Of a stretch of DNA of 64,000 bases, positions 1 to 64,000 are shown piece by piece. Every line of letters begins with the position of its first letter. Within the stretch, counting starts at the first letter, position 1. The DNA comes from Dehalococcoidia bacterium. Lineage in GTDB: Bacteria > Chloroflexota > Dehalococcoidia > SpSt-223. The DNA lies in contig JANWZD010000001.1 in NCBI GenBank assembly GCA_025054935.1, forward strand, positions 451,008 to 515,007, written 5' to 3'. The position numbers and the translations under genes are program-made. A model generated the notes under the pieces. The model was not told the origin of the DNA, did no database searches, and saw only the letters and a list, made by a program, of their open reading frames with translations.

Positions 1-1038
1 GCCGAGGGCCCCTGGGGCGTCGTTGCCCGTTCGGGGGTCCCAGACAAACGAGAACCCAGCTTCCCGCAGCAGCCGCGGATAGTCCCGCCGGCTCGCCTGC
101 CGCCAGAACGGCTCGACGTTGTGCTCCGTGTTCCAATCGCTCAGATACGCCGCGAATGGGTCGAGGCGGTCGTAGGTGGGGGTGTCATCCATCACAAACC
201 AGCCGCCCGGTTTGAGCAGCCGATACGCTTCGCGAATGACATTGACCGCCGCCTCGTCGGGGAGTTCGTGGAACAGGATCGTCGAGTAGACGACATCGAA
301 GAAGGCGTCGGGGAAGGTGGTCTGCTCGGCGTTCTGCTGGGAAAAATGGATCGCCAGCCCTTTCTTCGCGGCAAGCTTGTGCGCAAACTTCAGCAGCGGC
401 GCCGACAGGTCGATCCCATGCACCTCCGCCGCCGGCCAGCGCTCCTTCAGCGCGAACGTGCTCTTGAAGCCGCAGCCGAGATCGAGGATCCGCTCGTACT
501 CGCCCTCGGGGATGGCGAGCGCAGCGTTCGCCTGAAACTCGTAGTTGACGTTGCGTCCACCCGAGAAGATGTCGTTGCTGATGACAGTGACAAAGGGAAC
601 CAACGCGTCCTTCCACATCCCGCCCGGCTGGACATGGAAATCGGCAGCGAAGTACCACGGCATTTCGAGCGAGGGGTCGAGGCGAAGCGTGCCCGGCGCG
701 TCAGGCGTGGGCGAGTCGAGAAACGCCGCAAGCTCCGCCTGCCTTTCGACTAGGTTCTCGCGGATGCGGTTGTACATGTATTCCTGGGTAAATCTCCAGA
801 GAGCGCGGTCAAACTTCCAGACGACTGACCCCGCGATCACCTCGCCTGCTTCCTCGAGCGTCGCCGGCCTCCGGCCCCGCTCTGCTGCCCAGAGCGCTTC
901 GCGCGCGGCATACTCCTCCAAGACCAGCGCTCCCCGGTGACTGCTTTCGGTTCGCTTGATCTCTTGGATGAAATCGAGCACAGCGCGCTCGTTCTGGGGC
1001 ATCTCGACCGCTGGGCCGACCCAATTCGGTGTGCGCAT
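1..1038 (-). CDS. SAM-dependent class I methyltransferase (3' end cut by window edge)
   Basis: The open frame runs leftward off the window, so 346 codons are visible and the stop is missing. A class I methyltransferase SAM-binding motif, ILDLGCG, lies at residues 184-190, followed by an acidic residue in HGIDLS and the typical post-core segment LLKPGGWFVMDD. This places a Rossmann-type methyltransferase domain in the second half; the first 180 residues are a helical-looking N-terminal extension that I do not recognise. The ATG at 1038 is preceded by a strong GGAGGAGG ribosome site; an in-frame ATG 57 nt upstream has none. The substrate cannot be told. It is divergent from the GH39-like gene. 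Confidence 0.85.
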   Translation of the reverse strand, partial: MRTPNWVGPAVEMPQNERAVLDFIQEIKRTESSHRGALVLEEYAAREALWAAERGRRPATLEEAGEVIAGSVVWKFDRALWRFTQEYMYNRIRENLVERQAELAAFLDSPTPDAPGTLRLDPSLEMPWYFAADFHVQPGGMWKDALVPFVTVISNDIFSGGRNVNYEFQANAALAIPEGEYERILDLGCGFKSTFALKERWPAAEVHGIDLSAPLLKFAHKLAAKKGLAIHFSQQNAEQTTFPDAFFDVVYSTILFHELPDEAAVNVIREAYRLLKPGGWFVMDDTPTYDRLDPFAAYLSDWNTEHNVEPFWRQASRRDYPRLLREAGFSFVWDPRTGNDAPGALG

Positions 1039-1241
1039 TGCGTCTCCTCCTCCCCGCAGTGCGGCAATACTCGCACGCCCGCGAGAATACCTCATGCAGT
1101 CTGCGCAGGGGAGCGGTCATCCTCCTCATGCCCTCCGCTCCGCCTCCGTGCCTCGCCGCCCCTCTCCTCTCGCTGCGGGCAGCCGTTTCGGTCAGCGCCC
1201 CGCGCGCTCTGGAGAACATGGTTCCCCGTTCTCTCGGCTGC

Positions 1242-1247
1242 TATACT
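1242..1247 (+). promoter_or_regulatory. -10 box TATACT for the GH39-like gene
   Basis: A perfect TATACT in otherwise GC-rich DNA. Transcription starting about 7 nt downstream would give a short leader that contains the 9-codon open frame at 1266-1295 before the GTG at 1305. No good -35 hexamer is visible. Confidence 0.45.
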
Positions 1248-1265
1248 GCCTCGAAGCTGCAGGTA

Positions 1266-1295
1266 ATGCACCCGCCAACCCTCACGCCTCTGTAG
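1266..1295 (+). CDS. possible 9-codon upstream open frame (MHPPTLTPL)
   Basis: This is a short ATG-to-TAG frame between the TATACT box and the GTG of the glycosidase gene, ending 9 nt before that GTG. CAGG lies just 2 nt before the ATG, so its own ribosome site is poor. The peptide contains a Pro-Pro pair, which is known to slow ribosomes. It could be chance, but similar short frames precede two other envelope genes in this window. Confidence 0.25.
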   Translation: MHPPTLTPL

Positions 1296-1304
1296 GAACA
1301 ACGC

Positions 1305-2972
1305 GTGCGCATTTCGCGCCGAGCGCTTTTCCGTCTCAGCTGCCTTGGGCTGACCGCTGCTGCCGTCGTCGGCATCATGCTGGCGCCAAGCCCGTGGACG
1401 GCTGCTCCTGTCACTTCTGCCCCCTTGCGGACTATTCCGGGCACCGATGTCAACCCTTTGGGTGCGACATTCTTCCTCGAGCGCGAGGTCGAGGCGTGGA
1501 AACGCGAACTGACGGTGAAGATGGCGCGGGAAGCGGGGCTGGGCTGGGCCAAGGTGATGTTCCCGTGGCAGGAGATCGAACCGCGCAAAGGACGCTACTA
1601 CGACGACCGGTACCGCAAAAGTTCGTGGGAGAAGTACGACGAGATCCTCGCGCTGCTCGAGCGGTACAACCTTCGGCTGATCGCCCGCCTTGATAAGCCG
1701 CCGGAGTGGGCGCTGATGCCGCCCGGCCAAGTCGGCGATCGCGGCACGCCCCTTGTCTCCATCGCCGACTACGCCAACTTTGTCGGTGAGGTCGCCAGAC
1801 GGTATCGCGGGCGCGTGCAGCATTACCAAATCTGGAACGAGCCGAATCTCGCCGCGGAGTGGGGCGGGCTCCGTCCTAACGCGGCGGCCTACACCGAGCT
1901 GCTGAAGGCCGCCGCCGCCGCAATCCGCGCTGCCGACCCCGATGCCCTAATCCTGACCGCGCCCCTCGCCCAAACGACCGAACGCTCCGAGCGCGCAATC
2001 CCCGACCTCGACTTCCTTGATGAGATGTATCGCGCCGGCGCGGCGGCGGCGTTCGATATCCTCTCCGCGAACGCTTACGGCTTCGACCGTCCGCCCACCG
2101 ACCCGGCGCGTCCCGAGGCGCTCAACTTCCAACGGGTGACCCTGCTGCGCGAGAAGATGGTCGAGCGGGGCGACGCCAAAAAGCCGGTCTGGCTGAGCGA
2201 GGTCGCGTGGAACGCTGCCCCCGACACCTTCCCCCGCGAGCGTCTGCATTGGGGACGGGTCCCCGAGGAGAAGCAGGCGGAATACATCGTTGAAGCCATC
2301 CGTCTCGCCCGCCGCTGGGACTGGGCCGGCGTCGTCAATCTGTGGTACTTTCGCCAAGTCGGCGACATCTCCCCAGCGGAGCGGGCGGACTACTACTTCC
2401 GGGTGGTGGATGTCGACTTCACACCGCGGTTGGTCTATCACGGACTGAAGCAGCTCGCTGCCGGACTGCTGACCGCTCCTCCGGGCCGGCATCAAGAGAC
2501 CAGCAGCGGCGTCGATGTCCGCGGAAGCTGGCAGTATCGGCGCGCCCTCGACGCCGACATGGGCGGCTACATCGTCTCAACTCGCCCGGGGAGCTCTCTC
2601 ACCTTCTCGTTCTACGGCGGCGAGGTGTCCCTGATTGTCCGCCGGAGCCCGCAGGGCGGACTGGCCGAAGTGAAGCTGAACGGCGCCGACCCGCCGGGCT
2701 GGTCATCTCCGGGCCGACGTGCCGTTCTGGACTTCAGTTCCTCGGCCCTAGAGTACGAGACGGTGCCGATCGCGTCGGGACTTGGCCCAGGACCGCATAC
2801 GCTCCAGCTGCGGGTGATCGGGACGGGCGAGTCAGCGGGAGAGGTTGCGCTTGACGCGATCGAAGTCGGACAAGCGCACGTCAGCACGTGGCCGTTCTTC
2901 GTTCAAATCGCGCTCGCCCTTCTCGGTCTGGCGGGGCTTGTCAGCTCATTTCTCCAGCGGTCGCGGCAGTGA
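1305..2972 (+). CDS. secreted, membrane-anchored GH39-like glycoside hydrolase
   Basis: The 555-residue protein begins with a basic segment and a hydrophobic helix (a signal peptide), then a TIM-barrel glycosidase of clan GH-A. The acid/base motif IWNEPN puts the catalytic Glu at residue 179, and WLSEVAW puts the likely nucleophile at Glu299. Residues about 400-530 look like a beta-sandwich sugar-binding module. The last 27 residues form a transmembrane helix with a basic tail, so the enzyme is probably tethered to the outer face of the membrane. It starts with GTG after a weak AGGA site. Its TGA overlaps the GTG of the next gene. GH39-like is a fold-level call; the substrate is unknown. Confidence 0.85.
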   Translation: MRISRRALFRLSCLGLTAAAVVGIMLAPSPWTAAPVTSAPLRTIPGTDVNPLGATFFLEREVEAWKRELTVKMAREAGLGWAKVMFPWQEIEPRKGRYYDDRYRKSSWEKYDEILALLERYNLRLIARLDKPPEWALMPPGQVGDRGTPLVSIADYANFVGEVARRYRGRVQHYQIWNEPNLAAEWGGLRPNAAAYTELLKAAAAAIRAADPDALILTAPLAQTTERSERAIPDLDFLDEMYRAGAAAAFDILSANAYGFDRPPTDPARPEALNFQRVTLLREKMVERGDAKKPVWLSEVAWNAAPDTFPRERLHWGRVPEEKQAEYIVEAIRLARRWDWAGVVNLWYFRQVGDISPAERADYYFRVVDVDFTPRLVYHGLKQLAAGLLTAPPGRHQETSSGVDVRGSWQYRRALDADMGGYIVSTRPGSSLTFSFYGGEVSLIVRRSPQGGLAEVKLNGADPPGWSSPGRRAVLDFSSSALEYETVPIASGLGPGPHTLQLRVIGTGESAGEVALDAIEVGQAHVSTWPFFVQIALALLGLAGLVSSFLQRSRQ

Positions 2973-4714
2973 CGGTCACCCCTCCCCCAGCCCTCCCCGC
3001 CGACGCGCCTTCCGACCCCGATCCTCGGAGCAGCCGTTCCGCCTCTGACCTGCAAGAGCATCCTCGCTCTTCTCCTCTTCGGCGAGGCGCGCTTCTTCTC
3101 GGCGAAATCGCGCTCGTCGCCGGCGCTCTCACCGCCTTTCTTCTTCTCGCAACCCATCAGCTGCACCTGCCGGGGCTGTACTACGACGAAGCGGCAGACG
3201 CGGTCCCCGCGATGCAGATCGTGCTTGGGCAGCCCGTCGACCTCTCACGCGGCGCGGGCATCGAACTGTTCGGACGCGTCTGGCCGCTCATGGTGATGGA
3301 ATATGTGGGGGCCGTTTCGACATACGCCATCGTGCCGATGATCCTCTGGCTCGGCGTAACGCCGGAGGCGGTGCGTGCCGCTCCTATCGCCGGCGGCGCC
3401 GTTACCTTGCTGCTCTCTTGGGGGTTGCTGCGCGCCGCTTTCGGGCGGACCGTTGCTGTCATCGCCGTCTGGCTGGTGGCGCTCCATCCCTCATTCGTCT
3501 TTTGGACCCGTCAAGGGGTCCATGTCTCGTCGTTGATGACCGTCTGCTCGGTGGCAGCCACGTGGCTCGGTCTTGGCTGGTGGCGCGGCGGCGGCAGCTG
3601 GCGCCTTATCCCGGCGGCGTTTCTTCTCGGGCTGGGGGTCTCTATCAAGCTGCTGTTCGTGTGGTACGTGGTGGCGCTCGCTCTTGTCGCGTTCGTGCTC
3701 CGTCCGCCTCTGCTCAGCCGCCAGCCGCTGCTCCGCTGGCGCGATCTTCCCGCGGCGACGCTCGCCATTCCCGCCTTCCTCATCGGCGCCGGCTTCATCA
3801 TCCTCTACAACATCCAGACGCAGGGCACTATCGAGGTGCTCGTGCAGAACGCCGTCACCACCAGCTACGGCGTCGACAATCGCGCTTTTCTTCAAAACCT
3901 TCTCACCCGCCTCGATGCCTTCCTTGTCTACCTCCGAAGCGAGCATTTTTGGTATTTCGGCCAGCAGTTCCTCAACCCCGCCTATCCGACGCTCTTCGTG
4001 GCAGCGCTCGGCGCGCTCCTCGGGGCGATGCTTGTCGATCCCGCAGCAAGACGGCGCTGGCGGCAGGCGGCCTTCTTGCTCCTTATGATCGGCGCCATCC
4101 TCGTTCAGAGCACGGTGACCGTCTCAGGTCTCGGCCCGACCCATTTTTATCTCCTCTATCCCTTGCCCCAGGCGGTTCTCGCTCTCGCTGCCGTTTGGAC
4201 CGTCCGCGCCGGAGCGCGATGGGGGCGGCCAGCCGCAGTCGGCGCCGCCGTCCTCACGACCGGCGCGCTCGCTGTCCTGATCGCCTTCGATCTCGCCGCC
4301 GACCGCGACTACCACTCCATCCTTGCGCGCACCGGGGGCGTCGCTACCCATTCGGATTCGATCTATGACCTGACCGAGTACCTCCTGGAATGGAAAGGAC
4401 ACAAGCCAGTGGCGATGGATTGGGGCATCGCCAAGTCGGTGCAGTATCTCAGCAAGGGGGAGGTCAACCCCCCGGAACTGTTCGGCTACACGGGCGCGAG
4501 CCCGCCTCCGAACTGGGAAGAGTGGCTGCTTCCCCACCTAGAAGACCCGTGGACGCTCTACATCTTCCACGACGAGCGCTTCACAGTCTTCCCGCGCTGG
4601 CAGCAGTTCGCTGCTTTTGCCGAGGCGCACAACCGCAAGATCCGGCCTGAGCTGTACATCCAGCAGCACGACCAGCGGATCATTTTCGTCCTGTTCACGC
4701 TCCGGCCGCGCTGA
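2969..4714 (+). CDS. GT39-type membrane glycosyltransferase
   Basis: This is a 581-residue multi-pass membrane protein. After a proline/arginine-rich cytoplasmic N terminus comes one transmembrane helix and then the loop motif YYDEAADA, with the acidic pair Asp73-Glu74 that marks the PMT/ArnT (GT39, GT-C fold) family, which uses polyprenyl-phosphate sugars outside the membrane. About ten further hydrophobic helices and a soluble C-terminal domain follow. The GTG at 2969 shares bases with the TGA of the glycosidase gene (GTGA), so the two are translationally coupled and presumably act on the same glycan. A GTG 81 nt upstream in the same frame is possible but would overlap the neighbour. The acceptor is unknown. 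Confidence 0.85.
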   Translation: MTVTPPPALPADAPSDPDPRSSRSASDLQEHPRSSPLRRGALLLGEIALVAGALTAFLLLATHQLHLPGLYYDEAADAVPAMQIVLGQPVDLSRGAGIELFGRVWPLMVMEYVGAVSTYAIVPMILWLGVTPEAVRAAPIAGGAVTLLLSWGLLRAAFGRTVAVIAVWLVALHPSFVFWTRQGVHVSSLMTVCSVAATWLGLGWWRGGGSWRLIPAAFLLGLGVSIKLLFVWYVVALALVAFVLRPPLLSRQPLLRWRDLPAATLAIPAFLIGAGFIILYNIQTQGTIEVLVQNAVTTSYGVDNRAFLQNLLTRLDAFLVYLRSEHFWYFGQQFLNPAYPTLFVAALGALLGAMLVDPAARRRWRQAAFLLLMIGAILVQSTVTVSGLGPTHFYLLYPLPQAVLALAAVWTVRAGARWGRPAAVGAAVLTTGALAVLIAFDLAADRDYHSILARTGGVATHSDSIYDLTEYLLEWKGHKPVAMDWGIAKSVQYLSKGEVNPPELFGYTGASPPPNWEEWLLPHLEDPWTLYIFHDERFTVFPRWQQFAAFAEAHNRKIRPELYIQQHDQRIIFVLFTLRPR

Positions 4715-4905
4715 GCGCCCGCGCAAAACGGGATCTCGCAGTCGGGAGGGAGCCCTACCGCACCGGACTAGGCGGCACGGGGGGGTTGACCGGCAGGCGC
4801 AGGCGTCGGCGGGGCGGATGCGGTCGAGGACACCGGGCGCGCCCGGCTCAAAGGCGTAGGGGCGACCATCGTCCAAACGAGGTCGCCTCTGCGCGCTTCC
4901 GCGGC
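4715..4905. other. intergenic spacer
   Basis: No gene, terminator with a U tract, or promoter is evident between the glycosyltransferase stop and the broken small gene. Both neighbours end here, facing each other. Confidence 0.5.
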
Positions 4906-5308
4906 TCAGAACTCATACCGCCCCACCATCCGGTCGCCCTGCTCATCGAGGATCCTGGGCCCGTAACGCCGAAGCAGGACGATGCACCCTCGCGGATCGC
5001 GGCGCTGAGCCGGCGCGCTCAACAGCAGTGCCCGCCCCCTCTGCCGCTAGTCCCGCGATCACGACGGCATCGGAGGCCGTGTCGGCGTACCGCTCCGGCG
5101 CCATGCCGGTTTGCTGGCAGATCGTCTCGGCGAGGTCGAGGTTTTCTCGGACAAATGATCGTCGCCATTGCACGTCCCGGACGGCGCCTGCCCTGCGGCT
5201 CGCGGGCCAGGTGTCCCCTCCCCCTCGCCGTCCGGCAAGGGTGGAGGCGGGAGCTGCCAGACTGTAAATCAGCGCGGCCGCAGCGAGAAGCGTCAAACGA
5301 GCGGCCAC
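4906..5308 (-). pseudogene. small secreted protein gene with an apparent frameshift
   Basis: From a GTG at 5308 (preceded by GAAGGGCGC) the frame encodes a signal-peptide-like stretch rich in Leu/Ala, then a soluble segment with EN LDLAETICQQ and RYADTASDAVV. Near a run of G residues around 5020-5030 the sensible reading appears to shift into another frame, which ends in CIVLLRRYGPRIL and DRMVGRYEF before a TGA at 4906-4908. Each half reads like coding sequence in its own frame and neither does in the other. The joined product would be about 134 residues. It could be a true pseudogene or a sequencing slip in the G run. The function is unknown. Confidence 0.4.
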
Positions 5309-5382
5309 GCGCCCTTCGGTTGCCGACGTTCCGCGGAGTAGCCGGAGGCAGCGGGCAAAGAGCAAGCGGATGCCGCGGAGGG

Positions 5383-7104
5383 CTACCGAACTGCGCTCAA
5401 CGCCTGAAACAAGCGCAGAGCCTCTTCGGTCGTCGTCGCGTCCGTTGGCCCTTTGTCTTCGCGGTAGCGGACGAAGCGGGGAAAACGCAGGGCAAGGCCG
5501 CGCCCATCGCCGAGTGCCTCGGCAGCGGCGGTGTGCATCGGCGAGCGGGTAAACTCCTGCGCCTCGACCTCCACTACGACCGCCGGCCGGATCCAGACAT
5601 CGGGCTGGAGTGTGGCCGCGACATTGGCCGGCTGCGCCGGCTCCCGAAGCGGGTCGAGCAGGCGAGGCAGCCGCTCCCGCAGGTCGGTGTCGGTCAAGCC
5701 CGCGCCGAGACGGGTGATTGTCTCAAAGCGGTCCGCGGCAGCGTTGTAGGTAGCGAGAAGGAGACTGCCGTACGTTCCGGCGCGCCGGCCCCGCCCCCAC
5801 CACGCCCCAACGACAACGAGGTCGAGGGTGTCGGTCAGCGAGCCGCCTGCCGGCCCCTTGTACTTAATCCATGCCGGTCCGCGCTCGCCGGGGAGATAGC
5901 GCCCGTCCAGCGCCTTGCAGACAAGTCCTTCCGTCCCCGCGCGGATCGCCTCCTGAAAGAGCGCGTCGAGGGCGGAGGCATCGGCAATTCGCACCGCCGT
6001 CGACAGCGCAAGCCGCGGTCCCGGTCGGATGAAGGACTCCAGGCGCGCCCGGCGCTCGCGGTACGGAAGATCGATCAGGTCCTCCCCGCCGAGATGAAGG
6101 AGATCGAAAACGAACGCCTTCAGGGGATACTGGGCGATGAGGTGTTCTGTCAGGCGCTTGACGCGGCGATTGAGCACCTGCTGAAACGGACGGAGCGCCC
6201 CCGTCGCCGGGTCGACCACCACGGCCTCGGCTTCGAGGATGAACGGTGTCTGCCCGAGAGGGCGAAGCGCGTCGAGGACGTCAGGGATCTGATGAGTGAT
6301 GTTCTCTACGCGACGGGAGTAGGCAGTGTACTCCGCGCCATCGAAGTGCACCTGAACGCGCTCGCCGTCATATTTGTACTCGGCAGCGTGTGGGCCCAAC
6401 TGCCGGATGATCGCTTCTGCACTCGGCAGGCGGTCGGCGAGCATCATCCGCACTGGCTTTCCGACCGCAAGACGGAGAGAGCGCAGGGCCTCTTCGCCGG
6501 CGAGCGCGCGCGCTGTCGTCTCGGCAAGGTCAGAGGTAAGGGCATACGCGCGCTCGATGAGCGGCGTGAGCGCGCTCCCGCCGAGATAGGCGGTGGCGAT
6601 CGCATCGAGAATGGTCGCCTCACCGGCGCCGAGGCGAAGCTTGCCCGTGACAATGCGCAGGATCGCGCGCGCCTCGTCCGGACCGGCGCGACGGAGGAGA
6701 GCGGCGAGCGTGCTCCGCTTCCGCTGCTGCGAGCCGGTTCCGGAATCCTGCGCGATCGCGAGCAGCTGGTCATACACGTCGCGTAGGCGGAGCAGCGGCG
6801 GGGAGGGAGGAAGCAGGGAAGCCGCTACGGTGCCGAGGTCGCCGATGGATGCAAGGCGAGCGCGTATCTCCTCGTCGGGCAGCCCGGCCGCCGCCGCGAG
6901 GGCTTTCGCCGCCTCGGTTTCCGCCATTCCGAGCTCGATGCCGGTGAAGGGCGGCGCGACCGCGCCCGTCAAAAGAAGCGCCGCTTTGGGCGCTTCGTCG
7001 GGCGGCAGATCGCGGAACGCCTGCGCGAGCAGGGAGACGGTCTCTCGGCGGCTCGACGTCGCCTCGATCTCCCGGAGGAGGGACGCGAACTGCTGAAAGT
7101 TCAT
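5383..7104 (-). CDS. lig: ATP-dependent DNA ligase
   Basis: The 573-residue protein seals nicks in duplex DNA using ATP. The adenylation motif KYDGER puts the catalytic lysine at residue 244; later nucleotidyltransferase motifs include FILEAEAVV (III), EGLVCKAL (IV) and WIKYKG (V). The N-terminal 230 residues match the helical DNA-binding domain of archaeal/eukaryal type ligase I enzymes, and an OB fold follows the core. The length is normal for the archaeal-type family. The start is set at the ATG of MNFQQFASLL (7104); a frame extending 54 nt further overlaps the upstream gene. It lies 28 nt behind the LLM oxidoreductase gene and is probably co-transcribed. Most bacteria rely on NAD-dependent LigA, so this is an accessory, probably repair, ligase. 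Confidence 0.93.
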   Translation of the reverse strand: MNFQQFASLLREIEATSSRRETVSLLAQAFRDLPPDEAPKAALLLTGAVAPPFTGIELGMAETEAAKALAAAAGLPDEEIRARLASIGDLGTVAASLLPPSPPLLRLRDVYDQLLAIAQDSGTGSQQRKRSTLAALLRRAGPDEARAILRIVTGKLRLGAGEATILDAIATAYLGGSALTPLIERAYALTSDLAETTARALAGEEALRSLRLAVGKPVRMMLADRLPSAEAIIRQLGPHAAEYKYDGERVQVHFDGAEYTAYSRRVENITHQIPDVLDALRPLGQTPFILEAEAVVVDPATGALRPFQQVLNRRVKRLTEHLIAQYPLKAFVFDLLHLGGEDLIDLPYRERRARLESFIRPGPRLALSTAVRIADASALDALFQEAIRAGTEGLVCKALDGRYLPGERGPAWIKYKGPAGGSLTDTLDLVVVGAWWGRGRRAGTYGSLLLATYNAAADRFETITRLGAGLTDTDLRERLPRLLDPLREPAQPANVAATLQPDVWIRPAVVVEVEAQEFTRSPMHTAAAEALGDGRGLALRFPRFVRYREDKGPTDATTTEEALRLFQALSAVR

Positions 7105-7132
7105 CGGCGCCTGTTCTCGCCTTGCGGGCGCC

Positions 7133-8191
7133 CTACACGGAGACGCTCGCCCCGACATCCGCGAGCTGCGGCATCACTCGGGTGGCAAACAGCTCCTGAG
7201 AGCGGAGCACGAGTTCGTGGGGAGTGCCGCCGGTGTTCATCCAGCACATGACATGAGTGATGCCGAGCTCGCCGACTTCCCGCAGCCGAGCCGCAACTGT
7301 CTCTGGCGACCCGACGATGGTCTGATTGGTCGCGAATCGGGTGACGAAGTCGGCCTTCTTGTCCATCACCTCTTCCCACGTCATCTTGACGCCGGTGTTC
7401 GCCTCTTGATACGAGACGAGGTGCTGGTTCAGGTAAGGCCGGAAGTCGCGCCAGGCCTCGTCGTCGGTCTCGGCGACATGGATGGTGTAGACAACCGGGC
7501 TCCACTCCCGGGCATCGCGCTTCTGCTCCTCGCTCACGGGAGCGCGCTCGAGCCCGCGCCGGTGCGCCGCAATCATCGTTCGAAGATGATCTGCGCCGAA
7601 TGGCGCAAGCAGAACAGGCTGTCCCCGCTCTCCCCACGCCTCGGCGAATTCTGGGTGAACCGTTCCGCGGGCAATATAGGGATGAGGACGACGATGGGAA
7701 CGGGGAATGATGCGGCCAACTACCCGGCCGCGGTAGTGGCTGGTCTCATACTCAAAGACGCCGTCTTCATGGGCCCACGCTTTGAAAACGACATCGATCA
7801 CTTCATCGAAGACTTTGTGACGCTCTTTCGCGTCGATCCCGAAGCCGGCCATCTCGGTCGGACCATAGCCCGAGCCGACGCCGATGATGATCTTGCCTTT
7901 TGTCAGCTGGTCAAGCAGGTTCGCCTGCTCCGCAAAGCGAATAGGATTGTGCAGCGGCAAAACGGCAAGCGAGAAGCCGAGCCACACCGAGGGGGTCAAC
8001 GCCGCAAGATGCGCCGCCAACAGCATGCAGTCGGAGTAGGTGTTGTACGGCGTGAAATGGTGCTCAGTGATCCAGATCGCCTTGAAGCCAAGTTGCTCCG
8101 CCCGCACCGCCTGCGCGAGCACCTCATCAATGTGACGGCCGTCGTGCTCCGGCCCGGTCGTCTCAGGGTTGATATACCAACCGAAGTGCAT
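7133..8191 (-). CDS. LLM-class (luciferase-like) flavin-dependent oxidoreductase
   Basis: At 352 residues this has the size and pattern of the bacterial luciferase-like superfamily, TIM-barrel enzymes using FMN or F420. Recognisable segments are the N-terminal FGWYINPET strand, WITEHHF, the GVGSGYGPTE phosphate-binding loop and the C-terminal GSPETVAARL helix. The ATG at 8191 follows a textbook GAGGAGG site 4 nt away, with a TACAAT -10 box at 8212-8217. It heads a two-gene unit with the DNA ligase. The reaction could be monooxygenation or hydride transfer; the sequence does not decide between FMN and F420. Confidence 0.9.
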   Translation of the reverse strand: MHFGWYINPETTGPEHDGRHIDEVLAQAVRAEQLGFKAIWITEHHFTPYNTYSDCMLLAAHLAALTPSVWLGFSLAVLPLHNPIRFAEQANLLDQLTKGKIIIGVGSGYGPTEMAGFGIDAKERHKVFDEVIDVVFKAWAHEDGVFEYETSHYRGRVVGRIIPRSHRRPHPYIARGTVHPEFAEAWGERGQPVLLAPFGADHLRTMIAAHRRGLERAPVSEEQKRDAREWSPVVYTIHVAETDDEAWRDFRPYLNQHLVSYQEANTGVKMTWEEVMDKKADFVTRFATNQTIVGSPETVAARLREVGELGITHVMCWMNTGGTPHELVLRSQELFATRVMPQLADVGASVSV

Positions 8192-8211
8192 TCGTCCTCC
8201 TCAGCAAGGGG

Positions 8212-8217
8212 ATTGTA
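8212..8217 (-). promoter_or_regulatory. -10 box TACAAT for the LLM oxidoreductase-ligase unit
   Basis: TACAAT on the minus strand ends 20 nt before the ATG, leaving room for the strong GAGGAGG ribosome site. No convincing -35 is seen. This is a normal leadered arrangement, unlike the leaderless ones elsewhere in the window. Confidence 0.5.
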
Positions 8218-8668
8218 TCGTGAACGCCCGCGCGGGGCGCGACACGCGTCTTTTCCGTATCGAACAGCCGCGCCGCGATCCGGCAGCAGCTGGGAGAGCG
8301 CTGCCGCGCAGCCGACCTGCTCGCCGGGCGAGGCCGGTCTCCTGCCGCTTCGCGGCAACTGCTAGTTCGGCGCACGCCCCGCCGCGCCGGGCTCATAGCG
8401 AAGGCCTTCGACTGGTTCGCCTCATCGCGGTACGGCGCCGCGCGCGGGCTTGTCCCGCTCGATGGCGCGCCCATACCGGTCCGAGCGATCCTCCCGTCAC
8501 CAGAGCGCCGCTGGAAAGCGGCCGAGATCGGCCGGCGCATCGTTCTCGAGGCGAAGGACAGTTCTTGCCCTCGCCGAAGCGGCGGCCGCCGCTCCGGGGG
8601 CGCCCCCGACCGTGCGCGCAAATCCCTTGGGCAGCGTAGACGCAGGGGGGAGAGCCGTCCCGCTGATT
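8218..8668. other. intergenic region without a supported gene
   Basis: About 450 nt between the LLM gene promoter and the FabI stop. Open frames here have Arg/Pro/Ser-rich composition and no sensible start. A 14-nt palindrome (CGGGGGCGCCCCCG, 8595-8608) could fold, but it lacks a U tract. Confidence 0.5.
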
Positions 8669-9460
8669 TCAGACTGCTCCGAGAACGTGATATCCCGAGT
8701 CGACATGGATCACCTCGCCCGTGACGCCGCGGCCGAGATGACTTGCAAGGTAGACCGCGGTGTCGGCCACCTCCTCCGCGCTGGTCGTCCGCCGCAGCGG
8801 CGCCGCTTCGGCGACGCGGTGGGCCATCTGGAGAAAGCCTTTGATGGCGCGCGACGAGGCGGTGCTGATCGGTCCCGCTGAGATCGCGTTGACCCGGATC
8901 CCTTTGGGGCCGAGGTCGGCAGCGAGGTAACGCACGCTCATGTCGAGCGCGGCTTTGGCGACCCCCATCACGTTGTAGTGGGGGACGACACGCTCTCCCC
9001 CGAGATAGGTGAGGGTGAGGAGGCTTCCGCCGCCCCGCGCTTCAAGCCGCGGCGCCGCCCGCTGAGCGATCGCGGTGAGGGAATAGACGCTCACTTCGAG
9101 CGCGAGCCGAAACGCGTCCCGACTGGTGGCGAGATAGGGGCCGTCGAGTGCCTCGGTCGGCGCATACGCGATTGAATGGACGACCGCGTCCAGTCCGCCT
9201 ACCTCCCGGTCGATCGCTGCGAAAAGCGCGTCGATCTGCTGGTCGTCATTGACATCGCACGGCACGGCGAGCGCGCCATCGAGGCTGTCGGCCAGTTGGC
9301 GGACAGCGCGCTCGACACGCTCCCCTTGATACGACATGATGATGCGCGCTCCCTCCCGATGAAACGCCTGCGCGATCGGCCACGCGATGCTGAAGCGGTT
9401 AGCGACCCCGAGGATGAGCGCGATTTTGCCAGCGAGAAGTCCTGTCATCTGCGACCTCAT
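8669..9460 (-). CDS. fabI: enoyl-[acyl-carrier-protein] reductase, FabI type
   Basis: A 263-residue short-chain dehydrogenase-like protein that reduces trans-2-enoyl-ACP in type II fatty acid elongation. It has the FabI nucleotide motif GVANRFSIAW, the HSIAYAP segment, and the catalytic Tyr-X6-Lys in YNVMGVAK (Tyr162, Lys169). The fit to the family is close in length and spacing. The ATG at 9460 overlaps the TGA of the upstream membrane protein gene (ATGA), suggesting coupling; a second ATG at 9448 has GAGG 6 nt upstream and may be the real start. Being at the end of an envelope glycan gene's transcript is unusual for a core lipid enzyme. Confidence 0.95.
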   Translation of the reverse strand: MRSQMTGLLAGKIALILGVANRFSIAWPIAQAFHREGARIIMSYQGERVERAVRQLADSLDGALAVPCDVNDDQQIDALFAAIDREVGGLDAVVHSIAYAPTEALDGPYLATSRDAFRLALEVSVYSLTAIAQRAAPRLEARGGGSLLTLTYLGGERVVPHYNVMGVAKAALDMSVRYLAADLGPKGIRVNAISAGPISTASSRAIKGFLQMAHRVAEAAPLRRTTSAEEVADTAVYLASHLGRGVTGEVIHVDSGYHVLGAV

Positions 9461-11034
9461 TCATTCCTGCGGTAGGCGAGCGCCGCGAACAGCCGCCCCG
9501 TTGCCTCCCGCGCAAAGTCGGGCCAGCGTGCTGGGTCGCCCGGGCACTGGCCGCGCGCAGGCTCGACCCGCGCAATCCAGTACCCGTTAACAACCGCAAC
9601 CGGGTGCGCGCCCGGAAGCTGCCGAGGGTCGACCGAGGAGGCAACGATGCCGACCGCCCCCGCTTGCCCAACGCACGCGGCCAGCTCAGCATGACCCAGC
9701 CCCACGATCGGGGGCAAAGAGCGCGTCGGGTCGGGAGAGCGGTCAAGCAGGATCCCCTCGATATCGTTTGCGCCGACCATCATCGCATAGACCGCCAAGG
9801 TGGACGACTCGACGATGAGCGGGCCGGCCGGCAACTGACCGCTCTGGCGAAGGGCAGCGATCTGCCTGCCAACCGCAAAGCCGGCATTGCTCGGCTCGGC
9901 GGGCGGCGCGCCGGCAGCTGCCAGCCGACCTCCAAGCAGCCCCGCACCCACGACGAGGGCAGCAACGGCGAGCCCCACGCGATGCCGCGTCCTCTCCCAG
10001 AACGCGGCCGCACAGCCGCCGACCAGCGGCAGGAACACGACGAGAGCGGGCACAAGATAGCGCAGATGGTTATTGAACGGCTCGCGGCTCGCCGCAAGGC
10101 CGACGATGAGCGTAAGGCTCGGAAAGCCGGCAAGCAGCAGATAGTGGCGGACGGGAGGGGTGTGGCGCGCCGCCCAAAGGGCTGCAGCAAGAATGACGAT
10201 CAGGAGCGGCCCCTCCGCAGTCCACAGCGCTTCTGCCACCCCGACGATATCTGGGCCAGGTCCATAGGTTCGCAAATTGTACGCCCGAAAGGCGTTCGGC
10301 CAGAAGAAGGGGTCACCGAACGTCACGCCGTTCGCGAGGATAACGGCGAGCGGAACGAGCCCCGCAGCCCCGGGAGCGAGCGCGGCAACAGGAGGAAGAC
10401 GCCCACCGGCGACCCACCAGAGCACGAGAGCGCCGAACACCGCGGAGACCAGCCACGCTTCGTAGCGCACCGCATTCGCGAGCGCAAACGCCCCGCCGGC
10501 GACCGCCACCCAGCCGCGAGCGCCGCCCCGGTCGAAGCGAACCACCGCCAGCAGCCCGGCGAGGAGAAGAGCAAGCGTGAGGTTCTCGCTGAGGGGAGTT
10601 GCGCTCACCCACAGATGCGCCGGGCTGGCCGCGAGCGCAAGCGCCGCAAGCACTCCTGCCCGCCAGTCGCGGAAGAGGGCGGCGCCGATCGCTGCGACCA
10701 GCACAATCGCAACCAGTCCGAGCGCCACTGAGAAGAGGCGGGGAATGAGGATCAGGTCGTTGACCAGCAGCAGCACCGACCCGAGCGCGATCATGTGGCC
10801 GGGAAGCCAGACGCCGCTCGCAGCGATATACGGCTGCGCCGCCCAATCCGCGGCGAGCAGCGTTCGCAGATAGCCGTCGCCGCTGATCGACTCATAGCCG
10901 GAACGATAGAGCAGCGCCGCCGCCGCCGTCCGACCAAGAAGCAGCAGGCAGAGGATCGCAGCGGCAGCTGGGTCCGCCCGCTGTTCTCGCTTCCGTGCGG
11001 CGCAGTTCACGCCCTCGACACCCGTGCTGGCCAC
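9457..11034 (-). CDS. multi-pass membrane protein, GT-C glycosyltransferase-like
   Basis: The 525-residue protein has roughly ten hydrophobic helices and a soluble C-terminal part of about 130 residues. The first periplasmic loop holds the acidic segment YESISGDGYL, in the position of the acidic motif of GT-C enzymes, and HLWVSATPLSENL resembles loops seen in mannosyltransferase-like proteins of this class. The start is taken as the GTG at 11034, 9 nt after a TATACT box at 11044-11049; a longer frame runs to 11136 but would include that promoter. The gene is divergent from another membrane glycosyltransferase-like gene at 11155. Donor and acceptor are unknown. Confidence 0.75.
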   Translation of the reverse strand: MASTGVEGVNCAARKREQRADPAAAAILCLLLLGRTAAAALLYRSGYESISGDGYLRTLLAADWAAQPYIAASGVWLPGHMIALGSVLLLVNDLILIPRLFSVALGLVAIVLVAAIGAALFRDWRAGVLAALALAASPAHLWVSATPLSENLTLALLLAGLLAVVRFDRGGARGWVAVAGGAFALANAVRYEAWLVSAVFGALVLWWVAGGRLPPVAALAPGAAGLVPLAVILANGVTFGDPFFWPNAFRAYNLRTYGPGPDIVGVAEALWTAEGPLLIVILAAALWAARHTPPVRHYLLLAGFPSLTLIVGLAASREPFNNHLRYLVPALVVFLPLVGGCAAAFWERTRHRVGLAVAALVVGAGLLGGRLAAAGAPPAEPSNAGFAVGRQIAALRQSGQLPAGPLIVESSTLAVYAMMVGANDIEGILLDRSPDPTRSLPPIVGLGHAELAACVGQAGAVGIVASSVDPRQLPGAHPVAVVNGYWIARVEPARGQCPGDPARWPDFAREATGRLFAALAYRRNE

Positions 11035-11043
11035 GACGGCGAG

Positions 11044-11049
11044 AGTATA
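11044..11049 (-). promoter_or_regulatory. leaderless-type -10 box TATACT
   Basis: On the minus strand TATACT is followed by CTCGCCGTC and then the GTG at 11034. With transcription starting about 7 nt after the hexamer the mRNA would begin at or next to the start codon. Confidence 0.55.
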
Positions 11050-11141
11050 CGGAGCCCAGCGGACGCACGCGCCTGCTGCCGGCACGAACCCGTCCTCCGA
11101 GCGCTGGCTGTTCCGCTTCGGACACGGCGGGCTCATCCGTC

Positions 11142-11147
11142 TATACT
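11142..11147 (+). promoter_or_regulatory. leaderless-type -10 box TATACT
   Basis: TATACT, then CCGCGCC (7 nt), then the ATG at 11155. There is no Shine-Dalgarno sequence. It is back to back with the promoter at 11044-11049. Confidence 0.6.
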
Positions 11148-11154
11148 CCGCGCC

Positions 11155-12408
11155 ATGGACGTGTCACGCCCCTTCACTGCGCGGCTGAGCGCGAGGCGGT
11201 GGCCGCTCGCGCTGAGCGCCGCACTCCTCTTTCTCACCGTCTGGGCGGTCTACTGGGGGACGGCGCAGCTGCTCGAGAGAACGGGAGGCCACCCGTACGC
11301 TTACTTCCCCCAACTGGCCGAGGCCTTCCTCGCTGGCCGGCTCTGGATCGAGCCGCCGCCATGGAGGATGGACCTGACGCTCCACGATGGACGCTGGTAC
11401 GTTCCGTTCTCGCCCCTCCCTGCCCTTCTTCTCATCCCGTGGGTATCCGCCGCGGGCCGAGACGGGGTCGACACCGTGCTGTTCTCGACCTTGCTCGCCT
11501 CCGGGGCGGCGATGTTCCTCTTCCTCCTCCTCGAAGTGATGGCCCGGCAGGGATGGAGCGCGCTCGACCGACTCGACAATGCGGTCCTGACGCTGGTGTT
11601 TGCGGTCGGCAGCGTTCAGTGGGTTGTCGCCCTTTCGGGGGCGGTCTGGCATGTGAGCCAAGAGACGGGCGTCTTCTTCGCGGCGCTCGCGGCACTGCTC
11701 AGCGCGCGCGGGAGCCCGCCGTGGCTTGCCGGAGGAGCGCTCGCGCTGGCAATGCTCGCTCGTCCTCACCTCGGGCTTGGGCTCCCGCTGCTTGTGGGGT
11801 TCGCTGCTCAGCGGGAGGCCGATCGAGGCGTTGCCCTGCGCAGCCGCGCCGGCTTGGCCTTCCTTCTCCGCTGGACCGGCGCAGCGGTGATACCGCTCGC
11901 GATCGCAGCCGCCGCCTTGCTGGCGTACAACGTCGCCCGCTTCGGCTCGCCATTCGACTTCGGATATACCCGCCAGCTGCTCTACGACATCCACGCTGCC
12001 AAGCTGGCGTCATACGGATGGTTCAACCTGCGCTACGTTCCGGAGAACCTGACGGCCATGCTGCTGCTGCTCCCAAAATGGGAAGAGGGGCGCCTGCTGC
12101 CCGACTGGAACGGCATGAGCCTCCTCTTGACGACGCCGGCGCTCGCACTTCTGCCGCGTGCCCGGCGGCCGGCACCGCTCGTCCTCAGCGCGTGGCTCGC
12201 GATCCTGCTGCTCCTCCTGCCGCTCCTCACCTACTACAACACAGGATATAAGCAGTTTGGCTACCGATTCAGTCTCGACTTCATGGTGCCCGCGCTCGTG
12301 CTCCTCGCTCTTGCCGTCGGCCGACGCATCGGCCCGCTGACAGCGCTGCTGATTGGGACGGGCATCGCCGTCAACGGATGGGGGATCAGCGTAGTCTACG
12401 GGCGCTAG
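11155..12408 (+). CDS. multi-pass membrane protein of unknown activity (GT-C-like)
   Basis: The 417-residue protein has a short cytoplasmic start and about ten transmembrane helices. The segment HDGRWYVPFSPLPALL after the first helix corresponds to GDRFYLYFGPFPAILL in the gene at 13475, so the two are related and may be paralogues. The overall plan resembles GT-C membrane glycosyltransferases, but I see no diagnostic acidic pair. The ATG at 11155 sits 7 nt after a TATACT box with no ribosome site, so the message is probably leaderless. A frame running further upstream to 10795 overlaps the divergent gene and is rejected. The TAG stop shares CTAG with the convergent lipoprotein gene. Confidence 0.75.
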   Translation: MDVSRPFTARLSARRWPLALSAALLFLTVWAVYWGTAQLLERTGGHPYAYFPQLAEAFLAGRLWIEPPPWRMDLTLHDGRWYVPFSPLPALLLIPWVSAAGRDGVDTVLFSTLLASGAAMFLFLLLEVMARQGWSALDRLDNAVLTLVFAVGSVQWVVALSGAVWHVSQETGVFFAALAALLSARGSPPWLAGGALALAMLARPHLGLGLPLLVGFAAQREADRGVALRSRAGLAFLLRWTGAAVIPLAIAAAALLAYNVARFGSPFDFGYTRQLLYDIHAAKLASYGWFNLRYVPENLTAMLLLLPKWEEGRLLPDWNGMSLLLTTPALALLPRARRPAPLVLSAWLAILLLLLPLLTYYNTGYKQFGYRFSLDFMVPALVLLALAVGRRIGPLTALLIGTGIAVNGWGISVVYGR

Positions 12409-13388
12409 GGGCGCCAGCGCGGCGCGCGGCCGCGCACGCCAGTCGGGAGGATCGGAGCCGGGTTGCCTCCCTTAGCGGGGATGATCATCAGTTCGCTCTC
12501 GTTGCCCACTTCGGTGGCGTAGACGATCCAGTTGCCGTCCGGCGAGAACTCGGGCCAGTCGTCGGTGGCGCGGTTCGACGTCAGCTGGACGACCTCACGG
12601 CCGTCCACATCCTGCACGATCAGTTCAATCCCGCTGAAGAGCGAGGACTGGACGACCTCGCGCCGGAAGACAATCCGCTTCCCATCAGGCGACCAAGCGG
12701 GACGATCGTCGCGCCCGAACGTTGTGAGCTGGCGCTCATCTGTTCCATCAGGCCTGACGGTGTAGATGAACGACTGGCCGAAGGCCATCCGCCGGTTGGC
12801 GGCATAGAGGATCCGGCTGCCGTCCGGCGACCATTTCGGCGCAGACTCATTGCCTTGTGCGGGGAGCACTCGGCGCACCTCTCCTGTCTCGAGCTCGAGG
12901 ATATACATCGCGTAGGGCCGGTGCTCGTTCGAGACAAAGACGATGCGCTTGCCGTCGGGCGACCAATCCGGCCCAAAATTATTCGAGCGCCGATTGGTCA
13001 GCTGGGTACGGTTCGACCCATCGGCATTCATCGTGCACAGCTGAAGGAACTCGCCGTCGCTGCAGGCATAGACAATCTGCCGTCCATCGGGCGACCAAGC
13101 GGGCTCGAGATTGTTCCCGGTGGTGGTCAGCTGGATCGTCCGGCTCGTAGCGAGGTCGAGGAGGAAGATCTGGTTGTCCGTGCCGACGCGAGCATGGTAG
13201 ACGATCCGTCCGCGAAGCCCCGAAGGCGGCGCTACCGTCACCTGCGGCGTCGGCTCAACGAAGAGCGCCGCCGGGGTGGGAGCAGTGTTCGGCCCCGGTG
13301 CCGATGCGCATGCCGAGAGCAGGAGCGCCAGCACAGCGCCGAGAAGCAGAGTGCGCGGTCGTTTCATCCTCATCCTCGCACGGAACAT
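12405..13388 (-). CDS. TolB-like WD40/PD40 beta-propeller lipoprotein
   Basis: A lipoprotein signal with the lipobox LSAC precedes a proline-rich linker and a beta-propeller made of PD40 repeats: five copies of a WSPDG(K/R)xIV(Y/F) type motif at about 42-residue spacing, plus a degenerate final one ending WRP. Such propellers resemble the C-terminal domain of TolB and usually bind proteins at the cell surface; no enzymatic role is implied. The start at 13388 lies 8 nt after TATCAT (leaderless style) and gives 327 residues; an ATG at 13367 with GAGG 6 nt upstream is an alternative. The stop overlaps that of the convergent gene by four bases (CTAG). Confidence 0.88.
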   Translation of the reverse strand: MFRARMRMKRPRTLLLGAVLALLLSACASAPGPNTAPTPAALFVEPTPQVTVAPPSGLRGRIVYHARVGTDNQIFLLDLATSRTIQLTTTGNNLEPAWSPDGRQIVYACSDGEFLQLCTMNADGSNRTQLTNRRSNNFGPDWSPDGKRIVFVSNEHRPYAMYILELETGEVRRVLPAQGNESAPKWSPDGSRILYAANRRMAFGQSFIYTVRPDGTDERQLTTFGRDDRPAWSPDGKRIVFRREVVQSSLFSGIELIVQDVDGREVVQLTSNRATDDWPEFSPDGNWIVYATEVGNESELMIIPAKGGNPAPILPTGVRGRAPRWRP

Positions 13389-13396
13389 CCTGCGCA

Positions 13397-13402
13397 ATGA
13401 TA
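13397..13402 (-). promoter_or_regulatory. -10 box TATCAT for the lipoprotein gene
   Basis: TATCAT followed by TGCGCAGG (8 nt) and an ATG at 13388, matching the leaderless spacing seen elsewhere. If the ATG at 13367 is used instead, the leader would be about 20 nt. Confidence 0.45.
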
Positions 13403-13459
13403 TCGGACGGCGCCCGCGTGAGCTGGCCCCCCTCAATGGATAGGGAGCGGCGCGGCCAC

Positions 13460-13465
13460 TATACT
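13460..13465 (+). promoter_or_regulatory. leaderless-type -10 box TATACT
   Basis: TATACT, 9 nt, then the ATG at 13475; no ribosome site. TGGATA at 13437-13442, 17 nt upstream, is a weak -35 candidate. Confidence 0.6.
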
Positions 13466-13474
13466 CGGCCGGCC

Positions 13475-15724
13475 ATGACGAGCTGGCGCTTTCCCCGTCT
13501 CGGCCGCAGCGCACTCATGGTCCCGCGCCCCCGACACTCGCTGCCCGCTCCCCCTCCCTCGGCAGCCGCTCCCCCCCTCCCCTCGACGGCTGTCGCTCCT
13601 CCGCAGCGGCGGTGGCTCCGACGGCTGACGCTTGCCGCAACGCTTGTCGCGATCGCAATCGTGCATCTCTGGATTGTATCGGGAGGGCGTTGGAGCTTTG
13701 AGAGCAACCCGAGCGGCAGCCACTACGGCAAGCAGGCGGCGGCCTTCCTTGCCGGCCAGCTCGCGCTCCTCGATCGCCCCCCTCCCGAACTCCTCGCGCT
13801 GCCCGACCCCTACGATGGCCGGGCATGGCTCCGCGTGATGACAACGCAGGACCTCTCGCTCTTCGGCGACCGCTTCTATCTCTACTTCGGGCCGTTTCCC
13901 GCCATTCTGCTCGCCTTGGGGATGATGGTCGGCCTCACGGTTGCCGACGGCGTGCTGGGACTAGCATTCGACTTGGCGATGGTAGCGCTCTTCGCTGCCG
14001 CCGCGGCGCTTCTCCGGCAGCGCGTCGTGGCGACGGGATCGTGGGCGCTCGATCGACTGCTGCTCCTCTCCTTCGGGCTGTCAGCGCCGGTGCTGTTCGC
14101 GCTTGCCCGGCTGCGGGTCTATGAGACGGCAATTGCCGGCGGGCAAGCGCTGCTGCTGCTCGGGCTGGTGCTCGGCCTGCTTGCTGCTTCTCTGCGCGCG
14201 CGCTGGCTGCTCCTCGCGGCCGGTCTCAGTCTCGGGTTGGCGGCCGCGACGCGGCTGTCGCTCGTTCCTGCGCTGATCGTAGTTGCGCTGCTTCTCGCCG
14301 CCCTCCAGCCCCAGCGGTGGCGCGCAGCCGGAACTGTTCTTCTGCCGCTTGCTGCCGCGCTGCTGCTCCTCGGCTGGTACAACGCGGCGCGCTTCGGCTC
14401 ACCGTTTGAGACAGGGCTCCAGTATGCGCTCACCACCCTGCCGCATCGCGCCTTAATGCCCGACCTGTTTGCGCTCAGCAATCTTGCGGTAACCGTGCCG
14501 TGGTATGGCTGGAGGCCGCCTCTGCTCAGCTGGGCACCCCCCTTTCTCTTCCCCGGCCGCATCACGGCAGACGAATGGATCCTGCTGCAAAGCTGGTACA
14601 TCGAGCCGTGGGGAATGACGGGGCTCATCTGGTGCGCGCCGATCCTCGGGCTCGGGCTGGCCGCTGCCGCAGTCGCCGCCGCGCGGCGGGACCGACGGCT
14701 TCTCCTCGCCGCTGGCCTAGCCGTCGCGGCCATCGCTGCTGCGGCGCCGATCCTGCTCTATCGGGCGCTCTATTGGCGCTACTACCTTGACTTCCTCCCC
14801 CTCGCCCTGCTCGCAGCGGCGGTGCCGCTCCAAATCGTCGCCTCAGTCTCGCGCTGGCGCGCCGCGACAGCGGCAGCGGCGGGCGCCCTCACCCTCTGGA
14901 CTGTCCTCTTTGGTATCGCGATTGGGGTCGCCGAGCGCAACACGTGGGCGGGCTTCGCCGAGGCGGACAGCCTCGTCGCCCGCGCCGCGCGGCTGGCGCC
15001 CGCCGTCGCCGCTGTTGCCGATGCGCTGCAGTGGATTGGTGGGCAGAGCAGCGAACGCACTGTCGCCCTGATCGCGGAGCCGCTGCCCGGAACGCCGGCG
15101 ACGATCGACATCGGCACCCCGGTGCACGTGGATGTCGTCGTCGCTGATCCGCAGAACGACCCTTGCTGGGCACTGTCGCCGGGCCCTGGTGTCGCCTACC
15201 TCATTGCGAGCGAGGCGGTGGGAGAGCCGCTCGCGCGGTTTGCGCCGCCGCTCGGCCCTCCCGCAATCGTCTCGCGCCCGCTCCTCGCTGCGCCCCCCCC
15301 GCTTCCATTGCGGCCGGGTCAGACCGCTCTCCTGTGCCCCTTCGCCGTCAACGATGCCAATGCCGCGCCATTCGGAGCCGATTTCGCCCGGCGCTTCCGG
15401 TCGCGCGCCTTTCGAGCAGCAGGGGAAGCTCGCTATCAGCCGCTCGCCCCGACTGGGCCGTTTGCGATCCGCGTTCTCGCGTACGGCATCCCCGCAGAAG
15501 GACACGCTCCGGCGTTGACGGTCGAAGTGCGCCGCCAAGAAGATGACGCCCTCGTCGGATCGGCGCTGCTGACGATAGACCAAGACTACCGCTACCGCTG
15601 GTATGAGGCGCGCTTCCCCGACCCCGCCGGGCCGGTCACGGTGTCGCTTCGCTACGATGACGACGGCCGGTGGCGGCCGTGGTGGGCGATCTCGCTCGCC
15701 CGGGTCGTGGCGACCGGCGGGTGA
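13475..15724 (+). CDS. large multi-pass membrane protein with C-terminal exported domain (GT-C-like)
   Basis: This 749-residue protein has a 50-residue Pro/Ser-rich N terminus, then about eleven transmembrane helices (residues 55-500), then some 250 residues predicted outside the membrane with beta-rich segments such as YRYRWYEARFP and PVTVSLRYDDDGR. The loop GDRFYLYFGPFPAI parallels the protein at 11155. No catalytic motif stands out. The ATG at 13475 is chosen because TATACT ends 9 nt before it; an upstream in-frame extension would run through the promoter. It may be a glycosyltransferase or a glycan-handling protein; that is inference from fold plan and neighbours. Confidence 0.78.
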   Translation: MTSWRFPRLGRSALMVPRPRHSLPAPPPSAAAPPLPSTAVAPPQRRWLRRLTLAATLVAIAIVHLWIVSGGRWSFESNPSGSHYGKQAAAFLAGQLALLDRPPPELLALPDPYDGRAWLRVMTTQDLSLFGDRFYLYFGPFPAILLALGMMVGLTVADGVLGLAFDLAMVALFAAAAALLRQRVVATGSWALDRLLLLSFGLSAPVLFALARLRVYETAIAGGQALLLLGLVLGLLAASLRARWLLLAAGLSLGLAAATRLSLVPALIVVALLLAALQPQRWRAAGTVLLPLAAALLLLGWYNAARFGSPFETGLQYALTTLPHRALMPDLFALSNLAVTVPWYGWRPPLLSWAPPFLFPGRITADEWILLQSWYIEPWGMTGLIWCAPILGLGLAAAAVAAARRDRRLLLAAGLAVAAIAAAAPILLYRALYWRYYLDFLPLALLAAAVPLQIVASVSRWRAATAAAAGALTLWTVLFGIAIGVAERNTWAGFAEADSLVARAARLAPAVAAVADALQWIGGQSSERTVALIAEPLPGTPATIDIGTPVHVDVVVADPQNDPCWALSPGPGVAYLIASEAVGEPLARFAPPLGPPAIVSRPLLAAPPPLPLRPGQTALLCPFAVNDANAAPFGADFARRFRSRAFRAAGEARYQPLAPTGPFAIRVLAYGIPAEGHAPALTVEVRRQEDDALVGSALLTIDQDYRYRWYEARFPDPAGPVTVSLRYDDDGRWRPWWAISLARVVATGG

Positions 15725-16145
15725 GCGGCCGCCCCTCGCCAGGTGAAGGGTGATCCGCGCTGGCGTGGTGAAACGGGGTCGGCGCCTTCCCCCTCTCGGG
15801 CGGGAGGCGCCATCCTCATCGCAAGCGGGCTGGTAGCCGTCAGCGCATGCCGTTTCGCGCCTCCTCTTGACCTCACCGGGTCGTCGGCGCTCGCAGGCGC
15901 ACGGCACTAAGAGAACGCCCCGCGCGGAGGAGTACACGCTCGCTGTCTCGCCCGCGCGCCGCTCCCCCGCGGCAGCACTCTTCTCCGTTCGCGTCACGCT
16001 GGTGCTCAACTGGAGACCCGCCCGCGCCGCGACGCGCCATTCTCAGCGCCGCATCGCCCACGTCGGGGCAGTGCCGCGCGCTCTGCCGCCGAGGCCGTCG
16101 CGTGTCGGCGTCTCTGGCAGCCTCCTCTTTCGAGTAGGCTCCAGC
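15725..16145. other. intergenic region without a supported gene
   Basis: The 420 nt between the end of the large membrane protein gene and the terminator at 16146-16180 holds only Arg/Pro/Ala-rich open frames without start signals. Nothing recognisable was found. Confidence 0.5.
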
Positions 16146-16180
16146 ACAACAAAGAACGGAGCGGCTCTTGACCGCTCCGT
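16146..16180 (-). terminator. Rho-independent terminator of the secreted repeat protein gene
   Basis: A perfect 9-bp stem (ACGGAGCGG with CCGCTCCGT, 7-nt loop) at 16156-16180, followed on the minus strand by TCTTTGTTGTG, a U-rich run. It lies about 30 nt after the stop of the gene at 16213-17664. It is the clearest intrinsic terminator in the window. Confidence 0.75.
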
Positions 16181-16212
16181 CTCGCGGGCAAAAAGTGAGG
16201 GGACGGCTCCTC

Positions 16213-17664
16213 TTACCCGGGGAAGCCGTTGTAGACCGTCAGCAGGTCGCCCACGCCGGTGCCGTTGAAGTTGCCTTGGCCACCCACTTGGCCGCTCGTC
16301 ACCTCGACGACGAGACCGCCATTGAAGCCATCCGGCAGCCCGGGGACATTCCCAAGGTAGCGCGTGTACGAGCCGTTCGGCGGAACCGTGAACGGGTCCG
16401 AGACGACTAGGGTGACAGAACCGTCAGGGTTGACGCGGAAGTAGCGCGCGATGCCGCTCGCGCCGCTGCCGGTCATGTCCACTATCTGCCACCCGCTCGT
16501 GTAGCCGAAGAACGCCTTCGACATCTGCGGGAAGTAGAGGCGGGTTGCGCCTTGCCCGGACGGGATCATGTTCATCGCGCCAGCAGCCGTCCCGATAGAC
16601 GGGTCAGCAATCGCGAGGTTGGCGATCCCAATCAGCTGCGCCGTCGGCGAGCCCGGCGCAATCGAGATGATTGCCGTCCCGTTGAAGTTATTCGGCACGG
16701 CGGGCACATTGCCGAGATACAAGACATCCGTTGCGTTCGCGGGGAGCGGCCGGTCGACAGACACATCGACCGGCGTTCCGCCTGCGGCACCGATGAAGCG
16801 GTAGCGGATCGTGGTGGCGACGGCCGATTGGTTGACGACCGTAAAGCCGCTCGTGAAGCCGAAATACGCCTTCGTCGCTTGCGGCGCATAGAGGGTCGTT
16901 CCCGTCGAGCGGACACCGTTGTAGCTCAAGAGCGCGCGGTTGTCGCCGGGGGAATAGTTCACGACAGCGGCGACAGGCTGGTCAGAGATGATCCGCGCCG
17001 AGCCATTGAACCCATTCAGGTTGGCATTGGCGAAGGGCCCGCTGCGGAGGTTCAGATACCACGTCTCTCCGACCGCAAGGTTATTGTTGGTGAACGTCTC
17101 GATCGACGTTCCCGAGCCGGCGGGGAAGAACTGGATCTGGACGTTTGTCGCCGTCGCTGTGCCCGCATTCTGGATCGCGATGAACGAGGAGAAGTTGCCC
17201 GAGGTCGGGAAGGCGCGGGAGAGAACGAATGGCAAGACGACCTGCGTGCCCGTATCAGCGCTGCCGACGCCGCTGAACGCGGCAGCGACATTCGGGCTGA
17301 AGCCGGCGCAGGTGACCTGCTGCACGAGGGCATTCAGCGCTTGGTCGGCATTCGTCACGACTGAGTACTGGCCATCCGGCGTGCCCGAGGGGAGAACGTT
17401 GGGCAGGTAGTACGACTTCGACCCGTTCGGACCGAGCGTATCTGTGAGCGTCGCGTCCGGGACGCCGTCGTTCCCGCCGACGCGGTAGAAAGTCATTTGG
17501 ACGCTTGCGCTTTGGCTTGCATTGGTGTTCTGGAGCTGAATACCGCTGCACAGAGGCGGCCCCGAGCCTTGCGCCTCTGCAACTCGGACATCGGCGTTCC
17601 GGACAGCGACGAGCGCGGGGAGCAGCACCGCCGCTGCCATAGCCAGCCTAACGTTCCGATTCAC
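16213..17664 (-). CDS. secreted repeat protein, probable cell-surface component
   Basis: The 483-residue protein has a signal peptide cleaved near VAEAQG and is then rich in Asn, Gly, Ser, Thr and Val with almost no Lys. It is built of about four beta-rich modules of 110-130 residues. The repeats share a pattern of SKAFFGYTSGWQIV (TKAYFGFTSGFTVV in another copy) and, later in each module, a YLGNVP segment with FNG. No catalytic motif is seen; this looks structural, for example an outer layer or adhesin. GTG start at 17664 after GGGAGG. Two candidate promoters upstream, a strong ribosome site and its own terminator suggest high expression. Confidence 0.85.
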   Translation of the reverse strand: MNRNVRLAMAAAVLLPALVAVRNADVRVAEAQGSGPPLCSGIQLQNTNASQSASVQMTFYRVGGNDGVPDATLTDTLGPNGSKSYYLPNVLPSGTPDGQYSVVTNADQALNALVQQVTCAGFSPNVAAAFSGVGSADTGTQVVLPFVLSRAFPTSGNFSSFIAIQNAGTATATNVQIQFFPAGSGTSIETFTNNNLAVGETWYLNLRSGPFANANLNGFNGSARIISDQPVAAVVNYSPGDNRALLSYNGVRSTGTTLYAPQATKAYFGFTSGFTVVNQSAVATTIRYRFIGAAGGTPVDVSVDRPLPANATDVLYLGNVPAVPNNFNGTAIISIAPGSPTAQLIGIANLAIADPSIGTAAGAMNMIPSGQGATRLYFPQMSKAFFGYTSGWQIVDMTGSGASGIARYFRVNPDGSVTLVVSDPFTVPPNGSYTRYLGNVPGLPDGFNGGLVVEVTSGQVGGQGNFNGTGVGDLLTVYNGFPG

Positions 17665-17725
17665 CCTTTCCTCCCTTCCGGGCCGGAGCCTCTACTCGGA
17701 TGCAAAACTGACGCTCCAGGCAGGC

Positions 17726-17754
17726 AGTATAGAGAGTGGAGCGTGCTGATTCAA
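17726..17754 (-). promoter_or_regulatory. proximal promoter of the secreted repeat protein: TTGAAT-17-TATACT
   Basis: On the minus strand TTGAAT (17754-17749) and TATACT (17731-17726) are separated by exactly 17 nt, a near-consensus sigma-70 promoter. The start codon is about 60 nt downstream, giving a normal leader with a GGGAGGAAAGG ribosome site. Confidence 0.7.
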
Positions 17755-17824
17755 GCATCGGCCTTTCTTTTCCGGTTCTGAAGCCGCCAGCGAACTGCCG
17801 GCGTCTCCGTCGCGTTCACGCAAA

Positions 17825-17852
17825 AGGATAGCAGATTTATAATTTTTATCAA
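17825..17852 (-). promoter_or_regulatory. possible distal promoter: TTGATA-16-TATCCT in an AT-rich patch
   Basis: TTGATA (17852-17847), a 16-nt A/T-rich spacer and TATCCT (17830-17825) on the minus strand. The patch directly follows the stop of the glycan operon and stands out from the GC-rich surroundings. It could be a second promoter for the secreted protein gene. Confidence 0.35.
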
Positions 17853-17861
17853 TGTTCTCCT

Positions 17862-18803
17862 CTAGCGGCGGCGCGGGCATCGGCTGCGGGCCGCGAGCGC
17901 GGCAGCGCCCCACCAGACGCCTGCTGCGATCACGTCGCAAAGCATGAGCCAGAGCCGCGAGGCGAGCGCAATTGCCAGCGCCGCCGGCGCCGGCAGGGCG
18001 GAACTGAGCCCGAGAACGAGCACCCCCTCCTTCACGCCCACGCCTTGCGGAACGCCGACCGCGGCCAACCCCGCAACCGCCGAGAGCGACCAGAGCCCAA
18101 TCGCAGAAAGCGCAAAGGAGCCCGTGACCGGATAGAGCCCGGCGACGAAGAAAAAGAAGGCCACGCCCATCCCGCCCCACGCAGCGCATGAGGCGCCGAG
18201 GTAGGCGATATATACCCGCCACTGGAGCACCTCAGTCGGGCCCGCCCCCCTTCCGAGCAGCCGGCTGAGGCGCCGCAGGCTGGGCGGCGAGACCGCCGCG
18301 AAGAGCGCCAGCGCGCCGCCGGCGGCGAGCAGCGGGGGAACGACCGCCGCTCCTCCCGCGGCGACCGTGACGCTGTAGAGGAGCAGTCCCGTCGCGACTG
18401 CAACGGTGAGGTCGATCGCGGTCGCGATCCAAATCTGCCGCTGCCCGAGCCCCTGCCGATGACCGAGATACGCCCGCGCAGCGAGATTCCAGACTGCGCC
18501 GGGCAGATAGCGCGCGAGGTTGCTGTAGAGGTAGATACTCGCGATCTCCCGCACTGATGCCCTTGCCGCGCCAAGATGGCGGACGACGACCGCCCAAGCA
18601 AGAGTGCCGAGAAGCACGACGGCCACGACAATCGCCACCGAGAGGGCGAGCAACGCCGGCGCGACCTGCCACTCCTGAGCGCGGACATCCTCCCAGCGGC
18701 GGATCGCGATCGCCGCCATGGCGGCGATGATCGCGACGGCGAACGCGCCGGGAAGTCGGCGCAGCCAGGGACGCAGCCGCACACGGAGAACCGCGCGCTC
18801 CAC
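17862..18803 (-). CDS. flippase-like membrane protein (lysylphosphatidylglycerol synthase TM / AglD-like)
   Basis: The 313-residue protein has about eight transmembrane helices and matches the LPG_synthase_TM/UPF0104 (AglD-like) pattern: the conserved YLYSNLARYLPGAVWN segment near residue 95 and a late VPQGVGVKEGVLVL segment. Family members sit beside glycosyltransferases and are thought to help handle lipid-linked intermediates; a direct activity is not proven for most. It is the last gene of the six-gene glycan operon and begins with GTG 3 nt after the preceding stop. A second family member is encoded at 42805-43695. Confidence 0.82.
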   Translation of the reverse strand: MERAVLRVRLRPWLRRLPGAFAVAIIAAMAAIAIRRWEDVRAQEWQVAPALLALSVAIVVAVVLLGTLAWAVVVRHLGAARASVREIASIYLYSNLARYLPGAVWNLAARAYLGHRQGLGQRQIWIATAIDLTVAVATGLLLYSVTVAAGGAAVVPPLLAAGGALALFAAVSPPSLRRLSRLLGRGAGPTEVLQWRVYIAYLGASCAAWGGMGVAFFFFVAGLYPVTGSFALSAIGLWSLSAVAGLAAVGVPQGVGVKEGVLVLGLSSALPAPAALAIALASRLWLMLCDVIAAGVWWGAAALAARSRCPRRR

Positions 18804-18806
18804 TGC

Positions 18807-19541
18807 CTACCCCTGGCAAACGGCGACCAGCGTCGGGCGATCGTCGATCTGATCGCGGCTGATCTCGATCTCTTCGAGGGTGAGGTCGGCGCGGATCGCG
18901 TACTGCAGGGTAGGCAGAGCGCGCACTCGCAGCGCCCGCGGCAGCACCGGCTTGACGAAGGGAGCCAGAAGCCGGACCAGCCGGCGGGCGGGATGACGCT
19001 CGTAGAGCGGGACCGACTGGCCCCACAACTCGACCTCCCGAAACTGCGCCCGCAGCAGAGAGCGCAGCTCCTCCGGCCGATACTCACGGCGATGCTCCGG
19101 CCAGCGCGACCCGGGGGTCGGCGAACTGCGCAGCCGGTTCGGCGTCGTCAGCACCACAACGCCGCCCGGCTTGAGGACGCGGCGAATTTCCGCGAGATAG
19201 CGCTCCGGATGCGCTACGTGCTCAATCACCTCGACGGAAATGACGCCGTCAAAGCTCCCGTCCGCAAACGCAAGCTGCTCGGCATCCATCCGGATGAAGT
19301 CCGGCCCCGGGTAGCGGCGCCGCGCCGCGCGCAACGTCGCGCCGTCTTCATCTACCGCGATGACCCGGCGTCCCTCGGCGAGCGACTGCGCGCCCTCGCC
19401 CGCCCCGCAGCCGAGATCGAGCACGGTGCCGCTCTGAACGCGGTCAGCAAAGAAGCGGTAGCGCGCCAGAGCCTCAACGCGCATTGGGCGCAGGATCGGG
19501 TCGGTCGGCACAAGTCGAGCGCCGGTGAACCGCTCGCTCAT
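18807..19541 (-). CDS. class I SAM-dependent methyltransferase
   Basis: A 244-residue methyltransferase with motif I VLDLGCGAGEG at residues about 40-50, an acidic residue in VIAVDEDG, FDGVISVEVIEH (motif IV region) and VLKPGGVVVLTTPN. It is of the methyltransferase type 11/12 pattern, small molecules or sugars being the usual substrates. The ATG overlaps the stop of the preceding glycosyltransferase gene (ATGA). Being placed among glycosyltransferases suggests it methylates a sugar or lipid-linked glycan; this is inference. Confidence 0.9.
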   Translation of the reverse strand: MSERFTGARLVPTDPILRPMRVEALARYRFFADRVQSGTVLDLGCGAGEGAQSLAEGRRVIAVDEDGATLRAARRRYPGPDFIRMDAEQLAFADGSFDGVISVEVIEHVAHPERYLAEIRRVLKPGGVVVLTTPNRLRSSPTPGSRWPEHRREYRPEELRSLLRAQFREVELWGQSVPLYERHPARRLVRLLAPFVKPVLPRALRVRALPTLQYAIRADLTLEEIEISRDQIDDRPTLVAVCQG

Positions 19542-20677
19542 TGCGCCTTCAGGAGAGCAGGGGCGCCCAGCAGGCGCTCGTAAATGGCCAGGTAGCGCGC
19601 AGCGGCATCCTCCCAGCGGAAGCTCGCGGCGCGCGCAATGCCGGCGGCGCGGAGACGCCCGCGCTCGCCCTCATCCCCGAGCAGCTGCGCGATCGCGGCG
19701 GCCCAAGCGCGCGGGGACCGCGGGTCATCAACAAGAAGCCCTGCTTCGCCGACCACCTCCGGCGTTGCGGAAACCCGCGCCGCAATCACGGGCGCGCCGC
19801 AGCTCATCGCTTCGAGACACGTGATCCCGAACCCCTCATTGAGCGACGGCGCAAGATACAGTTCACAGCCGGCGAAGAGCGCCGGAAGCTCCTCATCAGG
19901 CACTGGGCCAAGGTAGCGGACCGAATCGGCCAGCCCCCGGCCGGCAATGCGGCTGAAGAGCGCGCTGCCGTCGCTCTGCGGATACCGCGGCCCCACGAGG
20001 ACGAGCGGGGGAACCGGCCGACCTTCCGCGCGCAGCAGCGCCAGCGCTTCGATCAGCGTCTCAAAGTTTTTCCAGCGCGCGAGAATGCCGACGGCGAGGA
20101 GATAGCGTGCCGGCAAGTCGTGCCGCCGCCGGACCTGAGCGAGGAGCAGCGGGTCGGGCGGCCGCGTGAATCGGCTGGCGCAGGGGATGACCTCGATCTG
20201 CGCCGCGGGGACGCCCAGCCAACGCTCGATCTCCGCCGCCGCATGGTGCGAGAGGGTCGTGACTGCGCGCGCGCGGCGGGCCATCCGCGGCTGGACCGTT
20301 CGCCAATACCAGACCGCCAGTTTGCTATGGAGCTCGGGGCGGCTGAGCGTCGTGGTGTCAAAGATCGTCATCACCGTTGCCGAAGGAACGACGGCGGCCT
20401 GAGACTTCGCGAAGTGGGCGAGGTCGATCTGAAAGCGCCTCACCACGATCGGCAAAACGGTCTGGGCGAGCAGCCGCGCCCGAACTCCCTTCCGGGCTGG
20501 CAGGACGAGCTGGCGCACGTTGGGGCAGCCCTCCAGCCGCGGCTCGCGGGCAGAGAGCGCGACGATGAACTGCCACTCCGGCCGCTGCGCCACAAGCCGC
20601 GTTAGGGGTTCGAGGACAGCCGTTCGCGCCCCGCCGGGCTGATCGATGCCGAGCGCGTCGATCAAGATCCGGGCCAT
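19538..20677 (-). CDS. GT4-family glycosyltransferase
   Basis: At 379 residues it has the two-Rossmann GT-B fold: an N-terminal acceptor domain beginning RILIDALGIDQPGGA, and a C-terminal donor domain with GILARWKNFETLI and the nucleotide-sugar motif EGFGITCLEAMSCGAP, whose glutamates are the usual EX7E pair. It is a retaining, cytoplasmic enzyme transferring a sugar from a nucleotide donor. The stop of the upstream methyltransferase gene and this start share bases (TGATG). Donor specificity cannot be read from the sequence. Confidence 0.92.
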   Translation of the reverse strand: MARILIDALGIDQPGGARTAVLEPLTRLVAQRPEWQFIVALSAREPRLEGCPNVRQLVLPARKGVRARLLAQTVLPIVVRRFQIDLAHFAKSQAAVVPSATVMTIFDTTTLSRPELHSKLAVWYWRTVQPRMARRARAVTTLSHHAAAEIERWLGVPAAQIEVIPCASRFTRPPDPLLLAQVRRRHDLPARYLLAVGILARWKNFETLIEALALLRAEGRPVPPLVLVGPRYPQSDGSALFSRIAGRGLADSVRYLGPVPDEELPALFAGCELYLAPSLNEGFGITCLEAMSCGAPVIAARVSATPEVVGEAGLLVDDPRSPRAWAAAIAQLLGDEGERGRLRAAGIARAASFRWEDAAARYLAIYERLLGAPALLKAQ

Positions 20678-21426
20678 CAGCGCTTCTCCGCGATCGCCAA
20701 GATGTCATTACAGAGCACGGCTTTCAGCCCCGGCAGGGTGCCCAGCGCTTTTGCGAGGCGGCCGCCGGTCAACGGGTGGAGCCAGACATCGACCACGGGA
20801 AAACCTGCCTCCGCTAAGGCGCGGCGCAGACGACGCGGCGTCTGAATGTTGACGTGCGTTTCGCCGCGGTACCAGCGGCGCCGCGGGTCGCGCGGCAGCG
20901 TGCGGCCGGCAAGCCGCGCGAGGGCGCGATAGAGCGGATAGCCGAAGCGGTAATAGTCTGCGTTCGGCATGGTGTGAATGACCAGCCGCCCGCCCGGCCG
21001 AAGCACTCGCAGGACCTCGCGGAACGACGCGCGCAATTGGTCGGGATAGAGATGCTCGACCAGGTCGAGCATGAGCACGCTGTCGATGGTCTCGTCGCGG
21101 AACGGCAGGGCGGTTGCGCTTGCCGCCTCGAGGCGAACGTCGCCGTTCCGGTCGAGCTGGCGAACGATCGCGAGCGCGTCAAGGGAGAAGTCGACGGCGT
21201 GCACGTCGGCTCCGCTGCGGGCAAGATGCCAAGCGACCTCGCCGCGACCGCAGCCGAGGTCGAGGATCCGTTGGCCCGGCCCATGTTCGACAAGCTCAAG
21301 CGCATAGACGAGGCGGGGAGAGAGCACCGCGCCGCCGCTGCGCACGAAATCGGCCGCACCCTCCATGTGGACGAGATAGTAGGCGCGGTCGTAGGCGCGC
21401 GGGGGAATTGCGGCGCGCTTCTTCAC
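20677..21426 (-). CDS. class I SAM-dependent methyltransferase
   Basis: This 249-residue enzyme has the SAM motif ILDLGCGRGEVA near residue 55, VHAVDFSLDAL, the IDSVLMLDLVEHLYP segment and VLRPGGRLVIHTMPN. The C-terminal third (ETHVNIQTPRRLRRAL) carries the substrate-binding part. The GTG start overlaps the TGA of the upstream glycosyltransferase gene (GTGA). Together with the methyltransferase at 18807 it gives this operon two methylation steps, probably on sugars of the assembled glycan or lipid. Confidence 0.9.
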   Translation of the reverse strand: MKKRAAIPPRAYDRAYYLVHMEGAADFVRSGGAVLSPRLVYALELVEHGPGQRILDLGCGRGEVAWHLARSGADVHAVDFSLDALAIVRQLDRNGDVRLEAASATALPFRDETIDSVLMLDLVEHLYPDQLRASFREVLRVLRPGGRLVIHTMPNADYYRFGYPLYRALARLAGRTLPRDPRRRWYRGETHVNIQTPRRLRRALAEAGFPVVDVWLHPLTGGRLAKALGTLPGLKAVLCNDILAIAEKR

Positions 21427-22601
21427 CGGTCACTCCGTCGCGCGGCGTCAAAGAGACGGGCGAATTCAGCTGCCACCGCATCCCAATTGAGCCGCTCCTC
21501 TACCGCGCGCCGCGCCGCCGCGCTGAAGGCGGCTCGCCGCTCAGGGTCCGCCAAGAGGGCGCGGAGCGCCGCCGCGAGCGCGGCGGGGTCGCCGGGCGGG
21601 GTGAGCAGTCCCGTCTGTTCATGGCGGACCACCAACCCCACCCCCCCGATATCGCTCGCGACGACCGCCGCTCCGCAGCTCATTGCTTCGAGCAAGACCG
21701 TCGGCAGCCCGTCGACATTTCCTTTCGAGTTGCGCCGCGACGGCAAAACGAAAATATCTGCCTCGGCGAGAAAGCGGGGGACTTCGTCCCAGCGCAGCGG
21801 CCCGAGCAGTTCAACGCCGGCGACGGCCTGCCGCGCGAGCAGCGGCCGGAGCGGGCCGTCTCCGCCGATACGCAGCCGCGCCGCCGGCACTTCCGCCGCA
21901 ACCGACGGCCACGCTTCGAGCAGAATGTCGAACCCTTTCTTCGAAACAAGCCGCCCGAGAGCGGCCACCACCGGCGGCCCATCGCGCCGAGGGCGCGGCG
22001 CAAACAGCTCCGGGTCCGCCCCCCAGGGCAAGAGCCGAACCGTTCGCGCGCCAAGCGCAAGCGCTGCCTCGCGCAGTTCGTCGCTGCACGCCGTCACCGC
22101 TTGCGCGCGGCGCAGCACCCAGCCTGCCACCGCGCCGAAGGGACGAAACCGCCGGGCGAGATAGATATCGGAACCGTGGAGACTGACAACGTAGGGAACC
22201 CCCGTCAGCAGCGAAACGGCTGCGGCGGCCGCGCCATTCGGCAGCACCCAATGCGCATGGATCACCTCAGCGCGCCATCGCCGTACCGTCCGGAGCAGGC
22301 AGAGCGCGGCCATGAGCAGGAACTGCGGAAGCAGGAGGAGCGCGAGCGGACGGAGGCGCTCGTCGTTCTCGAGGGCGCGCGCGTGTCCCATGATATGGAG
22401 CCGCGCCGGCCAAACATAGCGGAACCGATGGACCACGAGGTTCGGCTCCGGCGGAAGAGGACGGACCGCCGCGTCATACGGCGCGACCACCGCGACAGCG
22501 TGGCCTTGCCGGGCCAGCGCGCGCGCGAGCGACTGGACAAACGGCGCCGCCCCATCCCCGGGGAAGCGCGGGTACGAACTGGTCAGAACGGCGATACGCA
22601 T
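21423..22601 (-). CDS. GT4-family glycosyltransferase
   Basis: The 392-residue GT-B enzyme starts MRIAVLTSSYPRFPGDGAAP, a typical GT4 N terminus with a glycine-rich acceptor loop. The donor domain shows ALGRLVSKKGFDILLEAWP and LEAMSCGAAVVASDIGGV. It is retaining and cytoplasmic. It lies 12 nt after the polyprenyl-phosphate-type GT2 gene, so it is the second gene of the operon. WVLRRAQAVTACSDELREAA resembles the linker found in many capsule or teichuronic-acid type transferases; the specific sugar is unknown. Confidence 0.92.
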   Translation of the reverse strand: MRIAVLTSSYPRFPGDGAAPFVQSLARALARQGHAVAVVAPYDAAVRPLPPEPNLVVHRFRYVWPARLHIMGHARALENDERLRPLALLLLPQFLLMAALCLLRTVRRWRAEVIHAHWVLPNGAAAAAVSLLTGVPYVVSLHGSDIYLARRFRPFGAVAGWVLRRAQAVTACSDELREAALALGARTVRLLPWGADPELFAPRPRRDGPPVVAALGRLVSKKGFDILLEAWPSVAAEVPAARLRIGGDGPLRPLLARQAVAGVELLGPLRWDEVPRFLAEADIFVLPSRRNSKGNVDGLPTVLLEAMSCGAAVVASDIGGVGLVVRHEQTGLLTPPGDPAALAAALRALLADPERRAAFSAAARRAVEERLNWDAVAAEFARLFDAARRSDR

Positions 22602-22613
22602 GAATGGGCTGCG

Positions 22614-23519
22614 CTAGCGCACCCGACGAACGACGAGATCGGCAACGAGGCCAAGCGCGAAAATCTGGAGCGCCGTCAACACAATCATCAGCGTCCCTGG
22701 GGTCACCCGCCAATTGTATCGGTAGAGATCTAGTCCGAGTTTCGCCAATCCTATTGCCCCTAGAACCAAGGCGATCGGAAGAAAGACGCGCAACGGATTG
22801 AAGTAGGTGATCATCCGAAGCACTTGGATCAGGTAGAGATAGGCGTCTCGGACCGGATGGAACTTCGAGCGCCCGACCCGCGGCCGGTATTCGATCGGTT
22901 CGTAGCGCACCTCGTAGCCATCGCAAAGAAAGGCGAGGGTAAGCGTGCTGACACAGGAGAAGCCGCGAGGGAGCAGGTCGACATACCGCAGCCCAACCGC
23001 ACGTCGAAATGCGCGGAACCCAGAATTCAGGTCGGGGATATCGGTCTCGGCGAGGTAGCTGGCGAGCTTACGGATGAACCACTTTGCCGGCGCGCGGAGG
23101 AATTTGTGCGACCCCTGCTCGCTGGTGCGCGCGCCAACGATCTGGTCCGCGTCGCCGAGCTTCCTCACGAAGTCGGCGATCCGGTCGTTCGGATAGGTGA
23201 GATCAGAATCGGTCCAGACTACGATCTCCCCGCGCGCGGCGAGGGTTCCGGTCTTCCGCGCTGCTCCTGCGCCGCGGTTCGTACGATGCCGAAGCAGCCG
23301 AACCCCGGGATAGTGCGCCGCGATCTCGGCAGTGCGGTCTGAGGAGCCGTCGTCGACGACAATCAGTTCAAAGGGAATCCCGGCCTCGACGAGCCCGCGC
23401 TGGATACGCTCGATCTCGAGCCCGATCGACTCTTCCTCGTTGTACGCCGGCAAGACGACGCTGACGAGGGGCTCGGTGGTTTCCTGAGGCGCAGGAGGAG
23501 CAACCGCCGCGGTTTCCAC
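22614..23519 (-). CDS. GT2 glycosyltransferase, polyprenyl-phosphate sugar synthase-like, with C-terminal TM helices
   Basis: The 301-residue protein has a GT-A domain beginning VSVVLPAYNEEESIG, then VVDDGSSDRT, the DSD metal motif in WTDSDLTYP, and DLNSGFRAFRR. The last 60-70 residues form two transmembrane helices. This is the architecture of dolichyl/undecaprenyl-phosphate glucose or mannose synthases and their relatives that charge the lipid carrier. The GTG at 23519 is 6 nt after a TATACT box; a longer frame to 23609 would span the promoter. It heads the six-gene operon running down to 17862. Confidence 0.88.
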   Translation of the reverse strand: METAAVAPPAPQETTEPLVSVVLPAYNEEESIGLEIERIQRGLVEAGIPFELIVVDDGSSDRTAEIAAHYPGVRLLRHRTNRGAGAARKTGTLAARGEIVVWTDSDLTYPNDRIADFVRKLGDADQIVGARTSEQGSHKFLRAPAKWFIRKLASYLAETDIPDLNSGFRAFRRAVGLRYVDLLPRGFSCVSTLTLAFLCDGYEVRYEPIEYRPRVGRSKFHPVRDAYLYLIQVLRMITYFNPLRVFLPIALVLGAIGLAKLGLDLYRYNWRVTPGTLMIVLTALQIFALGLVADLVVRRVR

Positions 23520-23525
23520 GCCCGG

Positions 23526-23531
23526 AGTATA
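23526..23531 (-). promoter_or_regulatory. leaderless-type -10 box TATACT for the six-gene glycan operon
   Basis: On the minus strand TATACT, CCGGGC (6 nt), GTG at 23519. The hexamer-to-start distance leaves no room for a ribosome site. Confidence 0.6.
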
Positions 23532-23621
23532 GCGAGTAGTGCGCCCTGCTGGGAGCGGAACTAGTGGAAAGCTGCCGCCGGCGGCGCTAGGGTGACAGCG
23601 ATCACGCACAACGGAGCGCCG

Positions 23622-23894
23622 ATGGCCCGCACCCTTGGGCAGGTTCGCTATCCCTATCTCGACTTTCCCGGCGGGCAGATTACGCTTGAAATTCGCGTCT
23701 TTTCGACCGGCTATCGCTGTCTCGTCATGATCAATGGCGTGCCGGCGCGGGCGGCGCAGCGGCGCACCCTCGCGGGCGCGCTTCGCTGGGGACTGGATAC
23801 CGCCGAGTGGCAGGCTGCGCTACTCGGCATTGCCGCGCCGCCGCTTCCGTTCGATCGTGTCTGGAGCGACATCAGCGCGCAGCTCGCCGCGTAG
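23622..23894 (+). CDS. small hypothetical protein
   Basis: The 90-residue protein from the ATG at 23622 (GGAG 5 nt upstream) reads MARTLGQVRYPYLDFPGG and then a compact alpha/beta sequence with YRCLVMINGVPA and FDRVWSDISAQLAA. An earlier in-frame GTG at 23592 would add ten residues. I do not recognise a family, signal peptide or membrane segment. It stands alone, divergent from the glycan operon. Confidence 0.6.
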   Translation: MARTLGQVRYPYLDFPGGQITLEIRVFSTGYRCLVMINGVPARAAQRRTLAGALRWGLDTAEWQAALLGIAAPPLPFDRVWSDISAQLAA

Positions 23895-24769
23895 CGCGCC
23901 CCGCATCGGTCATCCCTCAGGCGGAAAGGGCCCGACCTCCAGCCGGCGCGGAGCACGGCAGCAGGCAAGAGCGCCGGCCGCGCCGCCCGGGCGCCGGACA
24001 GGCACAGCCGGAAGGGTGGAGGCGAACGGCCAGGTGGCAGGGGGCGGTCAGCTTGAGAACGTTGTCCTCGCCGCTGCCGTGGTCGGGCGAGAACCGCCGC
24101 ACGCGCGCGTCTAGGTCGCGTCTTCCCCACTTGCGGGCCGCGAGCCAACCGACCGCGCCCCCGCCGTTCGTCCTTCCCACATGAGCGGGCTCACGCTCGC
24201 CCCACCGTGGATGCCGCCGCCCTTCGGGTCGCCATCGAAGAAAAGGCGACATGCACGGCGGCGAAATGCGCGTTCTGGGGGCGGACGGCGGCGACCAGCG
24301 TGCGCGTCGGGCTGGTCGGCGGGCTCGAACCGCAGGCCGCGGGGCGGCCGCCCCGCGGCATCAGCCAAACGGTAAGCAGCAGTCGGGGCACCGTGAGGAA
24401 CGTTGCCAGCCGATGCGCTGCAGGGGTCGTCCTACTGCGGCCGCGCAGCAGTGCCTACCGCACGCATGCCGAACCGGCGGTTGTTGTTCCGGCGGATCTC
24501 CAAGACCGCCTCGTCGGGATGGAGACCATCGCAGTCCGGGAGAGGGGGCCAGCGGAGGCGGCGGTCGGCAAGGGGAGCGCTCTCGGTCGCAAACACGGCG
24601 GCGCGCCGAGCGGACGCCGATGCAGTGGGCCTCCGCTCCCCGCTCCATGCGAGACAGCGTGCAACCCTTCGCTTGAGCGGGGCTGAGGCACAGGGGAACG
24701 GAGCGCTGCGTACGAACCGGCCGCGACGGCCGCGCTCCTGTCTTCGCCCGGAACAGAGCGCGCTCTTCG
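23895..24769. other. 875-nt region without a supported gene
   Basis: The longest open frame, 24207-24686 (+), is 159 codons from a GTG with no ribosome site. Its product is Arg/Gly/Ala-rich with no hydrophobic core, and antisense frames look equally plausible, so I do not call it. A perfect 24-nt palindrome sits at 24336-24359. No tRNA or known RNA motif was recognised. Confidence 0.45.
24336..24359. repeat. perfect 24-nt palindrome
   Basis: GCCGCGGGGCGG followed directly by its reverse complement CCGCCCCGCGGC. It lies in the gene-poor gap and has no U tract. It could be a cruciform-prone site, a protein-binding site or chance in GC-rich DNA. Confidence 0.4.
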
Positions 24770-25804
24770 CTATCCTGCAGCGAGCGAACCGTCCGCCGAG
24801 CGCAAAGCGGCGTCGGCGCACAGTTCGCGCGAGCGCTTGGTGAGGAGAGAGCGCACAACATTCGCGAGGATCGCGCGGCGCGCGACATCAGAGAGGGTGC
24901 GCAACTTCGCCTCGTAGTGCCACTCCGGCGACGCCTCTTCCGCAGCGTTCACTTCAGCATCGACAACAAACGGCGGCGCCCCATCGACAACCAAGTCAAT
25001 CCGGAGGAGAGTGCCGGGCGGCAGCCGGCGTCCGCTGGTGAAGCGAACCATCGAGACCCCGAGCTCAAGCAGCCGGATCTCAAACGGCTCCCCTTCCACC
25101 CATTCGCCAAGCAGCAGGATCGAAGCGGTTGCGGGGATCTGGTTCAGGTGGAGGCGGGCCACCCGCTGCGGCCGGCTGGGGAGCAATTCGTTCACCAGCA
25201 ACGCCAGTTCATCCTCCGCTTCGGGGGAGATCTCCTCAAACCGACAGCGGTAGATCGCGGCGGCGGTACCCGCATCGACGGCCGCAATCACGACCGCCGC
25301 CACCGGGATGCGGCGGTCCTCCCAGGTCAGTTCGAGGCGGCAGCGATCGCCGGAGACCAGCGCTAGCTCGGTTTCAAACCGGATCCCCCGGACACTGAGA
25401 TCGAGCACCCGCCCGGCGCCCGCCGCCCCATCTTGACGATAAATCCGCAGCTGAACAGGGGGGAGAGTCACCCGCGGCCAGCGGCGCCGCTCATGCAGGC
25501 GCGCGTCGGTCATCGGCCGGACGAGCGCTGCATGAGGACCGATCAGGCGAACCACCTTCGCGTGGACGACAAACGGCCCCTGGTCGGTGGGAAAGATCAG
25601 CCGAACAACGTGGCAGGGGTCGGGGAGGTGCGCCCCCCACTGCCGGACAAGGATCAGCCCTTCGTGGACGATGTCTTGAAGCGCCGTCTCGGCGCTCAGC
25701 TCGCGACCGCTCGCTGGGTCTTGCCAGCGGGCGCGCACAAGAGCAGCGCGTTGGTCGGATGATGCAAGAGACGTGACGGAAGCGCTTCGCTGCTCGACCA
25801 CCAC
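24770..25804 (-). CDS. PilZ-domain protein, probable cyclic-di-GMP receptor
   Basis: The 344-residue protein starts at the GTG at 25804, 6 nt after a perfect AAGGAGG. Residues 1-100 look like a YcgR-N type beta-barrel, followed by a PilZ domain whose c-di-GMP motifs are visible: RRRWPR at 106-111 and DLSVRG at 135-140, matching RxxxR and (D/N)xSxxG. The second half (from about residue 220) is another beta-barrel of PilZ-like outline with no clear binding motif. PilZ proteins bind c-di-GMP and change motility, exopolysaccharide output or enzyme activity. The neighbourhood of glycan genes makes control of surface polysaccharide a reasonable guess. Confidence 0.82.
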   Translation of the reverse strand: MVVEQRSASVTSLASSDQRAALVRARWQDPASGRELSAETALQDIVHEGLILVRQWGAHLPDPCHVVRLIFPTDQGPFVVHAKVVRLIGPHAALVRPMTDARLHERRRWPRVTLPPVQLRIYRQDGAAGAGRVLDLSVRGIRFETELALVSGDRCRLELTWEDRRIPVAAVVIAAVDAGTAAAIYRCRFEEISPEAEDELALLVNELLPSRPQRVARLHLNQIPATASILLLGEWVEGEPFEIRLLELGVSMVRFTSGRRLPPGTLLRIDLVVDGAPPFVVDAEVNAAEEASPEWHYEAKLRTLSDVARRAILANVVRSLLTKRSRELCADAALRSADGSLAAG

Positions 25805-25915
25805 CTGTTGCCTCCTTGTTTTCCATATCGGTCTTGCCGGCGCGGTTCTGAAGCGCCCCGAACCGCCGAGCGGCGGCGTGCCCGCGGCAGCACCCCGCCG
25901 GTCGCGCAGACGATC

Positions 25916-25921
25916 TATCCT
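25916..25921 (+). promoter_or_regulatory. possible -10 box TATCCT for the aldehyde dehydrogenase gene
   Basis: TATCCT about 31 nt before the ATG at 25953, leaving a normal leader with a GAGAGGAG ribosome site. The -35 region is not clear. Confidence 0.35.
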
Positions 25922-25952
25922 TGCAGTAGCACCCGGCAGTGAGAGGAGTTCC

Positions 25953-27458
25953 ATGGTTTCGACTGCGCGTGTCCGCCGCCTCGCCGAGATCCCCGACAAG
26001 CCCGCCTTCGACTCGCGCTTGTTCATCGACGGGCAGTACGTCGAGTCGGTGGCCGGAAAGACGTTTCCGACAGTCTATCCCCCCACAAACGAGGTCCTTG
26101 CTGAGGTGTTCGAAGCGGCACCCGAGGATGTCGAGCGTGCGATCAAGGCTGCCCGCCGCGAGTTTGACGAAGGGGTTTGGCCCCGGCTCTCGACCGCCGA
26201 CCGGGCAAAGGTGCTCCTTCGGCTCGCAGACTTGATCGAGCAGCACAAAGACGAACTAGTGCGCCTGAACACCCTGGACAACGGCAAGACGCTCCGCGAG
26301 AGCGAGATCGACATCGCGATGGGAGCGAACCTCTTCCGAACGATGGCCTACGCTGCGGAGCAGGAGCTTCGCGGCGAGACTGCCCCGTACGATCCGAACC
26401 TCGTCCGCTTCTCCCTCCGGGAGCCGGTCGGGGTCGTCGCGGGGGTGATCGCCTTCAACGCGCCGATGGTGTTCGCCGCGGGGAAAGCGGCCCCAGCGTT
26501 GGCAGCGGGAAATACGATTGTCCTCAAGCCGTCGCCCTATTCGTCGCTGATCTCGCTCCGGCTCGCCGAGCTTGGGATCGAGGCGGGGTTGCCCCCCGGC
26601 GTGCTGTCGACGGTCACCGGTGGCACCGCCACCGCTGTCGCCCTTGCCGGGCATCGCGATGTCGACATGATCACCCTGGTCGGCTCTGTCGCCGCGGGCG
26701 AAAACATGATGCGCCTTGCCGCGAACGGCATCAAGAAGACGCTGTTCGAGCTCGGCGGGAAATCGGCCAACATCATCTTCGACGATGCCGACCTTGATCT
26801 GGCGATCGACGGCGCCCTGACCGGCATCTTCCGCAACTGCGGCCAGCGGTGCTTCTCGGGCTCGCGCTTGCTGGTGCAGAAGACGATCTACGACTATGTC
26901 GTCGCGGAAGTGGCAGCGCGCGCGAAGCGGCTGCGCATCGGCGACCCCTTCGACGAGCGCACCCAGCTCGGATCGCTTATCTCGCGCGACCAGCTTCGGC
27001 GCGTCCAGAGCTATGTCGAGAGTGCTCTTGCAGACGGCGCGGAGATTGTCACCGGGGGACGCCAGCCAGAAGGGCTCGAAGAAGGGAACTTTTACGAGCC
27101 GACCGTTCTCGCAAACGTCCGCAATGACATGAAGGTGGCGCGCGAGGAGATCTTCGGCCCCGTGCTCTGCACAATCCCGTTCGAGGATGAAGAGGAGGCC
27201 ATCCGTATCGCCAACGATAGCGACTACGGCCTCGCCGGCGGGCTCTGGACCCGCGACCTGAACCGCGCCCACCGGGTCATCCGCGCGCTCCGAACCGGGC
27301 TGATCTGGGTGAACACCTATGCGGCCGGCGGCGGTATCCCGACAGGAGCGTACAAGCGGAGCGGCGTCGGCGAAGAAGGCATTCTCGCCTACACCGAAGT
27401 CAAGGGCGTCATCATGGATATCACGGGGGCGACCGCTGCCTTCTATCGCGAGCGCTGA
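25953..27458 (+). CDS. NAD(P)-dependent aldehyde dehydrogenase
   Basis: A 501-residue member of the aldehyde dehydrogenase superfamily, oxidising an aldehyde to its acid with NAD(P). The general base is Glu266 in FELGGKSAN, and the nucleophilic cysteine is Cys300 in GQRCFSGSRL; the cofactor segment VLKPSPYSS and the C-terminal KRSGVGEEG motif are also present. Length and spacing are typical. The ATG at 25953 follows GAGAGGAG. It precedes a molybdenum hydroxylase operon on the same strand by about 250 nt, so both could take part in oxidation of the same compound class. Substrate is not predictable. Confidence 0.94.
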   Translation: MVSTARVRRLAEIPDKPAFDSRLFIDGQYVESVAGKTFPTVYPPTNEVLAEVFEAAPEDVERAIKAARREFDEGVWPRLSTADRAKVLLRLADLIEQHKDELVRLNTLDNGKTLRESEIDIAMGANLFRTMAYAAEQELRGETAPYDPNLVRFSLREPVGVVAGVIAFNAPMVFAAGKAAPALAAGNTIVLKPSPYSSLISLRLAELGIEAGLPPGVLSTVTGGTATAVALAGHRDVDMITLVGSVAAGENMMRLAANGIKKTLFELGGKSANIIFDDADLDLAIDGALTGIFRNCGQRCFSGSRLLVQKTIYDYVVAEVAARAKRLRIGDPFDERTQLGSLISRDQLRRVQSYVESALADGAEIVTGGRQPEGLEEGNFYEPTVLANVRNDMKVAREEIFGPVLCTIPFEDEEEAIRIANDSDYGLAGGLWTRDLNRAHRVIRALRTGLIWVNTYAAGGGIPTGAYKRSGVGEEGILAYTEVKGVIMDITGATAAFYRER

Positions 27459-27654
27459 TCGCGCGGACCGGCCGAGCGGCCGGCGGCAGAGGGCGCCTCA
27501 CTCGCCGCACGCGAGGGACTGCCCGTCCGTGGGCCGCTCTGCGGCGGGGCAACGCGAAGGCGTCATCGAGCCCGATGGACCGCCCGTCCGTGAGCCGCTC
27601 GCCTCGCCCACCCAGCGCCGCAGCGCTCCACGCCGAAGGTGTGCCAAAATCATC
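27459..27654. other. spacer with a small hairpin and an imperfect direct repeat
   Basis: CCGGCC-GAGC-GGCCGG (27468-27483) could be a weak terminator but has no U tract. Two 23-nt segments at 27517-27539 and 27578-27600 differ at two positions and are 61 nt apart. No gene is visible. Confidence 0.4.
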
Positions 27655-27660
27655 TATAGT
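27655..27660 (+). promoter_or_regulatory. -10 box TATAGT for the molybdenum hydroxylase operon
   Basis: TATAGT lies 44 nt upstream of the ATG at 27705. No -35 match is seen at 17 nt. It is the only A/T-rich hexamer in the spacer. Confidence 0.4.
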
Positions 27661-27704
27661 TTGCGGCGCCGGCCATAGAAGAGCATGGTCATGCGGCGCG
27701 AGGG

Positions 27705-28589
27705 ATGATCGTGGGACAAGCGAAGAGGTATCTCCGACCGGCGACGATCGCCGAGGCGGTGCAGGCGCTGAAAGAGGCGAACGGCCTCGGGCGACCGTTG
27801 GCGGGGGGCACAGATATCATCGTCGATGTGCGCGAAGGACGCCGCGTCGTCGATGTCCTGGTCGACGTGAAGGCGATCCCCGAACTGACGATGGTCGACT
27901 TCGACCCGGCGCGGGGGCTGCGCATTGGGGCGGCGGTGCCATGCTTCCGCCTCTCCGAAGACGCGATGCTGCGGCGCGCCTATCCGGGGCTGATTGACGC
28001 CGCCTCCCTGATCGGCGGCATCCAGATCCAGAACCGCGCCACCTTGGGCGGAAACCTGTGCACCTCCTCGCCCGCGGCTGACTCGGCCCCCATCCTGCTC
28101 GCGCTCGGCGCGACGTGCGTCATTGCCGGGCCGGACGGCGAGCGCCGCGTGCCGCTCGACCGTTTCTTCGTCGGCCCACGGCGCAACATCCTCGGCGAGA
28201 GCGACCTTCTCATCGCTCTCGAACTGCCCCCGCCGCTGCCGGGCGCCGGCTCGGCCTACCTCCGCTTCATCCCGCGGAACGAGATGGATATCGCCGTGGT
28301 GGGTGCTGGCGTCTGGCTCCGCGTAGAAGGCGAGACAATCGTCGACGCACGCGTCGGGATCGGCGCCGTCGCCCCGACACCGCTGCTTGTCGACGCCGCA
28401 AGCCGAGCGCTGATCGGCCGCCCCGCAACCCGAGAGACCTTCGAAGCAGCCGCAGCCGAAGCGCGCGCAGCCGCCTCGCCGATTACCGATATGCGCGGGT
28501 CTGCGCACCAGCGCCGTCACCTCATCGGCGTCATGACCCGGCGAGCAATCGAGCGCGCGGTCGAGCGCGCGCGAGAGGATCAGCGATGA
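27705..28589 (+). CDS. FAD-binding subunit of a xanthine/aldehyde dehydrogenase-type molybdenum hydroxylase (CoxM-like)
   Basis: The 294-residue subunit carries electrons from the iron-sulfur subunit to FAD. The first FAD motif AGGTDIIVD is near residue 34, and the second, TLGGNLCTSSPAAD, near residue 110; the C-terminal CO_deh_flav_C domain follows. The ATG at 27705 has its GAGG too close, whereas the GTG at 27711 is 6-7 nt after GAGG, so translation may begin two codons later. The TGA overlaps the ATG of the 2Fe-2S subunit gene (ATGA). Gene order M-S-L is that of the cox type operons. Confidence 0.93.
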   Translation: MIVGQAKRYLRPATIAEAVQALKEANGLGRPLAGGTDIIVDVREGRRVVDVLVDVKAIPELTMVDFDPARGLRIGAAVPCFRLSEDAMLRRAYPGLIDAASLIGGIQIQNRATLGGNLCTSSPAADSAPILLALGATCVIAGPDGERRVPLDRFFVGPRRNILGESDLLIALELPPPLPGAGSAYLRFIPRNEMDIAVVGAGVWLRVEGETIVDARVGIGAVAPTPLLVDAASRALIGRPATRETFEAAAAEARAAASPITDMRGSAHQRRHLIGVMTRRAIERAVERAREDQR

Positions 28590-29068
28590 CCAAACGCGTT
28601 CATATCCAAGCGCGCATTAACGGCCAGGAGGTTGATTTTCTCTGCGAGCCTGGCCAGAGCCTCCTCGAGGTGCTGCGCGATGAGCTCCGCCTCACAGGCG
28701 CCAAGGAGGGGTGCAATAACGGCAACTGCGGCGCATGCACAGTGATACTTGATGGACGGATCGTCGACGCGTGCCTTGTCCTCGCGCCGGAGATCGACGG
28801 CCACGACGTCGTCACGATCGAGGGGATCGCTGAAGGGGAGCGGCTGCACCCGCTCCAGCAGCAGTTCCTCGAACAGGCTGCTCTCCAGTGCGGGATCTGC
28901 ACGCCGGGACTGATCGTTGCAGCGAAAGCCCTGCTCGACCGCACTCCCGACCCGAGTGAGGAGGAGATCCGGTTCTGGCTGGCAGGCAACCTCTGCCGCT
29001 GTACCGGCTACGACAAAATCATCCGCGCCGTTCAGGCTGCGGCGCGGCAGATGGAGGCGCGTATCTAA
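28586..29068 (+). CDS. 2Fe-2S subunit of the molybdenum hydroxylase (CoxS-like)
   Basis: This 160-residue subunit has two [2Fe-2S] domains. The plant-type ferredoxin cluster ligands are in CNNGNCGACTV plus a later Cys in VDACLVLAP; the second, helical domain has CGICTPG and LCRCTGY. Both are complete. Its start overlaps the FAD subunit stop, and its TAA shares a base with the next ATG (TAATG), so all three subunits should be made in step. Confidence 0.95.
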   Translation: MTKRVHIQARINGQEVDFLCEPGQSLLEVLRDELRLTGAKEGCNNGNCGACTVILDGRIVDACLVLAPEIDGHDVVTIEGIAEGERLHPLQQQFLEQAALQCGICTPGLIVAAKALLDRTPDPSEEEIRFWLAGNLCRCTGYDKIIRAVQAAARQMEARI

Positions 29069-31353
29069 TGGTTGTCACGTCTCAGCCGCCTGCCGTGAAG
29101 CCCCATAAAGTGATCGGGACCCGCCCGGTCCGCCCCGATGGGGTCGACAAAGTGACCGGGCGAGCCCTCTACGGCGCCGACATCTCGCTTCCGGGGATGC
29201 TGGTCGGCAAGATCCTGCGCAGCCCCTATGCGCACGCCCGCATTCGGAAGATCGATACCTCTGCCGCAGAGCAGCTGCCGGGCGTTCGCGCCGTGATGAC
29301 CGCCGCCGACCTTCCGGACCCTGAGAAGGGGATGGCCGATGTCGGCGAGGCGACCGCCAGCTTCCACGACCTGACCCGCAACGTGATGGCGCGCGAGAAA
29401 GCGCTCTATCACGGCCACGCCGTCGCCGCAGTCGCCGCCACGAGCGCCGCGATCGCCGAGCAGGCGCTTGCGCTGATCAAGGTGGACTACGAGCCGCTTC
29501 CGCCGGTTCTGTCGTTAGCAGAGGCGATGCGGGAGGATGCTCCCCTCCTCCATGAACACCTGCGGACGAACGACCTCGGCACCCTCTCCGACAAGCCGAG
29601 TAACATTGCTTCCCATGCCCGCTTCCTGAAGGGCGACCCGGCAGCCGGCTTCGCGGAGGCCGAGGTGATCGTCGAGCGAACGTACACCACGACGATGGTG
29701 CATCAGGGCTATATCGAGCCGCACGCGACGGTCGCTCACTGGAACGCCGACGGGAAGCTCACAATCTGGACGACCACGCAGGCTCCCTTCGCCATTCGCG
29801 ACAATGTCGCCGTCCTGCTAGGGGTCCCGGTCTCGCGGATCCGGGTCATCCCGACTGAAATCGGCGGCGGGTTCGGCGGCAAGCTTCCGCCCTATCTGGA
29901 GCCGGTCGCCGCTGTGCTTTCCCGGAAGAGCGGGGCACCCGTGAAGATGACGATGAGCCGCGCGGAAGAGCTTCAAGCGAGCGGTCCGACGAGCGGCTCG
30001 CGAACGCACGTCAAGATCGGCGCCAAGCGCGATGGGACGATTGTCGCCGCCGAGGCAACCCTCGCCTACGAAGCGGGGGCGTTCCCCGGCTCAAGCGTCC
30101 GCTTCGGCGCGCTCTGCATGTTCGCGCCCTACGACATCCCGAACATCCAGCTCGATTGCTACGACGTCGTCGTCAACAAACCGAAGGTTGCCGCCTATCG
30201 CGCGCCCGGCTCGCCGGCCGCGATGTTCGCGGGAGAGTCCGCGCTTGACGAGCTGGCAGAAAAGCTGGGCATGGACCCGATCGAACTGCGGCTGAAAAAC
30301 GCCGCCAAGGTCGGCACGCGGATGGCAAACGGCATCCCCTTCCAGTATCCGGTTGGGATTGTCAAGCTCCTTGAGGCGATCCGCGACAGCGATCACTGGC
30401 GCGCTCCTCTCCCTCCGTCGAGCGAAACGCGCAAAGTCGGGCGCGGCCTTGCGATGGGCTTCTGGCCGAACGCGCCGCTCAAATCCAGTTGCTTTGCGAC
30501 CGTCAACCCGGATGGGAGCGTGACGCTGGTCGAGGGCAATCCCGACATCGGCGGAACGCGCGCCTCGCTCGCGATGCAGCTCGCTGAGACGCTGGGCATT
30601 CCCTACGAGAAAGTGATCCCACAAGTCGCAGATACCGACACCGTCGGCTACAACGACGCAACCGGCGGCAGCCGCACCACGTTCACCGGCGGGATCGCCG
30701 TCTATGAACTGGGGCAAGACATCAAGCGGCAGCTAATCGAGCGGGCGCGTCTCCTCTGGCAGCTTTCGCCGGAGGACGAGGTCGTCTATGAAGACGGCAT
30801 CATTCGGGGGCCAAACGAGGGCCAGCGCTTCACCTTCGACCAGCTGGCAGCGCAGATCTTCAAGACCGGCGGCCCCGTCGTCGGCCGGGCTTCCGTCTCG
30901 CCCAAGCACGTCGGCTTTGCCTTCGCCTGCCATGTCGTCGACGTCGCCGTCGACATCGAAACGGGTAAGGTCGATATCCTGCGCTACACGGCAGCGCAAG
31001 ATGTCGGCAAGGCAGTCCATCCCTCGTATGTCGAAGGGCAGATCCAAGGCGGCGTCGCACAGGGGATCGGCTGGGCGCTCAATGAGGAGTATTACTACGA
31101 CCAAGAAGGGCGGCTCGCGAACGCCAGCCTCCTCGATTACCGGATGCCGACCGCGCTCGACCTTCCCTTGATCGAGACGATCCTGATCGAGGAGCCGCAC
31201 CCGCCGCATCCTTTCGGCGTGCGCGGGGTAGGTGAGGCGCCGATCGTCCCGCCCTTGGCCGCGGTCGCCAACGCTGTCAGCCACGCGCTTGGCCACCGCT
31301 TCGCGGACCTGCCGATCTCCCCGCGCCGGATTGTGGAAACCCTCTATCCGTAA
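29068..31353 (+). CDS. molybdopterin-binding catalytic subunit of a xanthine/aldehyde dehydrogenase-type hydroxylase
   Basis: The 761-residue subunit binds the molybdopterin cytosine dinucleotide cofactor and hydroxylates a substrate with water as oxygen donor. FGGKLPPYLEP and the catalytic glutamate Glu723 in GVGEAPIVPP are present. The active-site loop reads AYRAPGSPA (residues 376-384), not the AYRCSFR of form I CO dehydrogenase, so CO oxidation is unlikely. The residues point to aldehydes, purines or aromatic heterocycles in general, without deciding. A MoaD-like protein gene follows 8 nt later. Confidence 0.93.
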   Translation: MVVTSQPPAVKPHKVIGTRPVRPDGVDKVTGRALYGADISLPGMLVGKILRSPYAHARIRKIDTSAAEQLPGVRAVMTAADLPDPEKGMADVGEATASFHDLTRNVMAREKALYHGHAVAAVAATSAAIAEQALALIKVDYEPLPPVLSLAEAMREDAPLLHEHLRTNDLGTLSDKPSNIASHARFLKGDPAAGFAEAEVIVERTYTTTMVHQGYIEPHATVAHWNADGKLTIWTTTQAPFAIRDNVAVLLGVPVSRIRVIPTEIGGGFGGKLPPYLEPVAAVLSRKSGAPVKMTMSRAEELQASGPTSGSRTHVKIGAKRDGTIVAAEATLAYEAGAFPGSSVRFGALCMFAPYDIPNIQLDCYDVVVNKPKVAAYRAPGSPAAMFAGESALDELAEKLGMDPIELRLKNAAKVGTRMANGIPFQYPVGIVKLLEAIRDSDHWRAPLPPSSETRKVGRGLAMGFWPNAPLKSSCFATVNPDGSVTLVEGNPDIGGTRASLAMQLAETLGIPYEKVIPQVADTDTVGYNDATGGSRTTFTGGIAVYELGQDIKRQLIERARLLWQLSPEDEVVYEDGIIRGPNEGQRFTFDQLAAQIFKTGGPVVGRASVSPKHVGFAFACHVVDVAVDIETGKVDILRYTAAQDVGKAVHPSYVEGQIQGGVAQGIGWALNEEYYYDQEGRLANASLLDYRMPTALDLPLIETILIEEPHPPHPFGVRGVGEAPIVPPLAAVANAVSHALGHRFADLPISPRRIVETLYP

Positions 31354-31361
31354 GGCGCCTC

Positions 31362-31631
31362 GTGGCGATCGTCTGGATCCCGGCCCACCTTCTTGAGCTG
31401 TGCGGCGGCCGCCGCCAGATTGCGGCGGCGGGCCGCACTGTCGGCGAGGTTCTGGCAGCGCTTGAGCGCGAGTGTCCTGGAGTCCAGGAGCGGCTCGCCC
31501 CGGGCGGCGCTCTCGCACCTGACCTTGCAGTCTCTGTCGATGGCGCCGTCAGCACCCTCGGCCTGCTCGAGCCAGTCACGCCCGAAAGCGAAGTCTTTTT
31601 CGTCCCCGCGCTCCAGGGCGGGGCTGCCTAG
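31362..31631 (+). CDS. MoaD/ThiS-family ubiquitin-like protein
   Basis: The 89-residue protein has the beta-grasp pattern of MoaD/ThiS sulfur carriers: VWIPAHLLELCGGRRQ, TVGEVLAALE, DLAVSVDGA and ESEVFFVPALQGG near the C terminus. Two alanines follow the Gly-Gly, whereas functional sulfur carriers end in GG; either it is trimmed, as for some ThiS/MoaD-like precursors, or it does not carry sulfur. GTG start 8 nt after the large subunit stop. Its place in the operon suggests a role in cofactor supply or sulfuration for the hydroxylase. The stop shares CTAG with the convergent gene. Confidence 0.75.
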   Translation: MAIVWIPAHLLELCGGRRQIAAAGRTVGEVLAALERECPGVQERLAPGGALAPDLAVSVDGAVSTLGLLEPVTPESEVFFVPALQGGAA

Positions 31632-33157
31632 CGCCGCTGGTAAAGCGTAAGGACGAGCCCCGCCTCAGGCGAGAGGCCGAGGAGGCGGGTTTTCAGCGCC
31701 GCCATCACCGGGTCCGGCTCCGCATAGCGGCGGGTTTCTACGGCCCAATACTGGGCGGCCAGCCACGCGTCGAGGCGCGCCTGCCAGGGTCTGCCTCCGC
31801 CGGTGGGCGCGTCGACATGCCAGAGCCGGGGCGGGGGACGCTCGGCGAACAGTGCTTCGCGCGCCGCCTCATCGGCGCAGTCGATCACCGCAAGGGGAGC
31901 GGTCAGCCGAGCAGCGTGGCGGGCCATCATCGTCTCCGGCTCCGCCAGAATGACATCCCCTTCCTCGGCCCGCGCCTCGATGAAGCGGAGCGCGGGGTCG
32001 AGCGGGAGAAAGAAGTCGGGCTGGGCGATAGTGCGGGCGTGGAAATAACTTCCCAGACTGAAGGCCGCGATCGCGACGAGGCCGGTATAGGCCAGCCGCC
32101 GCACGCTCGCCGACAGCGCGACCATGCCGGCAGCGAGGGTGAGCCCGAAGGGCGGCCATGCATAGCCGACGACTGCGCTGATACTTGGCGCTTCTGCTCG
32201 CGGGAGCACGAGGGCGGTCACTGCCGCCGTCCAAAGCACGGGCAACAGCCAGAAGATGAGGACGAACTGACGGCCCGACTTGGAAAGCCGCCGCAGGCCG
32301 ACGACCGCCAGCCAGCTGACCAGCACAAGCCCCGCAAGCCCGACCGGCTGTCCGGCAGCCAATGTTTCGCCGAGGGCGAACGCCGCCATCGGCGCGATCA
32401 GCTTATATGCGAGCGCGGCGGCTTCCGCGGCGAGGTCGCTCGACTGATCCGGAGCGAGGACGAAGGCAGGAGCACGCCACCAGAGCACGGCGCCAAGCGC
32501 TGCGAGTGCCGCGCCGCCGAGCCACAGGCGCCACGCGCGGCGGCTTGGGCGCCGCACCCAGAGAAACGCTCCTTGCGCCAGCGCCACCACGGCGAAGGCC
32601 CAACTCGTCCAGCTGAGCAGGAGCATCGCGCCGGTAAAGCCGACCACGTAGCGGGCCCGGCCTGTGGGCAGAAAGAGGTAGAACCAGATTGCCAGCATCG
32701 CGAGGAGCGTCGTGAGGGCGAGAGGCGTCGCCGTCCGGTCGTAGAAGATGAGGTAGGGCGACGTGGCGGCGAGCCAGACCGCCCAGCGGGCGAGCGCTGG
32801 CCCGCCAAGCCGACGGGCTACCGGCGCACAGAGGGCGACGACGACAACTCCTGCCGCCGCTGAGAGCCAGCGGAGCGACAGTTCGCTCAGGCCCGCGACG
32901 GCAGCAAAACCAGCGGCTGCGAAGACGCTCAACGACGAGCCGGACGCGAGGGCAGGGATCCCCTCGCTCGCCGCCGCCCACGTCGCCGCTTCCGCAGGAG
33001 CAAGCGGCGCGCTGCCAAGGGCGACGAGACGAAGCGCAGCGGCGACAAAGAGCGCGCCGAAGAGCGAGAGGTCAGGAAGGCGAAACGAGGGGGCTGGCGA
33101 CTGACCGCGGGGAGCAGTCGCCAGCGAGCGCGGCGGCGCGACCTCGTGGAGGCGCAT
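31628..33157 (-). CDS. multi-pass membrane glycosyltransferase-like protein (GT39-type plan)
   Basis: The 509-residue protein has a short basic N terminus, about eleven transmembrane helices and a soluble C-terminal domain of about 120 residues. The first external loop holds APAEAATWAAA, a weaker version of the acidic loop motif of GT39 proteins, and ATSPYLIFYDRTATP matches the conserved second-loop pattern of that group. The ATG at 33157 shares its A with the TAA of a 22-codon open frame (33157-33225) that has its own strong ribosome site, so translation is probably coupled. A GTG at 33163 is the alternative. Substrate unknown. Confidence 0.8.
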   Translation of the reverse strand: MRLHEVAPPRSLATAPRGQSPAPSFRLPDLSLFGALFVAAALRLVALGSAPLAPAEAATWAAASEGIPALASGSSLSVFAAAGFAAVAGLSELSLRWLSAAAGVVVVALCAPVARRLGGPALARWAVWLAATSPYLIFYDRTATPLALTTLLAMLAIWFYLFLPTGRARYVVGFTGAMLLLSWTSWAFAVVALAQGAFLWVRRPSRRAWRLWLGGAALAALGAVLWWRAPAFVLAPDQSSDLAAEAAALAYKLIAPMAAFALGETLAAGQPVGLAGLVLVSWLAVVGLRRLSKSGRQFVLIFWLLPVLWTAAVTALVLPRAEAPSISAVVGYAWPPFGLTLAAGMVALSASVRRLAYTGLVAIAAFSLGSYFHARTIAQPDFFLPLDPALRFIEARAEEGDVILAEPETMMARHAARLTAPLAVIDCADEAAREALFAERPPPRLWHVDAPTGGGRPWQARLDAWLAAQYWAVETRRYAEPDPVMAALKTRLLGLSPEAGLVLTLYQRR

Positions 33158-33225
33158 TAGCACTCAGACTGGAACAGCGCATCATGCCGCTTGCGGCCGT
33201 CGGGCCGACGGAGCTTCGCCTTCAT
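33157..33225 (-). CDS. 22-residue leader open frame coupled to the membrane glycosyltransferase gene
   Basis: ATG at 33225 preceded by GAGGAG with a 6-nt spacer, the best ribosome site in this area, and a TACACT box 14 nt before the ATG. The peptide begins MKAKLRRPDGRKRHD and ends ALFQSEC. Its TAA overlaps the ATG of the downstream gene (TAATG). The glycosyltransferase gene itself has no ribosome site, so ribosomes finishing this frame probably re-initiate there. The peptide is highly basic; whether it has a function beyond coupling is unknown. Confidence 0.55.
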   Translation of the reverse strand: MKAKLRRPDGRKRHDALFQSEC

Positions 33226-33239
33226 CAACGTCTCCTCTA

Positions 33240-33245
33240 AGTGTA
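33240..33245 (-). promoter_or_regulatory. -10 box TACACT for the leader peptide and membrane glycosyltransferase
   Basis: TACACT on the minus strand, about 14 nt before the leader ATG at 33225. The expected start site leaves a very short untranslated leader that contains GAGGAG. Confidence 0.5.
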
Positions 33246-33282
33246 GGCGATGCCTGCGAGGCTCTCAGTTGCTGCTGTCGGT

Positions 33283-33288
33283 TACAAT
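33283..33288 (+). promoter_or_regulatory. leaderless-type -10 box TACAAT
   Basis: TACAAT, GGGGCAGG (8 nt), ATG at 33297. The spacer contains GGGGCAGG, so a very short leader with a ribosome site is possible, but the spacing matches the leaderless set. Divergent from the promoter at 33240-33245. Confidence 0.5.
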
Positions 33289-33296
33289 GGGGCAGG

Positions 33297-34523
33297 ATGC
33301 GCATTGCCACGATCAGCTATCACGGCAGCCCGCTTGCTCCCCCTGGCGTTCCCTCGACTGGCGGCATGCAGGTGTACGTTCGCGAGTTGTCGCGGGCGCT
33401 TGCGGCGCAGGGGCATCAGGTGGATGTTTTCACCCGCAAGAGCGACCCGACTGAGCCGGCCGTTGTCGTCGATCGGCCGGGGTTCCGGGTCATCAACCTG
33501 ATTGCGGGGCCTCTCGCGCCAGTCGCAAAAAGCGAGCTGCCGTTATATCTGTGCTCGTTCGCGCGCGAGGTCCTCCGCTTCGCTGAAGCGGAAGGGCAGT
33601 CGTACGATCTGATTCACAGCCACTACTGGCTCTCAGGCCGTGTTGGCCGCGCGCTCCGTTCGCGCTGGAACGTGCCGCACGTGACGATGTTTCACACGCT
33701 TGCGGAGGTGAAGAACCGAGCGCGGATCGGCGAGCGCGAGCCGGACGAGCGGATCAGCTCGGAGCGGCTGCTGATCAGCGACGTCGATCAGATCATCGTC
33801 GCGAGCGCGCATGAGCGTCTGCAGCTGCTGCGCTTCTACGAAGCCGTTGAGGAACAGATTTCGGTCGTCCCCTGCGGGGTCGACCTTGATCATTTCCGCC
33901 CACTCCCTAAGGAGAGCGCGCGGGCTGCAGTCGGCGCTCGAGGCAGATACGTCGTGCTGTTCGTTGGCCGGATCGAGCCGCTCAAGGGGATCGACATCCT
34001 CATTCGTGCCGCAGCGGAGCTGGAAGAGCGCGACGATGTTGAGGTGATCATCGCCGGCGGCGGGTCCGATGGACACCGCGACGAACTTCGTCGCCTTCGC
34101 GCTCTCGCCGCCGAGTGCGGCATCGGCGACCAGGTCCGCTTCATCGGACCGCAGCCGCAAGACCGTCTCGTTCTCTGGTACAACGCAGCAGATATCACGG
34201 TCGTCCCGTCCTACTACGAGAGCTTCGGGCTCGTCGCCGTCGAGTCAATGGCGTGCGGCACCCCGGTCATCGCCTCGCGGGTGGGCGGGCTGACATCAAC
34301 CGTGCGAGATGGAGAGACCGGCTATCTGATCCCGTGGCGGTGCCCGGAAGCGTTCCTGGAGCGAATGGAACTGCTCCTCGGCAACGAAACACTGCGCCGC
34401 CACTTTGGCGAGGCGGCGCGCCGCAGCGTGGAGCGGTTTCGCTGGTCAGCCATCGCGGAGCAGATTGCTGCGGTCTATCGCGCGGTGGTCGCCCCCGTCG
34501 TCACTCGGGCAGCCGGGAGATGA
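33297..34523 (+). CDS. GT4 glycosyltransferase, sucrose-phosphate synthase/MshA-like
   Basis: The 408-residue GT-B enzyme begins with ISYHGSPLAPPG and GGMQVYVRELSRAL, the N-terminal signature shared by MshA, sucrose-phosphate synthases and related GT4 proteins. DLIHSHYWLSG and a donor site with VGRIEPLKGID and ESFGLVAVESMACGTP follow. Such enzymes often glycosylate a phosphorylated acceptor, whose phosphate is then removed. The next gene, overlapping by ATGA, is an HAD phosphatase-like protein, which fits such a two-step pathway; this is inference. The product could be a sugar phosphate, inositol phosphate or glycerate derivative. Confidence 0.9.
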   Translation: MRIATISYHGSPLAPPGVPSTGGMQVYVRELSRALAAQGHQVDVFTRKSDPTEPAVVVDRPGFRVINLIAGPLAPVAKSELPLYLCSFAREVLRFAEAEGQSYDLIHSHYWLSGRVGRALRSRWNVPHVTMFHTLAEVKNRARIGEREPDERISSERLLISDVDQIIVASAHERLQLLRFYEAVEEQISVVPCGVDLDHFRPLPKESARAAVGARGRYVVLFVGRIEPLKGIDILIRAAAELEERDDVEVIIAGGGSDGHRDELRRLRALAAECGIGDQVRFIGPQPQDRLVLWYNAADITVVPSYYESFGLVAVESMACGTPVIASRVGGLTSTVRDGETGYLIPWRCPEAFLERMELLLGNETLRRHFGEAARRSVERFRWSAIAEQIAAVYRAVVAPVVTRAAGR

Positions 34524-35155
34524 CACGGGTCGTCCTCTTCGATGTCGATAATACGCTCTTCGATACCGAGCAGTTCCGCTCCGCGCTCACGGCGGCGATT
34601 GTCGACACGGTCGGTCCCGCCGGTGCCGCCGCATTCTGGCGCGCCTATGAGGAAGTGCGCGCCGACGTCGGAGCGGCAGATCTTCAGGCAGCGCTCTCTC
34701 GCCTCGCTGAGGAACTGCCCAGCGCCGAGAGCGCCGTCACTGCTGCCATCGCGACTATTCGCTTCGAGGACTATGTGCTGCCCGGCGCGGCAGCGGCGCT
34801 GGCGGCGGCGGCCGCGATCGGTCTGCCCGTCATCGTGAGCGACGGCGACCCAGTGTTTCAGCGCCTCAAGATCGAACGGTCAGGGCTCGCGGCGGCGGTG
34901 GGCGGACGGGTGCGCATCTACCGGCAGAAAGAGGCCCACATCGCTGAGGTCGTCGCCGCCTTCCCCGCCTCGCGCTACTGGATGGTCGACGATAAGCGCC
35001 ACATCCTGAGCGCGTATAAGCGGGAGGTAGGTCCGCGCCTTCTGACGATTCACGTTGCCTATGGCAGGCACGCCCAGACCGCCCCGCGGCCTGAGGAGAT
35101 CGCTCCCGACTTCACGGTGCCTTCCATCCGCGACGTCGCGGCGCTTCTCGCGTGA
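34520..35155 (+). CDS. HAD-superfamily hydrolase
   Basis: This 211-residue protein shows the HAD motif I FDVDNTLFD with nucleophile Asp8 and general acid Asp10, motif II in VIVSDGDPV, a lysine in RQKEAH and the motif IV acidic pair in WMVDDKRH. The cap is a small helical C1 type. It should be a phosphatase or phosphoglycolate-phosphatase-like enzyme. The ATG overlaps the TGA of the GT4 gene, which suggests that it dephosphorylates that enzyme's product. Confidence 0.88.
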   Translation: MTRVVLFDVDNTLFDTEQFRSALTAAIVDTVGPAGAAAFWRAYEEVRADVGAADLQAALSRLAEELPSAESAVTAAIATIRFEDYVLPGAAAALAAAAAIGLPVIVSDGDPVFQRLKIERSGLAAAVGGRVRIYRQKEAHIAEVVAAFPASRYWMVDDKRHILSAYKREVGPRLLTIHVAYGRHAQTAPRPEEIAPDFTVPSIRDVAALLA

Positions 35156-35569
35156 TGTCCTCTCCCGCCGAAGAGAGGGGGCGACCGCGTTCCGCCGCGC
35201 TCTTGCCCCCAGAAGCTCGCCGGGACACCAGCCGCCTTCGCAGACAGCGTCCCCCTCCCTGCCCAGTCAGCGAGAGCAGGGGGATTTGAGCGCTTCCTGC
35301 GGCCAGCAATGAAGCTTGGCGTCCGGAGACAACCGCGCGCGGAGAGCAGTGTGCCCCGCCGCTCTTGCAGCGCGCCAACATGCCGGAGTCGGAGCGCAGA
35401 TGCGCGGCAACGCCCTGCCGCTGCGGGCGGGCGCGGAGCGGGCTTGAGGCGGTCCGCTCCCGCCTGAGGGGTCCTTCGCCGCGCCGCTCTCGAGGCGCCC
35501 GCGGTCAGCGGAGCGCGTCTCCGGTGAGGCGCGGGCGCTCGGCGGCGCATGCGCTGCCCCGTGGGAGCG
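35156..35569. other. intergenic region without a supported gene
   Basis: About 410 nt of GC-rich DNA with no ribosome-site-linked open frame. It ends at the operator-like repeat and promoter of the next operon. Confidence 0.5.
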
Positions 35570-35587
35570 CAACGGGAGTTCCCGTTG
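35570..35587. promoter_or_regulatory. inverted repeat overlapping the -35 box, probable operator
   Basis: CAACGGGA-GT-TCCCGTTG: perfect 8-bp arms around 2 nt. The right arm ends inside the -35 hexamer of the promoter at 35585-35613, a classic place for a repressor. No regulator gene is adjacent. Confidence 0.55.
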
Positions 35588-35613
35588 ACGGCTGCCGCCG
35601 CCGCTCCTATCAT
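35585..35613 (+). promoter_or_regulatory. promoter TTGACG-17-TATCAT
   Basis: TTGACG at 35585-35590 and TATCAT at 35608-35613 with a 17-nt spacer. It gives a leader of about 12 nt before the ATG at 35632 and drives the GT2-methyltransferase-DUF2079 unit. Confidence 0.7.
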
Positions 35614-35631
35614 CCTGCGGCAGAGCAGGCT

Positions 35632-36639
35632 ATGACCCAGCGACATCCCCGCGTCTCGATCGTCATCCCGGTGTACAACGAAGAGGAGAGCCTCGCGATC
35701 CTGCACCGGGAGGTTGCTGAGGCTGTCGCCGGCTACCCGCACGAGATCATCTTCGTGGACGACGGCAGCACCGACGGCAGCTGGCGCGTCCTTCTCCAGC
35801 TCGCCGAGACCGACCCAACTGTCCGCCTTGTCCGCTTTGGACGCAACTTCGGCAAGTCCGCCGCGCTCGCCGCGGGGTTTCATGAAAGCCGGGGCGATAT
35901 CGTCATCACCCTCGACGCCGACCTTCAGGACGACCCACGGCATATCCCCGAGTTTATCGCCGCTATCGAGCGGGGATGCGACCTCGTCTCCGGCTGGAAG
36001 GTTGTCCGCCGCGACCCGATCACCAAAACGCTGCCCTCGCGGGTGTTCAACGCCATCGCAGTGCTGGCGACAGGGGTGCAGCCGCGGCCCCACGACTTCA
36101 ACTGCGGGTTCAAAGCCTACCGGCGCGAACTGGTCGCCCGGCTCGACCTCTACGGCGAGCTGCACCGCTTCATCCCTGCCCTCGCTTACTGGAAAGGCTT
36201 CCGTATCGGCGAGCTGCCGGTGAACCACCGCCCGCGGCAGTATGGCCGCTCCAAGTTTGGGGCGCGCCGCTTCCTCTCCGGCCTGCTCGATTTGATCACC
36301 GTCCTGTTCCTCACTCGCTTCAATCGGAAGCCGATGCACCTTTTCGGCTCGATCGGCCTCATCGGCTTCGCCTGCGGCCTCGCCATCAACGGCTATCTCA
36401 CCGGCCTCAAGCTGCTCGCAGGCCAGTCGATCGGAGAGCGCCCCCTGCTTCTGCTTGGCGTGCTGCTGATGGTGATGGGGCTGCAATTCTTCGGCATCGG
36501 CCTCCTCGCGGACCTCGCGAACCGCGACCGCCCGGGACCGGTTCACGATCACCGGTACGAAGTTGTTTGGCCGGCGCGCCCACGCCGGCGCGTCGGCGCC
36601 GCGCCACCCCGCGCCCATCGAGCAGTGCCGCGAACGTGA
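35632..36639 (+). CDS. GT2 glycosyltransferase, polyprenyl-phosphate sugar transferase-like, with two TM helices
   Basis: The 335-residue protein has a GT-A domain (VSIVIPVYNEEESL, FVDDGSTDGS, the DAD metal motif in TLDADLQDDP, and DFNCGFKAYRRE) and two transmembrane helices at about 230-300, followed by a basic tail rich in Arg and Pro. This is the DPM1/GtrB-like architecture: it transfers a sugar from a nucleotide donor to polyprenyl phosphate at the inner face of the membrane. The charged lipid could feed the GT39-type enzymes nearby. Its TGA overlaps the GTG of the methyltransferase gene. Confidence 0.92.
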   Translation: MTQRHPRVSIVIPVYNEEESLAILHREVAEAVAGYPHEIIFVDDGSTDGSWRVLLQLAETDPTVRLVRFGRNFGKSAALAAGFHESRGDIVITLDADLQDDPRHIPEFIAAIERGCDLVSGWKVVRRDPITKTLPSRVFNAIAVLATGVQPRPHDFNCGFKAYRRELVARLDLYGELHRFIPALAYWKGFRIGELPVNHRPRQYGRSKFGARRFLSGLLDLITVLFLTRFNRKPMHLFGSIGLIGFACGLAINGYLTGLKLLAGQSIGERPLLLLGVLLMVMGLQFFGIGLLADLANRDRPGPVHDHRYEVVWPARPRRRVGAAPPRAHRAVPRT

Positions 36640-37250
36640 ACGCCTCTCCTGCGCGTGCTTCTCGCCGCAATCTGCGGAAGCACACAAGCGGCAACCCGCT
36701 CCAGCAGTGGCTGCTCCGCAGATTCCACGCCGCCGTCGCTGACCTTATCGCGGAAGCCCTTCCGCAGGGCGGCTCCGTCCTCGACGTCGGCTGCGGGGAA
36801 GGGTTCGTCGCCGCCTACCTCACTGCGCGCTTGGAGCAGCTGTGGCTTGTGGGGCTCGATGCCAGCGCCGCCGCCCTGCGCTACGCGAACGACCAAACGC
36901 AGCTCCGACGCTTCCTGCAGGGAGATGCGGCCGCGCTTCCCGTCGCCGACCGATCTGTCGACCTCGTCATCGCGCTCGAGGTTCTCGAGCACCTGCCCTC
37001 GCCGGAATGGGCCCTTTGCGAACTGCGGCGTGTCAGCCGCGGCCCGGTCATCGTCAGCACGCCGAACCAGCCCTTCTTCGCGGGTGCAAATCTCGCCCGA
37101 CTGAAAAACCTCCGCACATGGGGCGACGACCCCGAGCATCTTCACTGGTGGACCGCGGGCGCCTTTGCCCGGCTCGTGGACGCCTACCTGCAGGTCGAGC
37201 GGGTGGTCCTGCGCTTTCCGTGGACGATCGTCTTGGCGCGCCATGCCTGA
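36636..37250 (+). CDS. class I SAM-dependent methyltransferase
   Basis: The 204-residue enzyme has SAM motif I VLDVGCGEGFVAAYL near residue 48, an acidic residue-containing segment VGLDASAAAL, and VDLVIALEVLEHLPSP. It resembles small methyltransferase type 11 proteins found beside glycosyltransferases. The GTG start shares bases with the upstream TGA (GTGA). The stop lies 8 nt inside the next gene. The target is not predictable; a sugar or lipid-linked intermediate is likely from context. Confidence 0.88.
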   Translation: MNASPARASRRNLRKHTSGNPLQQWLLRRFHAAVADLIAEALPQGGSVLDVGCGEGFVAAYLTARLEQLWLVGLDASAAALRYANDQTQLRRFLQGDAAALPVADRSVDLVIALEVLEHLPSPEWALCELRRVSRGPVIVSTPNQPFFAGANLARLKNLRTWGDDPEHLHWWTAGAFARLVDAYLQVERVVLRFPWTIVLARHA

Positions 37251-39249
37251 AGCGATCGGACAGCTCGGCTGGCGCCGCAGCCGCGGTCTCGCGCGCCGTC
37301 CGGGCCCGCGGGCAGTGCCCCGCGCGCTGTTCGCCCTCTCGCACACCCGCCTCGTTCAGCGGCTGACGTACCTCCTGATCGCCATCTACGCCTTTACCTT
37401 CGCTCACCTGTCGGTGCTGCAGCACCAAAGCCACAACACCCACGCGTTCGACCTCGGCAACATGGACCAGGCGGTCTGGAATACGGCGAACGGCCGCCCC
37501 TTTGAATTCACAAACTGGGAAGGCGGTCGGACACGGCTCGCGGCCCATGTCGAGCCGATCCTGATCCCCATCGCTCAGCTGTACCGGCTCTTCAGCGGGC
37601 CAGAGACGCTGCTCGTCCTCCAAGCGATCGTCATCTCGCTGGGCGCACTGCCCGCTTTCTGGCTGGCACGCGACAAGCTGCGCAACGACTTCGCCGCGAT
37701 CAGCTTCGCCTCGGCCTACCTCCTTGCTCCCGAGCTCGAAGCCGCCAATCTGAGCGACTTCCACCCCGTTGCTCTTGCCAGCTCGTTTCTCCTGTTCGCC
37801 TTCTGGTTCCTCCACCGTGAGCGCTACCTCCTCTTTCTCACCTTTGCCACGCTCGCGATGATGACCAAGGAGCAAGTCCCGATCAGCGTTGCCCTGCTGG
37901 GACTGTACATCGTCGTTGTCAAGCGTCGGCCGTGGGTCGGCTGGCCGGTGGTCGGCTTCGCGGCGCTCTGGTTCCTCCTCGCCTTCTTTGTCATCCTCCC
38001 GGCGAACAATCCGCAACGGGTCTCGCCGTATCTCAGCCGCTACGACCAGCTAGGGTCCAGTCCGATCGAAGTGATCGCGACGCTGATCACGGACCCTGGC
38101 CGCGCTTTTCCGGCCGAGTCGCTGCCGGACAAACTGCTGTACATTCGCCAGCTGTTCGCGCCCGTCGCCTTCCTCGCGTGGTTCTCTCCTTTGACGCTCA
38201 TGCCCGCGCTTCCTGATCTCGCTATTAATCTCCTGAGCTCCTTTGAGCCGATGTATAGCGGCGGCTCGCATTACTCGGCGGTCATCGTCCCGTTCATCAT
38301 CATCGCGAGCATCGACGGACTGGCCTTGTTCGCTCGCCTGCTCGCTCGCCTCTCGGTGCTCATGGTTCAGCCGTTCATCTACACCGTCTCGGGGTCGGTG
38401 CTCGTGCTCTCAGTGTTCGCCTACTATCACACCGTCGTGCTGCCGCTGACGGACAACTTTCCCCAAGTGACCGACCACCACCGCCTCTTCAACCGCATCA
38501 AGGAGCTCATTCCGCCAGACGCTGCCGTCTCGGCGAGCACAACGCTCAATCCCCATCTCAGCCAGCGGCGGCGCCTCTACCTCTTCCCCGATGTTGCCGA
38601 CGCCGACTATGTAGTCGTCGACGTTACCGCCTCTCCGCACCCCTTGGACTACGCGGCGTTTCACTGGCGCGTGACCGGGCTGCTGAACGGCGGGGAATGG
38701 GGGTGGATCGAGGCCCGCGACGGCTACCTCGTCATCAAACGCGGCGAGCCGAACCGGCCGCTTCCGCCGGAGTTCTTCACCTTTGCGCGGCCGGAGAGAG
38801 CGCCCCGCATTGAGCGGCCGTTTCTCGCCACGTTCGGCGACGTCGTCCAGTTCCTCGGCTTTTCCCTCTCCCCCGGGGAGGTGCTTCACCAGCGGGATGG
38901 GGGAGCGCGGCTGCAGCTGTTCTTCCGCCCGACCGGCCGGATCCCGCGCGACTACCTCGTCGGGGTGACGGCGTTCGCCAACGAGCATCAAGTGAGCGCG
39001 GGATATTGGTGGCCCGCTACCTTGTGGTATCCCATGACCCGCTGGGGCGACGAGATCGTGATGGTGGAGGTCCCGCGTGTCGCCCTGGCGCGCCAGCCGT
39101 GGGTCGATGTCTACCTCAGCCTGCACGAGCCGCTCGAACACAACCGCCCCGGCGCGCGGCTTCCCGTTCGGCTGCACTCCGGCGGCCGCCAAGATCTCAG
39201 CGACGGCGAGCGGCTCTGGCTGGTGCGCCTGCGCGGCGAATACTGGTAG
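37243..39249 (+). CDS. DUF2079 multi-pass membrane protein
   Basis: The 668-residue protein belongs to the DUF2079 group: after a basic N terminus and one transmembrane helix comes the family's hallmark THAFDLGNMDQAVWNT loop. Around ten helices follow up to residue 400, then a periplasmic part with WARDGYLVIKR-like strands and a final beta-rich domain. DUF2079 proteins share the plan of GT-C glycosyltransferases and are often next to GT2 carrier-charging enzymes, as here, but their activity is not established. It overlaps the methyltransferase gene by 8 nt. Confidence 0.88.
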   Translation: MPEAIGQLGWRRSRGLARRPGPRAVPRALFALSHTRLVQRLTYLLIAIYAFTFAHLSVLQHQSHNTHAFDLGNMDQAVWNTANGRPFEFTNWEGGRTRLAAHVEPILIPIAQLYRLFSGPETLLVLQAIVISLGALPAFWLARDKLRNDFAAISFASAYLLAPELEAANLSDFHPVALASSFLLFAFWFLHRERYLLFLTFATLAMMTKEQVPISVALLGLYIVVVKRRPWVGWPVVGFAALWFLLAFFVILPANNPQRVSPYLSRYDQLGSSPIEVIATLITDPGRAFPAESLPDKLLYIRQLFAPVAFLAWFSPLTLMPALPDLAINLLSSFEPMYSGGSHYSAVIVPFIIIASIDGLALFARLLARLSVLMVQPFIYTVSGSVLVLSVFAYYHTVVLPLTDNFPQVTDHHRLFNRIKELIPPDAAVSASTTLNPHLSQRRRLYLFPDVADADYVVVDVTASPHPLDYAAFHWRVTGLLNGGEWGWIEARDGYLVIKRGEPNRPLPPEFFTFARPERAPRIERPFLATFGDVVQFLGFSLSPGEVLHQRDGGARLQLFFRPTGRIPRDYLVGVTAFANEHQVSAGYWWPATLWYPMTRWGDEIVMVEVPRVALARQPWVDVYLSLHEPLEHNRPGARLPVRLHSGGRQDLSDGERLWLVRLRGEYW

Positions 39250-39256
39250 CGTCCGG

Positions 39257-39904
39257 TTAGTCGCGAAACGCTTCCAGATCGGCGTCGCGGCCGGCCACCA
39301 CGAGAATGGTGTCGGCAGCGAGGCGAACGTCTCGCCGCGGATGCAGTTGGACCTCATTGCCGCGAACCAGGGCGATAAGCGTCAGCTTATAGCGCTCGCT
39401 GAGCGCGAGTTCGTCCACGGTCCTGCCAGTCAGAGACGGGGGAAGGCGCAGAACTGCGATCCCATAGCCGGGCCCGAGGTCGAGATAGTCGAGGACGGTG
39501 CGCGCCATCAGGGTGTGGGCCACCCGAACCCCGGTTTCGACTTCGGGAAACACCACTCGATCGGCGCCCACCCGCTCGAGGATCTTAGCGTGCTGGGCCG
39601 TGACGGCTTTCGCGATGATGTAGCGGCAGCCGCACTCGCGCAGATTGAGCGTGGTGAGGATGCTCGCCTGGAGGTTCGAGCCGATCGCGACGACGGCGGT
39701 GTCAAAGTCGGTCACGCCCAGCTGCCGCAGCACATCCGGGTCCGTTGCGTCGGCGGTGACGGCGTGGCTCACTTCATCCGCCACATTTTGCACAAGATGC
39801 GGGTCGATATCGACTGCCAAGACCTCGTCCCCCATCCGGTAGAGCGTCCGCGCTACCGCCGAACCAAAGCGCCCCAAGCCGACGACAAGCACCTGTTTTT
39901 TCAC
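39257..39904 (-). CDS. ktrA: KtrA/TrkA-type potassium channel regulatory subunit
   Basis: The 215-residue protein has an RCK_N Rossmann domain with VVGLGRFGSAVA (nucleotide-binding glycine motif), VDIDPHLV and a C-terminal RCK_C domain from about residue 135. One domain pair and this length fit KtrA rather than the double-length E. coli TrkA. It binds NAD(H) or ATP/ADP and gates the membrane subunit encoded immediately upstream (7-nt gap). GTG start. Confidence 0.93.
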   Translation of the reverse strand: MKKQVLVVGLGRFGSAVARTLYRMGDEVLAVDIDPHLVQNVADEVSHAVTADATDPDVLRQLGVTDFDTAVVAIGSNLQASILTTLNLRECGCRYIIAKAVTAQHAKILERVGADRVVFPEVETGVRVAHTLMARTVLDYLDLGPGYGIAVLRLPPSLTGRTVDELALSERYKLTLIALVRGNEVQLHPRRDVRLAADTILVVAGRDADLEAFRD

Positions 39905-39911
39905 GCTTCCC

Positions 39912-41345
39912 CTACCCGACCCGGATCAGCTCTTCTGCTGGCCGGACCCGCATCGGCCGGACGCGCCCGGCCAGCAGCACTGCAAGGGTCAAGGGACCGA
40001 GGCGGCCGACCAACATCGTCCCGATCACGATAAGCGTTCCCGGCGTCGAGAGCGAGGGCGTGATGCCAATCGTCTGGCCGACGCTGCCAAACGCCGAGAC
40101 CGTCTCGAAGAGTACCGCGAGAAAGGCAGCGCCCTCCACTAAGGCCAGAGCGAACGTCGCCGTAAAGACGAAGGCGACGCTCAACAGCGCGATCGAGAGC
40201 GCCCGAAACACCAACACGGTCGGCACGGTCCGTTCAAAGGCAATGACCTCCGTTGCCCCGCGCGCAGCAGCAAGGATGGCGAGGAAAACGAGGCTGAAGG
40301 TATTGATCCGGATCCCTCCGGCCGTCGACGCTGACGCCCCGCCAATGAACATCAGCGCAACTGAGAAGAATTGGGAGTCGGCCGTGAGCGCGGCGGTATC
40401 CAGCGCGCTAAACCCGGCGCTGCGCACCGTCACCGACTGGAAGAACGCGTTCAGGAGCTTCTCCGGCCAAGCGAGCGGTGCGAGCGTCGCCGGGTTGCGC
40501 CATTCGGCAAACAGGAACGTCACTGTCCCAACAAGCCAGAGAAGAACTGCGGTCACCAGCACGATTTTGCTGTCGACACTGAGACGACGAAAGCGCCGTC
40601 GCGTCGCCATCTCCTCGAGGGTGGTATAGCTGATCCCGCCCAGCATGATCAGCAGGGCGAGCGGAAGCAGAACGGCCGGATTGGTGGAATACGAGGTAAA
40701 ACTCCGAAAATCTCCCATGAGGTCAAAGCCGGCATTGTTAAACGCCGAGACGGCGTGAAACACCGCTAGCCAGATCGCTTCGCCAAGCGGCCGCTCGGCA
40801 GCAAAGCTGGCGAGAAGGACAGCTGCGCCTGCCGCCTCGATCAGCAGCATGGTCACCGCGATATTTCTTGCCAGCTGAGTGGCTTCGCCGAGGCCAACGG
40901 CACCGACAGCCTCGCGCACCACCAGCCGTTCCTGCAAAGTCAGCCGCCGGCCGAGGAGGAGGAAGGCAAGAGAGGCGCCTGTCATAAAGCCGAGCCCCCC
41001 CAGCTGGATGAGCAGCAAGATCACCGCCTGCCCAAAGGGGCTCCACGCGGTGGCGGTGTCGACAAGCACGAGGCCAGTCAGACAGACCGCTGAGGTTGCA
41101 GTGAACAGGGCGATCAGCGGCGACGACCACTCTCCTGCCGCCGACGCGATCGGCAGGCTGAGCAGCAGCGTCCCGACGATGATGGCGGCAAGAAAGGTGG
41201 CGGCGAGCAGCGCGGCGGGAGGGGGCGGCCGGCGGCGGCGACGGAGCGGCGCGACCACCACCCGCTCAGGGCGATGAACAACGCGGCGGACGAAGACATC
41301 CCCCGGGCGCCGTGGCGGCCGAGGGCGAGGAACTTCCTGCGCCAT
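39912..41345 (-). CDS. ktrB: KtrB/TrkH-type potassium transporter membrane subunit
   Basis: The 477-residue protein carries four P-loop repeats of the SKT superfamily: TATSAVCLTGLV, FHAVSAFNNAGF, FQSVTVRSAGF and FETVSAFGSVG, each with a filter glycine, around eight transmembrane helices plus the four pore helices. The first 45 residues form an Arg/Pro-rich cytoplasmic extension. The ATG at 41345 lies 7 nt after a TACACT box, so the transcript is probably leaderless; an in-frame extension to 41552 would cover that promoter and overlap the divergent MFS gene. It forms an operon with ktrA for K+ uptake. Confidence 0.93.
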   Translation of the reverse strand: MAQEVPRPRPPRRPGDVFVRRVVHRPERVVVAPLRRRRRPPPPAALLAATFLAAIIVGTLLLSLPIASAAGEWSSPLIALFTATSAVCLTGLVLVDTATAWSPFGQAVILLLIQLGGLGFMTGASLAFLLLGRRLTLQERLVVREAVGAVGLGEATQLARNIAVTMLLIEAAGAAVLLASFAAERPLGEAIWLAVFHAVSAFNNAGFDLMGDFRSFTSYSTNPAVLLPLALLIMLGGISYTTLEEMATRRRFRRLSVDSKIVLVTAVLLWLVGTVTFLFAEWRNPATLAPLAWPEKLLNAFFQSVTVRSAGFSALDTAALTADSQFFSVALMFIGGASASTAGGIRINTFSLVFLAILAAARGATEVIAFERTVPTVLVFRALSIALLSVAFVFTATFALALVEGAAFLAVLFETVSAFGSVGQTIGITPSLSTPGTLIVIGTMLVGRLGPLTLAVLLAGRVRPMRVRPAEELIRVG

Positions 41346-41352
41346 TGTCGGT

Positions 41353-41358
41353 AGTGTA
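41353..41358 (-). promoter_or_regulatory. leaderless-type -10 box TACACT for ktrB-ktrA
   Basis: On the minus strand TACACT, ACCGACA (7 nt), ATG at 41345, without a ribosome site. Confidence 0.55.
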
Positions 41359-41497
41359 GGCGCGTCCGGACGATCGTGCGCGACGTTCGGCTTACGCGGC
41401 GACGGAGCGCCCAGCCATTCCCTCTCCCGTCGCGCTTCGGCCGCGCTATTTCCCGCTCTGCTAGACTGACGGTTATCCACGGAAGGATCGTCCACTG

Positions 41498-42724
41498 ATG
41501 TCGCTTCCTCGTTCGCTCTCGCCGACCCTCGCGCCTTCCGAAACGGCGGCACCGCGGCGGTGGCTGGTTCTCAGCACGACAGTGCTCGGCCACGCGATCA
41601 AACACTTCTTCGCCGCCGGGCTGTTCGTCATCATCCCTGAACTGAAAGCCGGGCTTGACCTCTCGAACGCGCAGGTCGGAGCGCTGTCGACCGCCCGCAA
41701 CTTGGCTGGCGGGCTAGCTAATCTCCCAGCCGGGTTCATTGCCGACCGCTGGCCTGAGCGCCGCGCCGAAACCCTCGGCGTCTCCCTCGCCGCGATCGGC
41801 GTTTTCGCTTTTCTGCTCGGCCGCAGCGACACCTACCTCGCCGCGGTCGCGAACGCAGCGTTCCTCGCCGCTGCGATCTCGTTCTGGCATCCTGCCGCGA
41901 TTGGCGCGATCTCCTCGCTGTTCGCGCGGCAGCGCGGCCTCGCCATCGCCCTCCACGGCACGGGAGGAAGCATCGGCGAGGCACTCGGTCCCCTCATCAC
42001 CGGCCTGCTCCTTGCTGCCTTCTCCTGGGCGGTGCTCCTCCAAGCCAGTCTTCTTCCCGCAGCGCTGTTCGGGCTCCTGATCTGGCTCCTGCTCCGAACA
42101 GCGCCGGGAACGGCAGTCTCGCCTTTCGGTCTCCGGCGCTACCTTGCCGGCGTCGGGCAGCTGGTGGCTGATCGGCGGCTGATGCTGGTCTTGCTTTTCG
42201 CGGGCGGCTTTGCGGGCGGGCAGAGCGTCGTCCAGACCTTTCTTCCGGTCTACCTGCGCGAAAGCGTCGGGGTCTCGCCTGCGACCATCGGGGTGTACCT
42301 TGCGCTTGCCCAAGTCGTCGGGATCGGCTCCCAGCCGCTGATGGGCTGGTTCTCCGACCGATGGGGTCGCAAGGTCGTGCTCGTCCCCGCGCTCATGGTT
42401 CTGGGCGCGGCCTACAGCGCGCTTGCCGTTGTCTCTCCCGGCGTCTCCTTCCTTCTCGTCATCGCGCTGATGGGTGCCTTCATGTATTCCCTCATGGCGA
42501 TCTTTCTGGCGTCCGCAATCGACCTCGTTCAGGGGAGCGTCCAAGCCACCACTGTCGCCCTCGTCTTCGGCATCGCGACCGCAGTCGCTGGCATCGCCCC
42601 CGGCATCGCGGGCGTGCTGGCCGACCTTGCAGGCCCAATCGCGCCGTTCCTTTTCGCGGGAGGATTGGTCTTGGCCGTCGGCATTGTTGCCGCCGTCACC
42701 CAATGGCGGCGCCCCCCAGCCTGA
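41498..42724 (+). CDS. MFS transporter (fosmidomycin-resistance/Fsr-like)
   Basis: The 408-residue protein has twelve transmembrane helices. It begins with WLVLSTTVLGHAIKHFFAAG, which resembles the HxxxDxF type first helix of Fsr-like exporters. The MFS motif A loops are seen as AGFIADRWPERRAE between helices 2 and 3 and MGWFSDRWGRKVV between helices 8 and 9. The H-A-I-K-H segment lacks the usual acidic residue. It exports drugs or metabolites; the substrate is unknown. ATG at 41498 after GGAAGGA. Confidence 0.88.
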   Translation: MSLPRSLSPTLAPSETAAPRRWLVLSTTVLGHAIKHFFAAGLFVIIPELKAGLDLSNAQVGALSTARNLAGGLANLPAGFIADRWPERRAETLGVSLAAIGVFAFLLGRSDTYLAAVANAAFLAAAISFWHPAAIGAISSLFARQRGLAIALHGTGGSIGEALGPLITGLLLAAFSWAVLLQASLLPAALFGLLIWLLLRTAPGTAVSPFGLRRYLAGVGQLVADRRLMLVLLFAGGFAGGQSVVQTFLPVYLRESVGVSPATIGVYLALAQVVGIGSQPLMGWFSDRWGRKVVLVPALMVLGAAYSALAVVSPGVSFLLVIALMGAFMYSLMAIFLASAIDLVQGSVQATTVALVFGIATAVAGIAPGIAGVLADLAGPIAPFLFAGGLVLAVGIVAAVTQWRRPPA

Positions 42725-42789
42725 TACCGCGAGCGAGGGAGCCGCGACGGCCGACGATCTCCCGCACCGGCGCTTGCGGCCGCGGCGAG

Positions 42790-42795
42790 TATGAT
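42790..42795 (+). promoter_or_regulatory. leaderless-type -10 box TATGAT
   Basis: TATGAT, CCTTCTCCG (9 nt), ATG at 42805. There is no purine-rich ribosome site in the gap. Confidence 0.55.
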
Positions 42796-42804
42796 CCTTC
42801 TCCG

Positions 42805-43695
42805 ATGTCCTTCCCGCTGCGCCGTCTGGTCCGCCTCTGCGCGGCAGCAGTTGTCGTTCTCTTCGCCGCGCTCTACTTCGCCCAGCATCGCGACGCGTTT
42901 CTGCACGCTGCGACCGCCCTCTCGCCCCCGGCCCTCGCGGCCGCTCTCGCCTTCGGCGCGCTCTATTGGCTCGCGCTCGCCGCAGCGTGGTGGCAGGTGC
43001 AGAGCGCGCTTGGGGGGACGCTCGAGTTCTGGCCGGCAGTGCGGATCTGGACGCTCTCGACAGTGGCACGCTACGTGCCCGGCAATCTCTGGCACATCGC
43101 GGGCCGCGCGGCGCTCGCGAAGGAAGCGGGCGAGAGCGCCATGGTGACGGTGACGGCGAGCGCTTATGAGCAGATGCTGACGCTCGGCGGCGCCTTTCTC
43201 GCCGCCGGCCTCCTCCTGCCGCTCGCCGGCGGCAGCCCTCTCTACTTGGCAGGCGCGCTCGCCGCGCCGCTCGGCGCGGCAGCGCTTCATCCAGCGGCGC
43301 AGCGCGCAGTCGTGCACCGCGCAGCGCGGCTGCTCGGACAGCCGCCGCCGCCCGCTCTCCCGGTTCGTCGCCTCGTTCGCTTGCTCGCGCTTTATATGCT
43401 CCCCAACATTCCGGCAGGGCTGGCGCTCGCCGCGCTCGGGTGGCCGGGCGGTCCAAACCCGATTGGCGCGATCGGCGCTTTTGGGTTCGCGTGGGCAGTC
43501 GGCTTCCTCTCCTTCTTCACCCCGAGCGGGCTCGGCATCCGCGAAGTGACCCTTGTCGGCCTGATTGCCGCTGGGCTGAGCGCTGGCGACCCGGCGGTGC
43601 TCGCTGTCGGCCATCGGCTCGTCTTGACCGCGGCGGAATTTGCGCTCGCCGCCGGCGCGGGACTGAGCGAGCGGCTGACTGCCCGCGTGGTATAA
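42805..43695 (+). CDS. flippase-like membrane protein (lysylphosphatidylglycerol synthase TM / AglD-like)
   Basis: The 296-residue protein has about eight transmembrane helices and the family's conserved STVARYVPGNLWHIAGR (near residue 90) and FTPSGLGIREVTLVG segments. It is the same family as the gene at 17862. Leaderless-type start at 42805. Its stop codon TAA lies inside the TATAAT box that drives the next unit, so the two transcription units interlock. The role in lipid-linked glycan handling is inferred from the family and neighbours. Confidence 0.82.
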   Translation: MSFPLRRLVRLCAAAVVVLFAALYFAQHRDAFLHAATALSPPALAAALAFGALYWLALAAAWWQVQSALGGTLEFWPAVRIWTLSTVARYVPGNLWHIAGRAALAKEAGESAMVTVTASAYEQMLTLGGAFLAAGLLLPLAGGSPLYLAGALAAPLGAAALHPAAQRAVVHRAARLLGQPPPPALPVRRLVRLLALYMLPNIPAGLALAALGWPGGPNPIGAIGAFGFAWAVGFLSFFTPSGLGIREVTLVGLIAAGLSAGDPAVLAVGHRLVLTAAEFALAAGAGLSERLTARVV

Positions 43696-43696
43696 T
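43691..43696 (+). promoter_or_regulatory. consensus -10 box TATAAT overlapping the upstream stop codon
   Basis: A perfect TATAAT that contains the TAA stop of the flippase-like gene (43693-43695). The ATG at 43707 is 10 nt downstream. No -35 match is visible. Confidence 0.65.
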
Positions 43697-43706
43697 GCTC
43701 CTCCGC

Positions 43707-43754
43707 ATGGCCAGGTCCTTCCTGTGGCGCTGGCCGATCGCGGTCCAGTCATGA
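43707..43754 (+). CDS. 15-residue leader open frame before the GH67-like gene
   Basis: ATG at 43707, 10 nt after TATAAT, encodes MARSFLWRWPIAVQS and stops with a TGA that overlaps the ATG of the large gene (ATGA). If transcription starts about 7-10 nt after the box, this ATG is at the very 5' end and would be read by leaderless initiation, with re-initiation or coupling at 43751. It contains two tryptophans. The competing view is that translation starts at the GTG at 43724, inside this frame but in the frame of the large protein. Confidence 0.45.
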   Translation: MARSFLWRWPIAVQS

Positions 43755-45928
43755 GCTGGCTGCCACCATTGAGGCCCAGAATGCGAATGTTTGGCCGGCT
43801 GGCGCGTCTTCCCCTGCTCGGACTGGCTCTCGGGATGGTGGCGTTCACCGCCTTTGCCCCCGCTGGGCCCCCCTCGGGCCGCCCCACGCCGGTCCGCGCT
43901 CACCCTCCCACAGCGATCGCGGACGTCATTATCCCCACGGCGTGGGCGAACGATGCGGCCATTGAACTGGCCGTCACCGACCTCCGCAGCGCGCTTGCTG
44001 AGGTGTTCGGGCTCCCTGCGCGCCTCCGCGCCGACGATATGCCTTCGCCGCTCCCCTTCAGCCTCCTTTTGCTCGCGCCGGGGGTCCCCTTCTACGAGCA
44101 GCTGGTCTCAGCGGGCCAGCTTTCGCCTCTCCCCCTGAGCAAGGACGGCTATCGGCTGCTGCGCATGAACTATCGCGGCACGCCGATGATCGCGATTATC
44201 GGCGGCTCAATCCGCGGAACGGCGTACGGCGCGTTCCGGTTCGTCGAGATGATCCGGCTGAACCCGGACAGCTACACGCGGCCCCTCAACCTCAAAGTGG
44301 AACCGGCGATCGCGCTGCGGCTCGTCTCCAGCCCAACGGGAGAGAACTACCCCTCGCCGGAGGACGCGCTCCGCTGGGGATATAACACGGTCGCCATCAC
44401 CCAATGGCCGTGGCTGCTCACCTTCGACAGCGTCGACCCCGCGATCTATGCCGCGCCGGAGGATCGTGCCTGGGTGGAGCAGCAGCGCGCCCGCGCCCGC
44501 GCCGAGATCGCGCGCGCGAAAGCGCTTCACCTCGATGTGCTCACCTCGGGCGATGTCATTTCTTTCCCCGCCCGCGTCGCCGAACTGTACGGCGAGCAGG
44601 TCGGCGTCCGAGGGGAGCGGCCAATTTACTGCCTGAACCGCCCAAGGACGCAGCAGCTGTACCGCGCAGGGCTGCGAGAGCTCCTGCGCACCTTTCCCGA
44701 GATCGACATCGTCATGATCCGCACGGGGGAGAATTACCCTGCGGGTCCGGTCAGCGGAAACCCGCCCGCCATGAAGGAATGCGGCGCCGCCGACATGCCG
44801 ACGATGCTCCGGCTGGTGATGGAGATCTCGTATCAGGAGATCGTCGAGATCGGACGCCGCCGGTATATCCAGCGCGCGTGGGATATCGGCGCAGACGGCT
44901 TTCACGCCGACCCCGCTGTTGCCGGCCGCATCCTCGAGGGTGTAGGCGCAAAGCCGGGCTTGCTCGTTTCGTTCAAGCATACGCAGACCGACTTCTGGCG
45001 GCACAACCCGGCCAATCCGAACATTAATCGCTTTCCCGCAGCGCGCATGGTGGAATACCAAGCGGCGCGAGAGTATGAGGGCAAGGGCGCCTTTCCAAAC
45101 TACCTCGGCGGGATCGTCGCCGGAGGCGCGCCGGAGAGCGGCCGACAGGGAGGGCTGCGCGCGCTGGTCGACCAAGGAGTGACAGCAGTCTGGGTCTGGG
45201 CGCGGGGCGGAGGATGGAACGGCCCCTACCTGCGGAGCCATATCTGGCTCGAGGCGAACAACTACGCGCTCGCCAAGCTCGTGTGGGACCCTTCGCTCTC
45301 GCCGAAGACGCTCGCGCTCCAGTGGGCCACCCTCCGGTTCGGCCCGAAAGCCGCTCCGCACGTTGCGCGCGTGCTCGAACTGTCCGAAGAGGTCGTGCTC
45401 CGCACGTTCTACGTCGCCCCCTTCGCCCGCTGGCAAGGGCCGTGGGCGCCGAACGTCGCCTGGACCCGCGATGACGTGATCTTCGGCGCCGACCGCGTGG
45501 GCGCGCTCTATCAGCAGGCGAAAACGCCGGCTGCGTTCGAGGAGGCGCTGCGCGAGAAAGAGATCGCTCGTCGGCTCCTCCGGGAGATGGTCGCTGAAAT
45601 GGAGCGGGCCGCCGACCTCTCCTCTGACCCGGAACTTGCCGACGAAGCGATCAATACGGTGCGCTACGGCGACACCCTGCTCACCGCAATGACTAACTAT
45701 GTGAGCGGCATGTTCTACTACTTCCGCTGGGTCGACCTCGGCCGTGTCCACGAGAACGACCGCCAGGCGGCGTTCCGTCATCTTGCCGCTTGGCGGGCCG
45801 GGTGGTCGGCATTCAACGAGCACGTGCTCCAGCTCTACGGCGTTGCGACCGGCTACACCGACCACGGCATGGTCCAAGCCGTTGAAGATGCCCTCGCCGA
45901 CCTGAACAGCCTCGCGCTCCGCCGCTGA
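43751..45928 (+). CDS. secreted glycoside-hydrolase-like protein (GH67 alpha-glucuronidase-type N-terminal domain)
   Basis: The 725-residue protein has a signal peptide within the first 45 residues. Residues about 60-185 form a mixed domain ending in IIGGSIRGTAYGAFRFVE, the pattern of the N-terminal domain of GH67 alpha-glucuronidases and GH20/GH84 enzymes. A TIM-barrel-like middle follows (GYNTVAITQWPW, FPEIDIVMIRTGENY) and a helical C-terminal domain. Length and domain order fit GH67. I cannot place the catalytic acids with confidence, so activity is uncertain. An in-frame GTG at 43724 would add nine residues. It probably acts on exported or environmental polysaccharide. Confidence 0.75.
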   Translation: MSWLPPLRPRMRMFGRLARLPLLGLALGMVAFTAFAPAGPPSGRPTPVRAHPPTAIADVIIPTAWANDAAIELAVTDLRSALAEVFGLPARLRADDMPSPLPFSLLLLAPGVPFYEQLVSAGQLSPLPLSKDGYRLLRMNYRGTPMIAIIGGSIRGTAYGAFRFVEMIRLNPDSYTRPLNLKVEPAIALRLVSSPTGENYPSPEDALRWGYNTVAITQWPWLLTFDSVDPAIYAAPEDRAWVEQQRARARAEIARAKALHLDVLTSGDVISFPARVAELYGEQVGVRGERPIYCLNRPRTQQLYRAGLRELLRTFPEIDIVMIRTGENYPAGPVSGNPPAMKECGAADMPTMLRLVMEISYQEIVEIGRRRYIQRAWDIGADGFHADPAVAGRILEGVGAKPGLLVSFKHTQTDFWRHNPANPNINRFPAARMVEYQAAREYEGKGAFPNYLGGIVAGGAPESGRQGGLRALVDQGVTAVWVWARGGGWNGPYLRSHIWLEANNYALAKLVWDPSLSPKTLALQWATLRFGPKAAPHVARVLELSEEVVLRTFYVAPFARWQGPWAPNVAWTRDDVIFGADRVGALYQQAKTPAAFEEALREKEIARRLLREMVAEMERAADLSSDPELADEAINTVRYGDTLLTAMTNYVSGMFYYFRWVDLGRVHENDRQAAFRHLAAWRAGWSAFNEHVLQLYGVATGYTDHGMVQAVEDALADLNSLALRR

Positions 45929-46115
45929 GACCGCTCCGAGCCGCTCTCTTCTCCCTCGGCAGAGCGCAGGAGCGCGCCGTCGGCCTCCGCAACACAAGAG
46001 CCCAAGCAGTTGGACGTTGGCGCCGCAAGCGCAGACAATAGATTACTTGCGAAAATGCAGACCGTCCGTTGGTGGCCACTCTCGGTTGAGCACAGTTGCA
46101 ACGTCGGGGGTTGGG
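45929..46115. other. intergenic spacer
   Basis: Nothing gene-like; GACAAT followed by AGATTA (46029-46040) is a weak promoter candidate for the small gene downstream. Confidence 0.4.
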
Positions 46116-46574
46116 ATGGGCGACTACCAGTTCACGCGCCAAATCGATCTCACGCGCTATCCCGAAATCGACAGCGCGGCCGTGCGCGTCCTCTGGTCGG
46201 ACGACTGGTACGACGGTACGCTCTCCGGCATGGCCGTCGTCAACGGGGAGACCCTCTATTACGACTTCTATCACGAAGACGACAACACGGACGTCCGCAC
46301 CTTTGTTCTTTACCGGCTGACACCCGAGCAGGAGGCGTACGAACGGGGCTGGCGCGCGCTCGAGGAAGAGGCAGGCGGAGTTCTCGTCTTCACCGACGAG
46401 GGGACGGTCGAGCTGATCCCCGAACGCGCACCGGGCGCCCGCGAGGCGTTTGCCGAACGGCGGCGGCGCGAGCACCGTCGCCTCGACCTGAGCATCGCGG
46501 AGGTCGTGGGGTGGTTTCGGGACCGAGGCAACCGCGCCTTCGCCGGCGTTCAGACCCATCAGGGCTCCGGCTGA
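46116..46574 (+). CDS. hypothetical acidic protein
   Basis: The 152-residue protein starts at the ATG at 46116 (MGDYQFTRQIDLTRYPEIDS) and contains a short beta-rich part with WSDDWYDGTLSGMAVVNGE and YYDFYHEDDNTDVRTFV, then a helical, Glu/Arg-rich region and VVGWFRDRGNRAF. No signal peptide, membrane helix or known motif is seen. The ribosome site is poor (GGGGGTTGGG). Codon use is like that of neighbouring genes, so it is probably real. It is cytoplasmic with no assigned role. Confidence 0.65.
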   Translation: MGDYQFTRQIDLTRYPEIDSAAVRVLWSDDWYDGTLSGMAVVNGETLYYDFYHEDDNTDVRTFVLYRLTPEQEAYERGWRALEEEAGGVLVFTDEGTVELIPERAPGAREAFAERRRREHRRLDLSIAEVVGWFRDRGNRAFAGVQTHQGSG

Positions 46575-47091
46575 CCGTTCCGCGCAGGGGCAGCAGCCCG
46601 AGCTCGGCGCGCGCGAAGAGCACCGGCGTCTCGTACTAGGGGGCATCCGTTACCTAAGTGTCGACCCACATTCGAATGACGGCTCGGCCGCGAACGAAGC
46701 GACCCGGTGCTCCTGCGGCTGGCGGCGGAGCATGCCTACGAGGGGCGTCGATCGGCTACCGAGATCGGGATGCAATGAAACCGGGGGCTCGTCGCGGTCG
46801 ATTGTCCCGCACGAGGCCTCCAGCGTCCCGCGCACTGTTGTTCCGCTCGGCTCTCCCGGCGAGCGGAAAACGGGCTCGGCCGGTCGTTCGCCGAGGTGCA
46901 GACCGCCGAAATATCTCTGCTGGACCCCGCTCGCGGCGTGACCGCCCACGTTCGCGCCCGAGTGACAGCCCTCCCCCGAGACGAAAGCGGCGCTGTGCGC
47001 GGGGCCCGGCATCCGCAGCACGGCGCACTTCGCGAACTGCCCCCGCGCTACCATCCGCAGCTTGACGATCTCCCCTAGGCGACTGGCGACG
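46575..47091. other. 517-nt region with a possible decayed reading frame on the + strand
   Basis: Between 46680 and 47080 one + strand frame reads fairly well: SDPVLLRLAAEHAYEGRR, an internal TGA near 46786-46788, then FAEVQTAEISLLDPARGV and GALRELPPRYHPQLDDLP before a TAG at 47078-47080. GC at third codon positions looks lower than in intact neighbours. It could be the remnant of a lost gene, or chance. No RNA gene was recognised. Confidence 0.25.
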
Positions 47092-48039
47092 TCAGTCAGC
47101 AGGCGCGCCGGCGCGTTCAGCGCGGCCGAACAGCTCCTCCGGCGCAGTCGGCGGTGCCCAAATCGCGACCGCTGCCGGAACCACCTCGAACCGCATCGGC
47201 GTCTCTCCCCAGGGTTCGCCGTCGAGTTCAACCGGCAGGGGCACGCTGCTGCGGATCTCCACCGACCGCACCCGCGCCCGGTCAACGTTCGGCGCCGCCG
47301 CCGTCCGCAGGAAGACCACGCTGAGCAGATGCCGAACCTTGGCCCACCACCCGACACCGTGGAAAACGACCACGTCCAAGCGACCATCGTGCGCTCGCGC
47401 CTCTGGAGTGAGGGGGAAGAGGGCGAAGAGCCGCGTGTTCGCCACCACGACCATCAAGGCATGGCGGCGGAGGCGGCGCCCGTCGAGCAGAATGTCAGCC
47501 GGCGCGCCGCGGTAGCGCGGCATCACTTGGGCGGCGGCGGCGACGAAGGAGAGCGCGCCGAGCGCGCGCTTGAGCGCCACATCGACCGCATGGACGACCT
47601 CGGCATCAAACCCGACCCCAGCGAAGAGAAGAAAGTAGCGCTGCCCGCCGGCCCGCCCGACATCGACAACCCGTCGACTGCCGTGGACCAGCGCCTGTGC
47701 TGCCTCAGTCGCTCGCAGCGGAAGACGCAGCTCGCGCGCTAGGAGGTTGGCAGTCCCGGCTGGCAGCACGCCGAGCGCCGTTCCTGTCCCGACAAGCGGC
47801 TGGAGCGCCTCGTTCACCGTTCCGTCTCCGCCGCTGACAATGACGAGATCCGCCCCGGCGGTCGCCGCCGCCGCAGCCGCTTGGGTCGCGTCTCCTGGCG
47901 CGGCAGTGTAGCTCATCTCAACGGTCCACCCGGCGGCGGCGAACACGCGCATCGCCGCCGGGAGATCAACTCCCCGCGCCGACCCAGAGGCGGGGTTGAC
48001 GATCACGACGACCCGCACGTTCTCGCCCGGACGACCCAT
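47092..48039 (-). CDS. diacylglycerol kinase-like lipid kinase (DagK/YegS family)
   Basis: At 315 residues this is a soluble or membrane-associated lipid kinase of the DAGKc family, phosphorylating diacylglycerol or a related lipid with ATP. VVIVNPASGSARG opens the catalytic domain and the nucleotide motif VSGGDGTVNEAL is near residue 70, with LGVLPAGTANLLAREL after it. A late GRLDVVVF strand and the beta-sandwich second domain complete the pattern. The ATG at 48039 overlaps the upstream kinase gene by 37 nt; a GTG at 48018 would shorten this and may be the real start. Confidence 0.92.
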   Translation of the reverse strand: MGRPGENVRVVVIVNPASGSARGVDLPAAMRVFAAAGWTVEMSYTAAPGDATQAAAAAATAGADLVIVSGGDGTVNEALQPLVGTGTALGVLPAGTANLLARELRLPLRATEAAQALVHGSRRVVDVGRAGGQRYFLLFAGVGFDAEVVHAVDVALKRALGALSFVAAAAQVMPRYRGAPADILLDGRRLRRHALMVVVANTRLFALFPLTPEARAHDGRLDVVVFHGVGWWAKVRHLLSVVFLRTAAAPNVDRARVRSVEIRSSVPLPVELDGEPWGETPMRFEVVPAAVAIWAPPTAPEELFGRAERAGAPAD

Positions 48040-48575
48040 GCTCCTATCGCTTCGAGCGCGGCGTCGGCTTCTGCCTCGGTACGAACGAGCCAGTGGGGAC
48101 CGACAACGGGGCGCGCCTCTCCGCGCATCTTCTCGTAGACAGCAAGCCCCGCTTCCGAGTAATCGGCTGGGTCCTGGCCGCGCTCGCGGGCAGCAAGCCG
48201 GCGGCGGACCTCTGCTTCATCGATGGCGAATCGAACGATGGCGAGACCGGCGTCGAGATGGTCGCAGAGACGACGGACCGGCGCCCGGCTCTCCTCGGTC
48301 AAATTCGTCGCGTCGAAGACGACGGTCCGTCCCCGCCGGAGGGCGTCGGCGATCGCCGCAACCGCTGCGCGGTAGACGGCAGCATGCTCCGCCGGACTAT
48401 AGGTGCGAACCGGGAAAAGGGCGCGGCGAATGCGGTCGGTTTCGACATGGTCAGCATCGAAGCGCGCGGCGAAGCGACGCGCCCATGTCGACTTGCCGCT
48501 GCCCGGCAGCCCGCTCAGTACCACAGCGAGCGGACGGCCGGGCCGGAGCGGACGGGCGAGCGCGCAAGACGACAT
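48003..48575 (-). CDS. P-loop kinase (AAA_33 type, zeta-toxin/polynucleotide-kinase-like)
   Basis: The 190-residue protein has a Walker A motif GLPGSGKST near residue 22, VETDRIRRALF, a Walker B-like segment TVVFDATNLTEESR, and a C-terminal Arg-rich lid. This is the pattern of the AAA_33 kinase group, which phosphorylates small molecules or nucleic acid ends; the target is unknown. ATG at 48575 lies 6 nt after CATAAT, so leaderless translation is likely. It overlaps the lipid kinase gene downstream and is presumably co-transcribed. No antitoxin gene is adjacent. Confidence 0.88.
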   Translation of the reverse strand: MSSCALARPLRPGRPLAVVLSGLPGSGKSTWARRFAARFDADHVETDRIRRALFPVRTYSPAEHAAVYRAAVAAIADALRRGRTVVFDATNLTEESRAPVRRLCDHLDAGLAIVRFAIDEAEVRRRLAARERGQDPADYSEAGLAVYEKMRGEARPVVGPHWLVRTEAEADAALEAIGAWVVRARTCGSS

Positions 48576-48581
48576 CGCCAG

Positions 48582-48587
48582 ATTATG
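48582..48587 (-). promoter_or_regulatory. leaderless-type -10 box CATAAT
   Basis: On the minus strand CATAAT, CTGGCG (6 nt), ATG at 48575. One mismatch to TATAAT. It sits in the 23-nt gap after the glutamate-cysteine ligase gene. Confidence 0.5.
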
Positions 48588-48598
48588 ACGGATTCGCC

Positions 48599-49726
48599 TC
48601 AGACTGGAGGTTCGACGAGCGCTCCAAAGCGCTGGTAAGAGCCGCGCAGCACCGGCTCGAGGGCGCCCGCGCGCTCAAAGAGGTCGATCAGCCAATGCGC
48701 TGGGGTTCGGCGCTGTTCGATGAGCGCAAAGAGGCGGTTGAGCCGCGGCTGGTCGGGATCGAACGCGAGCGCACGCTCGGCTGCGGTGAGCACCGCCAGA
48801 GCGCCGAAAAAGATGTCGTCATCGTCGAATCCATAGCGCGCCGCACGCTGATGGAGGGCGCGGTCAGGCACCAGTGCGCGTCCAGCGAGGGTATCGTCGA
48901 GGAGGAGACCCTTCAGCAGCGCCAGCAAACTCCCGTAGAGGGCAAAGTCGGCAAGACTGTCAAACGCCTTGAACTCGATGCGGCCATCCTCTGCCGGAAG
49001 GCGCGCCGGTTTGGTCAGCGAAGGGGAACTGGCGATCAGCTTGCTCCGGTCGGCGAGGAAGACGAGCGCCGCCGGCCGGATGCCTGTCCGCAGCTCGGTC
49101 CGCTTCGAGTAGCCTCGCCAACGTTCGCCTCCGAAGAACGGCGAGGAAAAGCTGAACGGAATGAGATAGGGGCTGTAGTAGGTCAGCTTCATCGCCGCAT
49201 CGATGCTGGCCTCGGGGCTCATGCCGTCGATGGAGAGATTCAGGTCAGGCCCGTAGGTGAGCATCGGGATTTCGGCAGTCCGCTTCTCAGGCGAGCTCGC
49301 GCGCCGCGCCTCTTCCCACGGCCGCAGCGGCGGGTTCGGCACAAACCGTTCCTGCACCGGGTTGAGGGCGATCCAGACCGGCTCAAAGCCGGCGGCAACG
49401 GCACGGTCGCGCAGCGCCGCAAAGCTCTGCGACAGCTCGTCGATCGTTGCCCCAATGCTCGAGCCGATAGTCGTCCGGATCTCAATCCCCTTGGGAACTG
49501 TCTCCAGATACCGTCCGCAGTCGTCGTAGCGCTCGTAGCCTTCGATATACCAGCGCTTCTCTTTGATGCCGAGGTCGCCGATCCGCAGCATCGGGTAGTC
49601 GCTTTCATAGCGCGGCAATTGGCGGACGATGGCGTCCAACTCCTCGAAGGAGGTCGTCGTCCAATCGACGAACCGGCCGTCCGCGCGCAGCAAGGCGACT
49701 TCATGCTCGATGCCGAAGCGGAACAT
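48599..49726 (-). CDS. glutamate-cysteine ligase family 2 (GCS2) protein
   Basis: The 375-residue protein begins FRFGIEHEVALL, the ATP-grasp-like glutamine-synthetase-fold signature of GCS2 ligases, and carries LTYGPDLNLSIDGMSPE, IPFSFSSPFF and RIEFKAFDSLADF, all conserved segments of that group. It should join an amino acid, normally glutamate, to an amine such as cysteine with ATP. The member could make gamma-glutamylcysteine or another thiol precursor. ATG at 49726 follows AAGGGAGAAGAG. It stands as its own unit upstream of the two kinases, same strand. Confidence 0.88.
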   Translation of the reverse strand: MFRFGIEHEVALLRADGRFVDWTTTSFEELDAIVRQLPRYESDYPMLRIGDLGIKEKRWYIEGYERYDDCGRYLETVPKGIEIRTTIGSSIGATIDELSQSFAALRDRAVAAGFEPVWIALNPVQERFVPNPPLRPWEEARRASSPEKRTAEIPMLTYGPDLNLSIDGMSPEASIDAAMKLTYYSPYLIPFSFSSPFFGGERWRGYSKRTELRTGIRPAALVFLADRSKLIASSPSLTKPARLPAEDGRIEFKAFDSLADFALYGSLLALLKGLLLDDTLAGRALVPDRALHQRAARYGFDDDDIFFGALAVLTAAERALAFDPDQPRLNRLFALIEQRRTPAHWLIDLFERAGALEPVLRGSYQRFGALVEPPV

Positions 49727-50460
49727 TGAGTGCTCTTCTCCCTTGGCCGATCGTAGGGCTCCTCCCTCCGTTGGCGCTAGTGGACGCTCTCTCGCGCCGC
49801 GAGTTCGCAAGACCCGCCCTCGCCTAGCGCTGCTGCCTTCCGACCCCCCTTCCGCCGTCGGCCTGATCTTCACGTTCCAGCTTTCGGCGCGCTCTCTCCT
49901 CCGCTGCTGGACGCGCCCCGTCTCCTCGAGGTCCGGCAGAGGCTGCGGGCACCCGCGTCCTCCCCAGACATCGCTCTCCCAACGCGACTGCGGCGGGCGG
50001 CATCGGCACCGCGAGGAGCGACGTCCGCCCCGTGGCGCCGAAAGGGTTGGCTGGTGCACTATCCGATGGCGGACTATTGTCGATCGTGATGAGGGTGAGA
50101 GAGGGATCGCACCGCTCTCGCGACGCGGGAGCATTGGGGAGCCAGACAGGCGCCGGCTGCGCTCCGGTCCGCTGCGCGCTCGGCGTCAGCGCAGCGCCCG
50201 AGATTGTCGGCGCGCTGCTGCCGCCTCCCGCGGGAAAGACGAGGTCGAAGCCCAGCGCAGGGCCGCTCGGCGCCTGCCGCGCCGGCGCCCCGACACTCGG
50301 CCGGCCGGCGGAGCGGGCAGCTCTGGGAGCGCAGAACGCGGAACGGTGCTGAGGGCCAGCCTCGGGCGAGGCGCGCCATCGACCCGGAGATAAGGCGGGG
50401 ACAATCCTTGCCGAGCCGCGGGGACGCGCCTCTTCCAGGCTCGCGGATGACGGGCGAGAT
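49727..50460. other. 734-nt divergent intergenic region without a supported gene
   Basis: It separates the GCS2 gene from the FAD oxidoreductase gene. Several open frames exist but are Arg/Ala/Pro-rich on both strands with no start signals. I recognised no riboswitch. The last bases lead into the palindrome at 50461. Confidence 0.45.
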
Positions 50461-50476
50461 TGATACTGAGTATCAT
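50461..50476. promoter_or_regulatory. palindromic operator-like site with embedded -10 box
   Basis: TGATACT-G-AGTATCA at 50461-50475 has perfect 7-bp arms around one base. Its right half forms TATCAT (50471-50476), a plausible -10 box 24 nt before the ATG, so a bound dimer would block transcription. The A/T-rich palindrome is like metal- or redox-responsive repressor sites in outline only; no regulator gene is next to it. Confidence 0.55.
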
Positions 50477-50500
50477 TCGTGCTCAAAATCGGGGGAAGCA

Positions 50501-51613
50501 ATGCCCGAAACGCACGACGTCATCATCGTAGGAGCGGGCGCGGCCGGGCTTGGCTGCGCGAAGGTGCTGGCAGACCTTGGCATTGAACATCTGGTTGTCG
50601 ACCGCTACGGCGTCGGCGCATCATTCCGGCGCTGGCCTGAAGGGATGCGCTTCATTACGCCATCGTTCACCAGCAACCAATTCGGCCTTCTCGACCTCAA
50701 TGCGATTGCGCTCAACACCTCGCCCGCCTACTCCCTGCGCCGAGAGCATCCTAGCGGCCCGCTCTACGCCGCCTTCCTTGAGGCGTTTGCGGAGCGGTTC
50801 GCACTCCCAGTGCGAAGCGCGGTCGAGGTGAAAACTGTTCTCCCCTTGTCGGGCGGCGGCTTCGAACTGGTCACCAGCCGCGGCCCGCTGCACGCTGGGT
50901 TTGTGATCTGGGCAGCGGGAGAGTTCCAGTACCCGCGGCGCCACCCCTTCCCCGGAGCGGAGCACTGCCTTCATAACGCGCTCGTCTCCTCTTGGTCGCA
51001 GCTGCCCGGCGACAGCTTCATCGTCATCGGCGGCTACGAAAGCGGGGTCGACGCCGCCATTCAGCTGAGCCGGCTGAACAAGCGGGTCACCGTCCTCGAA
51101 CGGAAGCCCTCCATCGACCCCGACTCGAGCGACCCGAGCGTCACGCTGTCGCCTTACACCGCCGAGCGCTTAGCGCGCGCGCAGGCGGCCGGCCGTCTCG
51201 AGATCGTCACGGGAGCCGAAGTGACCGCAGTCGAGCGCCAAGGGCGCAGCTGGACCGTCTCCGCTGCCGACGGCAGGGTCTGGACCTCCCCTACCCGTCC
51301 GATCCTCGCCACGGGCTTTGAGGGAAGCCTGACGCTGATCGCCGACCTCTTCGAATGGAGCGAGGCGGGCACAGCCGTGTTGACGGCAGAAGATGAGTCG
51401 ACGCGGACGCCCGGGCTCTTTGTCGCTGGGCCGATGGTTCGCCATGGAGATGTCATCTTCTGCTTTATCTATAAGTTCCGGCAGCGTTTTGCCGTGATCG
51501 CGAACGCAATCGCGCGGCGGCTCGGCGTCGACACATCCATCTTGGAGCTCTACCGCCAGCGCGGGATGTATCTGGACGACCTGTCGTGCTGCGCTGAGCA
51601 ATGCGCCTGCTGA
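50501..51613 (+). CDS. FAD-dependent pyridine-nucleotide oxidoreductase with Cys-rich C terminus
   Basis: This 370-residue flavoprotein has an FAD Rossmann motif VGAGAAGLGCA at residues 11-21, a second dinucleotide motif VIGGYESGVDAA near residue 180, and ATGFEG plus PGLFVAGPMV in the C-terminal FAD segment. It is like the thioredoxin reductase/FMO-like two-dinucleotide fold but lacks the CxxC redox pair of thioredoxin reductases. The last residues are CCAEQCAC, with Cys363, 364, 368 and 370, which could bind a metal or undergo thiol exchange. ATG at 50501 after GGGGGAAGCA. The palindrome upstream suggests specific control, perhaps by metal or redox state. Confidence 0.85.
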   Translation: MPETHDVIIVGAGAAGLGCAKVLADLGIEHLVVDRYGVGASFRRWPEGMRFITPSFTSNQFGLLDLNAIALNTSPAYSLRREHPSGPLYAAFLEAFAERFALPVRSAVEVKTVLPLSGGGFELVTSRGPLHAGFVIWAAGEFQYPRRHPFPGAEHCLHNALVSSWSQLPGDSFIVIGGYESGVDAAIQLSRLNKRVTVLERKPSIDPDSSDPSVTLSPYTAERLARAQAAGRLEIVTGAEVTAVERQGRSWTVSAADGRVWTSPTRPILATGFEGSLTLIADLFEWSEAGTAVLTAEDESTRTPGLFVAGPMVRHGDVIFCFIYKFRQRFAVIANAIARRLGVDTSILELYRQRGMYLDDLSCCAEQCAC

Positions 51614-51631
51614 TTGGAAGCGACCCAACGC

Positions 51632-51637
51632 TATAAT
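51632..51637 (+). promoter_or_regulatory. -10 box TATAAT for the UDP-sugar dehydrogenase gene
   Basis: A perfect TATAAT 26 nt before the ATG at 51664, leaving a short leader with a GAAGGATGGGAG ribosome site. No clear -35. Confidence 0.6.
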
Positions 51638-51663
51638 CGAGCCACTTTGGCGAAGGATGGGAG

Positions 51664-53004
51664 ATGGAGTTCGCCGATCGGGTTCGCGCTCGCGAAGCGG
51701 TGATGGCGGTAGTCGGCTTAGGCTATGTGGGGCTCCCCCTCGCCACCGCCCTTGCGCGGCTCGGTTTCCCGACACTCGGCATCGATATCGACGCCGAGCG
51801 CGTTGCGTGCGTGAACGCCGGCATGCCCTACCTCGCCGATGTTAGCGCCGACGAACTCGGTCCGCCAGTCCGCGAAGGCAAGCTGCGCGCCACGACGAAC
51901 TACGCCCGTCTCGTCGACACCGATGTCATCTTCATCTGCGTCCCGACCCCGATCAAGCCAAACAAGTCGCCGGACTTGTCCTATGTCACGGCGGCCGCCC
52001 GCGAGATCGCCTCTCGGCTTCGCCGCGGGCAGCTGATCATCCTCCAGAGCACCACCCACCCGGGAACGACCGAGGAGGAGGTGCTGCCCCTTCTCGAAGA
52101 GAGCGGGCTCAAGGCGGGCACCGACTTCCATCTGGCCTTTGTGCCGGAGCGGATCAACCCCGGCGACAAGCACTACTCCATCGCCAACACGCCCAAGGTG
52201 GTGGGCGGCTACACGCCGACCTGCACGGAGCTGGCTGCGATAGTGATGGAGCAGTTCGGCGCGAGGGTGATGCGCGTCTCTTCGCCCCGCGTCGCTGAAA
52301 TGTCGAAACTGCTGGAGAACATCTTCCGGTCGGTCAACATCTCCCTCGTCAATGAGATGGCGCTGCTTGCGGAGCGAATGCGCATCGACTTCTGGGAAGT
52401 GATTGAGGCGGCGTCGACCAAGCCGTTCGGCTTTATGCCGTTCTATCCCGGCCCTGGCGTGGGAGGGCACTGCATTCCCGTCGACCCGTTCTATCTCTCT
52501 GCAAAAGCGCGCGAGTACGATTTTTCCGCCCGCTTCGTCGAGCTCGCCGCTGAAATCAACCAGATGATGCCCTACCACACCGTGGAGAAGACCGCCAACG
52601 CTCTTGCCAGCCGCGGGCGATCCCTGAACGGCGCTTGGATCCATGTGCTCGGGGTCGCGTTCAAGCGCGATGTCGACGACGCGCGCAATTCGCCCGCCGA
52701 GCGGATCATCGAACTGCTGCTGAACGCAGGCGCCCGGATCACTTACAGTGACCCCCATGTTCCCCGCTTCGCTGTCGGCGGCAGCGCGATCCGGCCGGAG
52801 CGCACAGTACTCCAAGCGGTCGACTTGGCAACGTTCGACCTCTCGGCGCCTGACTGCATCGTGATCGTCACCGCCCATTCTGCTTTCGACATTGATCGGG
52901 TCCTCCGCGAGGCGCGGCTGATCGTCGACTCGATGAACGCGACCGGCAGCATGGGGAGAGGAGACCGGCGCATTTTTGCCATCGGCCGACCGAACCCAGC
53001 GTGA
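51664..53004 (+). CDS. UDP-sugar 6-dehydrogenase (UDP-GlcNAc/ManNAc or UDP-glucose type)
   Basis: At 446 residues it oxidises the C6 hydroxyl of a UDP-hexose to a carboxylate with two NAD+. The NAD motif VGLGYVGLPLA lies near residue 18, EMSKLLENIFRSVNI provides the catalytic Lys/Asn region and GVGGHCIPVDP holds the nucleophile Cys270. GHCIPVDPFYL is the form typical of UDP-HexNAc dehydrogenases (WecC/WbpA side of the family), so UDP-N-acetyl sugar is the better guess than UDP-glucose. It is the first gene of a pair with the WecG-type transferase, which overlaps it. Confidence 0.93.
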   Translation: MEFADRVRAREAVMAVVGLGYVGLPLATALARLGFPTLGIDIDAERVACVNAGMPYLADVSADELGPPVREGKLRATTNYARLVDTDVIFICVPTPIKPNKSPDLSYVTAAAREIASRLRRGQLIILQSTTHPGTTEEEVLPLLEESGLKAGTDFHLAFVPERINPGDKHYSIANTPKVVGGYTPTCTELAAIVMEQFGARVMRVSSPRVAEMSKLLENIFRSVNISLVNEMALLAERMRIDFWEVIEAASTKPFGFMPFYPGPGVGGHCIPVDPFYLSAKAREYDFSARFVELAAEINQMMPYHTVEKTANALASRGRSLNGAWIHVLGVAFKRDVDDARNSPAERIIELLLNAGARITYSDPHVPRFAVGGSAIRPERTVLQAVDLATFDLSAPDCIVIVTAHSAFDIDRVLREARLIVDSMNATGSMGRGDRRIFAIGRPNPA

Positions 53005-53804
53005 TTCGGGGGCGTCGAGTGCTCGGGGTGCGCGTCGACGACGTCACCCCGGACGAGACCATCGCTTTGGCCCAGCAGTTCATCGCCGAACGCCGCCCCC
53101 GCCACATCGTCACGGTCAACCCTGAGTTCGTCATGGAGGCGCGCCGCAACCCGGCGTTCGCGGCGGTGCTGAACGCCGCCGACCTCGCGGTGCCCGACGG
53201 CACGGGCATTGCTTGGGCATGCTGGTACGCCGGGCGGCCGCTTCGGAGCTTAGTGCGCGGCGTCGAGCTCGTCGAAAAGCTGGCCGCCGTTGGCGCAACG
53301 GCAGGATGGCGCCTTTTCCTGCTCGGCGCGGCCGAGGGGGTGGCCGCTGAGGCAGCAGCAGTCCTCCAGCAGCGCTATCCCGGGCTTCAGATCGCGGGCG
53401 TTTTCGCCGGCCGCGCCGGACCCGAGGGTGACGCGGAGACGACTGCCGCCGTGCGCGCGGCCGCCCCTGTCGACCTGCTGCTCGTCGCCTACGGCGCGCC
53501 CGCCCAGGACCTCTGGATCGCGCGGAATGCGGCCCAGCTCGGCATTCCTCTCTCTATCGGCGTCGGCGGCACCTTCGACTATCTGTCCGGCCGGGTGAAA
53601 CGGGCACCGCGCTGGGCGATCCGGCTCGGCTTGGAATGGCTTGTCCGCTTGGTCCGGCAGCCGTGGCGATGGCGGCGGCAGCTAGCGCTCATCGCCTTTG
53701 TCTGGGCAATCCTCACCCAGCGTCGGCCCGTTCGCCTGACTGCCCGCCGTCTCCCCCAAGCGCAGCCCGGGCACGAGCCGCCAGCCAGCCGCGAGCAGCG
53801 GTGA
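53001..53804 (+). CDS. WecG/TagA/CpsF-family glycosyltransferase
   Basis: The 267-residue protein is of the GT26 family. The marks are ILGVxVDDVTPDETI-like start (VLGVRVDDVTPDET), HIVTVNPEFVMEA, the catalytic-region PDGTGIAWA and LVAYGAPAQDLWI with GVGGTFDYLSG. These enzymes transfer N-acetylmannosamine or its uronic acid to a lipid-linked sugar. The upstream dehydrogenase could supply the uronate donor, as in enterobacterial common antigen synthesis, where WecC and WecG cooperate. GTG start overlaps the upstream TGA (GTGA). Confidence 0.92.
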   Translation: MIRGRRVLGVRVDDVTPDETIALAQQFIAERRPRHIVTVNPEFVMEARRNPAFAAVLNAADLAVPDGTGIAWACWYAGRPLRSLVRGVELVEKLAAVGATAGWRLFLLGAAEGVAAEAAAVLQQRYPGLQIAGVFAGRAGPEGDAETTAAVRAAAPVDLLLVAYGAPAQDLWIARNAAQLGIPLSIGVGGTFDYLSGRVKRAPRWAIRLGLEWLVRLVRQPWRWRRQLALIAFVWAILTQRRPVRLTARRLPQAQPGHEPPASREQR

Positions 53805-53834
53805 CCGCCTCTTCGCTCGAGGAAATTCACCGTC

Positions 53835-53863
53835 TTGACTTGCGGGCAAGCAAGCGTCATAGT
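53835..53863 (+). promoter_or_regulatory. promoter TTGACT-17-CATAGT
   Basis: TTGACT at 53835-53840 and CATAGT at 53858-53863, with a 17-nt spacer, upstream of the proline-rich secreted protein gene. The start codon is 72 nt further on. Confidence 0.6.
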
Positions 53864-53935
53864 GCAGAACGAAGCTGCCGAGTCGGCTCGCTGCTGGCGC
53901 CCATCGTTGTTGGCCACTGGCCGAAAGGAGTCGCT

Positions 53936-55354
53936 GTGGCATCAAAACGGCATCTCGCGCTATTCCTCGCCTCCCGAGGTCCAGCCGCGGCTCGATTGCT
54001 TTCGACGGCGCTGGTTGTCGCGCTGCTTGCGGCGTCGATGACCGCCCCTCTCGCTGCGCAGAGCCGCGAGGATTTTCCCGTGGAAGGAGGATGGTTCTAT
54101 ACCCAAACGCGAGGAGGACAGCCTGCTGGCTACGGCTACGCTGTGGTGGACCTCGCCGGCATTCCGATGTGGACTGCCTTCCGCGAGCTGGGCGGGGTCA
54201 CCCGGCTGGGCTATCCGATCTCGCACCGCTTCCTGTGGGATGGCTTCCCCGCGCAAGCGTTTGAGGGCGGCGTACTGCATTGGCGCGCTGATGTCGGCGT
54301 TGTCCAGATCGTCAACGTCATCGACTGGCTCGGCCAGCATGGGTTTGACAACTGGCTGGCCGCGACGTACGGTGCGGCCCCCTCGCTCGACTGGCGGGAT
54401 GACGTTCTGTTCAACTGGGAGGTAGTGAAAGCGCGCCATTTCGCGCTGCTCGATCGGAGCCCACGGATCCGCGAGGCCTATTTCGGGATCGGCGCCGACC
54501 CGGTGACCTACTACGGGCTTCCGCAGTCGGCCGTCGACAATGGGCAGACGTTTGTCGTTCGGATGCAGCGAGCGATTTTCCAAGAGTGGCGGGTTGACAC
54601 TCCGTGGGCACGCGCGGGGACAGTGTTTGTCATCGATGGCGGCGAGATCCTGAAAGAGGCCGGCGTCATCCCGGCGAGCGCCGCAGCGCCGCTCCTGCCG
54701 GGTCCGGCGCTCGCGCTCGCCGGCTTCCCGCCCGTCGCGATCATCCAGCCCCAGCCGCGCGGGACCGGCGTTCGCGCGCCGGCGCCGCCGCCGGACGCTC
54801 TCTGCCCGCCCTATGCCCCCGTGCAGCCATTCCGCCCCAACTGTCGGATCTTGTATGGGTTCCCCCCCGGCTCGCCGGTACCTCCCGGCGGAGTGCCGGC
54901 CGTCGATGCCCCCACGACACCCCCGAGTGCGCTTCCGCCCGCGCCGCCGCCCCCGCCCAGCCTACCCGCCACACCGCCTCCCAGCGCCCTCGTTCCGCCG
55001 GCGGGCGTGATCCCGGCTGCGCCTCCGGCCCTCGGACCGGCAGCGCCCTTCGGCCCGTTCCCCTTCCCTGTGTTTGGCGGATCGTGCACCGGGGATGAGA
55101 CGGTCGAGTTCGTTCCCAATCCCGCGATCGCCGACCGAGAATTCTCGGTCGAAGTCTCTTCGGCGAAGTACACCCTCGGCGTCGGACTGCTGGGACCGGG
55201 CAGCATCCGCCTCCGTGAAGTCGTGGCCGGAGGCAAGGGCACGGTCTGGAAATTCGCGGTCATTGTCCCCGCAGGCACGTGGCAGTACACCTTCGTTCGT
55301 GATGGCGGCGCGAGCGCCTGCGTGACACGCACTGTCGAGGTCGTGCGCCAGTAG
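53936..55354 (+). CDS. secreted proline-rich protein with LGFP-like and C-terminal beta domains
   Basis: GTG at 53936, 5 nt after AGGAG, gives 472 residues. A signal peptide ends near LAAQSREDFP. Residues about 45-270 form a globular part that includes VTRLGYPISHRFLWDG and AFEGGVLHW, resembling LGFP repeats found in surface proteins of actinobacteria and Chloroflexota. A Pro/Ala-rich linker (about 270-370, with PPAPPPPPSLP) leads to a C-terminal Ig-like beta domain with two cysteines (SCTGDETVEF, SACVTRTVEV) that may form a disulfide. It probably binds or spans the cell envelope. No catalytic motif. Confidence 0.85.
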   Translation: MASKRHLALFLASRGPAAARLLSTALVVALLAASMTAPLAAQSREDFPVEGGWFYTQTRGGQPAGYGYAVVDLAGIPMWTAFRELGGVTRLGYPISHRFLWDGFPAQAFEGGVLHWRADVGVVQIVNVIDWLGQHGFDNWLAATYGAAPSLDWRDDVLFNWEVVKARHFALLDRSPRIREAYFGIGADPVTYYGLPQSAVDNGQTFVVRMQRAIFQEWRVDTPWARAGTVFVIDGGEILKEAGVIPASAAAPLLPGPALALAGFPPVAIIQPQPRGTGVRAPAPPPDALCPPYAPVQPFRPNCRILYGFPPGSPVPPGGVPAVDAPTTPPSALPPAPPPPPSLPATPPPSALVPPAGVIPAAPPALGPAAPFGPFPFPVFGGSCTGDETVEFVPNPAIADREFSVEVSSAKYTLGVGLLGPGSIRLREVVAGGKGTVWKFAVIVPAGTWQYTFVRDGGASACVTRTVEVVRQ

Positions 55355-55388
55355 CGTCCCCCTCCCCCTGCACCCGGCGCGCATCCGG

Positions 55389-55419
55389 CAGGACGGCCGC
55401 AGGCGGTGCGGCCGTCCTG
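55389..55419. terminator. 12-bp hairpin after the proline-rich protein gene
   Basis: CAGGACGGCCGC, a 7-nt loop, and the exact reverse complement GCGGCCGTCCTG. It lies 35 nt after the stop. No U tract follows on either strand, so it may act as a pausing or mRNA-end hairpin rather than a standard terminator. Confidence 0.45.
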
Positions 55420-55585
55420 AACCTCGGCGGTGGCGCCCGGTCGGAAGAGGCAAAGCGCCCCCCGCTCGTCTCCCGCGGCACCTCAGCAGCCTGAGACCCG
55501 GAAGTACCCCCTTCCTCTGCGCCGCCAAGGGGATGGCCGGCTCGAACTTGTCTGCCGCCTCGTGCTACGCTGAAAACGAGGCACC

Positions 55586-56503
55586 ATGAACCGAGTTCGG
55601 CACCTCGTCTACCTCGTGCGAGCGACCATAGACGCCTATAACCGGGCGCGAGGCGCGCGGATGGCGGCAGCGGTCGCCTATTCGGCGATCTTCTCCCTCG
55701 CGCCGCTGCTGGTGATCGCCGTCGGCGTCGCCGGCTTCTTTGTCGGCGCCGAGACCGCCCAGGCCCAAATCTACGCGCAGGTCGCTCAGGCGACCAACAC
55801 CGAGGTTGCGGATCTCGTCCTCCGGCTGCTCGAGCCGACGCGCCGCCCGACAAACAACATCCTCGCAACCGCAGTCGGGCTCGGCGCGCTGCTCTGGGGC
55901 GCAACGAACATGTTCGTCCAGATCCGCGACGCCATCAACGACATCTGGGGGATCCCTCCGCCGCAGGGGCTCGCCGTTCTCGCCTTCCTCCGCCGCTATG
56001 GTCTCTCGATGCTCCTTGTCTTCGCAGCTGGCGCCCTCTTTCTGGTGATGATCGTCGCCTCCGCCTCTGTCAGCCAGATTCATGCCTGGCTCGGCTTCGA
56101 GCGGCTGTTCGAGGGGTGGTTTGTGCGGCTGTCCGAAACCGCGCTCACCTTTCTCCTCGCTACCTGTCTCTTCATGCTCATCTACCGCGTGACGCCGGAC
56201 CGGCTCATCCCCTGGCGCGACACCATCGTCGGGGCCATTGCCACCGCCTCTCTCTTCTCGGTCGGCAAGTTTCTCCTCGCCCAATACCTCACCTACTTCG
56301 CCCCCGGCTCCGCCTATGGCGCAGCCGGAGCGCTGGTCGTGCTTCTCATCTGGATCCAGTTCTCCGCTCAGATCTTCTTCTTCGGCGCAACGCTCACCTA
56401 TGTCTGGAGCCAGCATCGGCACGCTGTTGTTCAGGATGAGGCGGGCCTGACGCCGCTGACGCGCTCCGACGACAGTCAAGTCCCCGCCCCTGACGCGAGA
56501 TAG
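55586..56503 (+). CDS. YihY/BrkB-family inner membrane protein
   Basis: The 305-residue protein has six transmembrane helices and the conserved beginning of the family, AYNRARGARMAAAVAYSAIFSLAPLL in shorter form AVAYSAIFSLAPLLVIAVG, and later LLWGATNMFVQIRDAIND and a Gly/Ala-rich last helix region (GSAYGAAGALVVLLIWI). The C-terminal WSQHRH end is cytoplasmic. Members are inner membrane proteins of uncertain transport function; the old names as RNase BN or virulence factor are not supported. ATG at 55586 with CGAGG upstream. It converges on the DUF5671 protein gene. Confidence 0.92.
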   Translation: MNRVRHLVYLVRATIDAYNRARGARMAAAVAYSAIFSLAPLLVIAVGVAGFFVGAETAQAQIYAQVAQATNTEVADLVLRLLEPTRRPTNNILATAVGLGALLWGATNMFVQIRDAINDIWGIPPPQGLAVLAFLRRYGLSMLLVFAAGALFLVMIVASASVSQIHAWLGFERLFEGWFVRLSETALTFLLATCLFMLIYRVTPDRLIPWRDTIVGAIATASLFSVGKFLLAQYLTYFAPGSAYGAAGALVVLLIWIQFSAQIFFFGATLTYVWSQHRHAVVQDEAGLTPLTRSDDSQVPAPDAR

Positions 56504-56508
56504 CCGAG

Positions 56509-58122
56509 TTACGGCGAAGCGTCAGCGAGGGGAGAGGGCTCGCCCGGCGGGGCAGACCCGCTCCTCGCCGTCTCCGCCGCAACCCGATCGAAGAGACGAC
56601 GGAGCGTGGCAAGGTCGCCTGTCAGTTCGCGAACTGGCTGTCCGTCCGGGGCGATGAGGCAAAGCCGGGCTTGCTGCACGACCGGCTGCGGCGCGCGCGG
56701 AGCGCGCTCAGCGTCAATGCGGAGGATCCGCCACTGATAGCCCGCCACGCCGGCGCTCACGCTGAGCACCGCCAGCGCCCGGACGAGGTCGGGCAGCGTC
56801 TCAACGGGGAGGCGGACGGCGAGTGCTAGCGCCGCGAACTGATAGACGGCGGCTGCGCCGGCGATGAGAGCAGCAAGGACCGCGCCAATCAGCCCGAGAT
56901 AGAGGTAGAGCCGGCGCGAGAGCGAACTCGCTTCGCTGGGATCAACCCTCGGCCGCCAGACGACCAGCCAGACGGGGAACGCCACGATACCGAGGGTGAC
57001 AAAGAAGCTGAGCTGCTCGCGCCACGTTCCCGACTCGCGCAACGTTGCCGACGTCAGGAGATCGCCTATCGTCCAAAGCATGCCGGCGAGGCCGACGGCA
57101 AGCAGCCCCAAGGCAACGAGGGCGACCAGATAGCGATACAGCCGCCGAACGCCGCGCCGCCGCGGGGAGTCCTCGGCGCCCGCAACAGTGTGGCGGAGAG
57201 CGCGGAGGTGGAACACCCACGCCGTGCCGTAGACGAGGGCGACAGCGAAAGGCCCCGCAAGCAGCTGGGGCAGCGACCCCGGCAGCCCTCCCGGGGCAGC
57301 CACCCCGAGAAGGCGGCTGATCAGAACAAACAGCACCTGACCCGCCTGCACGAGCGTCATGACCACAGCGACGCCGATCACGGCAAGGAGATACACGGTG
57401 CGCAGCACCGAGCGGCGGTCGTCGTCGCCGATTGGACCGGCAGAAGTCCAGCTCCACTGCCCTGCCCAGATGAGGAGACCGACAAGCGCCGGGCCGACGG
57501 CGTCGATCACGTCGGCCTGTCCGCCAACGGCCGGCGACCCGACGACGAGCGCAAAGAAGAAGCGCACGAGGGTCGCCGAGGCAGTGAGGAGGAGCAGCAG
57601 CGCCCAAAACGCTGTCCCGTAGCTATACCAGCGCCGGAGGGTCGCCGCCGCGGCCGTCTCGCCCACCGCCTCTCGGTCGCGAGCGGCAATGGTCCAGTGA
57701 TATCCCCAGATGACCGCGGCCACCCCAAGCGCCGGCAGCAGCTCGAACACGTGCGGTGCCCCCGGAACCGGGAGCGAGGCGAGCGCGGCGGCAAGCGCCC
57801 TGACAAGGTGGCTGGCGTTGTACGCCAGCGCGATCATCGCAAGCGCGAGCGTCCCGTAGAGAAAGAGGCGGCGCAGGGCAGCAGCCCGCTCGCTCGGGTC
57901 GCGAGCGGCAAGGCGCGTCGCGAGCGTCCAATGGACGGTCCAGACAATGAGCGCGACAAGGGTGACGCCGACAGCGCGCGCGACCTGCTCGCGAACGACG
58001 GCGGCCGCCGTCTGGCTGACGAGGAAGAGCAGGCTCTGGAGGAGCGTCGCCACCCCCCACGCCAGCATCGCGAGACTGACGGCACTCACGAGGTAGAGAT
58101 AGACGCGCCGAACGGTCTGCAC
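56509..58122 (-). CDS. DUF5671 membrane protein with six tandem repeats
   Basis: The 537-residue protein is made of six tandem copies of a membrane module of about 80 residues, each opening with an R-R-x-Y/F-x-Y type signature: VRRVYLYL, LRRLFLYG, LRRWYSYG, LRTVYLLA, VRRLYRYL and SRRLYLYL. Each copy has two to three helices. The last 90 residues are soluble. The modules match DUF5671, whose function is unknown. GTG at 58122 follows GGGAGGTAGTTC and lies 3 nt after the stop of the small NTF2-like protein gene, so the two form an operon. Confidence 0.85.
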   Translation of the reverse strand: MQTVRRVYLYLVSAVSLAMLAWGVATLLQSLLFLVSQTAAAVVREQVARAVGVTLVALIVWTVHWTLATRLAARDPSERAAALRRLFLYGTLALAMIALAYNASHLVRALAAALASLPVPGAPHVFELLPALGVAAVIWGYHWTIAARDREAVGETAAAATLRRWYSYGTAFWALLLLLTASATLVRFFFALVVGSPAVGGQADVIDAVGPALVGLLIWAGQWSWTSAGPIGDDDRRSVLRTVYLLAVIGVAVVMTLVQAGQVLFVLISRLLGVAAPGGLPGSLPQLLAGPFAVALVYGTAWVFHLRALRHTVAGAEDSPRRRGVRRLYRYLVALVALGLLAVGLAGMLWTIGDLLTSATLRESGTWREQLSFFVTLGIVAFPVWLVVWRPRVDPSEASSLSRRLYLYLGLIGAVLAALIAGAAAVYQFAALALAVRLPVETLPDLVRALAVLSVSAGVAGYQWRILRIDAERAPRAPQPVVQQARLCLIAPDGQPVRELTGDLATLRRLFDRVAAETARSGSAPPGEPSPLADASP

Positions 58123-58125
58123 GAA

Positions 58126-58572
58126 CTACCTCCCGGGACGATCGGGGAAAAACGGCTCGGGGGGCGCGGAGATGCGCCACCGCCCGCCTTCTAGAAGCAG
58201 GCCTGCCGTCTCAGTCGTCGCCTGCCGCGGCCCGAAGAGCCCGCCCTCCGAGAGATAGACCACCGGCACCCGGGCGACCATTCCGTCGACAGCCGCTTGG
58301 CCTACTTCGTAGCGGCGCCGGTCGTTCTGGAGGAACGAGGCCAGTCGGATGAACTCGTCACGGGAGACCCGGGCGCGCAGGTCGGAGGAAAGCAGTTCGT
58401 AGGCGCGGTCTTGATCGCCTTCGCGGAGCGACCGGAGATAGAGCACAACCACGCCGCGCGGGGTGGTGTCGTCTCCCGGTTCGCCGCGCCCGCCCCCAAG
58501 GGCGACCACCGCAACGCTCAGGACGACAAGCCCGAGCACGACAGCCACCACCCCCGCCGTAAAACGGTCCAC
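58126..58572 (-). CDS. membrane-anchored NTF2-like small protein
   Basis: The 148-residue protein has one N-terminal transmembrane helix (VVAVVLGLVVLSVAVVALGG) and an outside domain with the pattern of DUF4878/NTF2-like folds: VLYLRSLREGDQDRAYELLS, a VDGMVARVPVVYL strand and GGRWRISAPPEPFF at the end. Such domains bind peptides or small molecules; none is known here. GTG at 58572 after AGAGGA. It is coupled to the DUF5671 gene, so the two proteins may be partners. Confidence 0.8.
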   Translation of the reverse strand: MDRFTAGVVAVVLGLVVLSVAVVALGGGRGEPGDDTTPRGVVVLYLRSLREGDQDRAYELLSSDLRARVSRDEFIRLASFLQNDRRRYEVGQAAVDGMVARVPVVYLSEGGLFGPRQATTETAGLLLEGGRWRISAPPEPFFPDRPGR

Positions 58573-58718
58573 TCCTCTTCGCTCCGATGGCCTGCCGCTC
58601 CTGCTTCGTCGAGACGCGGTGTTCGCGGGTACGATAAGAGCACGCCCGCAGGCGGCCGCCCAAGGGAAGCCGCCTTGCCGCTCACACTCGCTTCGTTACG
58701 CAAGGCAGCAGTGCCGAG

Positions 58719-58877
58719 TTAGCGCCGGAACAATCCCAAAATAGTCTTCCACAGCGGCGGAGGAGGCTCGCATTCGTGGCAGCGTGTCGCGCCGTGGAAC
58801 CGGCAGAACAGGCGGCGACAATCTGGGCAGCGAGCGCCCGCAGGATTCGAACACTTGTAGCACGTCACCGTGTTCAC
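58719..58877 (-). CDS. small B-box-like zinc finger protein
   Basis: GTG at 58877, 4 nt after GGGAGG, encodes 52 residues. They hold CYKC, CPDC, FCRFH and CHEC in succession: seven Cys and two His placed like a double zinc-binding treble (B-box or AN1-like). The tail WKTILGLFRR is amphipathic and could contact a membrane. Bacterial proteins of this kind are usually fused to a longer membrane region; this stand-alone form is short. Function unknown. Confidence 0.68.
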   Translation of the reverse strand: MNTVTCYKCSNPAGARCPDCRRLFCRFHGATRCHECEPPPPLWKTILGLFRR

Positions 58878-58997
58878 GGGCCCTCCCGCTGGGATCGTAG
58901 CAGCCACGCGAGGGGGTGTCACGCTCTCTGCATTGACGGGCGGCCAGCAGACCACTAAGCTCTTTGCATCAGGGAAAATGTGGTATCCCGGGCGAGA

Positions 58998-60635
58998 ATG
59001 GCGGACGTGGCGGAGCGCATCGGAAACCGGTCAGTTCATTCCATCGACGGCCAAGGGCTGAAAGCGATACTGGCTGGCGGCGCGGCGTGGCTTGAACGGC
59101 AGGCAGCGGTGATCAACGCGCTCAACGTCTTTCCGGTGCCGGACGGCGACACCGGGACGAACATGAGCCTGACTATGCGCTCGACGCTCGGGGCGGTGGC
59201 AAATTCGCCGGAGCACCACGTCGGCCAGATCGCCGCTGCAATGGCCCGCGGCGCGCTCATGGGGGCCCGTGGCAACAGCGGAGTGATCCTTTCGCAGATC
59301 ATCCGCGGCTTCGCCAAAGCGGTCGAAGACGAACCGATGCTGGACGGCGCCGTCCTCGCCAAGGCGCTCGCCGGCGCCACGCGCACTGCCTACGCCGGCA
59401 TTGCCAAGCCGGTTGAAGGGACAATGCTAACCGTCATCCGCCGCGCGGCCGAGGAGGCACAAAGCGCCGCCGAGCGCACCTCCGACGTTGAGCAGGTGCT
59501 CGCCGCTGCGACCGAGGCCGCCCGCATCGCCGTTGCAGAGACGCCGAATCAGCTGGCGGTCCTGAAAGAAGCGGGGGTTGTCGACGCGGGAGGACAAGGC
59601 GTCTATGTCCTCCTTGACGGCGCGCTCCGCACGCTCCGCGGCGAGCAGGTCCCCGAAGTGAGCGGCGATCTCGCCACAGTGACAGTGGAGGCGCTGAGCG
59701 GCGAGCAGGCCTACGGCTACTGCACGCAGTTTCTCATCCAAGGCCAGAACCTCGATATGGCGCAGCTGCAGCGCGAGCTCGAAGCGCTCGGCGACTCCCT
59801 GATCGTGGTAGGGGATGAGACGGTGGTGCGGGTTCATCTCCACACGTTCGACCCCGGCGCTGCTCTCCAGATCGGAACTCGGGCTGGCATCCTCCGCCAA
59901 GTTTCGGTCGAGAACATGCAGCTCCAGCACGAAGATTGGAAGCAGACCCACCTCGCTGCCCTCAAGCCGGCGCCCGTGGCGGGGCTGTCGGTGGTCGCCG
60001 TCGCCGCCGGCGAGGGGTTTCGCGAACTGTTCCGCAGCCTCGGCGCCGCCCAAGTGATCACGGGCGGTCAGACCATGAACCCGAGCGCCCAAGACCTGCT
60101 CGAGGCGATCGAGGCGACCCCCACGACCGACGTCATCATCCTGCCGAATAACGAGAACATCTTCTTGACGGCAAAACAGGCGGCATCGATGACACAGCGG
60201 CGAGTCGGCATCGTCCCGACGCGGACGCTCGCCCAAGGGGTCGGCGCAATGCTCGCGATCCGCGTCGGCGAACAGTTCGAGACGAACCTCGAGGCGATGA
60301 CGGCCGCCGCCGAGGCGATCGACACGGGGGAAATCACCGTCGCCATCCGTGACGCCACCTTTGACACCATCACCATTCGGAACGGCCAAGCGATTGGGCT
60401 CCTCAACGGCCGCGTCGCCGCCGTCGGAGAGACCCTTGAGGAAGCGTTCTGGTCGCTGCTTGAGAAGATGCGGCTCGAAAGCGCCGAAGTCGTAACGCTC
60501 TACACCGGCGCGGAGGTTTCGACCGAGGCAGGGGAGAAGCTCGCTGCTCAAATCCGGGAGCGCTATCCCCACCTCCAGGTTGAAGTCGTCGAAGGCGGCC
60601 AGCCTTTTTATCACTATATCATTGCGCGCGAGTAA
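58998..60635 (+). CDS. fakA: fatty acid kinase ATP-binding subunit FakA (DAK2/DegV-partner, YloV family)
   Basis: The 545-residue protein has an N-terminal Dak2 (dihydroxyacetone kinase-like) domain with VPDGDTGTNMSLT (Asp49, Asp51) and ARGNSGVILSQI, a middle linker and a C-terminal DegV-like pair of domains, the FakA_N/FakA_C architecture. FakA binds ATP and phosphorylates fatty acids held by FakB, for incorporation into phospholipid. ATG at 58998 is chosen; a GTG at 58980 is also in frame. FakB-like DegV and recG follow, the order known from Firmicutes (yloV with recG). Confidence 0.93.
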   Translation: MADVAERIGNRSVHSIDGQGLKAILAGGAAWLERQAAVINALNVFPVPDGDTGTNMSLTMRSTLGAVANSPEHHVGQIAAAMARGALMGARGNSGVILSQIIRGFAKAVEDEPMLDGAVLAKALAGATRTAYAGIAKPVEGTMLTVIRRAAEEAQSAAERTSDVEQVLAAATEAARIAVAETPNQLAVLKEAGVVDAGGQGVYVLLDGALRTLRGEQVPEVSGDLATVTVEALSGEQAYGYCTQFLIQGQNLDMAQLQRELEALGDSLIVVGDETVVRVHLHTFDPGAALQIGTRAGILRQVSVENMQLQHEDWKQTHLAALKPAPVAGLSVVAVAAGEGFRELFRSLGAAQVITGGQTMNPSAQDLLEAIEATPTTDVIILPNNENIFLTAKQAASMTQRRVGIVPTRTLAQGVGAMLAIRVGEQFETNLEAMTAAAEAIDTGEITVAIRDATFDTITIRNGQAIGLLNGRVAAVGETLEEAFWSLLEKMRLESAEVVTLYTGAEVSTEAGEKLAAQIRERYPHLQVEVVEGGQPFYHYIIARE

Positions 60636-60657
60636 GACGCGCAGCAGGGAGGAGCGC

Positions 60658-61506
60658 ATGGTTGTCCGCATTGTGACCGATAGCACCTCAGACCTCCCCA
60701 AAGATCTCGCGCAGTCACTCGGGATTGAAGTCGTGCCGCTGAAGGTGCTGTTCGGTGAGGAAACCCTGCGCGACGGGATCGACATCGACGAGCAGAGCTT
60801 TTATCGTCGGCTCGTCGCGTCGAAAACGAATCCGACGACCTCCCAGCCGACACCGGGCGAGTTTGAAGAGGTGTATCGCCGGCTCGGCGCTTCCGGCGAC
60901 CCGATCTGCGTTATCACGATCTCGAGCAAGCTGAGCGGCACGTACAGTTCAGCGATCACGGCTAAGGGGATGGTCGAGCCCGATCTCCGGGTGGAGGTCG
61001 TTGACTCGCTGCTCGTCTCGATGGCGCTTGGGCTGGTCGCGATCCGTGCCGCCAAAGCGGCGCAGAGCGGCGCGAGCCTCGAGGAGTGTGTCGCGATCGC
61101 CAAAGAGACCTCAGCGAAGACGGAAATCCTGTTCCTCGTTGACACGCTCGAATACCTGAGGCGCGGCGGCCGCATCGGCGGGGCGCGCGCCTTTCTCGGC
61201 ACGCTTCTCAATATCAAGCCGATCCTCGGGCTGAAGGATGGCGAAGTCACCGCCGTTGAACGGGCACGCACGCGCCAGCGCGGGATCGACCGGCTGTACG
61301 AGTGGGCAGCTGCCAAAACGGGGGTGTCCGCGCTCTGCGTTCTCGCCTCGCCGCCGCTCGATGACGCCAAGACCTTGGCCGGCCGGCTGCGCGCCCACTT
61401 CGCCGACGTCCCCCTCTATGAAGGCGTGCTTGGGCCAGTTGTCGGAACGCACGCCGGTCCCGGGGTTGTTGGGGTCGCCGTCTATACGGGGCCGCGGTTC
61501 GACTAG
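60658..61506 (+). CDS. fakB: DegV-family fatty-acid-binding protein (FakB-like)
   Basis: The 282-residue protein starts VVRIVTDSTSDLPKDLA, the DegV signature, then VPLKVLFGEETLRDG, a fatty-acid carboxylate-binding segment in TSQPTPGEF and ISSKLSGTYSSA, and GPVVGTHAGPGVVGVAV at the end. It binds a fatty acid and presents it to FakA for phosphorylation. ATG at 60658 follows GGGAGGAGCGC, 22 nt after the fakA stop; a clear operon partner. Confidence 0.95.
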   Translation: MVVRIVTDSTSDLPKDLAQSLGIEVVPLKVLFGEETLRDGIDIDEQSFYRRLVASKTNPTTSQPTPGEFEEVYRRLGASGDPICVITISSKLSGTYSSAITAKGMVEPDLRVEVVDSLLVSMALGLVAIRAAKAAQSGASLEECVAIAKETSAKTEILFLVDTLEYLRRGGRIGGARAFLGTLLNIKPILGLKDGEVTAVERARTRQRGIDRLYEWAAAKTGVSALCVLASPPLDDAKTLAGRLRAHFADVPLYEGVLGPVVGTHAGPGVVGVAVYTGPRFD

Positions 61507-61646
61507 CGCTGCAATGCCGAAGACGTCGAGAGCAGCGCGCCCCTTCGGGTATGTCGCTTCGGAGGAGGAGCCGCTCCCGATGAACGGCGCTCGCAAATCT
61601 GGCCTCGCATCGACCCCATCCTCTTGGGTTGTCCGCCGCGACCGGG
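61507..61646. other. spacer before recG
   Basis: A 46-codon ATG frame (61513-61653) ends near the recG start, but its composition is Arg/Ser/Pro-rich and it has no ribosome site, so it is not called. Confidence 0.4.
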
Positions 61647-61652
61647 CACAAT
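61647..61652 (+). promoter_or_regulatory. weak leaderless-type -10 box CACAAT before recG
   Basis: CACAAT, AGAAAGC (7 nt), GTG at 61660. Two positions match the key A and T of a -10 box. It is the weakest of the leaderless candidates. Confidence 0.35.
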
Positions 61653-61659
61653 AGAAAGC

Positions 61660-64000
61660 GTGACAATCGCTTCCCCAACCGATGTGCTCCGCCAGATCCT
61701 CGAGATCCTCGAGCGCGAGCGGCGCGAGGGCTGCCGCAATCGCCTCGTGCTCGGCGGCCTCGACCGCTACCTCGCCGTCTGGCTCCCTCGGCTCGCGCGG
61801 TCGCTTCCCCCACGCGCGCAGGAGGATATCGCCGAGTTTCCCTTCCGCGCCTATGCGGAAACCCCGCCGGCGGAGCGGCCGCAGTGGCTCACTGAGGTGG
61901 CCGCCTGGCTGCGCGAAACGGCGCAGCCGCGCGCCGCCCCTCCTCCTCGTCCTCGAGCAGCCCGCGCGGCTCGCGCGATGCCGCCGCCCTCAGACAGCAT
62001 TACGCTCGAGACGCCGATCAGCGCCCTGCGGGGGTTCGACCGGCGGGTCATCCCGGCATTCCGCCGCCTTGGGGTGGAGACGGTGCGCGATGTGCTGCTC
62101 TTCTTCCCCCACCGTCATCTCGACCGGCGCGCTGTTGTGCCTATCCGCGACCTCAGCCTCGGCACCGATGCGACCATCCTCGTGACGATCTGGGAGCTTG
62201 CCGAGCGCGTGATCGGGCCGGGCCGCCAGCTCGTCGAGGCGACCGTGAGCGACGCGAGCGGGACGCTGCGCGCGCGTTGGTTCAACCAACCGTGGGTGGC
62301 GCGCACGGTACGGCCAGGCTCGCGCTGGCTGTTGTCCGGGCGCGTCGAGTCGTTCAAGGGGCGGCTGGAGCTGACCGTCGACGATTACGAGCCGTTCGAT
62401 GAAGAGGGAGATCGCACCCACGCCGGCCGCCTCGTTCCTGTCTATCCCCTCACCGAAGGGATCGCCCAGCGCACAGTGCGGCGGCTCGTCAAAAGCGTCG
62501 TCGAGCGCTACGCCGCTCTGCTCCCCGAACCGCTCCCGGCGGAGATCCGCCGCCAAGCGCGGCTGATGGATCGCATCCCCGCCGTCCGCGCGATGCATTA
62601 CCCCGAAACGCCGACCGAACTCGCGGACGCCAAGCGGCGCCTTGCCTTCGATGAACTGTTTATCCTCCAGCTTGGGCTGCAGCGCGCCAAAGCCGAATGG
62701 CAGCAGGCCGGCTACGCCGAGCCCATCATTGTCCCGCCTGCCCAGATCGATCAGTGGACGAACCGTCTGCCGTTCACGCTAACGACTGCCCAACGCCGCG
62801 CCCTGCAGGAGATCTTGGCCGACCTCGCCCGGGACCGCCCGATGGCCCGCTTACTCCAAGGCGATGTCGGCAGCGGCAAGACGGTGGTCGCCGCGATCGC
62901 GCTCGCCGCCGCAGTCACCGCCGGCGGACAGGGTGCCCTTCTCGCGCCGACCGAGATCCTCGCCAACCAGCATCGCGCCTCGCTTGGCCGGCTCTTTTCC
63001 CTCCTCCTCCCGCAGGCGCGGGTCGAGGTGCTGACCGGCGCCGTTCAGGGCAAGAAGCGTCAGCGCCTCCTCGACGACGTCGCTGCTGGCGAGGTCGCGC
63101 TCCTCGTCGGGACCCACGCCGTCATCCAAGAGCAGGTAACCTTCAAGCGGCTGCTCCTCGGCGTAATAGACGAGCAGCACCGCTTTGGGGTCGCGCAGCG
63201 TGCTGCCCTGCGTCACAAGGGGGTCTCCGGACAGCGTCATCCCCATATGCTGGTGATGACTGCAACCCCCATTCCCCGCACCCTTGCCCTCACGCTCTAT
63301 GGCGACCTCGACTTGTCGGTGCTCGACGAGCTGCCGCCGGGACGGCAGCCGATCCGCACCCGCCTCGTTCCTCCCGAAAAGCGGGAGCGCGCCTATCAAT
63401 TCGTGCGCGAGCAGGTGCGTCTGGGCCGGCAGGCGTATGTGATCTGCCCTTTGATCGAGGAGTCCGAGAAGATCGAGGCCAAAGCCGCGACCGCAGAGTT
63501 CGACCGCCTCCGCCACATCTTCCCCGACTTGCGGCTCGGCCTGCTCCACGGCCGGATGAAGCCGAAAGAAAAGGATGCCGTGATGATCGCCTTCCGCGAT
63601 GGCGCTATCGATGTGCTCGTCTCAACGGCGGTCGTCGAAGTCGGCATCGATGTCCCGAACGCTACCGTGATGCTGATCGAAGGCGCCGAGCGGTTCGGCC
63701 TCGCCCAGCTTCATCAGTTCCGGGGCCGGGTCGGCCGCGGGCAGGATCAGAGCTACTGCCTGCTGCTCACCGACTCCGCGCAGGAGAGCGAACGGCTGCG
63801 GATCGTGGAGCAGACCAACGACGGGTTCGCCCTCGCGGAAGAGGATCTTCGCCTGCGCGGCCCCGGCGAATTCTTCGGCGTCCGCCAGAGCGGCCTCCCA
63901 GAATTGAAAGTCGCCCGCCTTTCGGATGCCGAACTGATGGACCTCGCCCGTGAACAGGCAGAGCGGATCATCGCGACCGACCCGGGTCTCGAAGCGCCCC
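61660..64000 (+). CDS. recG: ATP-dependent DNA helicase RecG (3' end cut by window edge)
   Basis: 780 codons are visible; only the last part of the C terminus is missing. After an N-terminal extension of about 115 residues comes the wedge/OB domain (RRLGVETVRDVLLFFPHRHLD in part), then helicase motifs: Walker A GDVGSGKTV, DEQHRFG (motif II as DEQH), TATPIPRTLA (III) and QLHQFRGRVGRG (VI). RecG remodels stalled replication forks and Holliday junctions. GTG start at 61660 gives VTIASPTDVLRQ; no ribosome site is present. It follows fakA-fakB on the same strand, the neighbourhood typical of recG. Confidence 0.96.
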   Translation, partial: MTIASPTDVLRQILEILERERREGCRNRLVLGGLDRYLAVWLPRLARSLPPRAQEDIAEFPFRAYAETPPAERPQWLTEVAAWLRETAQPRAAPPPRPRAARAARAMPPPSDSITLETPISALRGFDRRVIPAFRRLGVETVRDVLLFFPHRHLDRRAVVPIRDLSLGTDATILVTIWELAERVIGPGRQLVEATVSDASGTLRARWFNQPWVARTVRPGSRWLLSGRVESFKGRLELTVDDYEPFDEEGDRTHAGRLVPVYPLTEGIAQRTVRRLVKSVVERYAALLPEPLPAEIRRQARLMDRIPAVRAMHYPETPTELADAKRRLAFDELFILQLGLQRAKAEWQQAGYAEPIIVPPAQIDQWTNRLPFTLTTAQRRALQEILADLARDRPMARLLQGDVGSGKTVVAAIALAAAVTAGGQGALLAPTEILANQHRASLGRLFSLLLPQARVEVLTGAVQGKKRQRLLDDVAAGEVALLVGTHAVIQEQVTFKRLLLGVIDEQHRFGVAQRAALRHKGVSGQRHPHMLVMTATPIPRTLALTLYGDLDLSVLDELPPGRQPIRTRLVPPEKRERAYQFVREQVRLGRQAYVICPLIEESEKIEAKAATAEFDRLRHIFPDLRLGLLHGRMKPKEKDAVMIAFRDGAIDVLVSTAVVEVGIDVPNATVMLIEGAERFGLAQLHQFRGRVGRGQDQSYCLLLTDSAQESERLRIVEQTNDGFALAEEDLRLRGPGEFFGVRQSGLPELKVARLSDAELMDLAREQAERIIATDPGLEAP

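Follow-up and report, generated by a model that had tools for sequence, protein, structure and literature searches.

The glycosyltransferase gene and the frame that precedes it

The window analysed here, a 64,000-nucleotide stretch of DNA from a Dehalococcoidia bacterium of the Chloroflexota, carries on its minus strand (31628..33157) a gene for a 509-aa protein that resembles PMT_2/ArnT-like membrane glycosyltransferases. Pfam places this product near PMT_2 with an E-value of 2.4e-05 and a score of 25.0 bits, just under the curated cutoff of 26.1. A divergent gene on the plus strand (33297..34523) encodes a clear GT4 glycosyltransferase by Pfam assignment and has a predicted promoter of its own, TACAAT followed after 8 nt by ATG. 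Exactly the same spacing is found in all three congeners (the window together with loci L003 and L004), and the predicted element is of a conserved leaderless type.

Read along the minus strand, the region upstream of the large gene presents TACACT (33245-33240), GAGGAG (33237-33232), the six bases ACGTTG and an ATG (33225-33223), which opens a frame of 22 codons, MKAKLRRPDGRKRHDALFQSEC, closed by a TAA at 33158-33156. This small frame (33156..33225, minus strand) ends within the start codon of the large gene, with the TAA overlapping the ATG at 33157-33155 in a TAATG junction (33155..33159). The interval 33245-33155 thus reads TACACT TAGAGGAGACGTTG ATG(33225)...TAATG, confirming the order and spacing of elements given in the original prediction. 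A TTG at 33228, immediately 5' of the small-frame ATG and in the same frame, is an alternative start.

The large gene has little room for a different beginning. Its own frame contains a TGA just upstream, followed by GTG CTA ATG, so that its start must be either GTG 33163 or ATG 33157 and cannot lie further upstream; were GTG 33163 used, the junction would be GTGCTAA with a -8 overlap. A frameshift error in the window is unlikely: for one indel to join the two frames, it would have to fall in the hexamer GTGCTA that separates the main-frame TGA from the TAA, and this hexamer contains no homopolymer. A script scan for a Shine-Dalgarno (SD) 4-mer located 3-10 nt 5' of the start of the large gene found none, which bears out the earlier claim that this gene lacks a ribosome site of its own. 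The -1 overlap at TAATG is one of the two stop/start overlaps (-1 or -4) by which translational coupling is recognized, and between neighboring genes on one strand, -4 and -1 are also the most frequent junctions in the part of the genome that was sampled (32 and 13 cases).

Orthologous loci and promoter geometry

Searches of 60 relatives, of the available genomes of the whole order and of GTDB contigs recovered only two orthologous loci, both from congeners: G002 (Dehalococcoidia bacterium KatS3mg060), with 57% identity in the glycosyltransferase, and G001 (Chloroflexi bacterium HOT.Cluster.3), with 50%. The divergent GT4 neighbor is kept in both. DNA alignment of the three congeners shows the block CCTACACT (33240..33247, minus strand), which includes TACACT, to be identical in all 8 columns, while the leaders downstream of it give no meaningful alignment. 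In the window, 14 nt separate TACACT from the ATG of the small frame. In G001, 19 nt containing AGGAGGGGAGAGG lead from TACACT to the ATG of a 14-codon frame, MAHLVARVLGRCQA, whose TGA overlaps a GTG of the glycosyltransferase gene (GTGA). In G002, only 9 nt lead from TACACT to an ATG lying in the frame of the glycosyltransferase gene itself, and there is no separate small frame, which suggests that the promoter-adjacent start in this genome serves the glycosyltransferase gene directly. The coupled layout is therefore present in two of the three genomes, with different peptides. The G001 frame is weaker evidence than that of the window, because the glycosyltransferase frame is open right through the G001 leader and the small frame there may reflect an indel artefact or go unused. 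As a side observation, a distant glycosyltransferase homolog in G019 (L005) seemingly follows a GT4-like frame, shares its strand and overlaps it at the start; the pair may form an operon there instead of a divergent arrangement.

To place these spacings in context, 384 kb of the same genome were surveyed, comprising 183 first-gene starts called with a simple codon-usage script, so that start codons are approximate. More than half of these starts (102/183) have no SD, and among the SD-less starts TANNNT is sharply concentrated 6-9 nt before the start codon (22 cases altogether), a pattern known in bacteria, some Chloroflexi included, as the signature of leaderless genes (PMC3160421). TACACT serves as the leaderless -10 in four cases of the sample, one of them the gene starting at window position 41345; together with its conservation, this marks CCTACACT as the probable -10 element of the glycosyltransferase gene. 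For the 81 SD-bearing starts, a -10 is seen only from 17 nt onward, with no case at 2-16 nt. The 14-nt spacing of the small frame consequently falls outside both the leaderless (6-9 nt) and the SD-led (17 nt or more) classes of this genome. Elsewhere in the window, at 11136-11155, the starts of a divergent gene pair are separated by only 18 bp and flank a single TATACT/AGTATA element, possibly a shared bidirectional -10.

From the position of the -10, transcription would be expected to begin 7 nt downstream, at 33233 (range about 33235-33232), yielding an RNA that starts as AGACGUUGAUG and retains just the final two bases of GAGGAG. With TACACT as the -10, the SD-like hexamer (33232..33237, minus strand) would thus straddle the transcription start and probably lie for the most part upstream of the RNA 5' end. 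Given the 14-nt distance between TACACT and ATG, the roles of TACACT as promoter and of GAGGAG as ribosome site are largely incompatible, and the description of GAGGAG as the best ribosome site in the region becomes doubtful.

The same geometry bears on the route that the original prediction had envisaged, namely that transcription starts upstream of GAGGAG and ribosomes bind there, translate the small frame and pass on to the large gene. GAGGAG at a 6-nt spacing would be a strong SD, the 3' end of the 16S rRNA carries CCTCC, so that SD pairing is possible in this organism generally, and the G001 frame, 19 nt after its -10, has a normal SD-led spacing. However, the only plausible -10 in the window is TACACT, with an expected start inside GAGGAG; a sigma-70 scan of the region returned no other promoter, and the required geometry occurs in 0 of the 81 SD-bearing starts. 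SD-led coupling in the window is accordingly regarded as improbable.

The encoded peptide and the role of chance

The original prediction had also proposed an unannotated small protein gene. Searches for relatives of the 22-residue peptide in the two congeners gave nothing significant, the best match being at chance level (E 0.3); G001 encodes an unrelated 14-residue peptide at the equivalent place and G002 none, so the peptide is not conserved in the orthologues as a functional small protein would be. Codon use is ambiguous: the small frame scores 1.85, where genes average 5.3 and other frames -5.2, and lies between coding and non-coding values. The peptide is very basic and its codons are in part gene-like, features that would suit a functional product; the run of basic residues coincides with the short GC-rich DNA palindromes CCGTCGGCCCGACGG and GCCGCAAGCGGC. 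A regulatory leader peptide acting by attenuation was considered and rejected: the folding of the leader RNA is no better than that of shuffled sequences (z 0.35), and no terminator-like site was found in the leader. Taken together, a functional small protein or regulatory leader peptide appears very unlikely, and the small-protein claim is not upheld.

Chance formation of the layout was evaluated by dinucleotide shuffling of the 82-nt leader. An ATG frame 8 or more codons long, together with an SD of 5 or more bases and an overlap of -4 or -1, arose in 0.14% of shuffles, and a start-stop overlap with any start codon in 4.8%; for the different minicistron of G001, the shuffle probability was 0.012. 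Over 183 first-gene starts, about 0.26 layouts like that of the window would be expected by chance. The layout is thus probably not a chance product, although the improbability is not overwhelming. SD-led frames of at least 8 codons that overlap the following start were found at 5 of 183 first genes and, for comparison, at 26 of the 3377 in-frame starts internal to genes (P 0.019). Coupled small frames led by a -10, loosely defined, showed no excess (7/183 against 4.9 expected, P about 0.17), so a general class of such minicistrons is not supported under that definition, and a genome-wide class of coupled frames is not established.

Several individual loci were also inspected. A match at C1:210132 was dropped as an artefact of a wrong start call. 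At C1:38140 of G000 (L049:18140), a gene of the beta-lactamase family is preceded by TACAAT, an SD and a basic 22-codon frame, MLLPARFAPRLPRSSKRRGRVP, that ends in ATGA; it was rejected as a second example, as the overlap is not kept in G002. At C1:186922 of G000, the 7-codon frame VFKKEEE begins 7 nt past a TATGAT and ends on the start of the next gene, whose SD is contained in the codons of the small frame.

These frequencies bear on an alternative explanation, in which the small frame is incidental, the glycosyltransferase gene starts directly and independently of any SD at GTG 33163 or ATG 33157, and the overlap arose by chance as the leader drifted. SD-free starts are normal in this genome, the leader is not conserved, one orthologue has no small frame, and the loosely defined class is not over-represented. 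Against it, chance would rarely produce the layouts that two of the three genomes show (0.0014 and 0.012), and an SD-less start about 77 nt into the RNA, behind an upstream start codon, is no leaderless start. Overall, we consider this explanation a serious one, albeit on the unlikely side.

Proposed initiation route and related systems

The reading that we somewhat favor joins a leaderless-type promoter, a minicistron and re-initiation on the glycosyltransferase gene. The conserved promoter CCTACACT would give rise to an RNA whose 5' leader is very short (about 8 nt) and whose first start, AUG 33225 or the UUG preceding it, would capture ribosomes and open the 22-codon minicistron. The peptide would be a by-product, and ribosomes ending at the UAA would restart on the overlapping AUG of the SD-less glycosyltransferase gene. 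The transcription start, the translation of the minicistron and the re-initiation at UAAUG are all inferred steps; the conservation of the promoter block, the overlap of the frames, the lack of an SD before the main gene and the divergence of the peptide are directly seen. This reading is consistent with the identity of CCTACACT in three genomes, with the TANNNT leaderless peak, with the low shuffle probabilities of the window and G001 layouts and with the normality of -1/-4 junctions in this genome. Counting against it are the number of genomes, three only and one of them without the small frame, a spacing that fits neither class of starts, the lack of any excess of loosely defined -10-led coupled frames and the open main frame in the G001 leader. 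As for the earlier claim that translation of the enzyme depends on the small frame, coupling is plausible and fits G001, where a different short frame ends on the start of the gene. Orthologues lacking the frame had been named in advance as evidence against the prediction, and this applies to one of the two (G002) and not to G001. The upstream alignment proposed as a check does not support the peptide, unrelated in G001 and absent from G002; what is kept is CCTACACT.

A broader interpretation, which we offer as a rather speculative idea, is that this lineage of Chloroflexota has connected a single conserved promoter with the same gene by three arrangements, namely a direct leaderless start, an SD-led minicistron and a near-leaderless minicistron. 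Minicistron coupling would then be a bridge in evolution from the one mode of initiation, leaderless or SD-led, to the other. The three closely related genomes do show different initiation regions behind one conserved promoter. The locus is also a caution that a -10 box and a Shine-Dalgarno sequence should not be taken for partners when their spacing bars a single RNA from using both. Should nothing beyond the ordinary reading hold, the practical outcome would be that one glycosyltransferase gene has its start and leader correctly annotated.

What is described here looks like an already-known kind of element, short coupled upstream ORFs, and a known way of starting translation, with no new small protein. 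Start-stop coupling is widespread (PMC6728339). At the UAAUG junction of the coat and lysis genes of phage GA, re-initiation involves about 25% of the ribosomes that arrive from upstream, and no ribosomes enter from outside (PMC9955659); the junction and the lack of an SD of its own for the downstream gene are shared with the window, whereas the upstream ORF in the phage is a full gene and here comprises 22 codons. Short upstream ORFs that only deliver ribosomes to a coupled gene have been proposed (review PMC12548453), and the short frame would have the same role here, proposed from sequence only. The 5'-terminal upstream ORFs of E. coli (PMC4965119) similarly have a first AUG near the RNA 5' end that opens a short ORF before the gene; however, the downstream gene there has a conventional leader and an SD, and here it has neither.

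The closest comparison is with the coupled leaderless small ORFs of mycobacteria, which can retain linkage while the peptide changes (Shell et al. 2015, PMC4633059). Shared features are a short unannotated first ORF at the (here predicted) RNA 5' end with its stop overlapping the next start, a genome with many leaderless starts and, perhaps, linkage that is kept while the peptide diverges. That class comprises ORFs of 5-50 residues in which linkage is conserved more than the peptide; the frame in the window has 22 residues, with an unrelated 14-residue coupled frame in G001 and none in G002. The mycobacterial ORFs have mapped transcription starts at +1 and an RTGA overlap, whereas the junction in the window is TAATG with a -1 overlap (G001 has GTGA), and a leader of about 8 nt is predicted from the DNA sequence alone. 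Start codons of that class coincide with the transcription start; here the -10 lies 14 nt from the ATG, as against 6-9 nt at leaderless starts, the 5' end being a predicted one. If true, the proposed route would add an uncultured lineage of Chloroflexota to the mycobacteria as bearers of the coupled-minicistron layout.
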